Source of the DNA: Thermogemmatispora sp.
Lineage (GTDB): Bacteria > Chloroflexota > Ktedonobacteria > Ktedonobacterales > Ktedonobacteraceae
Assembly (NCBI RefSeq): GCF_019683635.1
Contig: NZ_JADGIA010000016.1
Span: 1 to 44,125 of the forward strand
DNA length: 44,125 nt
Direction: 5' to 3'
Under the pieces are notes generated by a model, which worked only from the letters and a program-made list of their open reading frames with translations, had not been told where the DNA came from and ran no database searches. Position 1 is the first letter of the stretch, and every line of letters begins with the position of its first letter. Positions 1 to 44,125 of the stretch are shown in pieces. Both the position numbers and the translations under genes were made by a program.

Positions 1-588
1 GCCTGGGGCTGAGGGGGGGCGCGCATCTAGCCCCAGCAAATGGGGAGGGATGCCCAGAATCGCGGAGAGCATGCGCCGGCGCCGTGAGGAATCCAGATAG
101 TCGCTGCGGTTCTCCATGCGGCGGATTGCCAGCTCTGACAGGCCGAGGGCCTCCGCCAGGTCAGCCTGGGTCCAGGAGCGCTCGCCACTCTGTTGCCGTT
201 TGACTTGCTGCAGACGGTAATACTTGATGACCGCTCCTGGCAGCGGATAGCCGTCGTCGCCGGCGGGAAAGGCTGGGTAGCCCTCCTGTACCCACCAGGG
301 CGGCGAGCCGATGAGTCGCCGACGCTGGGGATCAAGCCCCAGCAGCTCCGGTGGAATGGCCAGCAGCTCAACCAGTTGGCGCCGCCGCTTGAGCGAGTCA
401 AGTCCCTGTTGCTGCTTCTCCAGATAGTAGATCATGCGCGCGTGAACGCCCAGCCGCCGTGCCAGTTCAGCTTGAGACCACCCCTTTTGTCGACGGTAAT
501 GCGCTACAACCTGTCCGGGATGTGGATAGTGACCGTGCTCGTCTTCGGGATCGAAGGCTCCGTAGCTCCGCCACCACTCAGCTGCCAT
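1..588 (-). CDS. Tandem helix-turn-helix (XRE-type) regulator, C-terminus cut by window edge
   Basis: The reading frame runs open from an ATG at 588 to base 1, giving 196 codons with no stop in the window. It carries two similar HTH units. The first, about residues 22-80, contains GWSQAELARRLGVHARMIYYLE. The second, about 115-185, contains SWTQADLAEALGLSELAIRRME. Each unit is followed by an almost identical tail (IPPELLGLD and IPPHLLGLD), so the protein arose by internal duplication. In Ktedonobacteria such N-terminal HTH units often precede long effector or repeat regions; that is family knowledge, and what lies beyond the edge is unknown. The role is probably DNA-binding transcription control. 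The overlapping plus-strand frames are shadows. Confidence 0.8.
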   Translation of the reverse strand, partial: MAAEWWRSYGAFDPEDEHGHYPHPGQVVAHYRRQKGWSQAELARRLGVHARMIYYLEKQQQGLDSLKRRRQLVELLAIPPELLGLDPQRRRLIGSPPWWVQEGYPAFPAGDDGYPLPGAVIKYYRLQQVKRQQSGERSWTQADLAEALGLSELAIRRMENRSDYLDSSRRRRMLSAILGIPPHLLGLDARPPSAPG

Positions 589-681
589 GCTGGTACTGCC
601 CGTCCTTTCTGCTTCTGCTCCTGAAAACCTCTGTGCTCCCGGAAACGTCTCTTCTTGATACACAAGAAGTAGACCGATAAT

Positions 682-694
682 TTGAATATTTCAA
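682..694. promoter_or_regulatory. Small inverted repeat upstream of the tandem-HTH gene
   Basis: TTGAA-TAT-TTCAA lies about 95 bp upstream of the HTH start codon in an AT-rich patch, which stands out in this GC-rich region. It could be an operator for autoregulation. The half-sites are only 5 bp, so this is weak. Confidence 0.3.
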
Positions 695-840
695 TCTCAG
701 CATATCATTGTAACTTTTCAGCCATAATTTTGCAAGCGGCCCGCATTCGGCTTGTATACTTCCTTGAGATCTGCCACTGAGCCTGCACTAGGGGAGCAGC
801 AAAAGGCGTCCTTGAGCGACCTGAGCTGAAAGCTAGCACC

Positions 841-2406
841 TCAGCGGAGCGGTGGATGTCCTCTCTCCTGCGCGTGAGCCTTATCCTGCGGCTGATCACC
901 TTCCCCTTGCAGCCATTGGAACAAGCGAGGACCAAGACGACTGGCCCGGGCCGTTGCTGGCAGCGCTGCCAGAGTAGCTGCACCCATACACAGCACAATC
1001 AGGCTACCGACCAGGAGTGTCCAGTTGGAGTTAGGGAGCATGGGAGTCCAGGAGTGGGCCAGGATCTCCAGCATGGCCAGGGTGCTGCCCGTTGCGCCCA
1101 CCATTGTACCTGAGCGCAGCAGCCAGGAAGCTGTAGTTCTTCCTCCCAGGGCCAGCGGTGGCTGCTGATAGGAGAGCAGCGTCATCATATAGAAACAGAA
1201 GAAAGCGACGAACAAGCGCAGCAGAGTCATAGTTGCCAGTAGCAGGGCCATAGCTACTGAGAGAAAAGCCGCCTCTGATGGCACTGGGGGAAGTGCCAGT
1301 AACAAAACAGCGGCTAGGACACCAGTGAGTAGTGTTTGTGTCACGAAGGCGCGCCACGGAACTCGTTCCCGGTTAAGCAAGGCCAGTCCAGTTGGTAAAA
1401 GGCCGTCGAGGCTGGCCACGAACAGCAGGCGCGCGCCAGCGGAAGTATGAATGAGGGCGGCGCACAGATAGAATGCCAGCAAACTGACCAGGGCCATACT
1501 GCCGGCGGTGTGCCCCAGGGCCATCTCAAGTGCTAGGGCCGGTCCTCCGTTGGGAGCAACCAGAGCAGAGAGTGCTACCAGCAGATAGCTGCTGCAGATC
1601 AGAAAAGCGCTCCCAAGCAAGGGGCGGCCCGGAGCGAGGCCAGGACGCAGCTCGCCAGCCATGCTCAAAGGGGCGCTGTAGCCGAGATAGAGCAAAGCGG
1701 CCAGACTGCCAGGCGGGCGTGAAGACCCGTCGACGGGCCAGCCTGGGCTCCAGAAAAGTGGGAGCCGCCACGCTCGCTGCTGCAGCAGTACCAGGCTACA
1801 GATCCCGCTGAGGACCACGATGGTCAGTGTCAGTGCGCTGAAGGTGTTCACGATACGTTGCACCGTACGCTGCCGCTGCCAGCCAAGCAGTAGCAACAGC
1901 GCCAGCACGATCATGATGACCAGTGCCCGCTGCCACGGTTCAGCTAGCCAGCCTGCTTTCAGGCTCTGCAGCGTCGTCACAAAACTGGCCAGCGCGCTGA
2001 CGGCAGCCAGCAGGCCGGGCAGCCAGTCGCTGATTCCCACAACCGTACCCCAGTACGGTCCGAGTAAGCGTGCGGTCCAGGTATAGAGCGCTCCCTCAGA
2101 GGGAGCCAGTGCCATCAACTGCGAGGTAGCCAGCGTCATGGGGAGCAAGAGGGTCACCGTCCCCAAGACGACGACCAGCAAGGCAAGCGGTCCTTCCCTG
2201 GTCAGCTGCAGGAGCGGGCCAGGGGCGAACAGCGCAGTGAAGTGTAGCAAGCAGAGATCAAGCGATCCGATAGGCCGTGGCAAAGCCCGTCTCGTGTAGT
2301 AATGGGAGAGCGCTGGCGGGCAGATCGCCCGGGAAACGCGGCCCGGCGGACCGCCGGTCCCGGTTTGAACAGTGGCATCCCTGCCGTTTGGTTGCTGCCC
2401 TATCAT
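841..2406 (-). CDS. APC-superfamily amino acid/polyamine permease
   Basis: A polytopic membrane protein of 521 aa with about 12-13 hydrophobic segments. An early GPLALLVVVLGTVTLLLPM segment and a SEGALYTWTARLLGPYWG segment match the TM1-TM3 region of APC permeases. It probably imports or exchanges amino acids or polyamines across the cytoplasmic membrane; the substrate cannot be read from sequence. I chose ATG 2406 because AGGAGG lies 8 bp upstream. An in-frame ATG at 2427 has its purine run too close. The tail is charged and cytosolic. It is divergent from guaB across a long intergenic region, so the two share no obvious operon. Confidence 0.85.
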   Translation of the reverse strand: MIGQQPNGRDATVQTGTGGPPGRVSRAICPPALSHYYTRRALPRPIGSLDLCLLHFTALFAPGPLLQLTREGPLALLVVVLGTVTLLLPMTLATSQLMALAPSEGALYTWTARLLGPYWGTVVGISDWLPGLLAAVSALASFVTTLQSLKAGWLAEPWQRALVIMIVLALLLLLGWQRQRTVQRIVNTFSALTLTIVVLSGICSLVLLQQRAWRLPLFWSPGWPVDGSSRPPGSLAALLYLGYSAPLSMAGELRPGLAPGRPLLGSAFLICSSYLLVALSALVAPNGGPALALEMALGHTAGSMALVSLLAFYLCAALIHTSAGARLLFVASLDGLLPTGLALLNRERVPWRAFVTQTLLTGVLAAVLLLALPPVPSEAAFLSVAMALLLATMTLLRLFVAFFCFYMMTLLSYQQPPLALGGRTTASWLLRSGTMVGATGSTLAMLEILAHSWTPMLPNSNWTLLVGSLIVLCMGAATLAALPATARASRLGPRLFQWLQGEGDQPQDKAHAQERGHPPLR

Positions 2407-4723
<2,317 letters not shown>

Positions 4724-4741
4724 GATCAGCGAGCCTCGCGT

Positions 4742-4805
4742 AGTGGGTTGCAGTGGTTGCTGGCCAGGGCCATGACAGGGCTGCGACCAGCCACTGCAAC
4801 CCACT
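4742..4805. terminator. Long inverted repeat between convergent guaB and amidase genes
   Basis: AGTGGGTTGCAGTGG (4742-4756) pairs perfectly with CCACTGCAACCCACT (4791-4805), a 15-bp stem around a 34-base loop. No U tract follows on either strand, so it is not a canonical intrinsic terminator. It may block read-through in both directions between the convergent genes. Confidence 0.6.
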
Positions 4806-4880
4806 CGTCGCTCCTCCCAGCCTGTCAGCAGCGCCAGGCGCGGAGACAAGACACAAGATGCGCAATCTGCTGCGCTAGCG

Positions 4881-5642
4881 CTAGCGCTTTGGCAGTCGGC
4901 TGCCTGGTGGCCTTTCCTGACCCTGAAGCCGAGCTAGCTCCAGCTCGGCGTTGATCAGCCGGCGCTGAAAATCTGCCGCTACCTCGCGCAACTCTTCCAG
5001 CTGCTGCCGCAGTCCAGCACAGACAGAGTCACTGTCGGCAACCGCGCTGGCGTGATCGGGAGGCTGGGAAAGCATCCGAGGCGTGGGCCTAATTTCACCA
5101 GCGGCCTGAGACTGGCTGCTACGAGCCAGGTAGGCAAAAAGTTCGTCCCAGGGGTAAGGCCCGGGGCAGTAGCTGCGTCCTTGCGGATCGAGCGAGAAAT
5201 GACCGGTAATGCCCCCTTGGGCATCGGCTCGCCTCCGCGGAATGCCGTGCCGCTCACAGAGATGGTCAATCAATAAAAAGCTGGCTTGCTTTTGGGCCTC
5301 AGTCAGCTCGTCCCCGTTATCGCGCCTCAGCTTGTGATGCTCGATCGAAAGCGTCGCATAGTTGGGATTGCTGATCATTTCCCACCAGCGGTCATGTCCT
5401 CGACTCACTGCGCCATTGCCCCAGGCTGCATCGGCCTCGCGTACAAGCTGGAAGATGCGCCCATCGCGCGCAATGAGATAATGCGTGCTCGCCTCCGTCT
5501 CGGGACGCTGGAAAAAGGCTACCACCTCTTCGGCAGAGGAGAAACCGGCGGTCCCATGCACAATGATCCAGCGTGGTCGCTCTCCTCGCCGACCGGCGAA
5601 GTAATGAGGCGAAGGGCGCCACAGCGCTCCTGGTTCGTCCAT
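4881..5642 (-). CDS. N-acetylmuramoyl-L-alanine amidase (Amidase_2/PGRP fold)
   Basis: The enzyme would cleave the bond between MurNAc and L-Ala in peptidoglycan. The catalytic domain starts near residue 20: RWIIVHGTAGFSSAEEVV supplies the first zinc histidine, STHYLIARDG and LSIEHHK follow, and GHFSLDPQGRSYCPGPYPW supplies the distal zinc ligand region. The last 45 residues are heptad-rich (LRQQLEELREVAADFQRR), probably a coiled coil for anchoring or multimerisation. I chose ATG 5642 because AGGAGG lies just upstream. The frame continues open to 6047, but that stretch has no domain or signal and crosses the opposite promoter. There is no signal peptide from this start, so export is unproven. 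Confidence 0.88.
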   Translation of the reverse strand: MDEPGALWRPSPHYFAGRRGERPRWIIVHGTAGFSSAEEVVAFFQRPETEASTHYLIARDGRIFQLVREADAAWGNGAVSRGHDRWWEMISNPNYATLSIEHHKLRRDNGDELTEAQKQASFLLIDHLCERHGIPRRRADAQGGITGHFSLDPQGRSYCPGPYPWDELFAYLARSSQSQAAGEIRPTPRMLSQPPDHASAVADSDSVCAGLRQQLEELREVAADFQRRLINAELELARLQGQERPPGSRLPKR

Positions 5643-5837
5643 AACTCCTCCTGGATTGGCTTGAGCGCGCATGTACCCGACATGGAGCGTGCTGCCTGCC
5701 GATGGGCCAGATAACCGCTCACCCTGCTCATCAGCACGGCCTGTCCTGCTCCTGGCCGGGTCAGATTCAAGACCGAGATAGCCGATGGCATTGCTTATCC
5801 ATCTACATATAACCATTAGCCAAGAAGTCTCACCTGG

Positions 5838-5866
5838 TTGCGCTCTCAAGCCGTATCGTATACAAT
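5838..5866 (+). promoter_or_regulatory. Sigma-70-type promoter for the Roadblock-MglA module
   Basis: TTGCGC (5838-5843) and TACAAT (5861-5866) are separated by 17 bp. This predicts a start near 5873 and a leader of about 220 bases before the first Roadblock gene. The rest of 5643-6091 shows no gene. Confidence 0.5.
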
Positions 5867-6091
5867 ACCAGCAGTCCCCGTATGGCAGAGCATAGGCGGG
5901 AACAGGCTGGATAATTGGCACCGGCGTTCCCTTCATCCACCTGCCGCGAGGTGCAACCCGTTCATACGTGTGTGGCTTCTTTTGCTCGCTAGCTGATAGG
6001 CGAGGCAGAGCAGTTTTCTCTGTACGATCAATCGACCGACCTACCAACCGACCCGTTGCGGTGGTGCGTTCCGTGAGAGACGGAGGAGAGC

Positions 6092-6457
6092 ATGGTTGAC
6101 CTGAAGCAGGCGCTAGGCCGCTTCCTAACCATCCCAGGCGTGAGGATGGCCATCCTTGTTGGACGCGATGGCCTGCTGATCGAGGGGGTCCCCCGCGATA
6201 GCAAGGAGGACCTCGAAGCTGTGGGAGCCATTATGACGAGCGGCCTGAGTGCCGCGGAGGCTCTGGGACGGGAGGTCGCTCGCGGCGGGCTTGTTGGCGC
6301 TCTTGTCGAGTTCGAGCATGGCCTGGTGAGCGCTGACCCCCTGGGCGACTTCGCGCTGATCGTGACGGTGTTCGACTCCGCTTCAGCGCTGGGGCGGGTA
6401 CGCCATCTGGTCAAAAGTAGCCGCGATGAGATCCTCGAAGCGCTCGATATCGCTTGA
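6092..6457 (+). CDS. Roadblock/LC7-domain protein (MglB-like), first of two
   Basis: A single-domain protein of 121 aa. GVRMAILVGRDGLLIEG, then a helix with GAIMTSGLSAAEALGREV, then VGALVEFEHGLVSADPLGDFALIVTVFD, give the strand-helix-strand order of Roadblock/LC7. These proteins dimerise and in bacteria act as partners or GTPase-activating proteins of MglA-type GTPases. GGAGGAG stands upstream of ATG 6092. A second Roadblock gene and an MglA GTPase follow on the same strand, so the three probably act together. It is acidic and soluble, with no membrane segment. Confidence 0.88.
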   Translation: MVDLKQALGRFLTIPGVRMAILVGRDGLLIEGVPRDSKEDLEAVGAIMTSGLSAAEALGREVARGGLVGALVEFEHGLVSADPLGDFALIVTVFDSASALGRVRHLVKSSRDEILEALDIA

Positions 6458-6628
6458 TCAGGCTCCGTCGCTCACCCGCTCGCTCACTGGCTTGCTCGTT
6501 CGTTTCTCTTTCTGTTGTTCATTCTTGCTTCGGTTTGTTCATGACGCCCGCTGCTCGCTGGCGCTCATGAAGCTGTGCCTGTGCTGTGCACGCTAAGCTT
6601 GTTGTACCGGACCGGAGGCGGCGCGTAC

Positions 6629-7123
6629 ATGGAGCAATTATCAAATCTGGTTATTTCGGATCATGAACTTGAGGCTATCCGGGCGACACTGAGCAAGTTG
6701 TTGCACGATACCAGCGCGTCCACGGTGATGTTGCTCGATAAGAGCGGCCAGGTGATCTCTAACTTCGGCAATGGGGTGCGCCGCAATGTGACTTCCCTGG
6801 GCGCCTTGCTGGCCGGCGCGTTCTCTTCCTCTCGCCAGGTGGCCGAACTCCTCGGTGAAAAGGATTTCCGTACGATCTTCCAGCAGGGCATGCACGAAAA
6901 TATCTATACTACCCTGGTCGAAGAGCAGTGGCTGCTGGTGATCGTCTTCGATAAACTGACCCATATTGGCCTGGTGAAGGTCTTGTCCAAAAAAGCTACC
7001 GATGAGCTGGTGCGCGTGCTCGCGCGCGTCAAGGCCGATACGTCTCGCCGAAAGACGTCGGTCATTAATGTGGAATTCCGTTCCTCTGTCGAGGATACCA
7101 TCGATTTGCTTTTCCGCGATTAG
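6629..7123 (+). CDS. Roadblock/LC7-like protein, second of two
   Basis: A 164-aa protein with a longer and more divergent Roadblock fold. SASTVMLLDKSGQVISNFG is the first strand pair, SLGALLAGAFSSSRQVAELLG the central helix, and WLLVIVFDKLTHIGLVKVL the closing strands. A C-terminal extension from about residue 135 ends in SSVEDTIDLLFRD. This resembles the Roadblock proteins usually encoded just before mglA outside the myxobacteria. I chose ATG 6629 over the earlier in-frame start at 6575 because it starts at the domain and has GGAGG upstream. The MglA start is 27 bases after its stop. It is probably a GTPase regulator or scaffold. Confidence 0.82.
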   Translation: MEQLSNLVISDHELEAIRATLSKLLHDTSASTVMLLDKSGQVISNFGNGVRRNVTSLGALLAGAFSSSRQVAELLGEKDFRTIFQQGMHENIYTTLVEEQWLLVIVFDKLTHIGLVKVLSKKATDELVRVLARVKADTSRRKTSVINVEFRSSVEDTIDLLFRD

Positions 7124-7150
7124 GGCCTGCTTCCGAGGTAACTGGTTTCT

Positions 7151-7726
7151 ATGGCTCTTATCAATATCGCTACTCACGAGATCCATTGCAAAATTGTTTA
7201 CTACGGCATTGGATATTGTGGGAAGACTACCAATCTGCAGTACGTGTATAAGAGCATTAACCCCGCTATCCGCGGCGAGATGCTCTCTATCGCGACTGAG
7301 ACTGAGCGCACGCTCTTTTTCGATTTCCTCCCCCTCGACCTCGGTACTGTGCATGGTTTCCGCACTCGTTTCCATTTGTATACGGTGCCCGGGCAGATTC
7401 TCTACGAGCGCACTCGCCTGGCTGTCCTCAATGGTGCCGATGGGATCGTCTTTGTGGTCGATTCTCAGGCGGAAAAGTTTGAGGAGAACGTCCAGAGCAT
7501 CGCCGAGCTGGAGATGTATATGCGTCGCCTCGGCAAGGATCTCGGCCATTTCCCCTTTGTGATGCAGTGGAATAAGCGTGATCTCCCCTCGGCTTTGCCT
7601 GTCCACGTGCTCGACCGCTACCTGAATCGTCGGCGGGTGCCAGCTTTCGAGGCGGTGGCTTCCAGTGGCATCGGGGTCTTCGCGACCCTGCGCGCTATTA
7701 GTAAGAGTGTGATCGCGCAGCTCTAG
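7151..7726 (+). CDS. mglA: MglA-type small Ras-like GTPase
   Basis: A 191-aa GTPase of the MglA family, which sets cell polarity and drives motility in Myxococcus; its role in filamentous Chloroflexota is not established. The P-loop is GIGYCGKTT (residues 19-27). The family-specific segment ATETERTLFFDFLPLDLG follows. The switch II motif is TVPGQ rather than DxAGQ, as is usual for MglA. The base-specificity motif NKRD is at residues 141-144. There is no membrane anchor. Two Roadblock proteins lie directly upstream in the same direction, matching the GTPase/GAP pairing known from MglA/MglB. Confidence 0.93.
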   Translation: MALINIATHEIHCKIVYYGIGYCGKTTNLQYVYKSINPAIRGEMLSIATETERTLFFDFLPLDLGTVHGFRTRFHLYTVPGQILYERTRLAVLNGADGIVFVVDSQAEKFEENVQSIAELEMYMRRLGKDLGHFPFVMQWNKRDLPSALPVHVLDRYLNRRRVPAFEAVASSGIGVFATLRAISKSVIAQL

Positions 7727-7973
7727 CCTCGCTTGAGTAGGCGGCTGGGCTGCCTGCTCTTCCTTTGGCTGACTCCGGCCAGGTGCAGGCGGTTGAGGCC
7801 GTGACCAGGATCGGGCGCGTAATTTCATCTTCTGGTGGCCTTGTGGCGTTATGGGTGAAACGGAGGATGCTGCGCTGGGGTGGGTGGAATAGGATGAGGT
7901 GAGTGGCTCCAGGCAACGAGTGGTCTGCTCAGTGGCTGCTTGCTGTGCTCCTGCCTGATCAGGCTTGTTCAAG

Positions 7974-9047
7974 ATGCGCATCTATGGCTGTGACTTCACC
8001 AGTGCTCCCTGCCGTCGTAAGCCGATAGTGGTGGCTGTTGGCCAGCTAGAGGGCAGGCGCCTGACCATCCTGGGCCTGGAAGACTGCTCCGACTGGGCTG
8101 CCTTCGAAACCTATCTGCGTCTCCCTGGCCCCTGGCTGGCGGCTCTGGATCTCCCCTTTGGTCTACCCGCCGCGGTTGTGAACGCGCTCGGCTGGCCAGC
8201 AACCTGGGCAGACTACGTGTCGCTCGTAGCTCGGCTGGAATTACCCGCCTTTCTGGCACTGCTCCAGCGCTATAGCGCCGGACAACCACCAGGTCAGAAG
8301 CTGCCACGCCGACCTACCGATGTTCTGGCTCAGGCGTGCAGTCCCCTGATGCGCCAACGCGTGCCTCTGGCCCGCATGTTCTGGCAGGGGGCGCCGCGTC
8401 TGCTGGCCAGCGGCGCCTGTCTTCTGCCCTGCCATCCGACGGAGGCCGAGCGCTTTATCCTGGAAGGCTATCCCGCCCTGGTAGCGCGACGCTGGCTGAA
8501 GCGCCAGCCCTACAAAGGAGAGGGCCGAGAGCGGAACACCGCCGTCCGTCGTCAGGCGCGAGTCCGTCTGTTGACGGCTCTGATGTCTCCCGAATTGACT
8601 CAGAGCTATGGTCTGACGCTCGTCCTCCCGGCAATCTGCCAGTCCGCCTGCCTAGATGATGCGCGTGGTGATCGTCTTGATGCCCTGCTCTGCGCTGTCC
8701 AGGCTGCCTGGGCAGCGCAGGCCAGCGGGGACGTGAGCGCTCTCGCTCCCCAACAGCTCCGAGAGCGTCTAAGGGCGCTTCTGCCCGCCGGCTGCAATCC
8801 CGATGAGGGCTGGATCTACGACCCCGCGCTTGTCGCCAGTGCTCACGTCAGCGGATCGCTTCCCTCGCAGCCAAGTTGTAGCCCCGCTTCACAGCAGCAC
8901 ACTGATGATCCCGGCCAGGGTCACAATGACGCCAATGATTGCTGTCAAGGAAGGGATCTCATGCAGCCAGAGAATGCCGAGCAAAATGCCTCCAGTCACC
9001 TCCTGGGTGGCGATCAGATTGGCATAAGTGGCGTGCAGCGTCCGTAG
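7974..9047 (+). CDS. DUF429-like protein, RNase H-fold family
   Basis: A 357-aa protein starting MRIYGCDFTSAP. The opening acidic GCDFTSAP, then LAALDLPFGLP, then a late DDARGDRLDALLCAVQAAW, match the spacing of acidic residues in DUF429-type RNase H-like proteins. The exact activity is unknown. ATG 7974 is preferred to a TTG at 7965. The last 80 or so residues are low in conservation signal. The final 159 bases overlap the 3' end of the opposite EamA gene, so the tail after about residue 300 may be an unselected extension. Confidence 0.65.
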   Translation: MRIYGCDFTSAPCRRKPIVVAVGQLEGRRLTILGLEDCSDWAAFETYLRLPGPWLAALDLPFGLPAAVVNALGWPATWADYVSLVARLELPAFLALLQRYSAGQPPGQKLPRRPTDVLAQACSPLMRQRVPLARMFWQGAPRLLASGACLLPCHPTEAERFILEGYPALVARRWLKRQPYKGEGRERNTAVRRQARVRLLTALMSPELTQSYGLTLVLPAICQSACLDDARGDRLDALLCAVQAAWAAQASGDVSALAPQQLRERLRALLPAGCNPDEGWIYDPALVASAHVSGSLPSQPSCSPASQQHTDDPGQGHNDANDCCQGRDLMQPENAEQNASSHLLGGDQIGISGVQRP

Positions 9048-9827
9048 CGAGGCGTTGTAGAGCGTATGCCCCAAGCCGAGGGGCAAGACGCCCAAGGCAA
9101 TCACTGCCCCCAGGGCTGGCAGTGGATAAGCATGGCGAAAGGCGAAGTAGAGCATTACTGGCAGCAGCCAAAGCGCTGCCAGGCCATAGACATAGAAGGT
9201 ATAGCGGAAAAGCGGATGCCGATCTCGTTCGCCGCGCCCGGCGATCGAATAGATCCCGTAGCAGAGAGCCGAGAGCAGGGCCAGGCTATCTCCCAGGATC
9301 ATGCAATGTCCTTCTTGAGGCTGGCAAGCGGTGTAGTGCGGCTCAAAACCGGCCATGAAGGCTACCCCGATTACTGCCACCACAATGCCGATGTATTTGC
9401 GCTTTGGCAGGGCCTCGTGCAGTACCAGGGCGGAGAAGAGCGTCACGAAAATCGGCGAGGTGTAGACGATGGCCAGGGAATGAGCGATAGTCGTAAAGCT
9501 CAGAGAGGCGATGTAAAAAATAAAGTGCAGAGCTGTCACCAGCCCATAGAGCAGGAAGCGCGGCAAATCCCGGGGACTCAGCAACAGTGACTGGCGTGTC
9601 ACCAATCCCAATAGTAACACGAGCAGGGCTGCAATCGCCAGGCGCCAGAAAGCGATTTCAACAGAAGTAAAAGGGGTAGCAAGGCGAATAAAGACGGGAC
9701 TTGTTGAAAAAAAGAAAACCGCTATACAGGCATAGAACAGACCCTGCCAGGAACGGCGTTCTGTACCGACGCCAGTGGGAACAGCGGCATCGGCATCGAT
9801 CTCTTGGGGGGAATGGGACTGCATCAT
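8889..9827 (-). CDS. EamA-family (DMT superfamily) transporter
   Basis: A 312-aa inner-membrane protein with ten predicted hydrophobic segments in two EamA repeats. The first repeat begins LFYACIAVFFFSTSPVFIRLA and the second begins near GDSLALLSALCYGIYSIAGRG. Family members export metabolites or amino acids; the substrate cannot be told. A GGAGG lies just before the ATG pair at 9827/9824, and either could be used; 9824 has the better spacing. It overlaps the 3' end of the DUF429 gene tail to tail. The opposite-strand frames inside it are shadows. Confidence 0.87.
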   Translation of the reverse strand: MMQSHSPQEIDADAAVPTGVGTERRSWQGLFYACIAVFFFSTSPVFIRLATPFTSVEIAFWRLAIAALLVLLLGLVTRQSLLLSPRDLPRFLLYGLVTALHFIFYIASLSFTTIAHSLAIVYTSPIFVTLFSALVLHEALPKRKYIGIVVAVIGVAFMAGFEPHYTACQPQEGHCMILGDSLALLSALCYGIYSIAGRGERDRHPLFRYTFYVYGLAALWLLPVMLYFAFRHAYPLPALGAVIALGVLPLGLGHTLYNASLRTLHATYANLIATQEVTGGILLGILWLHEIPSLTAIIGVIVTLAGIISVLL

Positions 9828-10159
9828 GCTCCTCCTAGCGTGGTCCACACCCGGTCAGTCAGGCGGCGTGGAGTGAGGCAGTATCTTCCACGGGGCTGAA
9901 CGAGTGGGTGAGTGGGGACAAACAATCTGACCGACTGCAGGCAGCCCAGACCGCTTGCAGTCTGTTGACGGTTTGTTTACTGTCTGTTTGTCTAGCTGCC
10001 TGTTGCTCGCCAGGCCCATCGGCCATTCTTCAGGACTGAGCTGAGCGAGGCCTGGCAGCGGCTGGAACGGCTCGACCCTCTGCCAGCGCTCGCTCATGCG
10101 CTGTCGGTACTCTGAACATGCCAGAGCCGCTGACTCGACTCCAACCGTGCCCTGAGAAG
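9828..10159. other. Intergenic region between EamA transporter and HAD gene
   Basis: I see no gene here. The tract is rich in short TGTTTG/CTGTCTG repeats around 9960-10010. There is a TTGACG at about 9965 but no good -10 at the right distance. Confidence 0.4.
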
Positions 10160-10621
10160 CTAGGGACGGAGGGTAGCAATCAGACGCTTTGGATAGAAGA
10201 GGAGGTCGATCCCATCGATGGGGTTGCGTACCAGCACATCGGCGGCTTGCAAAGCCTCACGCGCCACTCCTTCGGGTCCCAGGACCGCCACGCCGATGGC
10301 TGCCCGGCGCAGCATTCCGGCATCGTTGACACCGTTACCGAAGGCGATCACATTGGCTGGACCTAGCTCCTCAACATAACGCGTCTTCTCCTCGCCCGTA
10401 TCGATCACATGCAGCGGCAGGCCCAGGCTGCGCTCCAGGGCAGCGACCTGACCGTGTGTCGCCGCTGTCAGCAGGTGGATAGAGAGGAAGCTGGCCAGAC
10501 GCTTCAAGCGGCTCACAGCCTCGGGCCAGGGCTTTCCATCGAAGGCCAAAGTACCGTTGATATCAAAGACAGCATGCTTCAGTTCTATAGTCTCTCTTTG
10601 TGGAATCTCGATCCTGATCAT
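10160..10621 (-). CDS. HAD-like phosphatase (soluble P-type-ATPase-like, COG4087 type)
   Basis: A compact 153-aa HAD hydrolase with no cap domain. Motif I is FDINGT, with Asn in place of the usual second Asp, as in the soluble P-type-ATPase-like group. Motif II is LLTAATHG, a lysine follows in EKTRYVEEL, and motif IV is FGNGVNDAGML. The C-terminal AADVLVRNPIDGIDLL fits that same group. It probably hydrolyses a small phosphate ester; the substrate is unknown. I chose the ATG at 10621 over a TTG at 10630. Upstream lies a long gene-free stretch with a terminator on the opposite strand. Confidence 0.85.
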   Translation of the reverse strand: MIRIEIPQRETIELKHAVFDINGTLAFDGKPWPEAVSRLKRLASFLSIHLLTAATHGQVAALERSLGLPLHVIDTGEEKTRYVEELGPANVIAFGNGVNDAGMLRRAAIGVAVLGPEGVAREALQAADVLVRNPIDGIDLLFYPKRLIATLRP

Positions 10622-10639
10622 TTCTGTCAACTAATAAGC

Positions 10640-10837
10640 ATCATACGCTCGGAGAATGATGAGCTGGCCGCTGCCAGCTTTGTCCCCCAGCTAGCGCAGC
10701 AACAAAGCCAGCCACGGGGTAGAACTGACGCGGCAGCCAACTGAACCAACCGGCAGGCTCAAGGGAGAGCAGTCCAGGCTCGTCCCATCTTGCCATCAAC
10801 AGACCAGCACCGCCCACCCAGGCGGTGCGCTCTTTTT
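10640..10837 (+). ncRNA. Candidate small RNA ending in an intrinsic terminator
   Basis: No coding frame is convincing here, yet a perfect plus-strand terminator sits at 10807-10837 with no plus-strand gene in the preceding 1.7 kb. An internal hairpin AGCTGGC-CGCT-GCCAGCT lies at 10662-10679. It does not show the SRP RNA, RNase P or tmRNA signature motifs I looked for. The 5' end and promoter are not visible, so the start given is a guess. It might instead be the end of an antisense transcript across the HAD gene. Confidence 0.35.
10807..10837 (+). terminator. Intrinsic terminator, plus strand, no assigned gene
   Basis: GCACCGCC (10807-10814) and GGCGGTGC (10821-10828) form an 8-bp GC-rich stem with a 6-base loop. 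It is followed by GCTC and TTTTT (10833-10837). Only the plus strand has the U tract. Confidence 0.7.
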
Positions 10838-11146
10838 CTGGCCTTGTAGATCCCTCCCCCTTCCCACGCTAATCCCCGCTGGTATCGTTGCACCACACCA
10901 TCAGAGGCGCCTCCATCATCCCTGGCAATTAGGCAGTGGGCCGGCTCCGGTGGACAGCAGATAACTCCCTCCAGCGATCTGGCTGAACAGGCGGGAGAGG
11001 TAGTCAGCCTGCTGACCGCTGAGGTCACTGACGCCGGCTTCTCTATCTGACCGCCCGATGGATGCAGCTGGCGGCATCGGCCAGACAAGCCTACTCAGAT
11101 GCCTCTCTCTGCCTGCAAGGCAGACCATCCAGTAAGAATAAGAAGC

Positions 11147-11167
11147 AGAAGGGCTGGCAGCCCTTCT
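11147..11167 (-). terminator. Intrinsic terminator of the DUF402 gene
   Basis: AGAAGGGCT and AGCCCTTCT form a 9-bp stem with a 3-base loop. Read on the minus strand it is followed by GCTTCTTATTCTT, moderately U-rich. It sits 58 bases after the DUF402 stop. The rest of 10838-11146 shows no gene. Confidence 0.65.
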
Positions 11168-11224
11168 TGCCCAGGGAGGCAGAGCGAGGGACAGACGCAT
11201 TCACCTCTCACAGCCGCTCCCAGC

Positions 11225-11692
11225 TTATGACCCTATCTCGGCAAATGGCCCCTCACGGCGGGCGACCATCTCCAGCAGTGCTTGTAAGCCCTCCCGAGCA
11301 CCGCGACGCTGGGTCGCACTCAAATTCGTAGCTGCCTGAAACTCATCCTCGTCCAGCACCTGCACCCTCCCCTGACGGTCAACCCAGACGTCGAGAAAAA
11401 GATCGACCTGCTCAATACGATCGTCCTGAATCACCGCTGGCTCGGCGATGTTGCAATACCAACCCTTGCGCTTGCCATCCTTCCCCGCAATGGCGAAGAT
11501 GTTGAACCAGCGGTCAGTATAATAATACTCTGTAAAGCAGTCGCCCGTTTCGAAGCGCGCGTAGCCAAGATCGCGATCGGGCCAGGTCCAGAAGGCGCGG
11601 ATGATGCAGGTACGCGAGGTAGCAGCGAGCACTTCACCCTGATAGGAGAAGAGCCTCTCACCTTGCGGATTTTTCTTAATAACGGTGATCAT
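11225..11692 (-). CDS. DUF402-domain (FomD-like) nucleotide phosphatase
   Basis: A 155-aa protein whose core matches DUF402: RAFWTWPDRDLGYARFETGDCFTEYYYTD, then WFNIFAIAG and GWYCNIAEPAVI, then the acidic VDLFLDVWVD and VLDEDEF. Characterised members are metal-dependent nucleoside di- or triphosphatases, or act on nucleotide conjugates as FomD does; the substrate here is unknown. I chose ATG 11692 because GGGGAG stands 8 bp upstream and the domain begins there. The frame stays open 50 codons further without domain content. A terminator follows the gene. Confidence 0.8.
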   Translation of the reverse strand: MITVIKKNPQGERLFSYQGEVLAATSRTCIIRAFWTWPDRDLGYARFETGDCFTEYYYTDRWFNIFAIAGKDGKRKGWYCNIAEPAVIQDDRIEQVDLFLDVWVDRQGRVQVLDEDEFQAATNLSATQRRGAREGLQALLEMVARREGPFAEIGS

Positions 11693-11987
11693 CGTATGCG
11701 CTCCCCGCGGCAATCCCACACGGGCCGGATCACGGCCTGCATGACTCATCCGTCCTGGGAGAAGGGTAGCAGCAAGAGTCTGCCTTGTCAAGTGGCGAGA
11801 GCCACAGGAGAAAGCCGTCGGAACGCAATGGAGAGCACTCAAATGGCAGAAGATCCTATTCCCATCGGAAAGGTGAGCATGCTGATGAGATTGAACAGCA
11901 GTGACCAGAGAAGCAAGGCGCTGGCGTTCTGGCCCGGCTCCGCTTTCCTGGTCAAGAAGCGCGCATTAAGCCAGCGCCTGAACTGTC

Positions 11988-12015
11988 TTGCTCCACTCGC
12001 TTGCTATGCTATACT
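11988..12015 (+). promoter_or_regulatory. Promoter of the SerRS-like gene, placed for a leaderless mRNA
   Basis: TTGCTC (11988-11993) and TATACT (12010-12015) are separated by 16 bp. Only 8 bases separate the -10 from the ATG at 12024, so transcription should begin at or next to the start codon. No ribosome site exists in those bases. The rest of 11693-11987 shows no gene. Confidence 0.5.
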
Positions 12016-12023
12016 AACAGCGT

Positions 12024-13292
12024 ATGCTGAGTCTTGATTTACTGCGCCAGCATCCCGATCTAGTACGGAAAGGACTCCAGAAACGCCAGATCTCTGTTGC
12101 CCTGGAGGAGATCGTGCGCCTCGCCGAGCAGCGCGATGGCCTTGCCAGGCGCTGCGAGGGACTCTATGGATCGCTCAAGAATCTGCGAGAGCAATGCCGG
12201 ACAGCTCCAGCCAGCCGACGTGCCGGGCTTGAACAGCAAATCACAAGCATCGAGGAGGAAATTCGAGCGCTGGAATTGCAGATCGCTGATCTGGAGACGC
12301 GCCTGCGCCTGTCGCTCTTGCCATTGCCCAATTTGCCCCATTCTGATGTCCCCACCGGCTTCTTGCGTTCGGCCAATCGCGAGCTGCGCCGCTGGGGCGT
12401 CCCCATGAGCTTCTATTTTCCTCCGCACTCATATCGCGAGCTGGGTAGTAAGCTGGGCATAATCGACAACGTCGCTGGCAGCCGCCTGAGCGGTAGTCAG
12501 TTTATGGTCGTAAGCGGCTCGGGGGCCAGGCTGCTGCGGGCGCTGGTAACCTTTGCCCTCGACTTCTTCACGCACGAGTGGGACTACAGAGAGATCCAGC
12601 TGCCCCTTCTGATGAAATACGGTGCCCTGCTGGCCGCCGGACAGTTTCCACCCCTGGAGACCCAGAGCTATAGCTGTCAGGCCGATGAACTCTATCTGAA
12701 CCCCGGAGGCGCAACATCCCTGGTGAATCTGTACAGCGATATGGTGCTTACTGCCGAGACTATGCCCGTGCGCCTGGTCACCTGGACCCCGGTCTTTCAC
12801 CGCGATGGTGGCTCGGCCTCGCTTCCTCCAAGTGCGGCTCGCCTGTCCTGGCACCAGCTCAGCGAGGTACAACTGCTATGGTTGATTGCCCCGCACGAAT
12901 CATACACAGTCTTGCAAACACTGTTGTTTCAAATTGAAACACTGTTGCAGCGTCTGGAGCTGGCCTATCGAGTCGTCATGCTCTGTAGCGGCCTGTTGCC
13001 CTTCGCTGCAGCGATGACCCTGACTATTGAAGCCTGGCTACCAGCCCAACGCCGCTTTCTCCCTCTGGCCTCCGTAAGCAATTATGAAAGCTTTCAGACA
13101 CGCCGCGCCAACATCCGCTATCGAACCCCCAGTGGACAAATCGACTATCCCCACAGTCTAGGCGCCTGTGCCCTGAGCATTGAGCAGACGTTGGCCACCA
13201 TTCTGGAGGTCTACCAGCAGGCAGATGGCAGTGTGGTAGTGCCCAAGGTGCTCCGCCCCCTGATGGGCCTCTCCTTACTCACTCCACACTGA
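12024..13292 (+). CDS. Seryl-tRNA synthetase paralogue with dismantled active site
   Basis: At 422 aa it has the full length and order of bacterial SerRS. An N-terminal two-helix coiled coil (about 27-98) resembles the tRNA-binding arm, followed by LPNLPHSDVP and a class II core. Scaffold segments persist: SGSQFMVVSGSGARLLRAL, FQTRRANIRYR, and GSVVVPKVLRPLMG. The catalytic sites do not. The serine-binding TAE triad is GGA (residues 228-230). Motif 2 FRSEAG is FHRDGG, with His at 259. The motif 3 GSGLAVGR becomes ACALSIEQ, with Gln at 388. It should not activate serine. The frame is clean, so it is not an obvious pseudogene. tRNA-Ser(UGA) follows 153 bases later. It may bind tRNA-Ser or regulate; the function is unknown. 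Confidence 0.85.
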   Translation: MLSLDLLRQHPDLVRKGLQKRQISVALEEIVRLAEQRDGLARRCEGLYGSLKNLREQCRTAPASRRAGLEQQITSIEEEIRALELQIADLETRLRLSLLPLPNLPHSDVPTGFLRSANRELRRWGVPMSFYFPPHSYRELGSKLGIIDNVAGSRLSGSQFMVVSGSGARLLRALVTFALDFFTHEWDYREIQLPLLMKYGALLAAGQFPPLETQSYSCQADELYLNPGGATSLVNLYSDMVLTAETMPVRLVTWTPVFHRDGGSASLPPSAARLSWHQLSEVQLLWLIAPHESYTVLQTLLFQIETLLQRLELAYRVVMLCSGLLPFAAAMTLTIEAWLPAQRRFLPLASVSNYESFQTRRANIRYRTPSGQIDYPHSLGACALSIEQTLATILEVYQQADGSVVVPKVLRPLMGLSLLTPH

Positions 13293-13301
13293 ACGCTATT
13301 C

Positions 13302-13315
13302 TAACAAATGTTTGT
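13302..13315. repeat. AACAAA-TG-TTTGTT inverted repeat
   Basis: A perfect 6-bp inverted repeat just after the SerRS-like stop codon. It is AT-rich against a GC-rich background. It has no U tract, so it may be a weak hairpin or a protein site. Confidence 0.35.
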
Positions 13316-13342
13316 TCTCGCCATGACAAAGTGTCCACGATG

Positions 13343-13371
13343 TTGCCAATCCTTGTTGTGCAATGCATAAG
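13343..13371 (+). promoter_or_regulatory. Candidate tRNA-Ser promoter
   Basis: TTGCCA (13343-13348) and CATAAG (13366-13371) have a 17-bp spacer, with a start near 13378. A second possible -10, TAAACT at 13433-13438, would start transcription almost at the tRNA 5' end but lacks a good -35. Confidence 0.4.
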
Positions 13372-13445
13372 ACAATGACCCAAATGGTATGCTCGTAGCG
13401 GCCCGAACCTTCCAAATTGAAACCGGTTGTGGTAAACTATCTAGC

Positions 13446-13529
13446 GGAGGGGTGGCAGAGCGGTCGAATGCAGCCGTCTTGAAAACGGCCGGGCGATGAG
13501 CCCCGGGGGTTCGAATCCCCCCCCCTCCG
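13446..13529 (+). tRNA. tRNA-Ser(UGA)
   Basis: The acceptor stem GGAGGGG (13446-13452) pairs with CCCCTCC (13522-13528), with discriminator G at 13529. The D arm has GCA/TGC. The anticodon stem GCCGT/ACGGC holds the loop CTTGAAA, anticodon TGA at 13480-13482. The long variable arm GGGC-GATGA-GCCC marks a class II tRNA. The T arm is GGGGG-TTCGAAT-CCCCC. CCA is not encoded. It lies directly downstream of the SerRS-like gene. Confidence 0.95.
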
Positions 13530-13693
13530 CCCTGCGTTGATAGATAGCGGCTGGCCTGTGTCCATAGCCCGGGGGGTGCTGTGGGGACAGCGCGATTTTG
13601 TGTTTATGCGGCTGTGGCCCGTGGATGGATAGGGTCATACTCACGCTATCGAACAAGGTCGTTTGATGCCAACGCTGCTCAACGTTGTTGAAT

Positions 13694-13723
13694 TTGACTC
13701 GGGTCGTATTCTGTTTGTAGATA
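13694..13723 (+). promoter_or_regulatory. Weak promoter candidate for the DUF4388 gene
   Basis: TTGACT (13694-13699) and TAGATA (13718-13723) are 18 bp apart. The -10 is a poor match. I see nothing else in 13530-13835. Confidence 0.25.
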
Positions 13724-13835
13724 TTGCTGATGTCTCTCACGCATGCCGTGCTTGCTAGAGGCGAGAATTGCACTTAGATATACACGCATGCACGCACACG
13801 CGCAGCAGGGGCATTGCGACAGGCGGTGAATTGCT

Positions 13836-15428
13836 GTGTCTACGGTGAGTTTTGCGACGACATTAGATCGGGTCAATCTGGCTGATCTCTTGCGGCGCCT
13901 GGAGGCCCATGAGAAGAGCGGGGTGCTGATCGTAAAGCAAGGTGCTCTCTGGGTGGAGCTATATTTTAGCCAGGGGCGCTTGCTCTGTATCGGCCCAGTG
14001 CGCGCTCAGCTGACGCTGGGCGACCGCCTGGTACAGGCTGGTGTGATCTCCCAGGCTGCTCTCTCCAGCGCGATGACAGTTCTGCGGGAACGCGGTGAGG
14101 AGCCTGGCGAGACTCGCATCGCTCTGATCCTGATGGAGCTGGGCTATGCGACGCGCGAGCAGTTGCGTGCCTGGGCCGCGCGCGAAGCCTCTCGCGTGCT
14201 TGAGGTCCTCCTCTCGTGGCGTTCAGGTGAGGTGTATTTCGAAGAGGGGCGCACACCTCCTCCGTCTCGCTTGCTGGTCTCTCTCTCCCCTTCCGCTCTC
14301 TTGCCTGCCTCGCCCGCTCACTCTGCCCCTGCGCCGTCGTTGCAGCTTGCCCAGAACCAGGGGTCGTCTTCCGGGTCCGAACCGGTGCCCGCGCCTGCTG
14401 CCGCTTACCCTGGTTCGCTGCCTCCCTCTCAGGTGCCCTATGAGCAGCCGTTGCTATCACAACCTCTCCCTCCTTTGTCACAGTCCCAGCCGCCTCAACT
14501 AGCCGCCCAGGGGCCGGGGCAGATCTCCCAGCAGCTTGCCCCGACTCCTCAGCCGCGTGTAACTCAGGCGCTGCCTGAGACGGGCGCTGCTCCTCAGCGC
14601 CAGGAGCGGGCTCGCCTCGATCTCAGTTCGCTCTTTGACCCCGATGCCCTGGCCCGCCTCTCGGCGGTCGCTTCTGACGCTTCCTCTTCGACTGCACCGG
14701 CCAATGCCGCAGAAATGGCCTCTGCCCAGCGACAGCCTGCTGGGCAACAGCAGGCTGCCCCAACCTCCGGGGCCTTGGCTAACCTGCCGGCCCCTCGCCC
14801 CATTATGACGCCCTATACGCCGCGGCGCGTTGATGTCTCTTTTATCCATCCCGAGGTCAAGCTGATCCCGCCTGATCTGCAGGCCCTGCGCTCTGGCAGC
14901 GTAGAGATTCCGCTGACCCCCGATGAGTGGCGCGTCTTTGGCTGTATTACTGGAGAGACAACGCCGCTGCAGATCGCTCAGCGTCTGGGGATGCCGCTAG
15001 AGCAGGTCTATGTCGTGATCGGAGAGTTGATGGCGCTGGGCCTGATCCAGCATCCTTACAGTATGCAGCCGCAGTATCCTGTCCAGGAGTTTTCTCCTGC
15101 TGCCCTGCCTCCAATGGCTGATCCCTATGCCGCGCAGTCGCAAATGTCAGGCTCGTCGCCTTGGATGCCAGCCCAGGCGCAGGCGTGGTCAGCTCCGCCT
15201 CAGACTCCCCAGGTCACAGGTGCGTTTGCTCCCACTGCCCCCGCGGTCCCCCAGTCGCCGATCTATGTGGAGACTGAATCGCAGTGGGGCAACGGCGGCA
15301 ATGGCGCCCGCTTCATCGTGGGTCGTGGTTGGGGCGTCCAGCCGACACGACCGCTCTCGCCTGGTAGTCCCGCCCAGCCTCCATATCCTGCCTCGGTGCC
15401 CGTTGGAGGCTCCCAGCCCGGCAGATAG
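13836..15428 (+). CDS. DUF4388 (PATAN-like) protein with Pro/Gln-rich linker and winged-helix-like domain
   Basis: A 530-aa protein in three parts. Residues 1-145 match DUF4388: TTLDRVNLADLLRRLEAHEKSG, GALWVELYFSQGRLLCIGP, and the helical LGDRLVQAGVISQAALSSAM. Residues 150-330 are a low-complexity Pro/Gln/Ser linker. Residues 345-410 form a small helical domain (LTPDEWRVFGCITGETTPLQIAQRLGM), winged-helix-like. The tail is again Pro/Gln-rich. DUF4388 proteins are linked to bacterial signalling and gliding or twitching regulators, but the partner is unknown. The start is a GTG at 13836, weakly supported by GGCGGTGA. The AAA+ gene follows after 167 bases without a clear promoter, so they may be one operon. 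Confidence 0.78.
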   Translation: MSTVSFATTLDRVNLADLLRRLEAHEKSGVLIVKQGALWVELYFSQGRLLCIGPVRAQLTLGDRLVQAGVISQAALSSAMTVLRERGEEPGETRIALILMELGYATREQLRAWAAREASRVLEVLLSWRSGEVYFEEGRTPPPSRLLVSLSPSALLPASPAHSAPAPSLQLAQNQGSSSGSEPVPAPAAAYPGSLPPSQVPYEQPLLSQPLPPLSQSQPPQLAAQGPGQISQQLAPTPQPRVTQALPETGAAPQRQERARLDLSSLFDPDALARLSAVASDASSSTAPANAAEMASAQRQPAGQQQAAPTSGALANLPAPRPIMTPYTPRRVDVSFIHPEVKLIPPDLQALRSGSVEIPLTPDEWRVFGCITGETTPLQIAQRLGMPLEQVYVVIGELMALGLIQHPYSMQPQYPVQEFSPAALPPMADPYAAQSQMSGSSPWMPAQAQAWSAPPQTPQVTGAFAPTAPAVPQSPIYVETESQWGNGGNGARFIVGRGWGVQPTRPLSPGSPAQPPYPASVPVGGSQPGR

Positions 15429-15595
15429 CCCGGCTGCATGCAGGTGAGCATGGTGCCGCTGACAGAGGAGACCTCACCAGTAGGGAGGCCGCTCCTGCTC
15501 GCCTGGTCATGGCAATTCCATAGGCCGCTGGCTCCCGGACAAGCCGAAATGGCGGCCTCCTGGTGGACTGAATTGGAATGGAAGGGTGGGGGACG

Positions 15596-16681
15596 ATGTC
15601 GCAGGGTTCAGGACCTCATTATGGCTCTCAGCCCGCTGCAAGCTCGTCTAAGGCACATGAGGATGAGGCACTGCTGATCGAGTTGGAGCGCTTCGGGCTG
15701 GTCATTGGACGTAGCCAGTCAATGCGCCACATCGCGACGCTCATTCGCCAGGTGGCAGCTTTTCCAACCACGACAGTCCTGCTGCAGGGGGAGAGCGGCA
15801 CTGGTAAAGAGGTCATCGCTTACGCTATCCATGCCCTCAGCGGCGGTTCCGCGCGCCAGTTTGTGGCCATTAATTGTGCGGCCATTCCCGAAACCTTGTT
15901 AGAGACAGAGCTGTTCGGCGTGGAGGCTGGGGCCTACACCGATGCTCGGGTGACGCGCGACGGCTACCTGGCGCGGGCCGATGGCGGCACGCTCTTTCTT
16001 GATGAGATCGCTTCGATGCCCCTGATGCTCCAATCCAAGCTCTTGCGCTTCTTAGAAACGCGCTCCTTCCGTCGCGTTGGTGGCACCACTGAGATTCAGG
16101 TCCGCCTGCGCGTGATCTCAGCCTCGAATGTCGATCTGGCAACGGCAGTCGCCCGGAAGGAGTTCCGTGAGGATCTCTTCTATCGCCTAAAGGTCTTCAC
16201 CATTCATATTCCCCCTCTGCGCGAACATCCTGAAGATATCGCCCCGCTGGTTGAGTACTTTTTACGTCAGCAGCTGGGGGAAGAAGGCCGAGCGCTCCGC
16301 CTCAGTCCCGAGGCTCTGGCCCTATTGGAACGCTACAGCTGGCCTGGTAATGTGCGCGAGCTACGCAGTGTCGTCCAGCATGGCCAGATTATGTGTGAAG
16401 GCGATGAGATCCGCGTTGAGCATCTCCCAGCCTATTTGCAGTCTGCCTGCAGCAGTGCTCTCCAGCGCTTGCAGGAACTCAAAGAGCAGCTCCATCTCCC
16501 TCCCGAAGGGATTAATTTAGAGGAGTTTCTCGCTGAGATCGAGCAGCGTTTTATCTGTGAGGCCCTGGAACGCTGTAACTATAACCAGGTGCGAGCGGCA
16601 GCCCTGCTGGGCCTCTCGCGCGACCGGTTGCGCTATCGCCTGGCCCGAGTTGGCACCGGGAGAGGACGGCAGCGCCGTTAG
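15596..16681 (+). CDS. NtrC-type AAA+ regulator without receiver domain and with altered GAFTGA loop
   Basis: A 361-aa protein. A short unstructured N-terminus (1-25) replaces the usual sensor. The AAA+ core has Walker A GESGTGKE (65-72), Walker B GGTLFLDEI (about 130-138), and EFREDLFYRLKVFTI with the following PPLREH. A Fis-like HTH closes it (FICEALERCNYNQVRAAALLGLSRDRLRYRL). The sigma-54-contacting loop GAFTGA reads GAYTDA (112-117). Classical members open sigma-54 promoters, and the changed loop casts doubt on that. I chose ATG 15596 because GGGGGA precedes it; ATG 15578 is the alternative. It probably acts with the DUF4388 protein upstream. Confidence 0.85.
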   Translation: MSQGSGPHYGSQPAASSSKAHEDEALLIELERFGLVIGRSQSMRHIATLIRQVAAFPTTTVLLQGESGTGKEVIAYAIHALSGGSARQFVAINCAAIPETLLETELFGVEAGAYTDARVTRDGYLARADGGTLFLDEIASMPLMLQSKLLRFLETRSFRRVGGTTEIQVRLRVISASNVDLATAVARKEFREDLFYRLKVFTIHIPPLREHPEDIAPLVEYFLRQQLGEEGRALRLSPEALALLERYSWPGNVRELRSVVQHGQIMCEGDEIRVEHLPAYLQSACSSALQRLQELKEQLHLPPEGINLEEFLAEIEQRFICEALERCNYNQVRAAALLGLSRDRLRYRLARVGTGRGRQRR

Positions 16682-16759
16682 AGCACGAATGTCCCACGGA
16701 CAGGCCCATGCCCCGCCGACCGCATAGCGTTCTCTCGATGGCGGCTGCCGTCAGCTCAG

Positions 16760-17980
16760 TTATTCCTCCGGCCAATCGAGCATGAGGGCTTGGGCCGTCT
16801 CTCCTGGCTTGAGAATCTTGCCCCCTTCCGGGACGATCACCAGGGCGTTGGCGTTTAGCAGCGAGGTGGTAATATGTGATCCCTGGTGACCGGTGGTCCG
16901 TGCTACAAAGCGGCCCTGCTCCCGGCGTACATGAGCACGTACGTAATGACGGCGTGGCGTGCGCTCGCTGACGCCGTCCTCGACCGTGACCTCTACCTGG
17001 GGACGGTGCAGGCGGCGATGCCCCAGCAGCTTGCGGATCAGAGGCCGCCCAAACAGCTCGAAAGTCACAGCGGCTGAGACGGGATTGCCTGGCAGCCCTA
17101 GCAGCGGGACCTGTCCAATGCGCCCAAAAGCCAGCGGCTTGCCAGGACGCATGTTGATTTGCCAGAAGTCGATGACCCCCTGCTCATTCATGATGCGCTT
17201 GACCAGGTCGAACTCACCAACGGAGACGCCTCCCGAGGTAATGATGAGGTCGTGTTGCATGGCCTGACTGAAGACCTGGCGCAGGCTCTCCTCGGTATCG
17301 CGTGCCACTCCCAGGCGCTGAGGCTCGGCCCCGGCGCGGCGCACTGCCGCCTCCAGCAGATAACCGTTGCTGTTGCGAATCTTGCCCGGTTGCAACGGCT
17401 CCCCCACGTCGATAATCTCGTCTCCTGTGCTGACAATCGCGACGCGCGGGCGACGAATAACCTTCACACGGGCCTGTCCCACAGTGGCCAGGACACCGAT
17501 CTCCCACGGGCCGATCTCACTTCCCTGGCTCAGCACGCGCTGCCCGCGGCGGATGTCTTCACCAGCAGCGCGAATATTATTCCCCGGCGCTACTTCCTGG
17601 AGGATCTCGACCCAGCTGCTATCGCTGGGATCGCTGCGCGTCAGCTCGATCTGGATCACAGCATCGGCCCCGCGTGGTACCGGAGCACCAGTCATGATGC
17701 GCATGGCGGTGCCTGGCTCGATAGCCTGCTCTGCCACATAGCCCGCGGCGATCGTCCCGATGACGCGCAGACGGGCAGGACGACCATTCTCCATGCGCGT
17801 GTCTACGCTGCGCAGAGCGTAGCCGTCCATTGCCGAATTGGCGAAGGGCGGAAGATCCTCCTGGGCAATAATATCCTCAGCGAGGACCAGTCCCGCGGCT
17901 TCCGCCAGCGCGACGGTTATAGCTGGCAGCGGTTGAATCGCGGCCAGCATACGTTCCTGCGCTTCCTCTACACTGATCAT
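16760..17980 (-). CDS. moeA: Molybdopterin molybdenumtransferase MoeA
   Basis: MoeA inserts molybdate into adenylylated molybdopterin, the last step of molybdenum cofactor synthesis. At 406 aa it has normal length. DLPPFANSAMDGYALRS and RIMTGAPVPRGADAVI mark domains I-II. The MoCF-binding core carries VAIVSTGDEI and ITSGGVSVGEFD with NMRPGKPLAFG and LLGLPGNPVSA. The C-terminal domain IV is present (HYVRAHVRREQGRF). I chose ATG 17980, where homology starts. The frame continues to 18088 into the tRNA-Glu terminator region. It lies downstream of tRNA-Glu on the same strand and converges with the AAA+ gene. No other cofactor genes are in the window. Confidence 0.95.
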   Translation of the reverse strand: MISVEEAQERMLAAIQPLPAITVALAEAAGLVLAEDIIAQEDLPPFANSAMDGYALRSVDTRMENGRPARLRVIGTIAAGYVAEQAIEPGTAMRIMTGAPVPRGADAVIQIELTRSDPSDSSWVEILQEVAPGNNIRAAGEDIRRGQRVLSQGSEIGPWEIGVLATVGQARVKVIRRPRVAIVSTGDEIIDVGEPLQPGKIRNSNGYLLEAAVRRAGAEPQRLGVARDTEESLRQVFSQAMQHDLIITSGGVSVGEFDLVKRIMNEQGVIDFWQINMRPGKPLAFGRIGQVPLLGLPGNPVSAAVTFELFGRPLIRKLLGHRRLHRPQVEVTVEDGVSERTPRRHYVRAHVRREQGRFVARTTGHQGSHITTSLLNANALVIVPEGGKILKPGETAQALMLDWPEE

Positions 17981-18075
17981 AGGCCCTCTTCCTTTGCTCT
18001 GTCTTGGCTCACGCCTGCCAGGGTGGAGGAATGTGGCAGGGCGAGCGGAAAGAACAGTACGGCCAGCCAAAAGCA

Positions 18076-18120
18076 AAGAGCCTGGCAAACCAGAAACAGA
18101 GGCAGGTCTGCCAGGCTCTT
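18076..18120 (-). terminator. Intrinsic terminator after tRNA-Glu
   Basis: AAGAGCCTGGCA (18076-18087) and TGCCAGGCTCTT (18109-18120) form a perfect 12-bp stem with a 21-base loop. Read on the minus strand, TTTGCTTTTGG follows. It separates tRNA-Glu from moeA. Confidence 0.75.
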
Positions 18121-18136
18121 CCCACGATTGCGCTGA

Positions 18137-18210
18137 TACCTCGTACGGGATTCGAACCCGTGATCTCCGCCTTGAAAGAGCGGCGTCCTAGTCCGCTAGA
18201 CGAACGAGGC
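18137..18210 (-). tRNA. tRNA-Glu(UUC)
   Basis: On the minus strand, GCCTCGT pairs with ACGAGGT through a G-U at the first pair, with discriminator A. The D arm is GTCT/GGAC. The anticodon stem CCGCT/GGCGG holds loop CTTTCAA, anticodon TTC. The T arm is ACGGG-TTCGAAT-CCCGT. Length is 74 nt and CCA is not encoded. Confidence 0.95.
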
Positions 18211-18275
18211 CCACTGACTGCTGCGCGCCAGCGTCTGGTAAAGCGCTGAGATGCTATCGCGCCTGCGTCATCTGG

Positions 18276-18304
18276 ATTGTACTGTATCTGGCTCGTTTTG
18301 TCAA
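18276..18304 (-). promoter_or_regulatory. Near-consensus promoter of tRNA-Glu
   Basis: Minus-strand TTGACA (18299-18304) and TACAAT (18276-18281) with exactly 17 bp between them. This is the strongest sigma-70-type promoter in the window and predicts a start about 60 bases before the tRNA. Confidence 0.75.
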
Positions 18305-18336
18305 GCGGCTTTTGACGACAGCCTCCTCCGAGCTGC

Positions 18337-18888
18337 TTAAGACTGACGAGCGCCGACCGCTGACCAGTGCCATTGCTGAGGGCAGGTATAGTCGAGAACC
18401 GCAACGTTGCCAGGCTCTGCGATGGCCACCACAACGAACTGGGGAACGCTCGATTCCTGCAGCTGATTCGCTTGATCGGGGAGCTGGACGCTAATGCCAT
18501 CCAGCTCATGAATATGTGAGATGGTTGCCTCGACGGTGGCCAGCTGGCGCAGAATAACGGTAACACTGAAACTGAGGCTGTGGTCAGAAGCATCGATGGC
18601 CACAAAATGCGGAATAATTGTATCCTGTGCCTTACGAAAAGGATCTTGAAAGGTAAAGTCTGTCTTGTAGGGATTGTCAGGGGTGGCGCGCAGATAGGCA
18701 TAAGCTTCGGCACAAAGATGATACTTGTAGGCACTGTTAGGACTGCGTACCAGTTGGACGTGCGGAGATGGCTGGTGCCTAGACGCAAGGCTGGGGCCTA
18801 GCTGGTGGATCAGGACCAGCACACCCACCAGTAGGAGCGCCGCCGCGAGTGGTACGAGCAGAAGCCCCAACTGCCAACGCTGCTTCAT
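18337..18888 (-). CDS. Membrane-anchored hypothetical protein
   Basis: A 183-aa protein that I do not recognise. Residues 8-28 form one hydrophobic segment (LGLLLVPLAAALLLVGVLVLI), preceded by MKQRW, so it is probably a signal anchor with an outside C-terminal domain. That domain contains one pair of cysteines far apart (LCAEAYAYL and DYTCPQQW), which could form a disulphide. A VKOR-like oxidoreductase gene lies upstream on the same strand, 231 bases away, so the pair could be functionally linked; this is inference. The gene ends over the -35 side of the tRNA-Glu upstream region. Confidence 0.65.
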   Translation of the reverse strand: MKQRWQLGLLLVPLAAALLLVGVLVLIHQLGPSLASRHQPSPHVQLVRSPNSAYKYHLCAEAYAYLRATPDNPYKTDFTFQDPFRKAQDTIIPHFVAIDASDHSLSFSVTVILRQLATVEATISHIHELDGISVQLPDQANQLQESSVPQFVVVAIAEPGNVAVLDYTCPQQWHWSAVGARQS

Positions 18889-19119
18889 GGCTTCTCTCCC
18901 CTTCCAGGAACTGGATGGAAAACTGGCTTTGCCTGCCTGACGCCTCCATTCCTGGCAAGGGAGAGACGCTTCTTTTCAGCAGGGGCCAACAACCCTCTTC
19001 CGGCGGCGAAACTGGCGCTCACCTTGCCAGTCAGTCAGGAGCCTCCGCTTGGCTAGAGGCTGACTGCTGTCTCTCCTTCTCAGCGGCTCCTGCGGTCAGA
19101 TACAGAGATATGTATCTAT

Positions 19120-19662
19120 CTAGCGACCAGCCCGAGAAGAGCGCGGGCGTGAGCGAGCAAGCGTTGTGGACGGAGCGGAAGAGGGGGGCTGAGGTGCGCC
19201 TGCCTCCATCTCTGGCTCCGGTTCCAGCCACCTGGCCAGGCTGATCAGGAAAGCGATCAGGATCAAGACATGAAGAACGGTACACCAGAGACAAATGGCA
19301 TGCAGGCGGACTAGCTCGACGTAGACCAGGTAGAGCACAGTGACCATACCGGCCAGCGACCAGAGGAACTGAGCGGGGCGAAGCCAGGCAGGCTCTGTAG
19401 GACGCAGCAAGCTCACCAATGCCAGCCCAGCCAGGATCAGGCACCAGCCCAGGCCAGGCAGCGAGATAGGAAGCGTTGTCCCGGGCAGCACCGCGTAGCT
19501 GCTGCTGAGCACATGTGCGCAGTCAATGGCACCTGAAGCAGGGCAGACCAGCGGCGCATCTTGATAATGCACGATAGTCAGGTAGATTGCATCCCCCATG
19601 CCTACCAGTGCGAGCAGAAGAACCAGGAGCTGCAAGCCTGAACGTCGTAGTAACAGTTCCAT
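19120..19662 (-). CDS. Vitamin K epoxide reductase (VKOR) family protein
   Basis: A 180-aa membrane protein with four to five hydrophobic helices. Bacterial VKOR homologues reoxidise DsbA-like thiol oxidases using quinone. The active-site pair is in AICLWCTVLH (CxxC in the last helix). The loop pair sits in CPASGAIDC followed by the conserved Ser-rich SSSYAVL. There is no fused thioredoxin domain, so a separate partner is expected. The Arg/Ser/Pro-rich C-terminal tail is cytosolic. I chose ATG 19662 because hydrophobic TM1 begins there; the open frame further upstream crosses its own promoter. Confidence 0.88.
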   Translation of the reverse strand: MELLLRRSGLQLLVLLLALVGMGDAIYLTIVHYQDAPLVCPASGAIDCAHVLSSSYAVLPGTTLPISLPGLGWCLILAGLALVSLLRPTEPAWLRPAQFLWSLAGMVTVLYLVYVELVRLHAICLWCTVLHVLILIAFLISLARWLEPEPEMEAGAPQPPSSAPSTTLARSRPRSSRAGR

Positions 19663-19713
19663 CAAGTCAGACTCTTCGATACAAAATCGGTGACAACAGC
19701 ACTCTCTGTAGAG

Positions 19714-19742
19714 AGGATACTGCGCGCTTCCCCCTCTGTCAA
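19714..19742 (-). promoter_or_regulatory. Promoter of the VKOR gene
   Basis: Minus-strand TTGACA (19737-19742) and TATCCT (19714-19719) with a 17-bp spacer. Its -35 overlaps the -35 of the divergent PhzF promoter. Confidence 0.6.
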
Positions 19743-19763
19743 GGGTCAATCAAGTGCTACAAT
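19736..19763 (+). promoter_or_regulatory. Promoter of the PhzF-like gene
   Basis: CTGTCA (19736-19741) and TACAAT (19758-19763) with a 16-bp spacer. It shares its -35 bases with the minus-strand VKOR promoter. Confidence 0.55.
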
Positions 19764-19822
19764 GGAGACGGCCTTTCGCGGCCCTGGCTGTGAGGGCGCT
19801 GCTTGATATGAAGGAGACTGAG

Positions 19823-20614
19823 ATGGGACAGCGCATTGTCCAGGTCGATGCTTTTACTGATCGTCCTTTTGCCGGTAATCCGGCGGCAGTTTGCTTGTTA
19901 GCAGAGCCGCGTGACGAGCGCTGGATGCAGCTCGTCGCGCGCGAGATGAATCTCTCGGAAACGGCTTTCCTACTCCCAGAAGGAGATGGCTATCGCCTGC
20001 GCTGGTTCACGCCGACAGTAGAAGTCGATCTCTGTGGCCATGCTACCCTGGCCAGTGCTCATATCCTCTGGGAAGAGGGGCTGTTGCGGCCAGATGATCT
20101 GGCTCGTTTCTATACGCGCAGCGGCCTGCTGACCGCTCGTTGTCTGGATAGCTGGATCGAGCTGGATTTCCCGGCGACGCCGGCCACAGCTACGACCCCG
20201 CCGCCGGGCTTGAGCGAAGCCCTGGGCGTGACACCGCTCCTGGTTGCCAGGAACCAGTTTGATTATCTGGTTGAGCTGGAGAGCGAGGAAGCGGTGCGTA
20301 CTCTTCAGCCGGACCTGACTCGCCTGCTGACTATTCCCGCGCGTGGCTTCATCGTAACCAGCCGTGCCAGTGGCCAGGACTATGATTTCGTCTCGCGCTT
20401 CTTTGGACCCGCCGTCGGGGTTAACGAGGACCCAGTCACTGGTTCTGCTCACTGTACACTGGCGCCTTTCTGGTGTAGCCGCCTCGGACGTCCGGCTTTG
20501 ACAGGTTACCAGGCTTCCGCTCGCGGCGGTCTGGTGCGCGTGCGTCTGGCGGGAGAGCGGGTCTTTCTCAGCGGCCAGGCGGTCACAGTGCTGCGCGCCG
20601 AGTGCTTTTTTTAA
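19823..20614 (+). CDS. PhzF-family epimerase/isomerase
   Basis: A 263-aa protein with the diaminopimelate-epimerase-like double barrel of the PhzF family. VDAFTDRPFAGNPAAVC opens it, NLSETAFL carries the catalytic glutamate, FTPTVEVDLCGHATLASAH is the family signature, and NEDPVTGSAHCTLAPFW is the second-half signature. The natural substrate of most members is unknown, and no phenazine genes are nearby. I chose ATG 19823 because AAGGAG lies 6 bases upstream; longer starts include the leader. It is divergent from the VKOR gene. Confidence 0.92.
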   Translation: MGQRIVQVDAFTDRPFAGNPAAVCLLAEPRDERWMQLVAREMNLSETAFLLPEGDGYRLRWFTPTVEVDLCGHATLASAHILWEEGLLRPDDLARFYTRSGLLTARCLDSWIELDFPATPATATTPPPGLSEALGVTPLLVARNQFDYLVELESEEAVRTLQPDLTRLLTIPARGFIVTSRASGQDYDFVSRFFGPAVGVNEDPVTGSAHCTLAPFWCSRLGRPALTGYQASARGGLVRVRLAGERVFLSGQAVTVLRAECFF

Positions 20615-20633
20615 GGGAAGCCACCGGGGGTCT

Positions 20634-20670
20634 GCTCTCCCCTCTGGTCTGGGTAAGGAAGGGGGAGAGC
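20634..20670. terminator. Inverted repeat between convergent PhzF and response-regulator genes
   Basis: GCTCTCCCC (20634-20642) pairs with GGGGAGAGC (20662-20670). No strong U tract follows on either strand. It is probably a two-way stop between convergent genes. Confidence 0.5.
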
Positions 20671-20691
20671 GTTGAGCGTCGACTGCCCGGG

Positions 20692-21447
20692 CTAGCGGAA
20701 GACGTAGCCCACGCCGCGCACGGTCTGAATCAGCTTGGGGGAAGCCGGGTCCTCTTCTAATTTCTCGCGCAACCAGCGGATGTGAACGTCGACGGTGCGG
20801 GTGTCGCCGGCGTAGTCGTAACCCCAGACGTGGTGCAGGAGTTGATCGCGGGTCAGCACCGTTCCGCGATTGCGCACAAGATAGACCAGGAGATCGAATT
20901 GCTTCGGCTGCATTTCGATCTCCTGATCGCGACACCAGACCCGCCGCCCAGGCAAGTCGATGCGTACGGGGCCGGCGATCAGCTCCCGAGCACTGCGCCG
21001 CGACTGGGCAGCGGCCTCTTGGGTCATGCTGCCCCCTTCAGGAGGCGCCTGCGTAACGGGATAGGCGGCACGGCGCAATAAAGCTCGCACGCGCGCCAAC
21101 AGTTCGCGGCGCCCGAAGGGTTTGGTCACATAATCGTCGGCCCCAACTTCAAGGCCCACAACTCTATCGATCTCTTCCCCTCGCGCTGTCAGAAGCATAA
21201 TTGGAGTGGTAGCTGTTGCCGGCTCCCGTCGGAGCTGTCGGCAAACCTCCAATCCGTCAATCTCTGGCAGCATGATGTCTAGAATGATCAGCTGCGGTCG
21301 CTCGCGCCGCGCCAGCTCCAGGGCGGCTCTGCCGTCGAGGGCCGTGAGCACCTGGTAGCCCTCCTGCTCCAGGCTGTAGGCGATGGCCTCGACAAGCACC
21401 TCTTCGTCATCGACCACCAGTATCTTCTCGCGTTGACCTCTGATCAT
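20692..21447 (-). CDS. OmpR/PhoB-family response regulator of the phosphate operon
   Basis: A 251-aa regulator. The receiver domain (about 5-120) has acidic VVDDEE, phosphoacceptor Asp in ILDIMLPEIDG, Thr in LLTARG and Lys in YVTKPF. A winged-helix effector follows (about 150-250), ending YDYAGDTRTVDVHIRWLREKL and LIQTVRGVGYVFR, typical of PhoB/PhoP. It starts 16 bases after the stop of the last pstB, so it is co-transcribed with pst. This makes it the probable phosphate-starvation regulator. No histidine kinase gene is in the window. Confidence 0.93.
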   Translation of the reverse strand: MIRGQREKILVVDDEEVLVEAIAYSLEQEGYQVLTALDGRAALELARRERPQLIILDIMLPEIDGLEVCRQLRREPATATTPIMLLTARGEEIDRVVGLEVGADDYVTKPFGRRELLARVRALLRRAAYPVTQAPPEGGSMTQEAAAQSRRSARELIAGPVRIDLPGRRVWCRDQEIEMQPKQFDLLVYLVRNRGTVLTRDQLLHHVWGYDYAGDTRTVDVHIRWLREKLEEDPASPKLIQTVRGVGYVFR

Positions 21448-21463
21448 AGTGACGCTCTCATCC

Positions 21464-22363
21464 TTAACTGAAGCGCCCGCTAATGTAGTCCTCTGTCTCT
21501 CGCTGCCGCGGTCGCTTGAACAGCTCGGCGGTCGGCCCATATTCGATCAATCTGCCATTAAGGAAGAAACCGGTATATTGGGAAACGCGTGCAGCTTGTG
21601 ACATATTATGGGTGACAATGACAATAGTGTATTCCTTGCTGATCGAGAGCAGCAGCTCCTCGATCTTGAGCGTTGCGATGGGGTCGAGCGCCGAGCATGG
21701 TTCATCAAGCAAAAGCACCTCGGGGCGCAGAGCCAGGGCACGGGCGATGCAGAGCCGCTGCTGCTGCCCGCCCGAGAGACCGAGAGCGGAAGCTTTCAGG
21801 CGGTCCTTGACCTCATCCCAGAGCGCTGCGGCTCGCAGACTGCGCTCGACCTCTTCCTGAATCTGCCGGCGCGGCTTCCTCTGGATGCGCAGGCCATAGG
21901 CGATGTTTTCAAAGATCGACTTTGGGAAAGGGTTGGGACGCTGAAAAACCATGCCAATGCGCTGACGGAGGCGGATGACATCGATGGCCGGATCATAGAT
22001 ATTCTCGCCGTCAAAGATCGCTTCTCCCTCGATGCGCGTCTCGGGAATAAGATCGTTCATGCGATTGAGTGTGCGCAGAAAGGTGGATTTCCCGCAGCCC
22101 GATGGCCCGATCAGGGCGGTAATCTGTCGCTGGCGAATCGGTAGCGAGATATCGAAAAGAACCTGGCGCATCCCGTAGTAGAAATTAAGGTGCCTGACAT
22201 CAATCGCAACCCCGGCGTTCTGGTCCAGCGGCTGACCCGGCTCAGCAGCCCCGAGGGCATGGCTCAGCCGGAGATCGACAGGGGGCGTCTCGGATTGCTG
22301 ACTGGCGAGACGCCCCTCCGTCGCTGGCAGCCGCGAGTATGGCCCACTCATATTGCTCTCCAT
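21464..22363 (-). CDS. pstB: Phosphate ABC transporter ATP-binding protein, second copy
   Basis: An ATPase of about 299 aa. Walker A is GPSGCGKST, the Q-loop lies in [11 protein letters not shown], the signature is LSGGQQQR, Walker B is [12 protein letters not shown], and the H-loop His is in [10 protein letters not shown]. The C-terminus EDYISGRFS is the PstB hallmark. The N-terminal extension of about 40 residues is longer than in E. coli PstB. The start is uncertain: 22363 has GAGG upstream, 22351 has GGAG, and the frame opens at 22384. It follows a 78-aa ORF by a few bases and closely resembles the first pstB. Confidence 0.94.
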
Positions 22364-22387
22364 TGCCTTTCCTCGCAGCCGCATCAG

Positions 22388-22624
22388 CTAGAGAAGCTGA
22401 TACTCCTTATGAAGAGGAATAGCGGTATCTACGATCAGACGATTGTTCGTCACGATGAGACGAATGTAGCGCCCGGCGAGGGCTTTGCTGATAAAGTACG
22501 GGCGCCCTTCGTAGGAAATGTGACCGCTACGGGCCACTTTCCGTGAGAAGATGCTGACGCCCTCTGGGAAGGTGTTACCCGTGGTGCTCACCGTATTCGT
22601 GCTCTCTGCTGCGGTATCCTTCAC
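22388..22624 (-). CDS. Unknown 78-aa protein between the two pstB genes
   Basis: The gene starts at GTG 22624 with GAGAGGGGA just upstream, and ends 24 bases before the favoured start of the second pstB. Residues 28-75 look like a small beta domain (HISYEGRPYFISKALAGRYIR, then NNRLIVD). The G..Y...L.G spacing recalls the C-terminal beta-barrel of some transposases, so a domesticated fragment is possible; this is inference. It is Ser/Thr-rich at the N-terminus and has no membrane segment. Tight placement in the pst operon suggests a role with the transporter or its regulation. A longer open frame runs into pstB1 but is a shadow there. Confidence 0.55.
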   Translation of the reverse strand: MKDTAAESTNTVSTTGNTFPEGVSIFSRKVARSGHISYEGRPYFISKALAGRYIRLIVTNNRLIVDTAIPLHKEYQLL

Positions 22625-22667
22625 GGTAATCCCCTCTCTTGTAGTTGAGTTATCTTGACTAACTCGA

Positions 22668-23474
22668 CTAGCCGAAACGTCCACTGATGTAGTCTTCGGT
22701 CTCTTTCTTGCGCGGGTGAGTGAAGAGCTGTTGAGTCTCTCCCTCTTCGACAAGGTGGCCCTGCAAGAAGAAGGCCGTGCGGTCCGCGATGCGTGCGGCC
22801 TGCTGCATGTTATGGGTGACGACCACAATGGTGTACTGTCGCTTCAGATAGGTGATCAACTCCTCCACCTGGAGGGTGGAGATAGGATCAAGGGCCGAGC
22901 ATGGCTCGTCCATGAGCAGAACCTCTGGCTCCAGGGCCAGGGCGCGGGCAATGCACAGACGTTGTTGTTGCCCGCCCGAGAGACTGATGGCCGGGCTATG
23001 CAGGCGGTCTTTGACCTCCTCCCACAGCGCGGCCTGCTGGAGACTGCGCTCGACCAGTTCCTTAAGCCTCGATCCACGCAGCCCCAGATTGAGCCGTGGC
23101 CCGATAGCCACGTTCTCGAAAATACTGCGTGTCGGCAGCGGATTGGGCTGTTGGAAGACCATGCCGATATGGCGCCTGACGTTCATGGGGCGAATGCCGC
23201 GCCCATAGATATCGAGGCCATTAGCGATCACCCTGCCCTCAACGCGGGCGCCGGGAATGGTCTCATGGAGACGGTTGAGGCAGCGCACGAGCGTCGATTT
23301 GCCGCAGCCGGATGGCCCGATCAGGGCGGTGACACTCAGTGGGGGCACCGTCAGGTTGATATCAAAGAGTGCCTGCTTACGTCCGTACCAGGCATTGAGC
23401 TGCTCGATGCTGAGCGACATCCCCATCGGCCTTAACACGCTCCTGTTTGTCTGCTCTACGGTTGCCTGATCCAT
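22668..23474 (-). CDS. pstB: Phosphate ABC transporter ATP-binding protein, first copy
   Basis: A 268-aa ATPase that powers high-affinity phosphate uptake with PstC and PstA. Walker [11 protein letters not shown]-loop [11 protein letters not shown], signature LSGGQQQR, Walker [13 protein letters not shown] and His in [10 protein letters not shown] are intact. The C-terminus is [12 protein letters not shown] 23474 has GGGAG 7 bases upstream. It follows pstA by 45 bases. It differs from the second copy in the region before Walker A and in several surface stretches, so both copies are probably used rather than one being a recent duplicate. Confidence 0.96.
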
Positions 23475-23519
23475 TGGCGAACTCCCTTCTTGTCCTCCTA
23501 CCGGCCTGAACCTTGCTGC

Positions 23520-24440
23520 TCATCGTTGTTTGAAGCCGCCTGTGGCCAGGCGCACGGCCAGGGAGGCGAGGAGGATCAGGACGATGAGCACGAAGGCGCC
23601 TGCGTAAGCTTGATTGACCTGTTGTTGGTAAGGGCTGAGCGTGAACTGGAAGATGCGCAGTGGCAGGGCATCCATCGGCTGGGTGACGTCGGTGTTCCAG
23701 AATGTTGTTCCGAAGGCGGTCATCAGCAGAGGCGCTGTCTCTCCAGCCACACGTGCCATGGCCAGCACCACGCCTGTGATGATCCCATTGCGCGCCGCGG
23801 GGAGCACTACTTGCAAGATGGTGCGTGCCTCCGTGGCTCCCAGCGCTAGTGAGGCCTCGCGTAGCTCGCGTGGTACCAGGCGTAGCACATCCTCCGAGGT
23901 ACGCGTCACAATGGGAATCATGATCATGCCGAGGGCGAAACCGCCGGCTAGACCCGAGAAGGTTTGCATAGGGATGACGATCAGAACCCAGGCCAGCAGG
24001 CCAAAGATGATGGTTGGGATGCCGTTGAGGACGTCGACTAGAAAGCGCACTCCCTGGGCGAAGGGACCGCGCCCGAATTCGGCCAGGTAGATGCCAGTGA
24101 ACAATCCCAGCGGTACGCCCATCAGCGAGGCCAGGGCGATCAGGATCAGACTACCCTGAAAGGCTTCTCCCATGCCGCCACCCGGCTCGCCGTTCGGGGT
24201 TGGGAGTTGCGTAAAGAAGTCGAGGTCGATGTAGCGTAGGCCCTGACTCAACACGTAGTAGAGTAGATAGATCAGTAGTCCGGCGGCGAAAAGAGCCGCC
24301 AGGGTGGTGGAAAGAACAACCAGGGCGTTCACCAGGCGCCGCCGTAGATTCAGGGAGGAGCGTGTGGTCAGGAATGGGTGAAGGTGGCTCTCCCCTGACT
24401 GCAGGGTTGAGGAAGGAGATGTTGGCATAGGCACGCTCAT
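23520..24440 (-). CDS. pstA: Phosphate ABC transporter permease PstA
   Basis: A 306-aa inner-membrane permease. After a polar N-terminus of about 35 residues, six hydrophobic segments follow, the first near ALVVLSTTLAALFAAGLLIYL. The EAA loop is in ELREASLALGATEARTILQVVLPAARNG, the docking site for PstB. The start codon overlaps the pstC stop as ATGA, and AGGAGG lies 6 bases upstream, so the two are translationally coupled. Residues DVLNGIPTIIFGLLAW are typical of PstA. Confidence 0.96.
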   Translation of the reverse strand: MSVPMPTSPSSTLQSGESHLHPFLTTRSSLNLRRRLVNALVVLSTTLAALFAAGLLIYLLYYVLSQGLRYIDLDFFTQLPTPNGEPGGGMGEAFQGSLILIALASLMGVPLGLFTGIYLAEFGRGPFAQGVRFLVDVLNGIPTIIFGLLAWVLIVIPMQTFSGLAGGFALGMIMIPIVTRTSEDVLRLVPRELREASLALGATEARTILQVVLPAARNGIITGVVLAMARVAGETAPLLMTAFGTTFWNTDVTQPMDALPLRIFQFTLSPYQQQVNQAYAGAFVLIVLILLASLAVRLATGGFKQR

Positions 24441-25438
24441 GGGCGCCCTCCTCTGCTTCCTTGGGCCTGGCGTTGGAGGCTGGCGATCAACCAGCGCGCC
24501 AGGATATTGGTGATCAGGGTAATGATGAAGAGGATGAGGCCGGCTTCGATAATGGCCGAGAGGAAGAGGCCGGGCGTCGCTTCGCCGAACTGGTTAGCGA
24601 TGACGCTGGCCAGGGTATAGCCTGGTGTGAAAAGGCTAAGGCTTGGCTCATTGGCCTGGTTGCCGATGATCATGGTGACTGCCATCGTCTCGCCAAGGGC
24701 TCGCCCGAGAGCCAGAATGACACCGCCCAGGATGCCCACGCGCGCAAAGGGTAGCACAGCGTGACGAATGACTTCCCAGCGCGTGGCCCCGAGTGCGAGC
24801 AGGGCCTCACGTTGAGCGATGGGGGTCACTAGCATTACTTCGCGTGAGACTGAGATGATGAGGGGCAGGATCATCATTGTCAGGACGATACCGGCCCCAA
24901 GGTAGCCGACGCCCTCCGGTTGCCCTGTGAATAGCGGCAGGAAGCCCAAGTGTTGCTGGAGCCAGGGCTCGCCGGCGTTGTGCAGCCAGGGAGCAAGCAC
25001 GAGGAAGCCCCAGAGGCCGTAGATGACGCTCGGGATGGCGGCCAGCAGGTCAATCAGAAAGGCCAGAATGAGCCGCAGCGGACGCGGACAGAAGTCGACC
25101 AGGAAGATGGAGGCTCCCAGGCCCAGCGGTACGGCGAAGATGAGGGCGAACGCTGAGGTCATCAGGGTGCCGAAGATGGCCGGCAGGACCCCGTAGACGT
25201 CATGCACTGGATCAAAGGCTTTGTTGGTCAGGAAGCTGAAGCCGAAACGTCTGATGGTGGGCAGTGAATTGCTGATGAGAATCCAGGCTGTGCCCGCAAC
25301 TAGCCCGAGGACGATCAGAACGAATAGCAGGGTAATGCCGCGAAAGAACAGGTCCCCGGGTCGCTGAACTCGCAGCATCCGTTGCCAGCCTACCCACTGC
25401 TGGCGTGCTTTGCTAAGGCTGACTCTCTCCTGGCTCAT
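24437..25438 (-). CDS. pstC: Phosphate ABC transporter permease PstC
   Basis: A 333-aa inner-membrane permease. The first TM (GITLLFVLIVLGLVAGTAWIL) is followed by a periplasmic FGFSFLTNKAFDPVHDVYGVLPAIFGT segment typical of PstC. Further TMs follow, with the EAA loop in QREALLALGATRWEVIRHAVLPFAR. AGLILFIITLITNILARWLI closes it. ATG 25438 has GGGGAGG just upstream. It lies 123 bases after pstS and overlaps pstA by 4 bases. Confidence 0.96.
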   Translation of the reverse strand: MSQERVSLSKARQQWVGWQRMLRVQRPGDLFFRGITLLFVLIVLGLVAGTAWILISNSLPTIRRFGFSFLTNKAFDPVHDVYGVLPAIFGTLMTSAFALIFAVPLGLGASIFLVDFCPRPLRLILAFLIDLLAAIPSVIYGLWGFLVLAPWLHNAGEPWLQQHLGFLPLFTGQPEGVGYLGAGIVLTMMILPLIISVSREVMLVTPIAQREALLALGATRWEVIRHAVLPFARVGILGGVILALGRALGETMAVTMIIGNQANEPSLSLFTPGYTLASVIANQFGEATPGLFLSAIIEAGLILFIITLITNILARWLIASLQRQAQGSRGGRP

Positions 25439-25561
25439 GCATCCTCCCCTGGCTCTCTACTCCCTAGGTGATGAGGCAGGGGCTGATCTTTGTGAGATAC
25501 AGCTCCCTGCCTGTGCTGTGCTTGCTTTGCTGGTCTTTTTCGTCAACTCGACGGTGGCTTT

Positions 25562-26701
25562 TCAGGAGCCGCTGTAGCAGGCGCTACTGCCGCAACGCAT
25601 GGCCTTGATCTGGGCCTCGTCCTTGCTGACGATCGTGTCTGGCAAGGGCACATAGTTGAGCGGCTGTGCGTACTGCTGCCCGTCATGCACCATCCACCAG
25701 AGCAGCCGCGCCAGGGCCTGCCCCTTATCACTGTTGCTCTGGTTCTGGTAGACTACGACCCATGAGAAGCCGGTGATTGGATAGGCGTTGTCGCCGCTGC
25801 CGTTGACGATGTAGAAGCGCAGGTCCGCCGGGATGTTACTGAAGCTCTCGGCGTCGGCTTTGGCGCTGTCGAGCGAGGGCGCGACAAACTTGCCGGCGGC
25901 GTTCTGGAGCAGGGCGTAGGGGATGTTGTTGGCAAGAACGTAGGACAGCTCAACGTAGCCAATGCCGCCATCGGTATTCTTGACCTGCCCGGCGACGCCG
26001 GAGTTTCCTTTGGCTCCGACACCCGTGGGCCAGTTAACAGTGGTACCGGCTCCGACCTTGCTCTGCCAGTCTGAACTAACCGCCGAGAGGTAGTGCGTGA
26101 AGATGCTGGTGGTGCCGCTTCCGTCAGAGCGGTGGACGACGGTGATGTTCTTGTGGGGCAGGTTGATGCCGCTGTTGATGGCCTTGATCTGCGGGTCGTC
26201 CCAGGTGGTAATCTTGCCTTCGTAAATGGCGGCCAAAATCGGCCCCGTCAGCTTGAGCTGGCTGACTCCGCTGAGGTTATAGGAGATGGCCACCGCTCCA
26301 ATGGTCACCGGAATGTGCAGAATTGGCCCGCTGGTGCTCTTGTTCAGCTGATCGTTGGTCATAGGTGCATCAGTGGCACCAAAATCGACAATATGCTGTA
26401 GCAGGTTATTAATACCAGCTCCACTACCTACCGCCTGATAGTTTACGTTGATACCACACTGGACTTTGGGATACTCCTGGAACATTTTTGAGAATAAAGG
26501 ATTGTCAAACGTCGATCCAGCGCCCGTAAGCTGCTTGGTCGAAGGGCAGGTACTGCCGCTTCCTGTAGTCGTGCCTCCGCTGGAGCTGTTGCTGTTGCCG
26601 CAGGCTGCCAGTAGGGCCAGCAAGCCCAGCAACAGGAGGGCACCGAGATATCTCAGTCGCGGGCGCCCTCGGTGGCTGGTTGAAGGTGTGAATGGTGTCA
26701 T
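25562..26701 (-). CDS. pstS: Phosphate-binding lipoprotein PstS
   Basis: A 379-aa substrate-binding protein. The signal peptide (about 15-33) ends in lipobox LLAAC, with the lipidated Cys at 34, followed by a Ser/Gly/Thr linker. Phosphate-binding motifs are TGAGSTFDNPLF, AVGSGAGINN, FGATDAPM and VHRSDGSGTT. The late PITGFSWVVVYQ fits PstS. The lipid anchor agrees with a cell lacking a classical periplasm. Two cysteines near the end (MRCGSSACYSGS) may form a disulphide. It is the first gene of the pst operon, with phased TTAA boxes upstream. Confidence 0.96.
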   Translation of the reverse strand: MTPFTPSTSHRGRPRLRYLGALLLLGLLALLAACGNSNSSSGGTTTGSGSTCPSTKQLTGAGSTFDNPLFSKMFQEYPKVQCGINVNYQAVGSGAGINNLLQHIVDFGATDAPMTNDQLNKSTSGPILHIPVTIGAVAISYNLSGVSQLKLTGPILAAIYEGKITTWDDPQIKAINSGINLPHKNITVVHRSDGSGTTSIFTHYLSAVSSDWQSKVGAGTTVNWPTGVGAKGNSGVAGQVKNTDGGIGYVELSYVLANNIPYALLQNAAGKFVAPSLDSAKADAESFSNIPADLRFYIVNGSGDNAYPITGFSWVVVYQNQSNSDKGQALARLLWWMVHDGQQYAQPLNYVPLPDTIVSKDEAQIKAMRCGSSACYSGS

Positions 26702-26849
26702 AGCGCTGGTTTCCCCTCCTCAGTGACGCTGCCGTGGCGCGACGGCAACGGAAAATAGATAAGCTGGTCGGCGGACAGGCCGCGCTGCCGGCCTTAGCCA
26801 GGCCACTGTTCCGTTCGGGCGTGCCCTGGCTCTTTTCCGCACCACCCGA

Positions 26850-26855
26850 ATTGTA
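26850..26855 (-). promoter_or_regulatory. Candidate -10 of the pst operon
   Basis: Minus-strand TACAAT. No -35 is found at 17 bp; the phased TTAA boxes occupy that place, as in activator-dependent promoters. The leader to pstS would be about 145 bases and shows no other feature. Confidence 0.5.
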
Positions 26856-26866
26856 CAGTTATCGCT

Positions 26867-26913
26867 TTAATAGTCCTTTAACTGGGAGTTAAGGGCCTTT
26901 AAGCGGCGGTTAA
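26867..26913 (-). promoter_or_regulatory. Phased TTAA direct repeats, PhoP/PhoB-type box
   Basis: TTAA occurs at 26867, 26878, 26889, 26899 and 26910, with steps of 11, 11, 10 and 11 bp. It is mostly in the context (C/G)TTAA(A/C). A sixth lies at 26942. B. subtilis PhoP boxes are TTAACA-like repeats with an 11-bp period, so this is probably the binding site of the response regulator encoded last in the operon. Confidence 0.65.
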
Positions 26914-27035
26914 AGTTTGCCGAAAGGATAGGAAGGCTCTGTTAAGGAGATAGGGGGTCACTCTGCCGGGAACCCCTGGAGTGGCTCCGCAGGAAAGCTC
27001 TTGCCGCGAGCGACGAGGAAAGAGTGCAAGAGGGC

Positions 27036-27111
27036 GCCCGCCGTGGGGACTATAGCGTTTGAGCGGAATGAAGCTGAGTGCTGACCGCCAATGCTCTCTT
27101 CCACGGCGGGC
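27036..27111 (-). terminator. Large nested hairpin after the clp gene
   Basis: GCCCGCCGTGG (27036-27046) pairs with CCACGGCGGGC (27101-27111) over 11 bp. Inside, AGCGTT and GCGG pair with CCGC and AATGCT, and an AGC/GCT stem closes the tip. The element begins 33 bases after the clp stop. The following minus-strand bases are only mildly U-rich. It could equally be a small structured RNA. Confidence 0.5.
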
Positions 27112-27143
27112 CTCTGATGAGGAAGGCTATACTGTTTAGATGT

Positions 27144-29849
27144 TCAGGCTGCGCTGTGACCAGGTACCTCCGACCAGGATAGGGCTACTGAGCCGCGGGA
27201 GCTGTCTGTTGAGGAAGGATGCGGCTCTATCGATGGCGATTGGCCCCTGCTCCTAGCCTGGGGTACTCGTTCCAGACGCAGATGGCTGCTCTCGCTGTCG
27301 GGGACCAGGAGAAGGTGGTCGCCCCTTCCGATCTCGCCTCGCAACAGCGCCTCACTGAGGCAGTCTTCCACCTCGTGACGCACAAGCCCTCGCAGAGGAC
27401 GGGCCCCCTCGATGACGAGCTGCCGCTGACCGCGGATGAGCAGGTAATCGCGTGCGGCTGGGCTGATTTCCAGGTTGATGCCGAGTTGGGCCAGGCGTTG
27501 GCAGCTAGCGCCCAGCAATTGATCGACAATCTGGCCTAGATGCTCTCTCTTGAGGGGGTGGAAAGGAATAATGGCATCGAGCCGGTTGAGCAGCTCTGGC
27601 CGGAAGCTATGCTGAAGCTGAGCGAGGAGCTGCTTCCACCGGCGTATTGGCGGCAGCCCTCCCTGGGGCAGGCCGCTCCCGAAGCCGGGGAGGGCTGCTT
27701 GATCCGAAGAGGTGGGCAGATTGGTGGTGAGGATGATGATGGCCTCGCGGAAATCCACCAACCGGCCCTGGCCATCGCTCAGGTGCCCATCTTCCAGGAC
27801 CTGCAGGAGCAGGTCAAACAAGGCCGGGTGGGCCTTTTCCAGGCCCTCGAAGAGAACAATACTGGCTGGTCGCTGGCGAAGGGCCTCGCTCAGGAGGCCA
27901 GACTCCTTGTAGCCCTGATAGCCCGGTGGGCTGCCGAGCAAGCGCTGTACCTGCTGGCGCTCCGTGAAGGCGGCCATATCCAGCGCAATTAAGGAGCGTT
28001 CGTCTCCTGTCAGGACCTCGGCCAGGGCCGTTGCCAAATGGCTCTTGCCGACGCCGCTAGGGCCAACGAAGAGAAATGAAGCCGCGGGTCGTCGCGGATC
28101 ACGCAGGTTGCTGCGCGCGCGGCGCACGGCTCGGGCGACAGTAGTGATGGCCTCTTCCTGGCCGGCAACTCGTTGCTGGAGCAGGTGCTCAAGGGAAAGC
28201 AAATACTGAGCCTCTTCGCCTCCTGGGAAGGTCACCCGCAGTCCTGTCCACTGCGCTACCACCGCGGCCACAGCCTCCTCGTCAACGTGCGGGCGCGCGG
28301 CTGAAGTAGCTGAGTCCGAAGCTGCGATATCTGGCAACCTCTGCGTCAGCCACTCACTCTCGATGGCCAGGGCACGGCGCCGGAGCTGCTGCTCTTGTCG
28401 GCGCAGCTCTAGAGCCGTGGAGAAGTGCTGTTGAAGTATGGCGGCCTCTCTTTTCGCACGCAGGCTGGCTAACTCCTCGTGAAGCTGGCGCAGAGCTGGT
28501 GGCGGCAGGGCCTGGCGCAGGCGCAGCGTGGCGGCAGCTTCGTCGATCAGATCAATAGCCTTGTCGGGCTGGGCGCGTCCGGCAAGGTAGCGTCCTGAGA
28601 GGCGCACCGCCGCCTTCAATGCCTCGTCGCTGATGGTGACGCGATGGAAGGCTTCGTAGCGAGGGCGCAAGGCCCGCAGGATCTTCAGCGTCTCGATGGC
28701 ATCCGGCTCGGCAATGAAGACGGGCTGGAAGCGCCTGGCTAATGCTGCGTCCTGCTCGAAGTGGCGGGTGTACTCCTCAAAGGTGGTGGCTCCGATGCAT
28801 TGCAGGTGCCCGCGGGCCAGCAGAGGCTTGAGCAGGTTGGCCACGTTCGGGGCGCTGGCTGGCCCTCCAGCGCCGATGAGCATATGAATCTCATCGATAA
28901 AGAGGAGAATGTCGCTGGCACCTTTGATTTCCGCCACAATGCCCTGTACACGCTCCTCCAGGTCGCCGCGGTAGCGTGTACCGGCTATCAGCAGGCCGAT
29001 GTCGAGGGCTACAACCCGTTTGTCTCGCAGACATTCTGGCACGCTGCCGGCGACAATGCGAGCGGCCAATCCCTCAACAATGGCCGTCTTGCCGCTACCA
29101 GCTGGCCCAAGAAGCAACGGGTTGTTTTTGGTATAGCGCAGCAGGATCTGGATGGTGCGCGTCAGTTCGACCTCGCGTCCGATCAGGGGGTCCAGGTGCC
29201 CCTCTAGTGCCGCCAGCGTCAGATCGTGGCTAACGCTGTTCAGTTCCGGGGTGCGCTCATAGCGCTCACGATAACTCGATTGGAGGTCACTGGCTGGGCT
29301 GACTGACAAGCCTGAAGGAAGATCAGGGGTGGAGCTGCCTTGCGCTCCTGACTCACTGGTCTGTGCAGACACGAAGCTGGCCTGGTCGGGCAGTGAGCCA
29401 GGTGTGGCCAGGGCCTGCAAGCGAGCACGTACACTGGCGCAGGTGACGCCGAAACCCTCTAGCAGACCCAGCAGTAAAGCGGCTTGGCGATCCTGGACGC
29501 TGAGGAGACCCAGGAGCAGATGCTCTGGCGCAATGGAAGGCGCTCCTAGTTTCCTGGCATGGAGAGCAGCGGCATGTAAAGCCGCCCGCGTCGCCGGAGA
29601 AAGTATCTGACGGGAGGCATGAGCACGCTTGCGCGGTCTGTCCAACGCCTCAATCATGTGGCGGAGCAGGGCAGGCCGCAGCATGAAGGAGGTCAGGAGT
29701 TGCCCGATGAGGGGATCGTTGAGGCGCAAGATGCCTAGCAGGAGTTGCTCATTGCCAATTAACCTGCGATGCCGTTTGCTGGCCTCTTCTCGTGCGTAGT
29801 GCAGGGCCAGACGAGCAGCAGGGGTATATGCTTCATACACATGTTTCAT
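27144..29849 (-). CDS. ClpC-type double AAA+ unfoldase with altered second Walker B
   Basis: A 901-aa protein with the ClpC order: N-domain repeats (about 5-140), a variable linker, D1 with Walker A GPAGSGKT and Walker B LLFIDEIH, a ClpC-sized middle domain, then D2. D2 has Walker A GPSGVGKS, arginine-finger region [10 protein letters not shown] and sensor 2 GARPLRG. The D2 Walker B, usually LLDEIEKAHP, is [11 protein letters not shown] (residues 668-669 are Glu-Gly), so the catalytic glutamate is missing. The pore loop is GYQGYKESG. The LGF-type ClpP-docking loop reads LPGFG. Start 29849 matches the family N-terminus. It may be a specialised ClpP partner or a stand-alone disaggregase. Confidence 0.9.
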
Positions 29850-29974
29850 TGATCTGGCCTTGTTAACCATCTCCTACAAAAATAAGCTCACCAGGTAGAA
29901 GAGACCCACTGCTTCCTCTCCCGGGCCGCTGGTAGGGCGCTGAGGCGGCGGAAGGCAAGCAGGGGCCTGTGGAC

Positions 29975-29994
29975 ATCAATCAGCAATAATTGAT
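29975..29994. promoter_or_regulatory. ATCAAT-N8-ATTGAT inverted repeat upstream of clp
   Basis: A perfect 6-bp inverted repeat about 125 bp upstream of the clp start, in AT-rich DNA. A weak minus-strand promoter (TTGTAG, 17 bp, AATTAT) overlaps it. It is not CIRCE or a CtsR box. The rest of 29850-30191 shows no gene. Confidence 0.35.
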
Positions 29995-30191
29995 ATGGAT
30001 ACATACCTCTACAATATCTCTTGTCGGCAGGAGGAGCGTCAGTCATAAGGGGGAAAGTAATCCCATCCCCAGATACTGGTATGGCGGACGGGCCATGCTG
30101 GGCTGGATGGAGAGGGCGGGAGGAGAGCCAGACTGCTCTGACGTGAAGAAATAAAGGTCGCCTGCTCATAGGTGTGGGCGTCTGGCGTCCC

Positions 30192-30220
30192 TGGACTCTG
30201 TGCCGTGGATATGCTACGAT
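30192..30220 (+). promoter_or_regulatory. Promoter of queF
   Basis: TGGACT (30192-30197) and TACGAT (30215-30220) with a 17-bp spacer. Transcription should start near 30227, giving a leader of about 170 bases. Confidence 0.5.
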
Positions 30221-30226
30221 TCTCTC

Positions 30227-30350
30227 GCAAACTTCATCCGAAGTTGCAGTTCAAGTAGCGTATTGGTCAATAAAGCAGAGCAGGGACAGCCTCGCCTGTC
30301 TCTGCTCTCTTCTTGCTCGCGGGCTGTGCCTCAAGCCAGCTCGCTCTGGC
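30227..30350 (+). promoter_or_regulatory. Structured queF leader with attenuator-like hairpin
   Basis: Three hairpins in series: GCAAACTTC/GAAGTTGC with one bulge (30227-30247); a 13-bp stem AGAGCAGGGACAG/CTGTCTCTGCTCT with one G-U and a 6-base loop (30277-30308), followed by CTTCTTGCTC; and GCCAG/CTGGC (30335-30350). The second could act as a terminator. None shows the preQ1-I core that I know. Confidence 0.45.
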
Positions 30351-30397
30351 CTGCTGACTTTCCTTGTTCTGACTGAAGAATCGGAGGTCGTTCTCAT

Positions 30398-30853
30398 ATG
30401 AGTGAAGAGCAGCAACAGACGCGTGTGCCGGGACGCTACGGGCTGGATGAGATTGCCGCCAATCGCCTGGAAGCCTGGCCCAATCCGAACCCCGAGCGCG
30501 ACTACGTCGTTCACCTGGAGATCCCCGAGTTTACCTGTCTCTGCCCGCGCTCGGGCTTCCCGGATTTCGCCACGATCGTCATCGATTATGTCCCTGATCG
30601 CTCGGTAGTTGAGCTGAAGAGCCTCAAGCTCTATATCAATGGCTATCGCGATCGACAGATCAGCCATGAGGCCGCCACCAATACCATTTTGAACGATCTG
30701 GTGACACTGCTTGGGCCGCGCTGGATGCGCGTAGCCGGGGATTTCAATGTGCGAGGCAATATTAAAACGATTATCTTCGCCGAGCATGTCGCTCCCAACT
30801 ATAGCGGCCCCCGCCCTGAATATCGGCGTCACATGACAGGGAGTAGCCTGTAA
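30398..30853 (+). CDS. queF: NADPH-dependent 7-cyano-7-deazaguanine reductase
   Basis: QueF reduces preQ0 to preQ1 in queuosine synthesis. At 151 aa it is the short, unimodular type. The catalytic cysteine is Cys49 in [15 protein letters not shown], with the conserved Asp56. The QueF signature is [21 protein letters not shown], and the NADPH/substrate-binding tail [10 protein letters not shown] follows. ATG 30398 has CGGAGG upstream. The preQ0-forming queC and a YhhQ-type precursor transporter lie within 1.2 kb, so this is a queuosine locus. Confidence 0.96.
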
Positions 30854-30889
30854 GCGGCTCCGGCTCCGGCGCGAGAGGGACCCGACCAG

Positions 30890-30958
30890 TTGCCCACCTT
30901 CCCGGCTGACCGGTGAACTGCCGAGAGCGCCCGGCGGGCCGGGAAGAGGAGTGGGCAA
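30890..30958. terminator. Long inverted repeat between convergent queF and transporter genes
   Basis: TTGCCCAC-CTTCCCGGC (30890-30906) pairs with GCCGGGAAG and GTGGGCAA (30938-30946, 30951-30958), interrupted by a 4-base bulge AGGA. It is a 17-bp interrupted stem, probably a two-way stop. Confidence 0.55.
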
Positions 30959-31015
30959 GATAAAGCCTCTCTCGCCGACCAGAGCCCTGAGCTGATCCTG
31001 TCAGTGTTTGCTCAA

Positions 31016-31696
31016 TCAGCGCGAGAGCAGAATAGGACTAAAATTCGTATTGTAATCGAATGTGTCGATCTTTTCATGCTTCTTGAGAAAATTAACGACA
31101 GCGTAAGTCAGTGGCGTCGCCACCACCTCGTAGCCGACCTTGAAAAGCCACTGCGTGAGCATTGCCGTCAGCAGCTCAGCGGGTGGAATCACACCCCAGA
31201 AGGCGATCGTAATAAAAATCAGCGTATCCAGCCCCTCCCCTACGAGCGTCGAGCCGATGGTCCGCGTCCAGAGCCAGCGCCCTTTCGTCAGAATCTTGAG
31301 CTTGGCCAGAACGAAAGAGTTGGCAAACTCGCCGCAGAGATAGGCTACAAAAGAGCCGAGCAGCAAGCGCGGCGTAAAGCCGAGAATAGCATTGTAGGCG
31401 GCCTGCTGCTTCCAGAAAGAAGCGGCGGGGGCCAGTCCTCCCACAAAAATAGCGATCACTGCCAGTAAATTGCAGGCGAAGCCAAGCCAGATAACACGCC
31501 GCGCAGCCGCATAGCCGTAGACTTCTGTCAAGACATCGCCGAACAGATAACTCAACGGAAAGACGATGATGCCCGCGGGCACGAGCAAGCCCGCCAGGGC
31601 GATGATCTTGACAGCGATAATATTAGCAGTAATCAAACAGGTGACAAATAAAGCTGCAATTGTCACGAACCAGAACGATACTCGCAATGCACTCAT
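31016..31696 (-). CDS. yhhQ: Queuosine precursor transporter (YhhQ/VUT family)
   Basis: A 226-aa protein with six to seven hydrophobic helices. YhhQ-family proteins import preQ0/preQ1. Family features include ANIIAVKII in TM1, PLSYLFGDVLTEVYGYAAARRVIW, and GSFVAYLCGEFANSFVLAKLK. A late SIGSTLVGEGLDTLIF-like segment (RTIGSTLVGEGLDTLIFI) is also characteristic. The start ATG 31696 has a poorly spaced AAAGG. It is divergent from queC and convergent with queF, which supports the queuosine assignment. Confidence 0.92.
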   Translation of the reverse strand: MSALRVSFWFVTIAALFVTCLITANIIAVKIIALAGLLVPAGIIVFPLSYLFGDVLTEVYGYAAARRVIWLGFACNLLAVIAIFVGGLAPAASFWKQQAAYNAILGFTPRLLLGSFVAYLCGEFANSFVLAKLKILTKGRWLWTRTIGSTLVGEGLDTLIFITIAFWGVIPPAELLTAMLTQWLFKVGYEVVATPLTYAVVNFLKKHEKIDTFDYNTNFSPILLSR

Positions 31697-31898
31697 CCTT
31701 TCTTAGCGCTCACTCCACCGACACCTGTCTGTCCGTCTGCCTGTCTTCAGATCTTCACAGGCTGTGCGCGCCTGCGTAGAATATCAAGAGCAAACGCCAG
31801 CGCGAATATATCCCGGTGACTTCTGCTCTAGCAGGCAGGTGGCAGCCGGTGTCATCCATCGTTGGTGAGGTCACCCAACAAGCTGCGACCGCGAGCGC

Positions 31899-31929
31899 CC
31901 TGATCACATACCCGACTCACCTGATCAGG
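31899..31929 (+). promoter_or_regulatory. Hairpin just upstream of queC
   Basis: CCTGATCA (31899-31906) pairs with TGATCAGG (31922-31929) around a 15-base loop. It ends 38 bases before the queC ATG. It contains the CCTGATCAGG palindrome that recurs elsewhere in the window. Function unknown. Confidence 0.35.
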
Positions 31930-31967
31930 CCAGCATGAGGGTGAACAACTGGAAGGAGAAAGCAAGC

Positions 31968-32645
31968 ATGGCTCGTCCCAAAGCGATCGCCGTTGTCAGT
32001 GGGGGGCTTGACAGCGTCACTCTGGCCCATCTACTCCATGCCCAAGGGTATCAGCTCCATCTGCTCTCTTTTGACTATGGCCAGCGTCATCGCAAAGAGC
32101 TGTTCTTTGCCGAGCGCTGCGCCCAGCGTCTAGAGGCGACTTTTTCTCTCCTCGATCTGCGCCAGCTTGGCCAGCACTTCAAAGGTTCGGCTCTGACCGA
32201 TGAAAGCGTGGCCGTTCCTGACGGGCACTATGCTGCTGCGAACATGGCCATCACAGTCGTACCCAATCGGAATGCTATCATGCTCTCCATCGCCTATGGA
32301 ATCGCCGTGGCCGAAGAGGCGGAAGTGGTCGCCTTTGCTGCTCACGCTGGAGATCACTTTATCTATCCTGACTGCCGCCCGGCCTTTATCGAGGCTTTTG
32401 GCGCGATGGAGCGTCTGGCTGTCGAAGGGCACGGGCACCCACGCCTGCATCTGGAAGCGCCCTTTGCCCACCTCAAAAAAGAGCAGATTGTCAGCCTCGG
32501 CGCGGCTCTCGGTGTCCCCTTCGTTGAAACCTGGAGCTGCTACAAGGGGGGCGAGAAACATTGCGGTACCTGCGGTACCTGTAACGAGCGCAAAGAAGCC
32601 TTCCAACTGGCTGGCATCCCTGATCCCACCGACTATCTCCAGTAA
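31968..32645 (+). CDS. queC: 7-cyano-7-deazaguanine synthase
   Basis: QueC converts CDG to preQ0 with ATP and ammonia. A 225-aa protein. The PP-loop VVSGGLDSVT is at the N-terminus. LLSFDYGQRHRKEL and VPNRNAIMLSIA are family segments. The zinc site is made by cysteines in WSCYKGGEKHCGTCGTC. I chose ATG 31968 because AAGGAG precedes it and homology starts there; the frame opens at 31935. queD and queE are not in the window, so preQ0 must come from genes elsewhere or by import. Confidence 0.96.
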   Translation: MARPKAIAVVSGGLDSVTLAHLLHAQGYQLHLLSFDYGQRHRKELFFAERCAQRLEATFSLLDLRQLGQHFKGSALTDESVAVPDGHYAAANMAITVVPNRNAIMLSIAYGIAVAEEAEVVAFAAHAGDHFIYPDCRPAFIEAFGAMERLAVEGHGHPRLHLEAPFAHLKKEQIVSLGAALGVPFVETWSCYKGGEKHCGTCGTCNERKEAFQLAGIPDPTDYLQ

Positions 32646-32689
32646 CCTGGCCCTGGGTGAGGAAGAAGGAGGCTTCACCCAGGGCTTGC

Positions 32690-33901
32690 TTAGCAGGCGC
32701 AGCTCAGGTCAAGCGCGGGAACTGCCTCTTCGACGGCCTCCTCCTCAGGACTATACCCTGAGAAGGCTTGCGGATTCTCCAGGGCCTGGTAGATGATAGC
32801 CTCCACCTCCGCCAGGCTATTGACACGCACCAGGGCATTGCGGACATACTTGGCGCCTGGGAAATGGCCCAGGTACCAGCCCATGTGCTTGCGCAGCTCG
32901 ACGAAATGATCCTCGCCCTTGAGTCGCGTATAGACGCGCGCGTGCTCCAGGGCCATCAGCAGGCGCTCCTCTCGGCTCGGATTGGGGGGAGGCAGGTCGG
33001 CCTCTGTTGGCTCAACACCTGCATTGAGCAGGCTCTTCATGCGCTCACGATCGCGGAAGATCCAAGGATTGCCCAGGGTGGCGCGCCCGATCAGCACCCC
33101 ATGTACGCCCGTCTCGCGGATGCGCTTGGCCGCCTCGTAGAGCGAGTGGATGTCACCATTGCCGAGAATCAGGGTATCCGTCTGGCGCACGATCTCTGCG
33201 GCAGTAGCGATCGCCTCCCAGTTGGCCTCACCCTTGTAATGTTGCACCAGCGTCCGCCCGTGCAGCGAGATAGCAAACGGCTCGGTCTCTAGCAGATGCT
33301 GCACCCAGTCCTTAATAACGATTGAATCGTAGCCCAGGCGCGTCTTCACCGAGACCGGAATCAGACGTCGCTCGCTGCGCGGCTGGTCTCCCCACAGACG
33401 GATGCGCTCCTCATTCATCTGCCGGATGCGCTGGATGCGCTCCGGCTCCATTCCCAGATCCTCTAGCGTCTGGCCATTGGCCCAGTCGCGCACCCCGCGC
33501 TGGGTGGCACGGATGATCTCTTTCGCCAAGTCGGGCGTGCGGATCAGGGCCGCTCCGCCACCACGACTGGCCACGCTCTTGGCCGGGCAACCCATATTGA
33601 TGTCGACGCCGTCGAAGCCCAGCTCGCAGACCACGTGAGCGGCGCGGTAGAAGGACTCCGGGTTATTGCCGAAGATCTGCGCGACCACGGGCCGCTCGGC
33701 GGGCGTGTAGAGAAAATCGCGAAAGATACGGTCACTGCCTCGCCACAGACCCTCGACGTTGGTAAACTCGGTAATCACAAGATCGGGCCGCCCATAGAGG
33801 CCATGCATGGTCCGGCATGGCGCGTCTGTTACTCCATCCATCGGGGCTAGCCCGACAATCGGTTGTGGTATCTTCTCCCAGAACGATGGGTACCTCGTCA
33901 T
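32690..33901 (-). CDS. tRNA-dihydrouridine synthase
   Basis: An FMN-dependent enzyme that reduces uridines in the tRNA D-loop. A 403-aa protein. The barrel begins VGLAPMDGVTDAPCR, the catalytic cysteine is in DINMGCPAKSVASRGGGAAL, and SVKTRLGYD, ISLHGRTLVQHYKG and ILGNGDIHSL follow. A charged insertion of about 45 residues (from GVRDWANGQTLEDLG to SERRLIP) sits between the Cys loop and the SVKTR strand, where ordinary DusB has none. The C-terminal helical domain is present. I chose ATG 33901 for its AGAGG; a GTG at 33919 is possible. The DusA/B/C class cannot be settled here. Confidence 0.93.
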   Translation of the reverse strand: MTRYPSFWEKIPQPIVGLAPMDGVTDAPCRTMHGLYGRPDLVITEFTNVEGLWRGSDRIFRDFLYTPAERPVVAQIFGNNPESFYRAAHVVCELGFDGVDINMGCPAKSVASRGGGAALIRTPDLAKEIIRATQRGVRDWANGQTLEDLGMEPERIQRIRQMNEERIRLWGDQPRSERRLIPVSVKTRLGYDSIVIKDWVQHLLETEPFAISLHGRTLVQHYKGEANWEAIATAAEIVRQTDTLILGNGDIHSLYEAAKRIRETGVHGVLIGRATLGNPWIFRDRERMKSLLNAGVEPTEADLPPPNPSREERLLMALEHARVYTRLKGEDHFVELRKHMGWYLGHFPGAKYVRNALVRVNSLAEVEAIIYQALENPQAFSGYSPEEEAVEEAVPALDLSCAC

Positions 33902-34108
33902 ATCTCCCTCTGGTGCCACCTTCCCCTAATGGGTTGGCTAGGTGCTGAATATCCAGGTACCAGGCACTGAGGACTGGATACCAGGCGCATGGCAGGGCAG
34001 CACCTGTCAAGCCCTTCTCTCTACCGACCTTATCATTGGGATTATAGCCTTGCTGCGCCCAATCTGGCAAGTCGGCCCTCTGTTTCTCTGGCCGTCTGGC
34101 ACCCGGCG

Positions 34109-34133
34109 GCGGCCTTGGGATATAATGGGCCGC
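34109..34133 (+). promoter_or_regulatory. TATAAT box flanked by an inverted repeat, upstream of acyl-CoA dehydrogenase
   Basis: A consensus TATAAT at 34121-34126 lies between GCGGCC (34109-34114) and GGCCGC (34128-34133). The -35 is poor, so repressor or activator control is possible. The rest of 33902-34230 shows no gene. Confidence 0.4.
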
Positions 34134-34230
34134 AGGAGCAGTGGCGCTCGTTGCCGCTTCGGAACAGCAGAGTCCCTTGCTCTGCTCATCCTGTCTGGAT
34201 CTCCGGCTGCAGTAAAGGAGTCTACGCGCG

Positions 34231-35394
34231 ATGAATTTCTACTTGACTGAAGAGCAGCAATTAATTCGCGACACCGCTAGACGCATCGCCAGGGAAGTCG
34301 TTGCGCCTCGCGCCCCCGAGCTTGATGATACCGGGATCTACCCCGAAGATATTTTCCAGGTCTATAAGGAAACCGGCCTGCTGGGCCTGGGCTTCCCCGA
34401 AGAATTAGGAGGCAGTGGCGCCGGCATCTTTGGGCTAGCGCTGGCGATAGAGGAGATTGCCAAGGCCGACAATGCCTGTGCCCTCATCCTTCTCCTGACG
34501 CGCCTCTCCACCAGCGCCATTCTCAAAGCGGGCACTGAGGAACAGAAGCGAAAATACTGTGCTGGAACAGCACGCGGAGAGTTGCGCGGCGCCTTCGGCC
34601 TGACCGAGCCAGGGGCCGGCTCCGACTCGGCCAATATTGCCACTCGCGCAGTAAGGAAGGGAGACGAATATATCCTTACCGGCACCAAATGCTATATCTC
34701 AGGTGCCAGCGTTGCCGATTTCTTCCTCGTTGCCGCCAAGACCGATCCCCAGGCTGGCTCTCGTGGCTTCAGCGTCTTCATCGTCGATCGTGACACACCC
34801 GGTTTCCGCGTTGGTAGAGAAGACCGTAAGATGGGCGTGCATGGGGTCCCTACCTGTGAGCTGATCTTTGAGGAGGCGCGGGTGCCAGCCCGCAACCTGG
34901 TAGGCCGTGAGAACGAGGGCTTCAAGCTCATCATGTGGAATCTCAATTCGGTGCGCCCTTGCGTTGCGGCGCGCGGTGTTGGCACTGCCGAAGGCGCTAT
35001 TCAATATGCCGTTGACTACGCGCGTCAGCGTCAGACCTTCGGTCAGCCGCTGATCGAGCATCAGGCCATTCAAATGATGATTGCCGAGGTGGCGATGCGC
35101 ATCGAAGCCTCACGCCTCCTTACCTACCAGGCTGCACTGCTGGTCGATGAAGGAAAAGCCGATCGTGAGCACGCACACTTTCTCTCGATGGCCAAGGCCT
35201 TTGCCACAGAGACCGCGGTTGAAGCTTGCGATAAAGCTCTCCAGATCATGGGGGGCCTGGGCTACATGCATGAGTCACTGACCGAGCGCTTCTATCGCGA
35301 TGCGCGCCAGCTGACGATCGTTGAAGGGACAAGCCAGGTTCAGCGGCTGATCATCGCGCGCGCAGTCAAAGATAATCTGCTGAACTGGTACTAG
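34231..35394 (+). CDS. Acyl-CoA dehydrogenase
   Basis: A FAD-dependent enzyme that oxidises an acyl-CoA to the 2,3-enoyl form and passes electrons to ETF. At 387 aa it has family length. Signature 1 is AFGLTEPGAGSDSANI. The FAD/substrate segment GTKCYISGASVADFF, the GFRVGREDRKMGVHG strand, and signature 2 (QIMGGLGYMHESLTERFYRD) follow. The catalytic base is probably Glu365 in TIVEGTSQVQR, the position used by short-, medium- and short/branched-chain enzymes. It stands alone, with no ETF or thiolase genes nearby. The substrate chain length is not determinable. Confidence 0.94.
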   Translation: MNFYLTEEQQLIRDTARRIAREVVAPRAPELDDTGIYPEDIFQVYKETGLLGLGFPEELGGSGAGIFGLALAIEEIAKADNACALILLLTRLSTSAILKAGTEEQKRKYCAGTARGELRGAFGLTEPGAGSDSANIATRAVRKGDEYILTGTKCYISGASVADFFLVAAKTDPQAGSRGFSVFIVDRDTPGFRVGREDRKMGVHGVPTCELIFEEARVPARNLVGRENEGFKLIMWNLNSVRPCVAARGVGTAEGAIQYAVDYARQRQTFGQPLIEHQAIQMMIAEVAMRIEASRLLTYQAALLVDEGKADREHAHFLSMAKAFATETAVEACDKALQIMGGLGYMHESLTERFYRDARQLTIVEGTSQVQRLIIARAVKDNLLNWY

Positions 35395-35555
35395 GGGAAC
35401 CAGCCACTTTCCCTCACAGCTCCGTAGCATCTACCCTGATCTCAGCGAGCTGGTTGCTGGCCTGGTCGTGGGTCGCCTGAGAGACAAAGGCTGCTGGTAT
35501 CCCAGCCCAGCTCAGGTCAGGCCCTGGTAATAGGAAGAGACACATCCTGGCAGCG

Positions 35556-35620
35556 GCAGGCAAGAAAGAGTAGCGCCGGCTCCTCACCCGCATGGGTGAA
35601 GCCAGTTCTCTCTTGCCTGC
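35556..35620. terminator. Three-tier hairpin between convergent dehydrogenase and esterase genes
   Basis: GCAGGCAAGA (35556-35565) pairs with TCTTGCCTGC (35611-35620), with a short GAG/CTC continuation. Inside, TCACCC (35584-35589) pairs with GGGTGA (35594-35599). It is probably a two-way stop. Confidence 0.55.
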
Positions 35621-35652
35621 TGTTACCTCCTTAGCCTGATCAGGCTGCTCTA

Positions 35653-36573
35653 TCAGGCGGCTCGCGCCTGGGTGGCAAGCTGGCGCTGGATAAAAGCACC
35701 AATATGCTGGATAGCGCGGGTAGCCTCGGGCATCCAGGGGGCGCCGATTTGCCAGACATGCCACATGCCTTCCCAGACCTCCAGCTCTACGGCTACACCG
35801 GCCTGGCGTGCCCGCTCAGCGAAAGCGATCACATCGCTGAGCAGAATCTCATCGCTCCCTACCTGCAGAAACAATGGTGGCAGGCCGTGTAAATCAGCGT
35901 AGAGCGGGGAAAGCAACGGCTCCGTCGGATCGTGGTTCCCCACGTAGGCAGCGACCAGGGGGCCAACGGTCTCGACACGCAGAACTGGATCGCGCTCGGC
36001 ATGGGTGCGCAGCGACTCGCCCTTGCCATCGAGGGCTGTCGCGGGCGATAGGCAGACCGCCGCAGCTGGCAGAGCTTCGCCAGCTGCTCGCAGGGCTAGC
36101 AGGGCCGCCAGGACAAGGTTGCCGCCGGCGGAATCGCCGACCAGAACAGCCTCTGAAGCCTGGCAATGCTCCCTGAGCAACCAGCGATAGGCAGTCAGCG
36201 TATCCTCAAGCGCTGCCGGAAAGGGATGTTCAGGGGCCAATCGATAGTCAATGACAAGGGCCTGCAGCTGCGCTGCTGCCGCAATGCGGGTTGCCAGGCC
36301 ACGGTGGCTGCGCGGTGAACCCATAACAAAGGCCCCTCCATGAACGAACAAGACCGTACCGCGGCGGCGCTTTCCCGGTGGCAAGACCCACTCTGCTGGA
36401 ACTCCACCTGCCGAAACCGGCTTGGCCACTGTGCCACAGGGAACCGAGAGAGAAAGAAACCAGTCCCCTTTCTCCATACTTGCTCGTAGCTGGGCGACGC
36501 TCACGTCTTCTCGATTGCTGAGCGAGCCAAGGCGCACAAGGTGACGAAACAGGACGCTTCGCAGGCTGGGCAT
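35653..36573 (-). CDS. Alpha/beta hydrolase, HSL-type esterase
   Basis: A 306-aa hydrolase of the hormone-sensitive-lipase group. The oxyanion motif is VLFVHGGAFVMGS, and the nucleophile serine is in VLVGDSAGGNL. The acid is probably Asp in VGSDEILLSD, and the histidine is in EGMWHVWQIG. Such enzymes cleave short acyl esters. There is no signal peptide, so it is cytosolic. It starts 53 bases after the stop of the membrane-anchored gene upstream on the same strand. Confidence 0.93.
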   Translation of the reverse strand: MPSLRSVLFRHLVRLGSLSNREDVSVAQLRASMEKGDWFLSLSVPCGTVAKPVSAGGVPAEWVLPPGKRRRGTVLFVHGGAFVMGSPRSHRGLATRIAAAAQLQALVIDYRLAPEHPFPAALEDTLTAYRWLLREHCQASEAVLVGDSAGGNLVLAALLALRAAGEALPAAAVCLSPATALDGKGESLRTHAERDPVLRVETVGPLVAAYVGNHDPTEPLLSPLYADLHGLPPLFLQVGSDEILLSDVIAFAERARQAGVAVELEVWEGMWHVWQIGAPWMPEATRAIQHIGAFIQRQLATQARAA

Positions 36574-36625
36574 AACGCGCTCTTTTCCAGAAGTCTTTCG
36601 CTTGTATCATAAGCCAGCCGACCAC

Positions 36626-37294
36626 TTATTGGCAGGCCGGCTGGGAGGGGGCCAGAGCATTATCGGCTCCCTCGCTTTGATAGTCTACAATTCTCCACTG
36701 ATGATTGCTATCCTCCTGCAGCGTTAGCGTCAGGCGATAGCTATGCTGGAGCTTGCTACGAGTGATCTCGTAGGTAGAAGTCCAGGTATTGTCCTGGATA
36801 ACGGTTGTGCCCTCGACCTGCTTATAGTCCACCACAGTGCCAAAGCAGGCGTCGTAGCGTTGAGCTTGAGCAATAAAGTTGCTCTGGGAGCCTGGTTGGA
36901 GTGTCATCGGGGGACCAAGATAGTGATAGGCCTGAGCGTAATCCTGGGTCCCCAGAGCGGCAAGAAAGTTGCTGGCGGTGACTGCAGCATCCTTGCTGAG
37001 GCTCACGCCGATACCCAAATTGACGGCGGCGAAGGTTCCCATGAAGCCACAGATTCCGCAGATGACCAAGAAGGCCACAGCCAGCCACCACCAGTGCCAT
37101 TTCCGTCTGCGAGGAGGCTCTGGCTCGACATCCACATCATCAGGAGGTGGCCAGGCGGCAGGTGATCGCGACGCTGCCGACCGACGGCGGTGGCGGCGGT
37201 GGTGACCATTGACCCCATCGGCCATCTCAAACTCAGCAAAATCCTCTTTGTTGCGCTCCTGAGACTCTTCATCCCAGTCCCTGCGTCCTGGCAT
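36626..37294 (-). CDS. Membrane-anchored protein with NTF2-like (DUF4878-type) outer domain
   Basis: A 222-aa protein. A charged, His/Arg-rich cytosolic part (1-66) is followed by one TM helix (about 67-92, WWWLAVAFLVICGICGFMG). The outer domain has the helix-strand pattern of NTF2-like/DUF4878 proteins: AAVTASNFLAALGTQDYAQAYHYL, then YRLTLTLQEDSNHQWRIVDYQ. ATG 37294 has AGGAGG 5 bases upstream. It lies just downstream of the exopolysaccharide operon on the same strand but is separated by 227 bases. Role unknown. Confidence 0.75.
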   Translation of the reverse strand: MPGRRDWDEESQERNKEDFAEFEMADGVNGHHRRHRRRSAASRSPAAWPPPDDVDVEPEPPRRRKWHWWWLAVAFLVICGICGFMGTFAAVNLGIGVSLSKDAAVTASNFLAALGTQDYAQAYHYLGPPMTLQPGSQSNFIAQAQRYDACFGTVVDYKQVEGTTVIQDNTWTSTYEITRSKLQHSYRLTLTLQEDSNHQWRIVDYQSEGADNALAPSQPACQ

Positions 37295-37521
37295 GCGATC
37301 CTCCTGCCATGTGCTATTGCATCACGATAGCTCTATCCACATGTCTTGCTCTTTGGCTGCGTGCAGCAGGCCGCGCTGTGCTGTCACAGGCGACACCTGT
37401 TCCCGAGCTTACTCGCTTTCAACTCGCTTCTCTGTAATGACATTATGAATGGAGAACCACCTGAGAGGCAAGCCAGGCTGACCCGCTTGCAAGAAGCGAA
37501 GCAGGGAAAAGCGCCACCAAC

Positions 37522-38202
37522 TTATCCCTGGGTGAGAATGACCCCGCTCAGGCGGGCGCGGGCGCGTTGGAGCTGCTCACTTGCCTTCTTCGTGGCCATC
37601 CGTGTACTGCGCCCCAGGACAACTATCAGGAAGGTCTGATCAACGCAAGCACCCAGCAGCGAAGCATCGGCGCCTTCCAGAGCGGGGGCTCCATGCACCA
37701 CCAGCAAGCCAGGCTGGCCCTGGCCCTCCTCTAGAAAGCGGCGCAGACTCTGGAGCAGCTCGGGTAAACGAGCTGCATAAGGAGCCAGCCCGTGCGGCAT
37801 CTCTCCTGTACCGCTGCTCAGCAGCCAGAGGTGAGGTATAAACGTTGGCAGCAGGTAGCGGCTCACCTGTTGTGGAGTCAAAGCCTGGTCCTGCAACAGC
37901 ATATCCGAGAGACCCGGGCCCTGACTCAGACCAAAACGCTGGCTCAGTCCGGGGTGGCGCATATAGGCTTCAATCAACACCGTCGGCAGACCGCTTTGAG
38001 CCGAAGCGATGGCCAAATTAGCTGCCACTGTCGCCTGTTCCTCTGGATGAGACGGACTGGTCAACAGTAGCGCCAGAGAACGCTGCTGGCTCTCCCAGTT
38101 CAGGCGGATGGTAGCGAATAGCGAGAAGACCGCCTCCACATAGGCTGAACCAGGATCATAATCCGATAACAAAGGCTGCATCTGTGTATGTGATTCACCC
38201 AC
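37522..38202 (-). CDS. BY-kinase/CpsD-like protein without nucleotide-binding motifs
   Basis: A 226-aa protein resembling CpsD/CapB tyrosine kinases: VEAVFSLFATIRLNW fits the N-terminal Yrt-LRTN helix, and TVAANLAIASAQSG fits the helix after Walker A. The motifs are degraded. Walker A PGEGKST is HPEEQAT (about 52-58), so the lysine is gone. Walker A' LIDADLRRP is LIEAYMRHP. The Walker B Asp is His in LLVVHGAP. No C-terminal tyrosine cluster is seen. It probably cannot bind ATP. It starts at GTG 38202 with GGGAG 8 bases upstream, and follows the Wzz-type gene, its usual partner. It may be a structural regulator. Confidence 0.75.
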   Translation of the reverse strand: MGESHTQMQPLLSDYDPGSAYVEAVFSLFATIRLNWESQQRSLALLLTSPSHPEEQATVAANLAIASAQSGLPTVLIEAYMRHPGLSQRFGLSQGPGLSDMLLQDQALTPQQVSRYLLPTFIPHLWLLSSGTGEMPHGLAPYAARLPELLQSLRRFLEEGQGQPGLLVVHGAPALEGADASLLGACVDQTFLIVVLGRSTRMATKKASEQLQRARARLSGVILTQG

Positions 38203-38228
38203 GATACAATCTCCCGAGCTGCCAGAAG

Positions 38229-38258
38229 GTCAAGCTGCCAGGCTGCCAGGCTCGCTTG
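38229..38258. repeat. GCTGCCAG short repeats upstream of the CpsD-like gene
   Basis: GCTGCCAG occurs three times between about 38218 and 38250. A minus-strand TTGACC (rc 38229-38234) could be a -35, but its -10 is weak. Nothing else is seen in 38203-38433. Confidence 0.25.
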
Positions 38259-38433
38259 CCAGCGAACCCTAAACGACCCGCCTGCCAGCCATTCATCGTC
38301 GTCGCTCTCACCTCGCATCCTCCCCCTTATCCGTCCTCTCGATCGTTAGAGCAATCGCAATTTGCCAAAGCATGGTTGCTCACACACTTACTGAGGGATT
38401 GCCTGCCTTCAGGCGCTAGCTTGAGTGAGCAGC

Positions 38434-39267
38434 TCAGGCCACCGGGGCGGGCGGGACCCGCCGTCGCTCTCGCTGCTCTCCAGCGCGTGGCGCCCGGGGC
38501 AGCTCGCCATATACCGGCAACTGTAGCAGCTCAACGACCTCCTCGGCGCTGCGCAGGCGATCATCCAGGTAGTCTACCAGGAAAGCCAGCGCCAGACCAA
38601 TAATCAGAGCCACGAGCATGATCGCGGCCAGAAGCGTCAAACGGTTCCCCGCTGAACCGGCGCCAAGGGCGGGATCGGAAGCAGGACTGACCAGGCGCCC
38701 AATGGCTGCCGGCTGCAGCTGCTGGGCAGCGGGACTGGCTCCTGGCGTTCCCTCAATGATGTAGTCAAGATAGGTATTCAGATGGCTCGTCAGAACCTCG
38801 CCCACAGCATTGGCAATGGCCCAGGCGCCGGGGGCAGTAGGCCAACTGACGTCGATGGTCACCAGGTTATGCGACCGGCTGGCCGAAAGCGCCCCTCCAA
38901 TTGTGCTCGGATCCTGCCAGTTGCCCAGATCAGGGTTATTCCCGTAACGCGCCTGGATCGTCTGCATATCCTGGCCGATCTGGTCCGAGACGGCCTTGTC
39001 GAAGCCAGGCATAGTAACCACGCTCGGCACAGCGTCGGCCAGCGACTCGGCCACCTGCATATCTTCGATATAGCTAGGTATCATGCTGCGAGGCTCCGGT
39101 TGCAAGCCCACCTGAATCGTCACCGTCGAGTGGTAAGCTTTCAGCGCTCCGGGCGTCTTCCAGAGGTGATAGCCCTGGTAAGCAACATAGAGAGCGGCGA
39201 TAACGACCACCAATATAACGAGCCAGAGACGGCGCCTGACGACACCCCAATAAGCTCGCAATTCCAC
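38434..39267 (-). CDS. Wzz-type polysaccharide chain-length/co-polymerase protein
   Basis: A 277-aa protein with TM1 at about 15-33 (LWLVILVVVIAALYVAYQG) and TM2 at about 205-230 (LLAAIMLVALIIGLALAFLVDYLDD), separated by an outer loop rich in helices. The end of TM2 with DYLDDRLRSAEEVVELLQLPVYGELPR is typical of Wzz/CapA proteins. These set polymer length and bind the BY-kinase. The start is GTG 39267 with AGGAAGGA upstream. It is co-directional with the glycosyltransferase genes and the CpsD-like gene. Confidence 0.88.
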   Translation of the reverse strand: MELRAYWGVVRRRLWLVILVVVIAALYVAYQGYHLWKTPGALKAYHSTVTIQVGLQPEPRSMIPSYIEDMQVAESLADAVPSVVTMPGFDKAVSDQIGQDMQTIQARYGNNPDLGNWQDPSTIGGALSASRSHNLVTIDVSWPTAPGAWAIANAVGEVLTSHLNTYLDYIIEGTPGASPAAQQLQPAAIGRLVSPASDPALGAGSAGNRLTLLAAIMLVALIIGLALAFLVDYLDDRLRSAEEVVELLQLPVYGELPRAPRAGEQRERRRVPPAPVA

Positions 39268-39344
39268 GATTAACTATCCTTCCTCTCTTCTTGGCTTGGC
39301 ATATGTAAGAGAAGCCAGCAGTTGCGGACTGCTGAGCTGCCAGG

Positions 39345-40520
39345 CTATGGCGCTCTAGGAGTCCCTGCCTCACCCCGTGATTTGCCCTTCACTGTGACCG
39401 AAGGGAGAGCAAGAGTCTGCTCGTGTGACTGGCGCTCTGCCAGTTTCGCCTCGATGAATTGCAGCATGCGGCGCTGGAAACGTGGCTTATCGAACTCCAG
39501 TGCGTGCTCACGAATCCTATAAGGATCGAAGACCCGTTCATCGAAAGTAGCCAGCACGGCGGCCAGGCTCTCCACCGTCTGCTCGTGGAAAAAGACCCCG
39601 GTCACGCCCTCAATCACGGAAGCCAGAGCGCCGCCGGCTCCATAGGCGATGACCGGGCGGCCCGAGGCCTGGGCCTCAAGCGGCGTGATACCGAAATCCT
39701 CCTCGCCCGGAAAAATCAGGGCCCGGCAGTGAGCAAAATAGTCCAACACCTCCGCATCGCTAAGTTGGCCAGCGAAGCGGATCGTTGGGCCGGCCAGCCG
39801 CTTCAAGCGAGGCAGATCGCGCCCTTTTCCAATAATGACCAGGGGCAGGCGTAAAGCATTGCAAGCCTCGATGGCCAGATCAATGCGCTTGTAAGGAACC
39901 AGGCGGCTCACAATCAAAAAATAGTCGCCACTGGCTTGCGGCTCAAACTTGAAGCGGCTGGCCTCGACTGGCGGCGGAATGACCACCGCCTCGCGGCGAT
40001 AATACTTGCGGATGCGCTCCGCTACCACGGGGGAATTGGCGATAAAGTAGTCAACGCGGGCAGCCGTCACCTGGTCCCAGAGGCGGAGCCTGCTGATCAA
40101 AAACGGCAGGAGGCTGCGAGCCAGGCGACCTAGCTGCTCACGCTCGACGTATTCCTCATAGTTCCAGCACCAGCGCATTGGCGTATGGCAATAACAGATA
40201 TGCAGCGTCTCCGGGCGTGTAATCACCCCTTTGGCGAAAGCACTAGAACTGCTCAGCACTAAATCGTAGCCGCGTAGATCCAGACTTTCCATTGCATAGG
40301 GGTAGAAGGGCAAATAGGGCTGGTGATGGCTCGTCACCAGAGGGAATTTCTGCATAAAAGAGGTGCGGATATCCATCCGCCGAAATGCGGGATCAACCCG
40401 TTTCGGATCGTAAATAGAGGTATAGAGGGGGGCGTTGGGAAACAGTTCATGTAGCGCCAGAACAACGCGCTCCGCACCCCCCATCTGATTCAGATAGTCA
40501 TGGACGAGCGCCACTCTCAT
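39345..40520 (-). CDS. GT4-family glycosyltransferase (WbaZ-like)
   Basis: A 391-aa cytosolic enzyme. MRVALVHDYLNQMGGAERVVLAL is the N-terminal nucleotide-fold entry typical of WbaZ/GT4 mannosyl-type transferases. HTPMRWCWNYEEYV and IVSRLVPYKRIDLAIEAC follow. The donor-binding motif FPGEEDFGITPLEAQASGRPVIAYGAGG carries the E-x7-E pair. It adds a sugar to the lipid-linked repeat unit; donor and acceptor are unknown. It follows the sugar transferase by 5 bases, so the two are co-transcribed. Confidence 0.92.
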   Translation of the reverse strand: MRVALVHDYLNQMGGAERVVLALHELFPNAPLYTSIYDPKRVDPAFRRMDIRTSFMQKFPLVTSHHQPYLPFYPYAMESLDLRGYDLVLSSSSAFAKGVITRPETLHICYCHTPMRWCWNYEEYVEREQLGRLARSLLPFLISRLRLWDQVTAARVDYFIANSPVVAERIRKYYRREAVVIPPPVEASRFKFEPQASGDYFLIVSRLVPYKRIDLAIEACNALRLPLVIIGKGRDLPRLKRLAGPTIRFAGQLSDAEVLDYFAHCRALIFPGEEDFGITPLEAQASGRPVIAYGAGGALASVIEGVTGVFFHEQTVESLAAVLATFDERVFDPYRIREHALEFDKPRFQRRMLQFIEAKLAERQSHEQTLALPSVTVKGKSRGEAGTPRAP

Positions 40521-40525
40521 CGTTT

Positions 40526-42190
40526 TTAGTATGCACCCCGCCTGAAAATGACCGCTGGAATCGTACTCAACAGGATCTGGAAGTAGAGGCGCAGCGACCA
40601 GTTCTCAATGTAGTAGAGGTCGAGCAAGACGCCCTCGTCAAAGCTCAAATCGCTCCGTCCGCGCACCTGCCAGAGGCCGGAGATCCCCGGTTTAATAGCC
40701 AGTCTACCCTTCTGCCATTCCTCGTACTGAGCGACTTCGCGGGGCAGCGCCGGGCGGGGGCCGACCAGGCTCATCTCGCCTTTGAGGACATTGATGAACT
40801 GGGGGATCTCATCCAGGCTCAGCTTACGCAGAAGGCGCCCAACGCGTGTTATGCGTGGATCAGAGCGCATCTTGAAGAGTGGTCCCTGCGCCTCATTGCG
40901 ATCGAGCAGAGCCGCCAGCATCTGGTCAGCGTTCTGATACATCGAGCGAAACTTATACATCTGGAAAGGCTTACCATTCAGCCCGATGCGCGTCGACTTA
41001 TAGATCACGCTGCCGGGCGAATCCAGGCGGATGGCCAGGGCAATGCACAGCCAGAGCGGGGCGCCCAGAAGCAGAATCAGGCTGGACACCACGATATCGA
41101 CCGCGCGTGTGACGGCCCGCTGCCAGCGGTTGAGCGAAGACTGCTTGATGCCGATGAGGGGAATACCCTCGATCGACTCCATATCGATGCGCGAGAGACT
41201 CAGCTCATAGAGATCGGGGATGAGTTTAAAAGAGGTACCTAGCCGCTCGCAGAGGCGCACGGTCCTGATCACCTGCTCATGCAAGTGAGAGGGCAAAGCA
41301 ATGATCACCTCATCGACCTGCATCGAGCGGATGGCCATGCCCAGGTCATCCAGCGTACCCAGCATCTTGAAACGACCGAAATCGCCGGGGGCGTTCTCCA
41401 GGTCGTGGAGAAAGCCCACAATGGAGTAGCCCAGGCTGGGGTTGGCCGCGATGTGCTGCATAATCATCTTGGCCAGGCGACCTGAGCCGACCACCAGCAC
41501 GCGGGTCTCCCCCAGACCGAGCTGGTAGAGCGTGCCCATAATGGCCGAGGCGATCAGGCGCCCGAGACAGAGCAGCACGATCGAGGTGGCCCAGACAAAA
41601 GGTACCAGCAAACGCGAATTAGCGGTCGGCTGAAAGACGAAGTAGTAGGTGATCAAGAAAGCCATGCCGATCGTGGCCGAGCTGATAATCGTCCACATCT
41701 GGCGGAACCAGGTACCGGTCAGGCGCAGCCGATAGAGGCCGCGGACGGCGAAAATGGCAATGGCTCCGATCACGATGCCAACCTGCATCTCGGTCAGCTT
41801 ATCGAGAGGGATAAATGTGGCATGGCTAGGACCGGCATCGGTCAGGGCACGACGCAGACGATCGAGCCAGGGACTTTCAAACAGCAGCTGGAAACGGATA
41901 AGGTAAGCGAGATAGAACGAAATTGCGACCAGGATGGCATCCAGCAGCACCATCACGAGGCACTCAAGAATGCGCCACTGGCGGCGGTGGGAGCGCCGCT
42001 GTGAGATAATACGAGTCAGCTGGCCGGTAGCTCCCGTCACACCCATGACCCCTGTATTGCCTGCCATCATACTAGCGCCTGCCGCCGAAGCTGTGGCCTC
42101 TGCCGGGGACTTCGGGGTTGCGCTCACCGGACCCGCTGCTGGCGTTCTGGAGAGCTGTGCTTGTGAGAGTTCGCTACCTTTCACGGCCAT
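40526..42190 (-). CDS. Undecaprenyl-phosphate glycosylphosphotransferase (WbaP/WcaJ type)
   Basis: A 554-aa membrane enzyme that transfers a sugar-1-phosphate to undecaprenyl phosphate, the first step of exopolysaccharide synthesis. After an Ala-rich N-terminus come four to five TM helices (about 80-240), then a CoA-binding-like domain ([15 protein letters not shown]). A further TM ([18 protein letters not shown]) and the catalytic bacterial sugar transferase domain follow: [41 protein letters not shown] and [14 protein letters not shown]. It lies directly upstream of a GT4 gene and downstream of another. Confidence 0.95.
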
Positions 42191-42214
42191 ATTCCTGCTT
42201 TTTTGAACGTTTTG

Positions 42215-43450
42215 TCACTCCAGTGAAGAAACATGTCGCTCCTTGCGTTGCGACCACGGCTCAAGTTGCTGTGGCTCCGGCTTCGGTGGCTTCTCGCTGA
42301 GGGCCTCTTCATAGACAGCCCGCATCTGGCGAGCCATTGTGCGCAGCGAGAAGCGTTCTGCCACCGCGCTGGCCATTGCGCGGCAGTGCTGCCGATAAGC
42401 CTCGTCGCTGAGTGCCCGGTACAGGGCGTTCGCCAGGGCGTCCACGTCGCGCGGCTCTACCGTCAGAGCCACGCCGGAACCTGCTTCGGGCAAGCTGGAG
42501 ACAGTAGAGGTGACCACCGGCAGCCCGCAGGCCAGCGCTTCCGCTACCGGCAGTCCGAACCCTTCATAGAGGGAGGGATAAGCAAAGGCCGTGGCTGCAT
42601 GATACCATAAAACCTGCTCGCTGTCCGCGATGAAACCCGGGAATAGGACTTCTGACTCAAGCCCCAGGCTGCGAACGCGGGCAAAGATCGAGTCATAGAG
42701 CCAGCCCTTGCTCCCCGCCAGCACGAGCTTCTCCCGGATACTCTGCTGGCGCTTCAAGCGAGCAAAAGCCTCAATCAATGTATCAAGATTTTTGCGTGGT
42801 TCTAGCGTCCCAAGATAGAGAATAAAGCCACTCTCAAGTCCATAACGGGCGCGCAGTGCCCGTACTGCCTGCTCATCCTGCTGGCTGGCGGTAAAGCGAG
42901 CGTCGATGCAGGGGTAGACAGTGCGCAGACGCTCTGCCGGCAGAGAGAGCAGGTCGATGGCATCGCGTCGCGTGCTTTCTGAGACCGCGATGATCAGCGT
43001 TGCGCGGCGCAGACTATGTAACGTAAAGGTGCGTTGGTAGAGCCGTTTTGGGCCTGTCAGAACCTCCGGGAAGCGGAGAAACGCCAGGTCGTGGAGAGTC
43101 ACTACGCCGTGGCAGTCCGCTGGCAACCGGAAAGGGAGTACGTTCACCGGAGAGTGCAGCAGCTGGATGCGCCGCTGGCGTAGCTCGCCCGGCAGCTTCA
43201 GCTGCTCCCAGGCCACGCGCCTCACAGGCTGCTCTTCCGGCCAGGGAGCGCTGACATAGGTCAGCTGCGGATGGCGTGCCACTGCAGCTAGCTGCTCCTC
43301 TACCTGATGACCATTGACAAAGATAGTATAGCAATGCTCGCCAGGTTCCTGGGCCAGTCCTTCCAGCAACCGGCGGATGTAGCGGCTCACTCCACTATTA
43401 CGATAGCTCTGACTGTAAGATAAGAGCTGGGCATTGATCCCAATATGCAT
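42215..43450 (-). CDS. GT4-family glycosyltransferase
   Basis: A 411-aa enzyme and first gene of the exopolysaccharide operon as seen here. The N-terminal domain begins MHIGINAQLLSYSQSYRNSGVSRYIRRLL. GFILYLGTLEPRKNLDTLIEAF opens the C-terminal Rossmann fold, and the donor motif is YPSLYEGFGLPVAEALACGLPVVTS with E-x7-E. It probably adds one sugar of the repeat unit. The C-terminal basic tail is unremarkable. The stop is 24 bases before the sugar-transferase start. A ribosome site (GGGAGGGG) is further away than usual. Confidence 0.92.
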   Translation of the reverse strand: MHIGINAQLLSYSQSYRNSGVSRYIRRLLEGLAQEPGEHCYTIFVNGHQVEEQLAAVARHPQLTYVSAPWPEEQPVRRVAWEQLKLPGELRQRRIQLLHSPVNVLPFRLPADCHGVVTLHDLAFLRFPEVLTGPKRLYQRTFTLHSLRRATLIIAVSESTRRDAIDLLSLPAERLRTVYPCIDARFTASQQDEQAVRALRARYGLESGFILYLGTLEPRKNLDTLIEAFARLKRQQSIREKLVLAGSKGWLYDSIFARVRSLGLESEVLFPGFIADSEQVLWYHAATAFAYPSLYEGFGLPVAEALACGLPVVTSTVSSLPEAGSGVALTVEPRDVDALANALYRALSDEAYRQHCRAMASAVAERFSLRTMARQMRAVYEEALSEKPPKPEPQQLEPWSQRKERHVSSLE

Positions 43451-44125
43451 AACAACTGCTGCCCCTCCCAGAACGGCGTATTCCCTATTCTATGCTATAG
43501 CAGCCGCTATAACCTGCCAGAAGAACGGCTTGTAGGCTGACCTGGTAACAGCTCTGGGCCTTTTCACCCGCCCTTTGTCTGCTCTTGCCTCCCGAGAACA
43601 ATAGCTCAGCTTACCAGCACTAACTTGACTTGCCTTTGTACCACCTGCTTCCACCACCCTATTACGGATAAACGCATGGCTCTGTCCTTTAGACACAGGG
43701 AATCCTCTCCGTCTCTGACCAGCCAGCCCGGGCGGATAGAAGGATCAGCCCCTGGCTCTGGGCGCTCGTGGGCTGGCCGGATTGTCTCTTCTCTCTCATT
43801 GGTCTGAGCCTGGTTTCACCCTGACCCCCAGAACCACTCAGGCCAGCTTTCTTGACCAGAGCCCCTTGCCTGTATACAATGCAAAAAAGGAGGCATTCCT
43901 CCTGGTCGACTCTACCACAAGTGAGCTGGCCGCTCGCAGAGCGAGGCAGCCGGGGGGAGGGGAAGAGCAGCGGAGGCGGCAGGGAGTCAGGCAGGCGATT
44001 GTCGTGAGAGAGAGGGAAGGGCAGTGCCAGCAGCGCCTGAAGAAGGCACGCGCGGGCCGTGATCAGCAAGGCTGTCTGCTTCCTCATGCTGAGGAGGAGC
44101 CGACCAGAGCGGATGGGGCTGGGCC
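43451..44125. other. Right-hand gene-free stretch
   Basis: No supported gene. An open frame at 43689-44087 (minus) crosses a strong terminator and has no domain. A-rich and CT-rich runs are common. Confidence 0.5.
43883..43903 (-). terminator. Intrinsic terminator of a minus-strand gene beyond the right edge
   Basis: AGGAGG (43888-43893) and CCTCCT (43898-43903) form a 6-bp stem with a 4-base loop. Read on the minus strand it runs straight into six T. It implies a transcript entering from outside the window and insulates the exopolysaccharide operon. Confidence 0.7.

Follow-up and report, generated by a model that had tools for sequence, protein, structure and literature searches.

In ordinary seryl-tRNA synthetase (SerRS), the coiled-coil arm holds tRNA-Ser by its long variable arm, and the motif 2 loop touches the acceptor stem. 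The amino acid:[carrier protein] ligases have no arm, hold an intact site and are of the zinc-dependent archaeal type of SerRS. HisZ, which we take to be the name of a non-adenylating bacterial protein that inhibits His biosynthesis, is derived from HisRS and works with HisG.

SLIMP is a metazoan mitochondrial SerRS paralogue in which the active site is ablated and the arm is kept. It evolves faster than the active paralogue, and the heterodimer depends on the SLIMP arm to recognise and charge tRNA (PMC10570016). In bacteria, albomycin producers have a second SerRS beside the housekeeping one, the two paralogues being about 30% identical, and a synthetase-derived protein without adenylation activity mediates inhibition of His biosynthesis (PMC9437257). 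For SerRS, the overview in this review lists the albomycin-resistant copy, SLIMP and the carrier-protein ligases, and that list holds no bacterial dead SerRS (PMC9437257). Our literature searches, which covered few subscription journals and in part drew only on titles and the beginnings of abstracts, found no report on a Thermogemmatispora seryl-tRNA synthetase and no bacterial SerRS pseudoenzyme. To judge by these searches, a bacterial SerRS-derived pseudoenzyme has not been described before.

The window (the whole analysed stretch of 44,125 nucleotides from a Thermogemmatispora sp.) almost certainly contains a gene of this kind. We call the window protein and its Ktedonobacteria orthologues SerRS2, and the Thermus-like copy the other SerRS. 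The features are:

12000..12023, forward strand: conserved block of 24 bases 5' of the SerRS2 ATG (six-species alignment), with TATACT (-10-like) at 12010-12015
12024..13292, forward strand: SerRS2 coding sequence, almost certainly a catalytically dead SerRS paralogue, 422 amino acids, ATG start
12102..12317, forward strand: SerRS2 coiled-coil arm, residues 27-98, two predicted long helices (27-60 and 63-98)
12318..12431, forward strand: SerRS2 linker, residues 99-136, with 33 of 38 positions invariant within the genus, the highest of twelve segments compared
12705..12713, forward strand: former TxE motif, residues 228-230, TAE to GGA
12798..12872, forward strand: former motif 2 and loop, residues 259-283, R259H, E261D, R275S, F279L, K281E and E283Q
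13062..13073, forward strand: former ATP/Mg site, residues 347-350, EISS to PLAS
13152..13187, forward strand: former motif 3, residues 377-388, HTLNGSGLAVGR to HSLGACALSIEQ
13445..13532, forward strand: tRNA-Ser(UGA) gene, the sole UGA anticodon among the class II-length tRNA matches of the genome

The earlier note on this DNA had read 12024-13292 as a full-length SerRS homologue that keeps the coiled-coil arm and the class II scaffold, and this reading holds. SerRS2 aligns with the serS profile TIGR00414 (NCBIfam) over residues 1-414, covering the whole profile, and its Pfam domains are the N-terminal one of SerRS and the class II core. The score of 284.6 bits lies below the curated cut-off of 301.65. 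In comparison, the intact SerRS2 of a relative (L037) reaches 467.7 bits and the genome's other SerRS 483.5 bits; L037 and L052, the two SerRS2 relatives scored, both exceed the cut-off. The AlphaFold2 model, built from an alignment of 40 sequences, has a SerRS-like fold with a mean pLDDT of 91.3 and two long arm helices, for which the 10-residue pLDDT means are 90-97. Only in the former motif 2 loop, at 262-272, does pLDDT fall below 50 over three or more consecutive residues. When the model was compared with the PDB by Foldseek, all of the 50 matches listed were SerRS chains, a SerRS fusion or SerRS complexes. A full-length arm and a class II core are thus present by profiles, model and Foldseek, and the arm measures 72 residues in all six Thermogemmatispora species. 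P194, the motif 1 proline on the dimer side, is retained in all six as well, and SerRS2 is probably dimeric.

To compare the active site, T. thermophilus SerRS numbering was transferred via the alignment of the genome's other SerRS. We checked 13 residues that we take to contact the substrates: T225, E227, R256, E258, R271, F275, K277, E279, E345, S348, N378, T380 and R386. Eleven of them are absent in all six species. E258 is replaced by Asp in five species, the window's included, and by His in one. R271 is Ser in the window protein and Pro in the other five. Further exchanges are F275L, K277E, E279Q, E345P, N378G and T380C. E227 (E230 in window numbering) is absent in five species and retained in G004, and S348 (S350 in window numbering) is kept in five of the six. 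The alignment of TxE, motif 2 and motif 3 hence bears out the replacement of their catalytic residues, and the three substitutions that the earlier note had named, TAE to GGA at 228-230, R259H and R388Q, are exact. Its statement that every catalytic motif is replaced is right for motifs; for single residues it goes too far, as S350 is mostly kept and G004 keeps E230.

All 13 residues are present in each of the 13 rows of the other SerRS. The 11 lost residues, T380 excepted, are kept in 32-34 of the 34 SerRS2 rows from outside Thermogemmatispora. The T380 position is Ser in 33 of these 34 rows and in all 13 rows from other Chloroflexota; hence, the change to Cys came from Ser. Conservation was counted in an alignment of 66 rows (40 SerRS2, 13 other SerRS and 13 other Chloroflexota), with T380 excluded for its S/T variation. 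Outside the genus, 66 columns are conserved in at least 90% of the 60 rows; all six Thermogemmatispora species keep 42 of these and lack 18, and the remaining 6 are mixed. Losses in all six affect 10 of 12 catalytic columns vs 8 of the other 54 (Fisher p = 1.0e-5), so the catalytic loss exceeds chance.

By its residues, Thermogemmatispora SerRS2 is nearly certainly a pseudoenzyme, and the earlier note's term pseudo-synthetase is well supported; SerRS2 would have lost both serine activation and tRNA charging. It is very improbable that SerRS2 is still an aminoacyl-tRNA synthetase, using a divergent catalysis or another amino acid. The full scaffold and the arm are indeed kept, but the motif 2 Arg, the motif 3 Arg, the ATP/Mg Glu and the adenine-stacking Phe, as we assign these roles, are lost jointly, which removes the class II ATP site.

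Elsewhere in the class, the site of the SerRS2 orthologues looks active, with the exception of one that is eroded in part (L052). On this alignment, the inactivation is a genus-specific event within a class-wide second SerRS. The intact Ktedonobacteria SerRS2 of the window's own family are 46-50% identical to the window protein over the full length, have arms of 71-72 residues and are followed by tRNA-Ser(UGA), but unlike it they keep the catalytic residues. The intact proteins of Ktedonospora formicarum (L126, 49% identical) and Ktedonosporobacter rubrisoli (L127, 47%) belong to the same family. The exception, L052:5980-7254 (reverse strand) of G016, represents a second, partial erosion of the site: five of the 13 residues are changed (in window numbering, E261D, R275S, K281M, E347Q and N380S). 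The incomplete G016 yielded no other SerRS.

Like SLIMP, Thermogemmatispora SerRS2 combines an ablated site with a retained arm. SLIMP, however, is eukaryotic and mitochondrial, and its partner is arm-less, whereas the other SerRS of Thermogemmatispora keeps its arm. In our tree, which was built without mitochondrial rows, the nearest kin of the window protein are Ktedonobacterial SerRS2 (100/100), which would speak against descent from mitochondrial SerRS2. By analogy, SerRS2 appears to be a bacterial counterpart of insect SLIMP rather than a member of it. The amino acid:[carrier protein] ligases have a SerRS fold without tRNA charging (PMC9437257), as SerRS2 probably does, but SerRS2 has the arm and has lost the site. 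The second SerRS of albomycin producers differs in that it works and is insensitive to the antibiotic (PMC9437257). Such a role needs an active enzyme, for which the window SerRS2 appears unfit by its residues. The protein that we take to be HisZ is likewise synthetase-derived, bacterial and without aminoacylation, with a regulatory role (PMC9437257). No HisG-type enzyme partner was recognised next to SerRS2.

The genus holds five more orthologues of 421-422 amino acids, and none of the six species has an internal stop or a frame break. The named members of the set are T. tikiterensis, T. aurantia, T. carboxidivorans and Thermogemmatispora sp. HOG45. Across the six species, each of the 15 pairs gives a SerRS2 dN/dS (Nei-Gojobori) of 0.09-0.19, at dS values that reach 1.18; codon bootstrap 95% intervals for three of these pairs are 0.091-0.175, 0.072-0.150 and 0.069-0.143. 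The other SerRS gives 0.011-0.064 among Thermogemmatispora by the same method. Arm and core are broadly similar (0.08-0.20 vs 0.09-0.16, four pairs). A pseudogene or an assembly error was rejected on the strength of the six species and dN/dS. Because the orthologues stay under purifying selection, with no neutral decay, a new role for SerRS2 is probable in general terms, as the earlier note had supposed; the tRNA-Ser binding and the regulation of serine metabolism that it named would be candidates.

Within the genus, 308 of 421 SerRS2 columns are invariant. The motif 3 segment has 18 of 21 invariant columns, and the arm, with 45 of 72, is less conserved than the entire protein. Nine of the 13 catalytic positions are invariant, each of them carrying a single new residue throughout the six species. 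Since a pure tRNA holder needs no such residues, they speak against a role as holder only. They might instead mean that the old site was re-tooled to bind a new ligand, for example as a HisZ-like sensor, or to run a new reaction; the residues newly fixed in the genus, among them H259, E281, Q283, G380, C382 and Q388, would then serve this function. The well-conserved motif 3 segment would fit, as would the order of events, in which a burst of change came before constraint. We nevertheless regard this explanation, taken by itself, as unlikely. The catalytic positions are no more invariant (9/13) than the full protein (308/421). Conservation of the TxE and motif 2 segments falls below that in each of the three intact genera compared (g4, g8 and g10), and conservation of segment 341-375 below that in two of these, in a comparison of genera that differ in row number and depth. 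The motif 2 loop, which is rebuilt in Thermogemmatispora SerRS2, has a pLDDT below 50. As judged from these columns, the pocket is held about as firmly as the remainder of the protein and is neither free nor specially protected.

A second, canonical serS, which the earlier note had considered, is present in the window's genome (5.4 Mb, 361 contigs, completeness 93%). It is the one further serS match, is complete and lies on contig C210. It encodes a Thermus-like protein. We compared 47 genomes of the class and assigned the two types by score and identity. SerRS2 was found in 40 genomes. The other SerRS was found in 44, in three of them as a partial copy, but not in G016, G032 and G040, which are incomplete genomes (80-87%). 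SerRS2 was not found in G007, G014, G015, G019, G029, G038 and G040, the last an incomplete genome in which no SerRS match was found at all. This Thermus-like type of enzyme is also the one carried by relatives that lack SerRS2.

The locus was inspected in four SerRS2-less relatives (G015, G014, G019 and G007). In G015, the flanking genes are in place on both sides: IMPDH, EamA, HAD, DUF402, tRNA-Ser(UGA), DUF4388, NtrC-like and MoeA. G014, G019 and G007 have tRNA-Ser(UGA), DUF4388 and MoeA in place, the NtrC-like gene is there in G014 only, and the upstream neighbours were not found at the locus in these three. A relaxed search upstream of tRNA-Ser(UGA) gave no SerRS2 trace at E <=1 in G015, G019 and G007, and SerRS2 fragments in G014. 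The decayed copy of G014 (L196, about 6070-6510) lies at the syntenic place, and four other members of genus g10 keep the gene. SerRS2 is hence dispensable in the class.

This dispensability is what could be said for SerRS2 being a functionless, decaying gene in Thermogemmatispora too: it was not found in 7 of 47 genomes, and it is decayed in G014 and partly eroded in L052 of G016. The dN/dS values at dS up to 1.18 strongly disfavour this, and the intact frames of all six species and the conserved block 5' of the start codon also stand against it. We regard it as extremely improbable.

For the origin of the two genes, 98 sequences were collected and 83 used for a tree. The 15 omitted were near relatives and two odd rows, L131 (a very long frame) and L135 (the weakest score). 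SerRS2 forms one side of a branch (97/89), beside other Chloroflexota. The other SerRS (95/71) joins one more Chloroflexota row, L165 (100/99), and next to these stand rows of other phyla. The Thermogemmatispora rows nest inside the SerRS2 of their own family (100/100), on a stem branch of 0.81 changes per column vs 0.12 for the other SerRS of the genus. In line with the tree, the best PDB matches are Aquifex (305 bits) and Thermus (173) for SerRS2, and Thermus (450), Pyrococcus (400) and Aquifex (367) for the other SerRS. Pointing the other way, SerRS of other Chloroflexota are mostly 40-46% identical to the other SerRS vs 34-40% to the window protein, and the lower value is also expected from fast evolution. 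A recent duplication of the other SerRS was tested as the union of the two paralogues. It is unrejected on the full tree (p-AU 0.058) but fails with a pruned set of 57 rows (p-AU 0.005), on which SerRS2 with Chloroflexota is unrejected (0.527); this set lacks the genus, f2, f4 and long rows and was chosen after the full-tree result. With few outgroups, a native SerRS2 displaced by an acquired SerRS is the better reading, though not a proven one.

Taken together, we give an even chance to the explanation that SerRS2 is a former SerRS which no longer activates serine or charges tRNA and which is kept for a non-catalytic task. Ktedonobacteria carry the genes of both SerRS2 and the Thermus-like SerRS; of these, SerRS2 would be the native one and the Thermus-like SerRS the one now charging. 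SerRS2 would thereby have become dispensable, and it is lost or decayed in several relatives. As the sequences show, a burst of change in the Thermogemmatispora ancestor dismantled the site but spared fold and arm, and selection has acted on the product from then on. SerRS2 would now most likely be a dimer that binds tRNA-Ser via its arm without charging it, as a holder or regulator. Against tRNA binding stand the arm, which is less conserved in the genus than the protein as a whole, and the rebuilt motif 2 loop. The role of SerRS2 may lie in tRNA-Ser binding, in partnership with an active SerRS or in a rebuilt pocket. The charge of the arm is uninformative as a sign of tRNA binding because the net charges overlap (-2 to +2 in the genus, -2 to +4 in full-arm SerRS2 and -4 to 0 in the other SerRS).

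A partnership as in SLIMP would make the dead SerRS2 and the active Thermus-like SerRS a mixed dimer in which SerRS2 tunes charging or specificity. SLIMP provides the precedent, having lost the site and kept the arm in a heterodimer with the mitochondrial SerRS2alpha (PMC10570016), and the kept P194 of motif 1 is compatible with it. The other SerRS, however, has an arm of its own (74 residues, L002) and all 13 residues and is only 29% identical to SerRS2, and SerRS2-less relatives carry the same enzyme type. Such a subunit is therefore quite improbable.

Beyond the window's own family, SerRS2 occurs in three families. The one locus of f3 has a full arm, and the 11 loci of f4 have a shortened one (46-65 aligned residues). 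In the three f2 loci, SerRS2 has 24-25 arm residues, i.e., it is arm-less, and the catalytic motifs are kept. These arm-less proteins are encoded at L068:6536-7603, L069:6311-7450 and L070:6271-7512, the last with one of the 13 residues changed (N380H in window numbering). They are of the bacterial type and possibly charge something other than tRNA.

A more specific form of the former-SerRS explanation takes up f2. SerRS2 of Thermogemmatispora might have become a tRNA-Ser-binding regulator with a rebuilt, ligand-sensing pocket after charging had passed to the other SerRS, and f2 might have gone the opposite way, losing the arm and keeping the site. We find this conceivable, on balance rather doubtful. 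If true, one ancestral gene was split into an arm without catalysis and catalysis without an arm, the very halves that are joined in animal mitochondria as SLIMP and SerRS2alpha. In any case, within one class the same synthetase occurs intact, with a shortened arm, without an arm, partly eroded, decayed and as a pseudoenzyme, and in some relatives it is absent; this series lets one trace the freeing and re-use of a housekeeping enzyme. The thermophiles T. tikiterensis, T. aurantia and T. carboxidivorans offer a putative bacterial counterpart to SLIMP in named strains. The case is also a warning that the family-based name serine--tRNA ligase may mask a dead copy.

tRNA-Ser(UGA) lies downstream of SerRS2 on the same strand, 69-528 bases away, in all 25 family loci (window plus 24). 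In f2 it follows at 245 and 32 bases in two of three loci. It was not found adjoining SerRS2 in the f3 locus or the 11 f4 loci, an absence that is weak for L060 and L064 with less than 0.6 kb of contig downstream; in L058 of f4 it is about 1.2 kb away. This adjacency, the intact orthologues in other Ktedonobacteria and the loss in relatives go beyond the earlier note.

The 12 class II-length tRNA matches of the window's genome are six tRNA-Leu and the tRNA-Ser GGA (two), CGA (two), GCU and a single UGA. The CGA/GGA pair is repeated on the short contigs C91 and C354, by duplication or as an assembly artefact. G001 and G003 have one tRNA-Ser each of UGA, CGA, GGA and GCU. A dedicated synthetase-tRNA pair was rejected for the genus because no second UGA copy was found besides the adjoining gene, whose tRNA the other SerRS presumably charges. 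Retention of SerRS2 merely as a leader for tRNA transcription is unlikely, given selection at the protein level and the four gene-less loci that keep the tRNA. As the adjacency was inherited from an active ancestor, it says little about the present role.

Upstream, 21 of the 24 columns directly 5' of the SerRS2 ATG are identical in the six species, and TATACT stands eight bases ahead of the ATG. Further upstream, the gap is variable in its middle and conserved again at its DUF402 end. A scan for consensus promoters 5' of SerRS2 found none. By its sequence, the block 12000..12023 is possibly the promoter of a leaderless or near-leaderless transcript. For a regulatory RNA upstream, Rfam at gathering thresholds finds only two tRNAs in the window.

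The neighbours were rejected as a functional clue: DUF402, DUF4388, NtrC-like and MoeA show no link to SerRS2 because G015 has them without it. The DUF402 protein (11225-11842, reverse strand) is encoded upstream of and divergently from SerRS2, and a similar frame occurs at 20 of 39 loci. At 6092-7726, the window has a run of genes for two Roadblock/LC7 proteins and one small Arf-like GTPase, which we take to be an MglA/MglB-like module; Roadblock/Arf-like frames lie near SerRS2 in 13 of 39 loci, five of them from Thermogemmatispora. In f4 (L057-L067), SerRS2 follows a same-strand open frame of 862-920 codons in 6 of 11 loci, and the one tested (L060) is weakly similar to the acylase PvdQ (71.8 bits vs a cut-off of 950).
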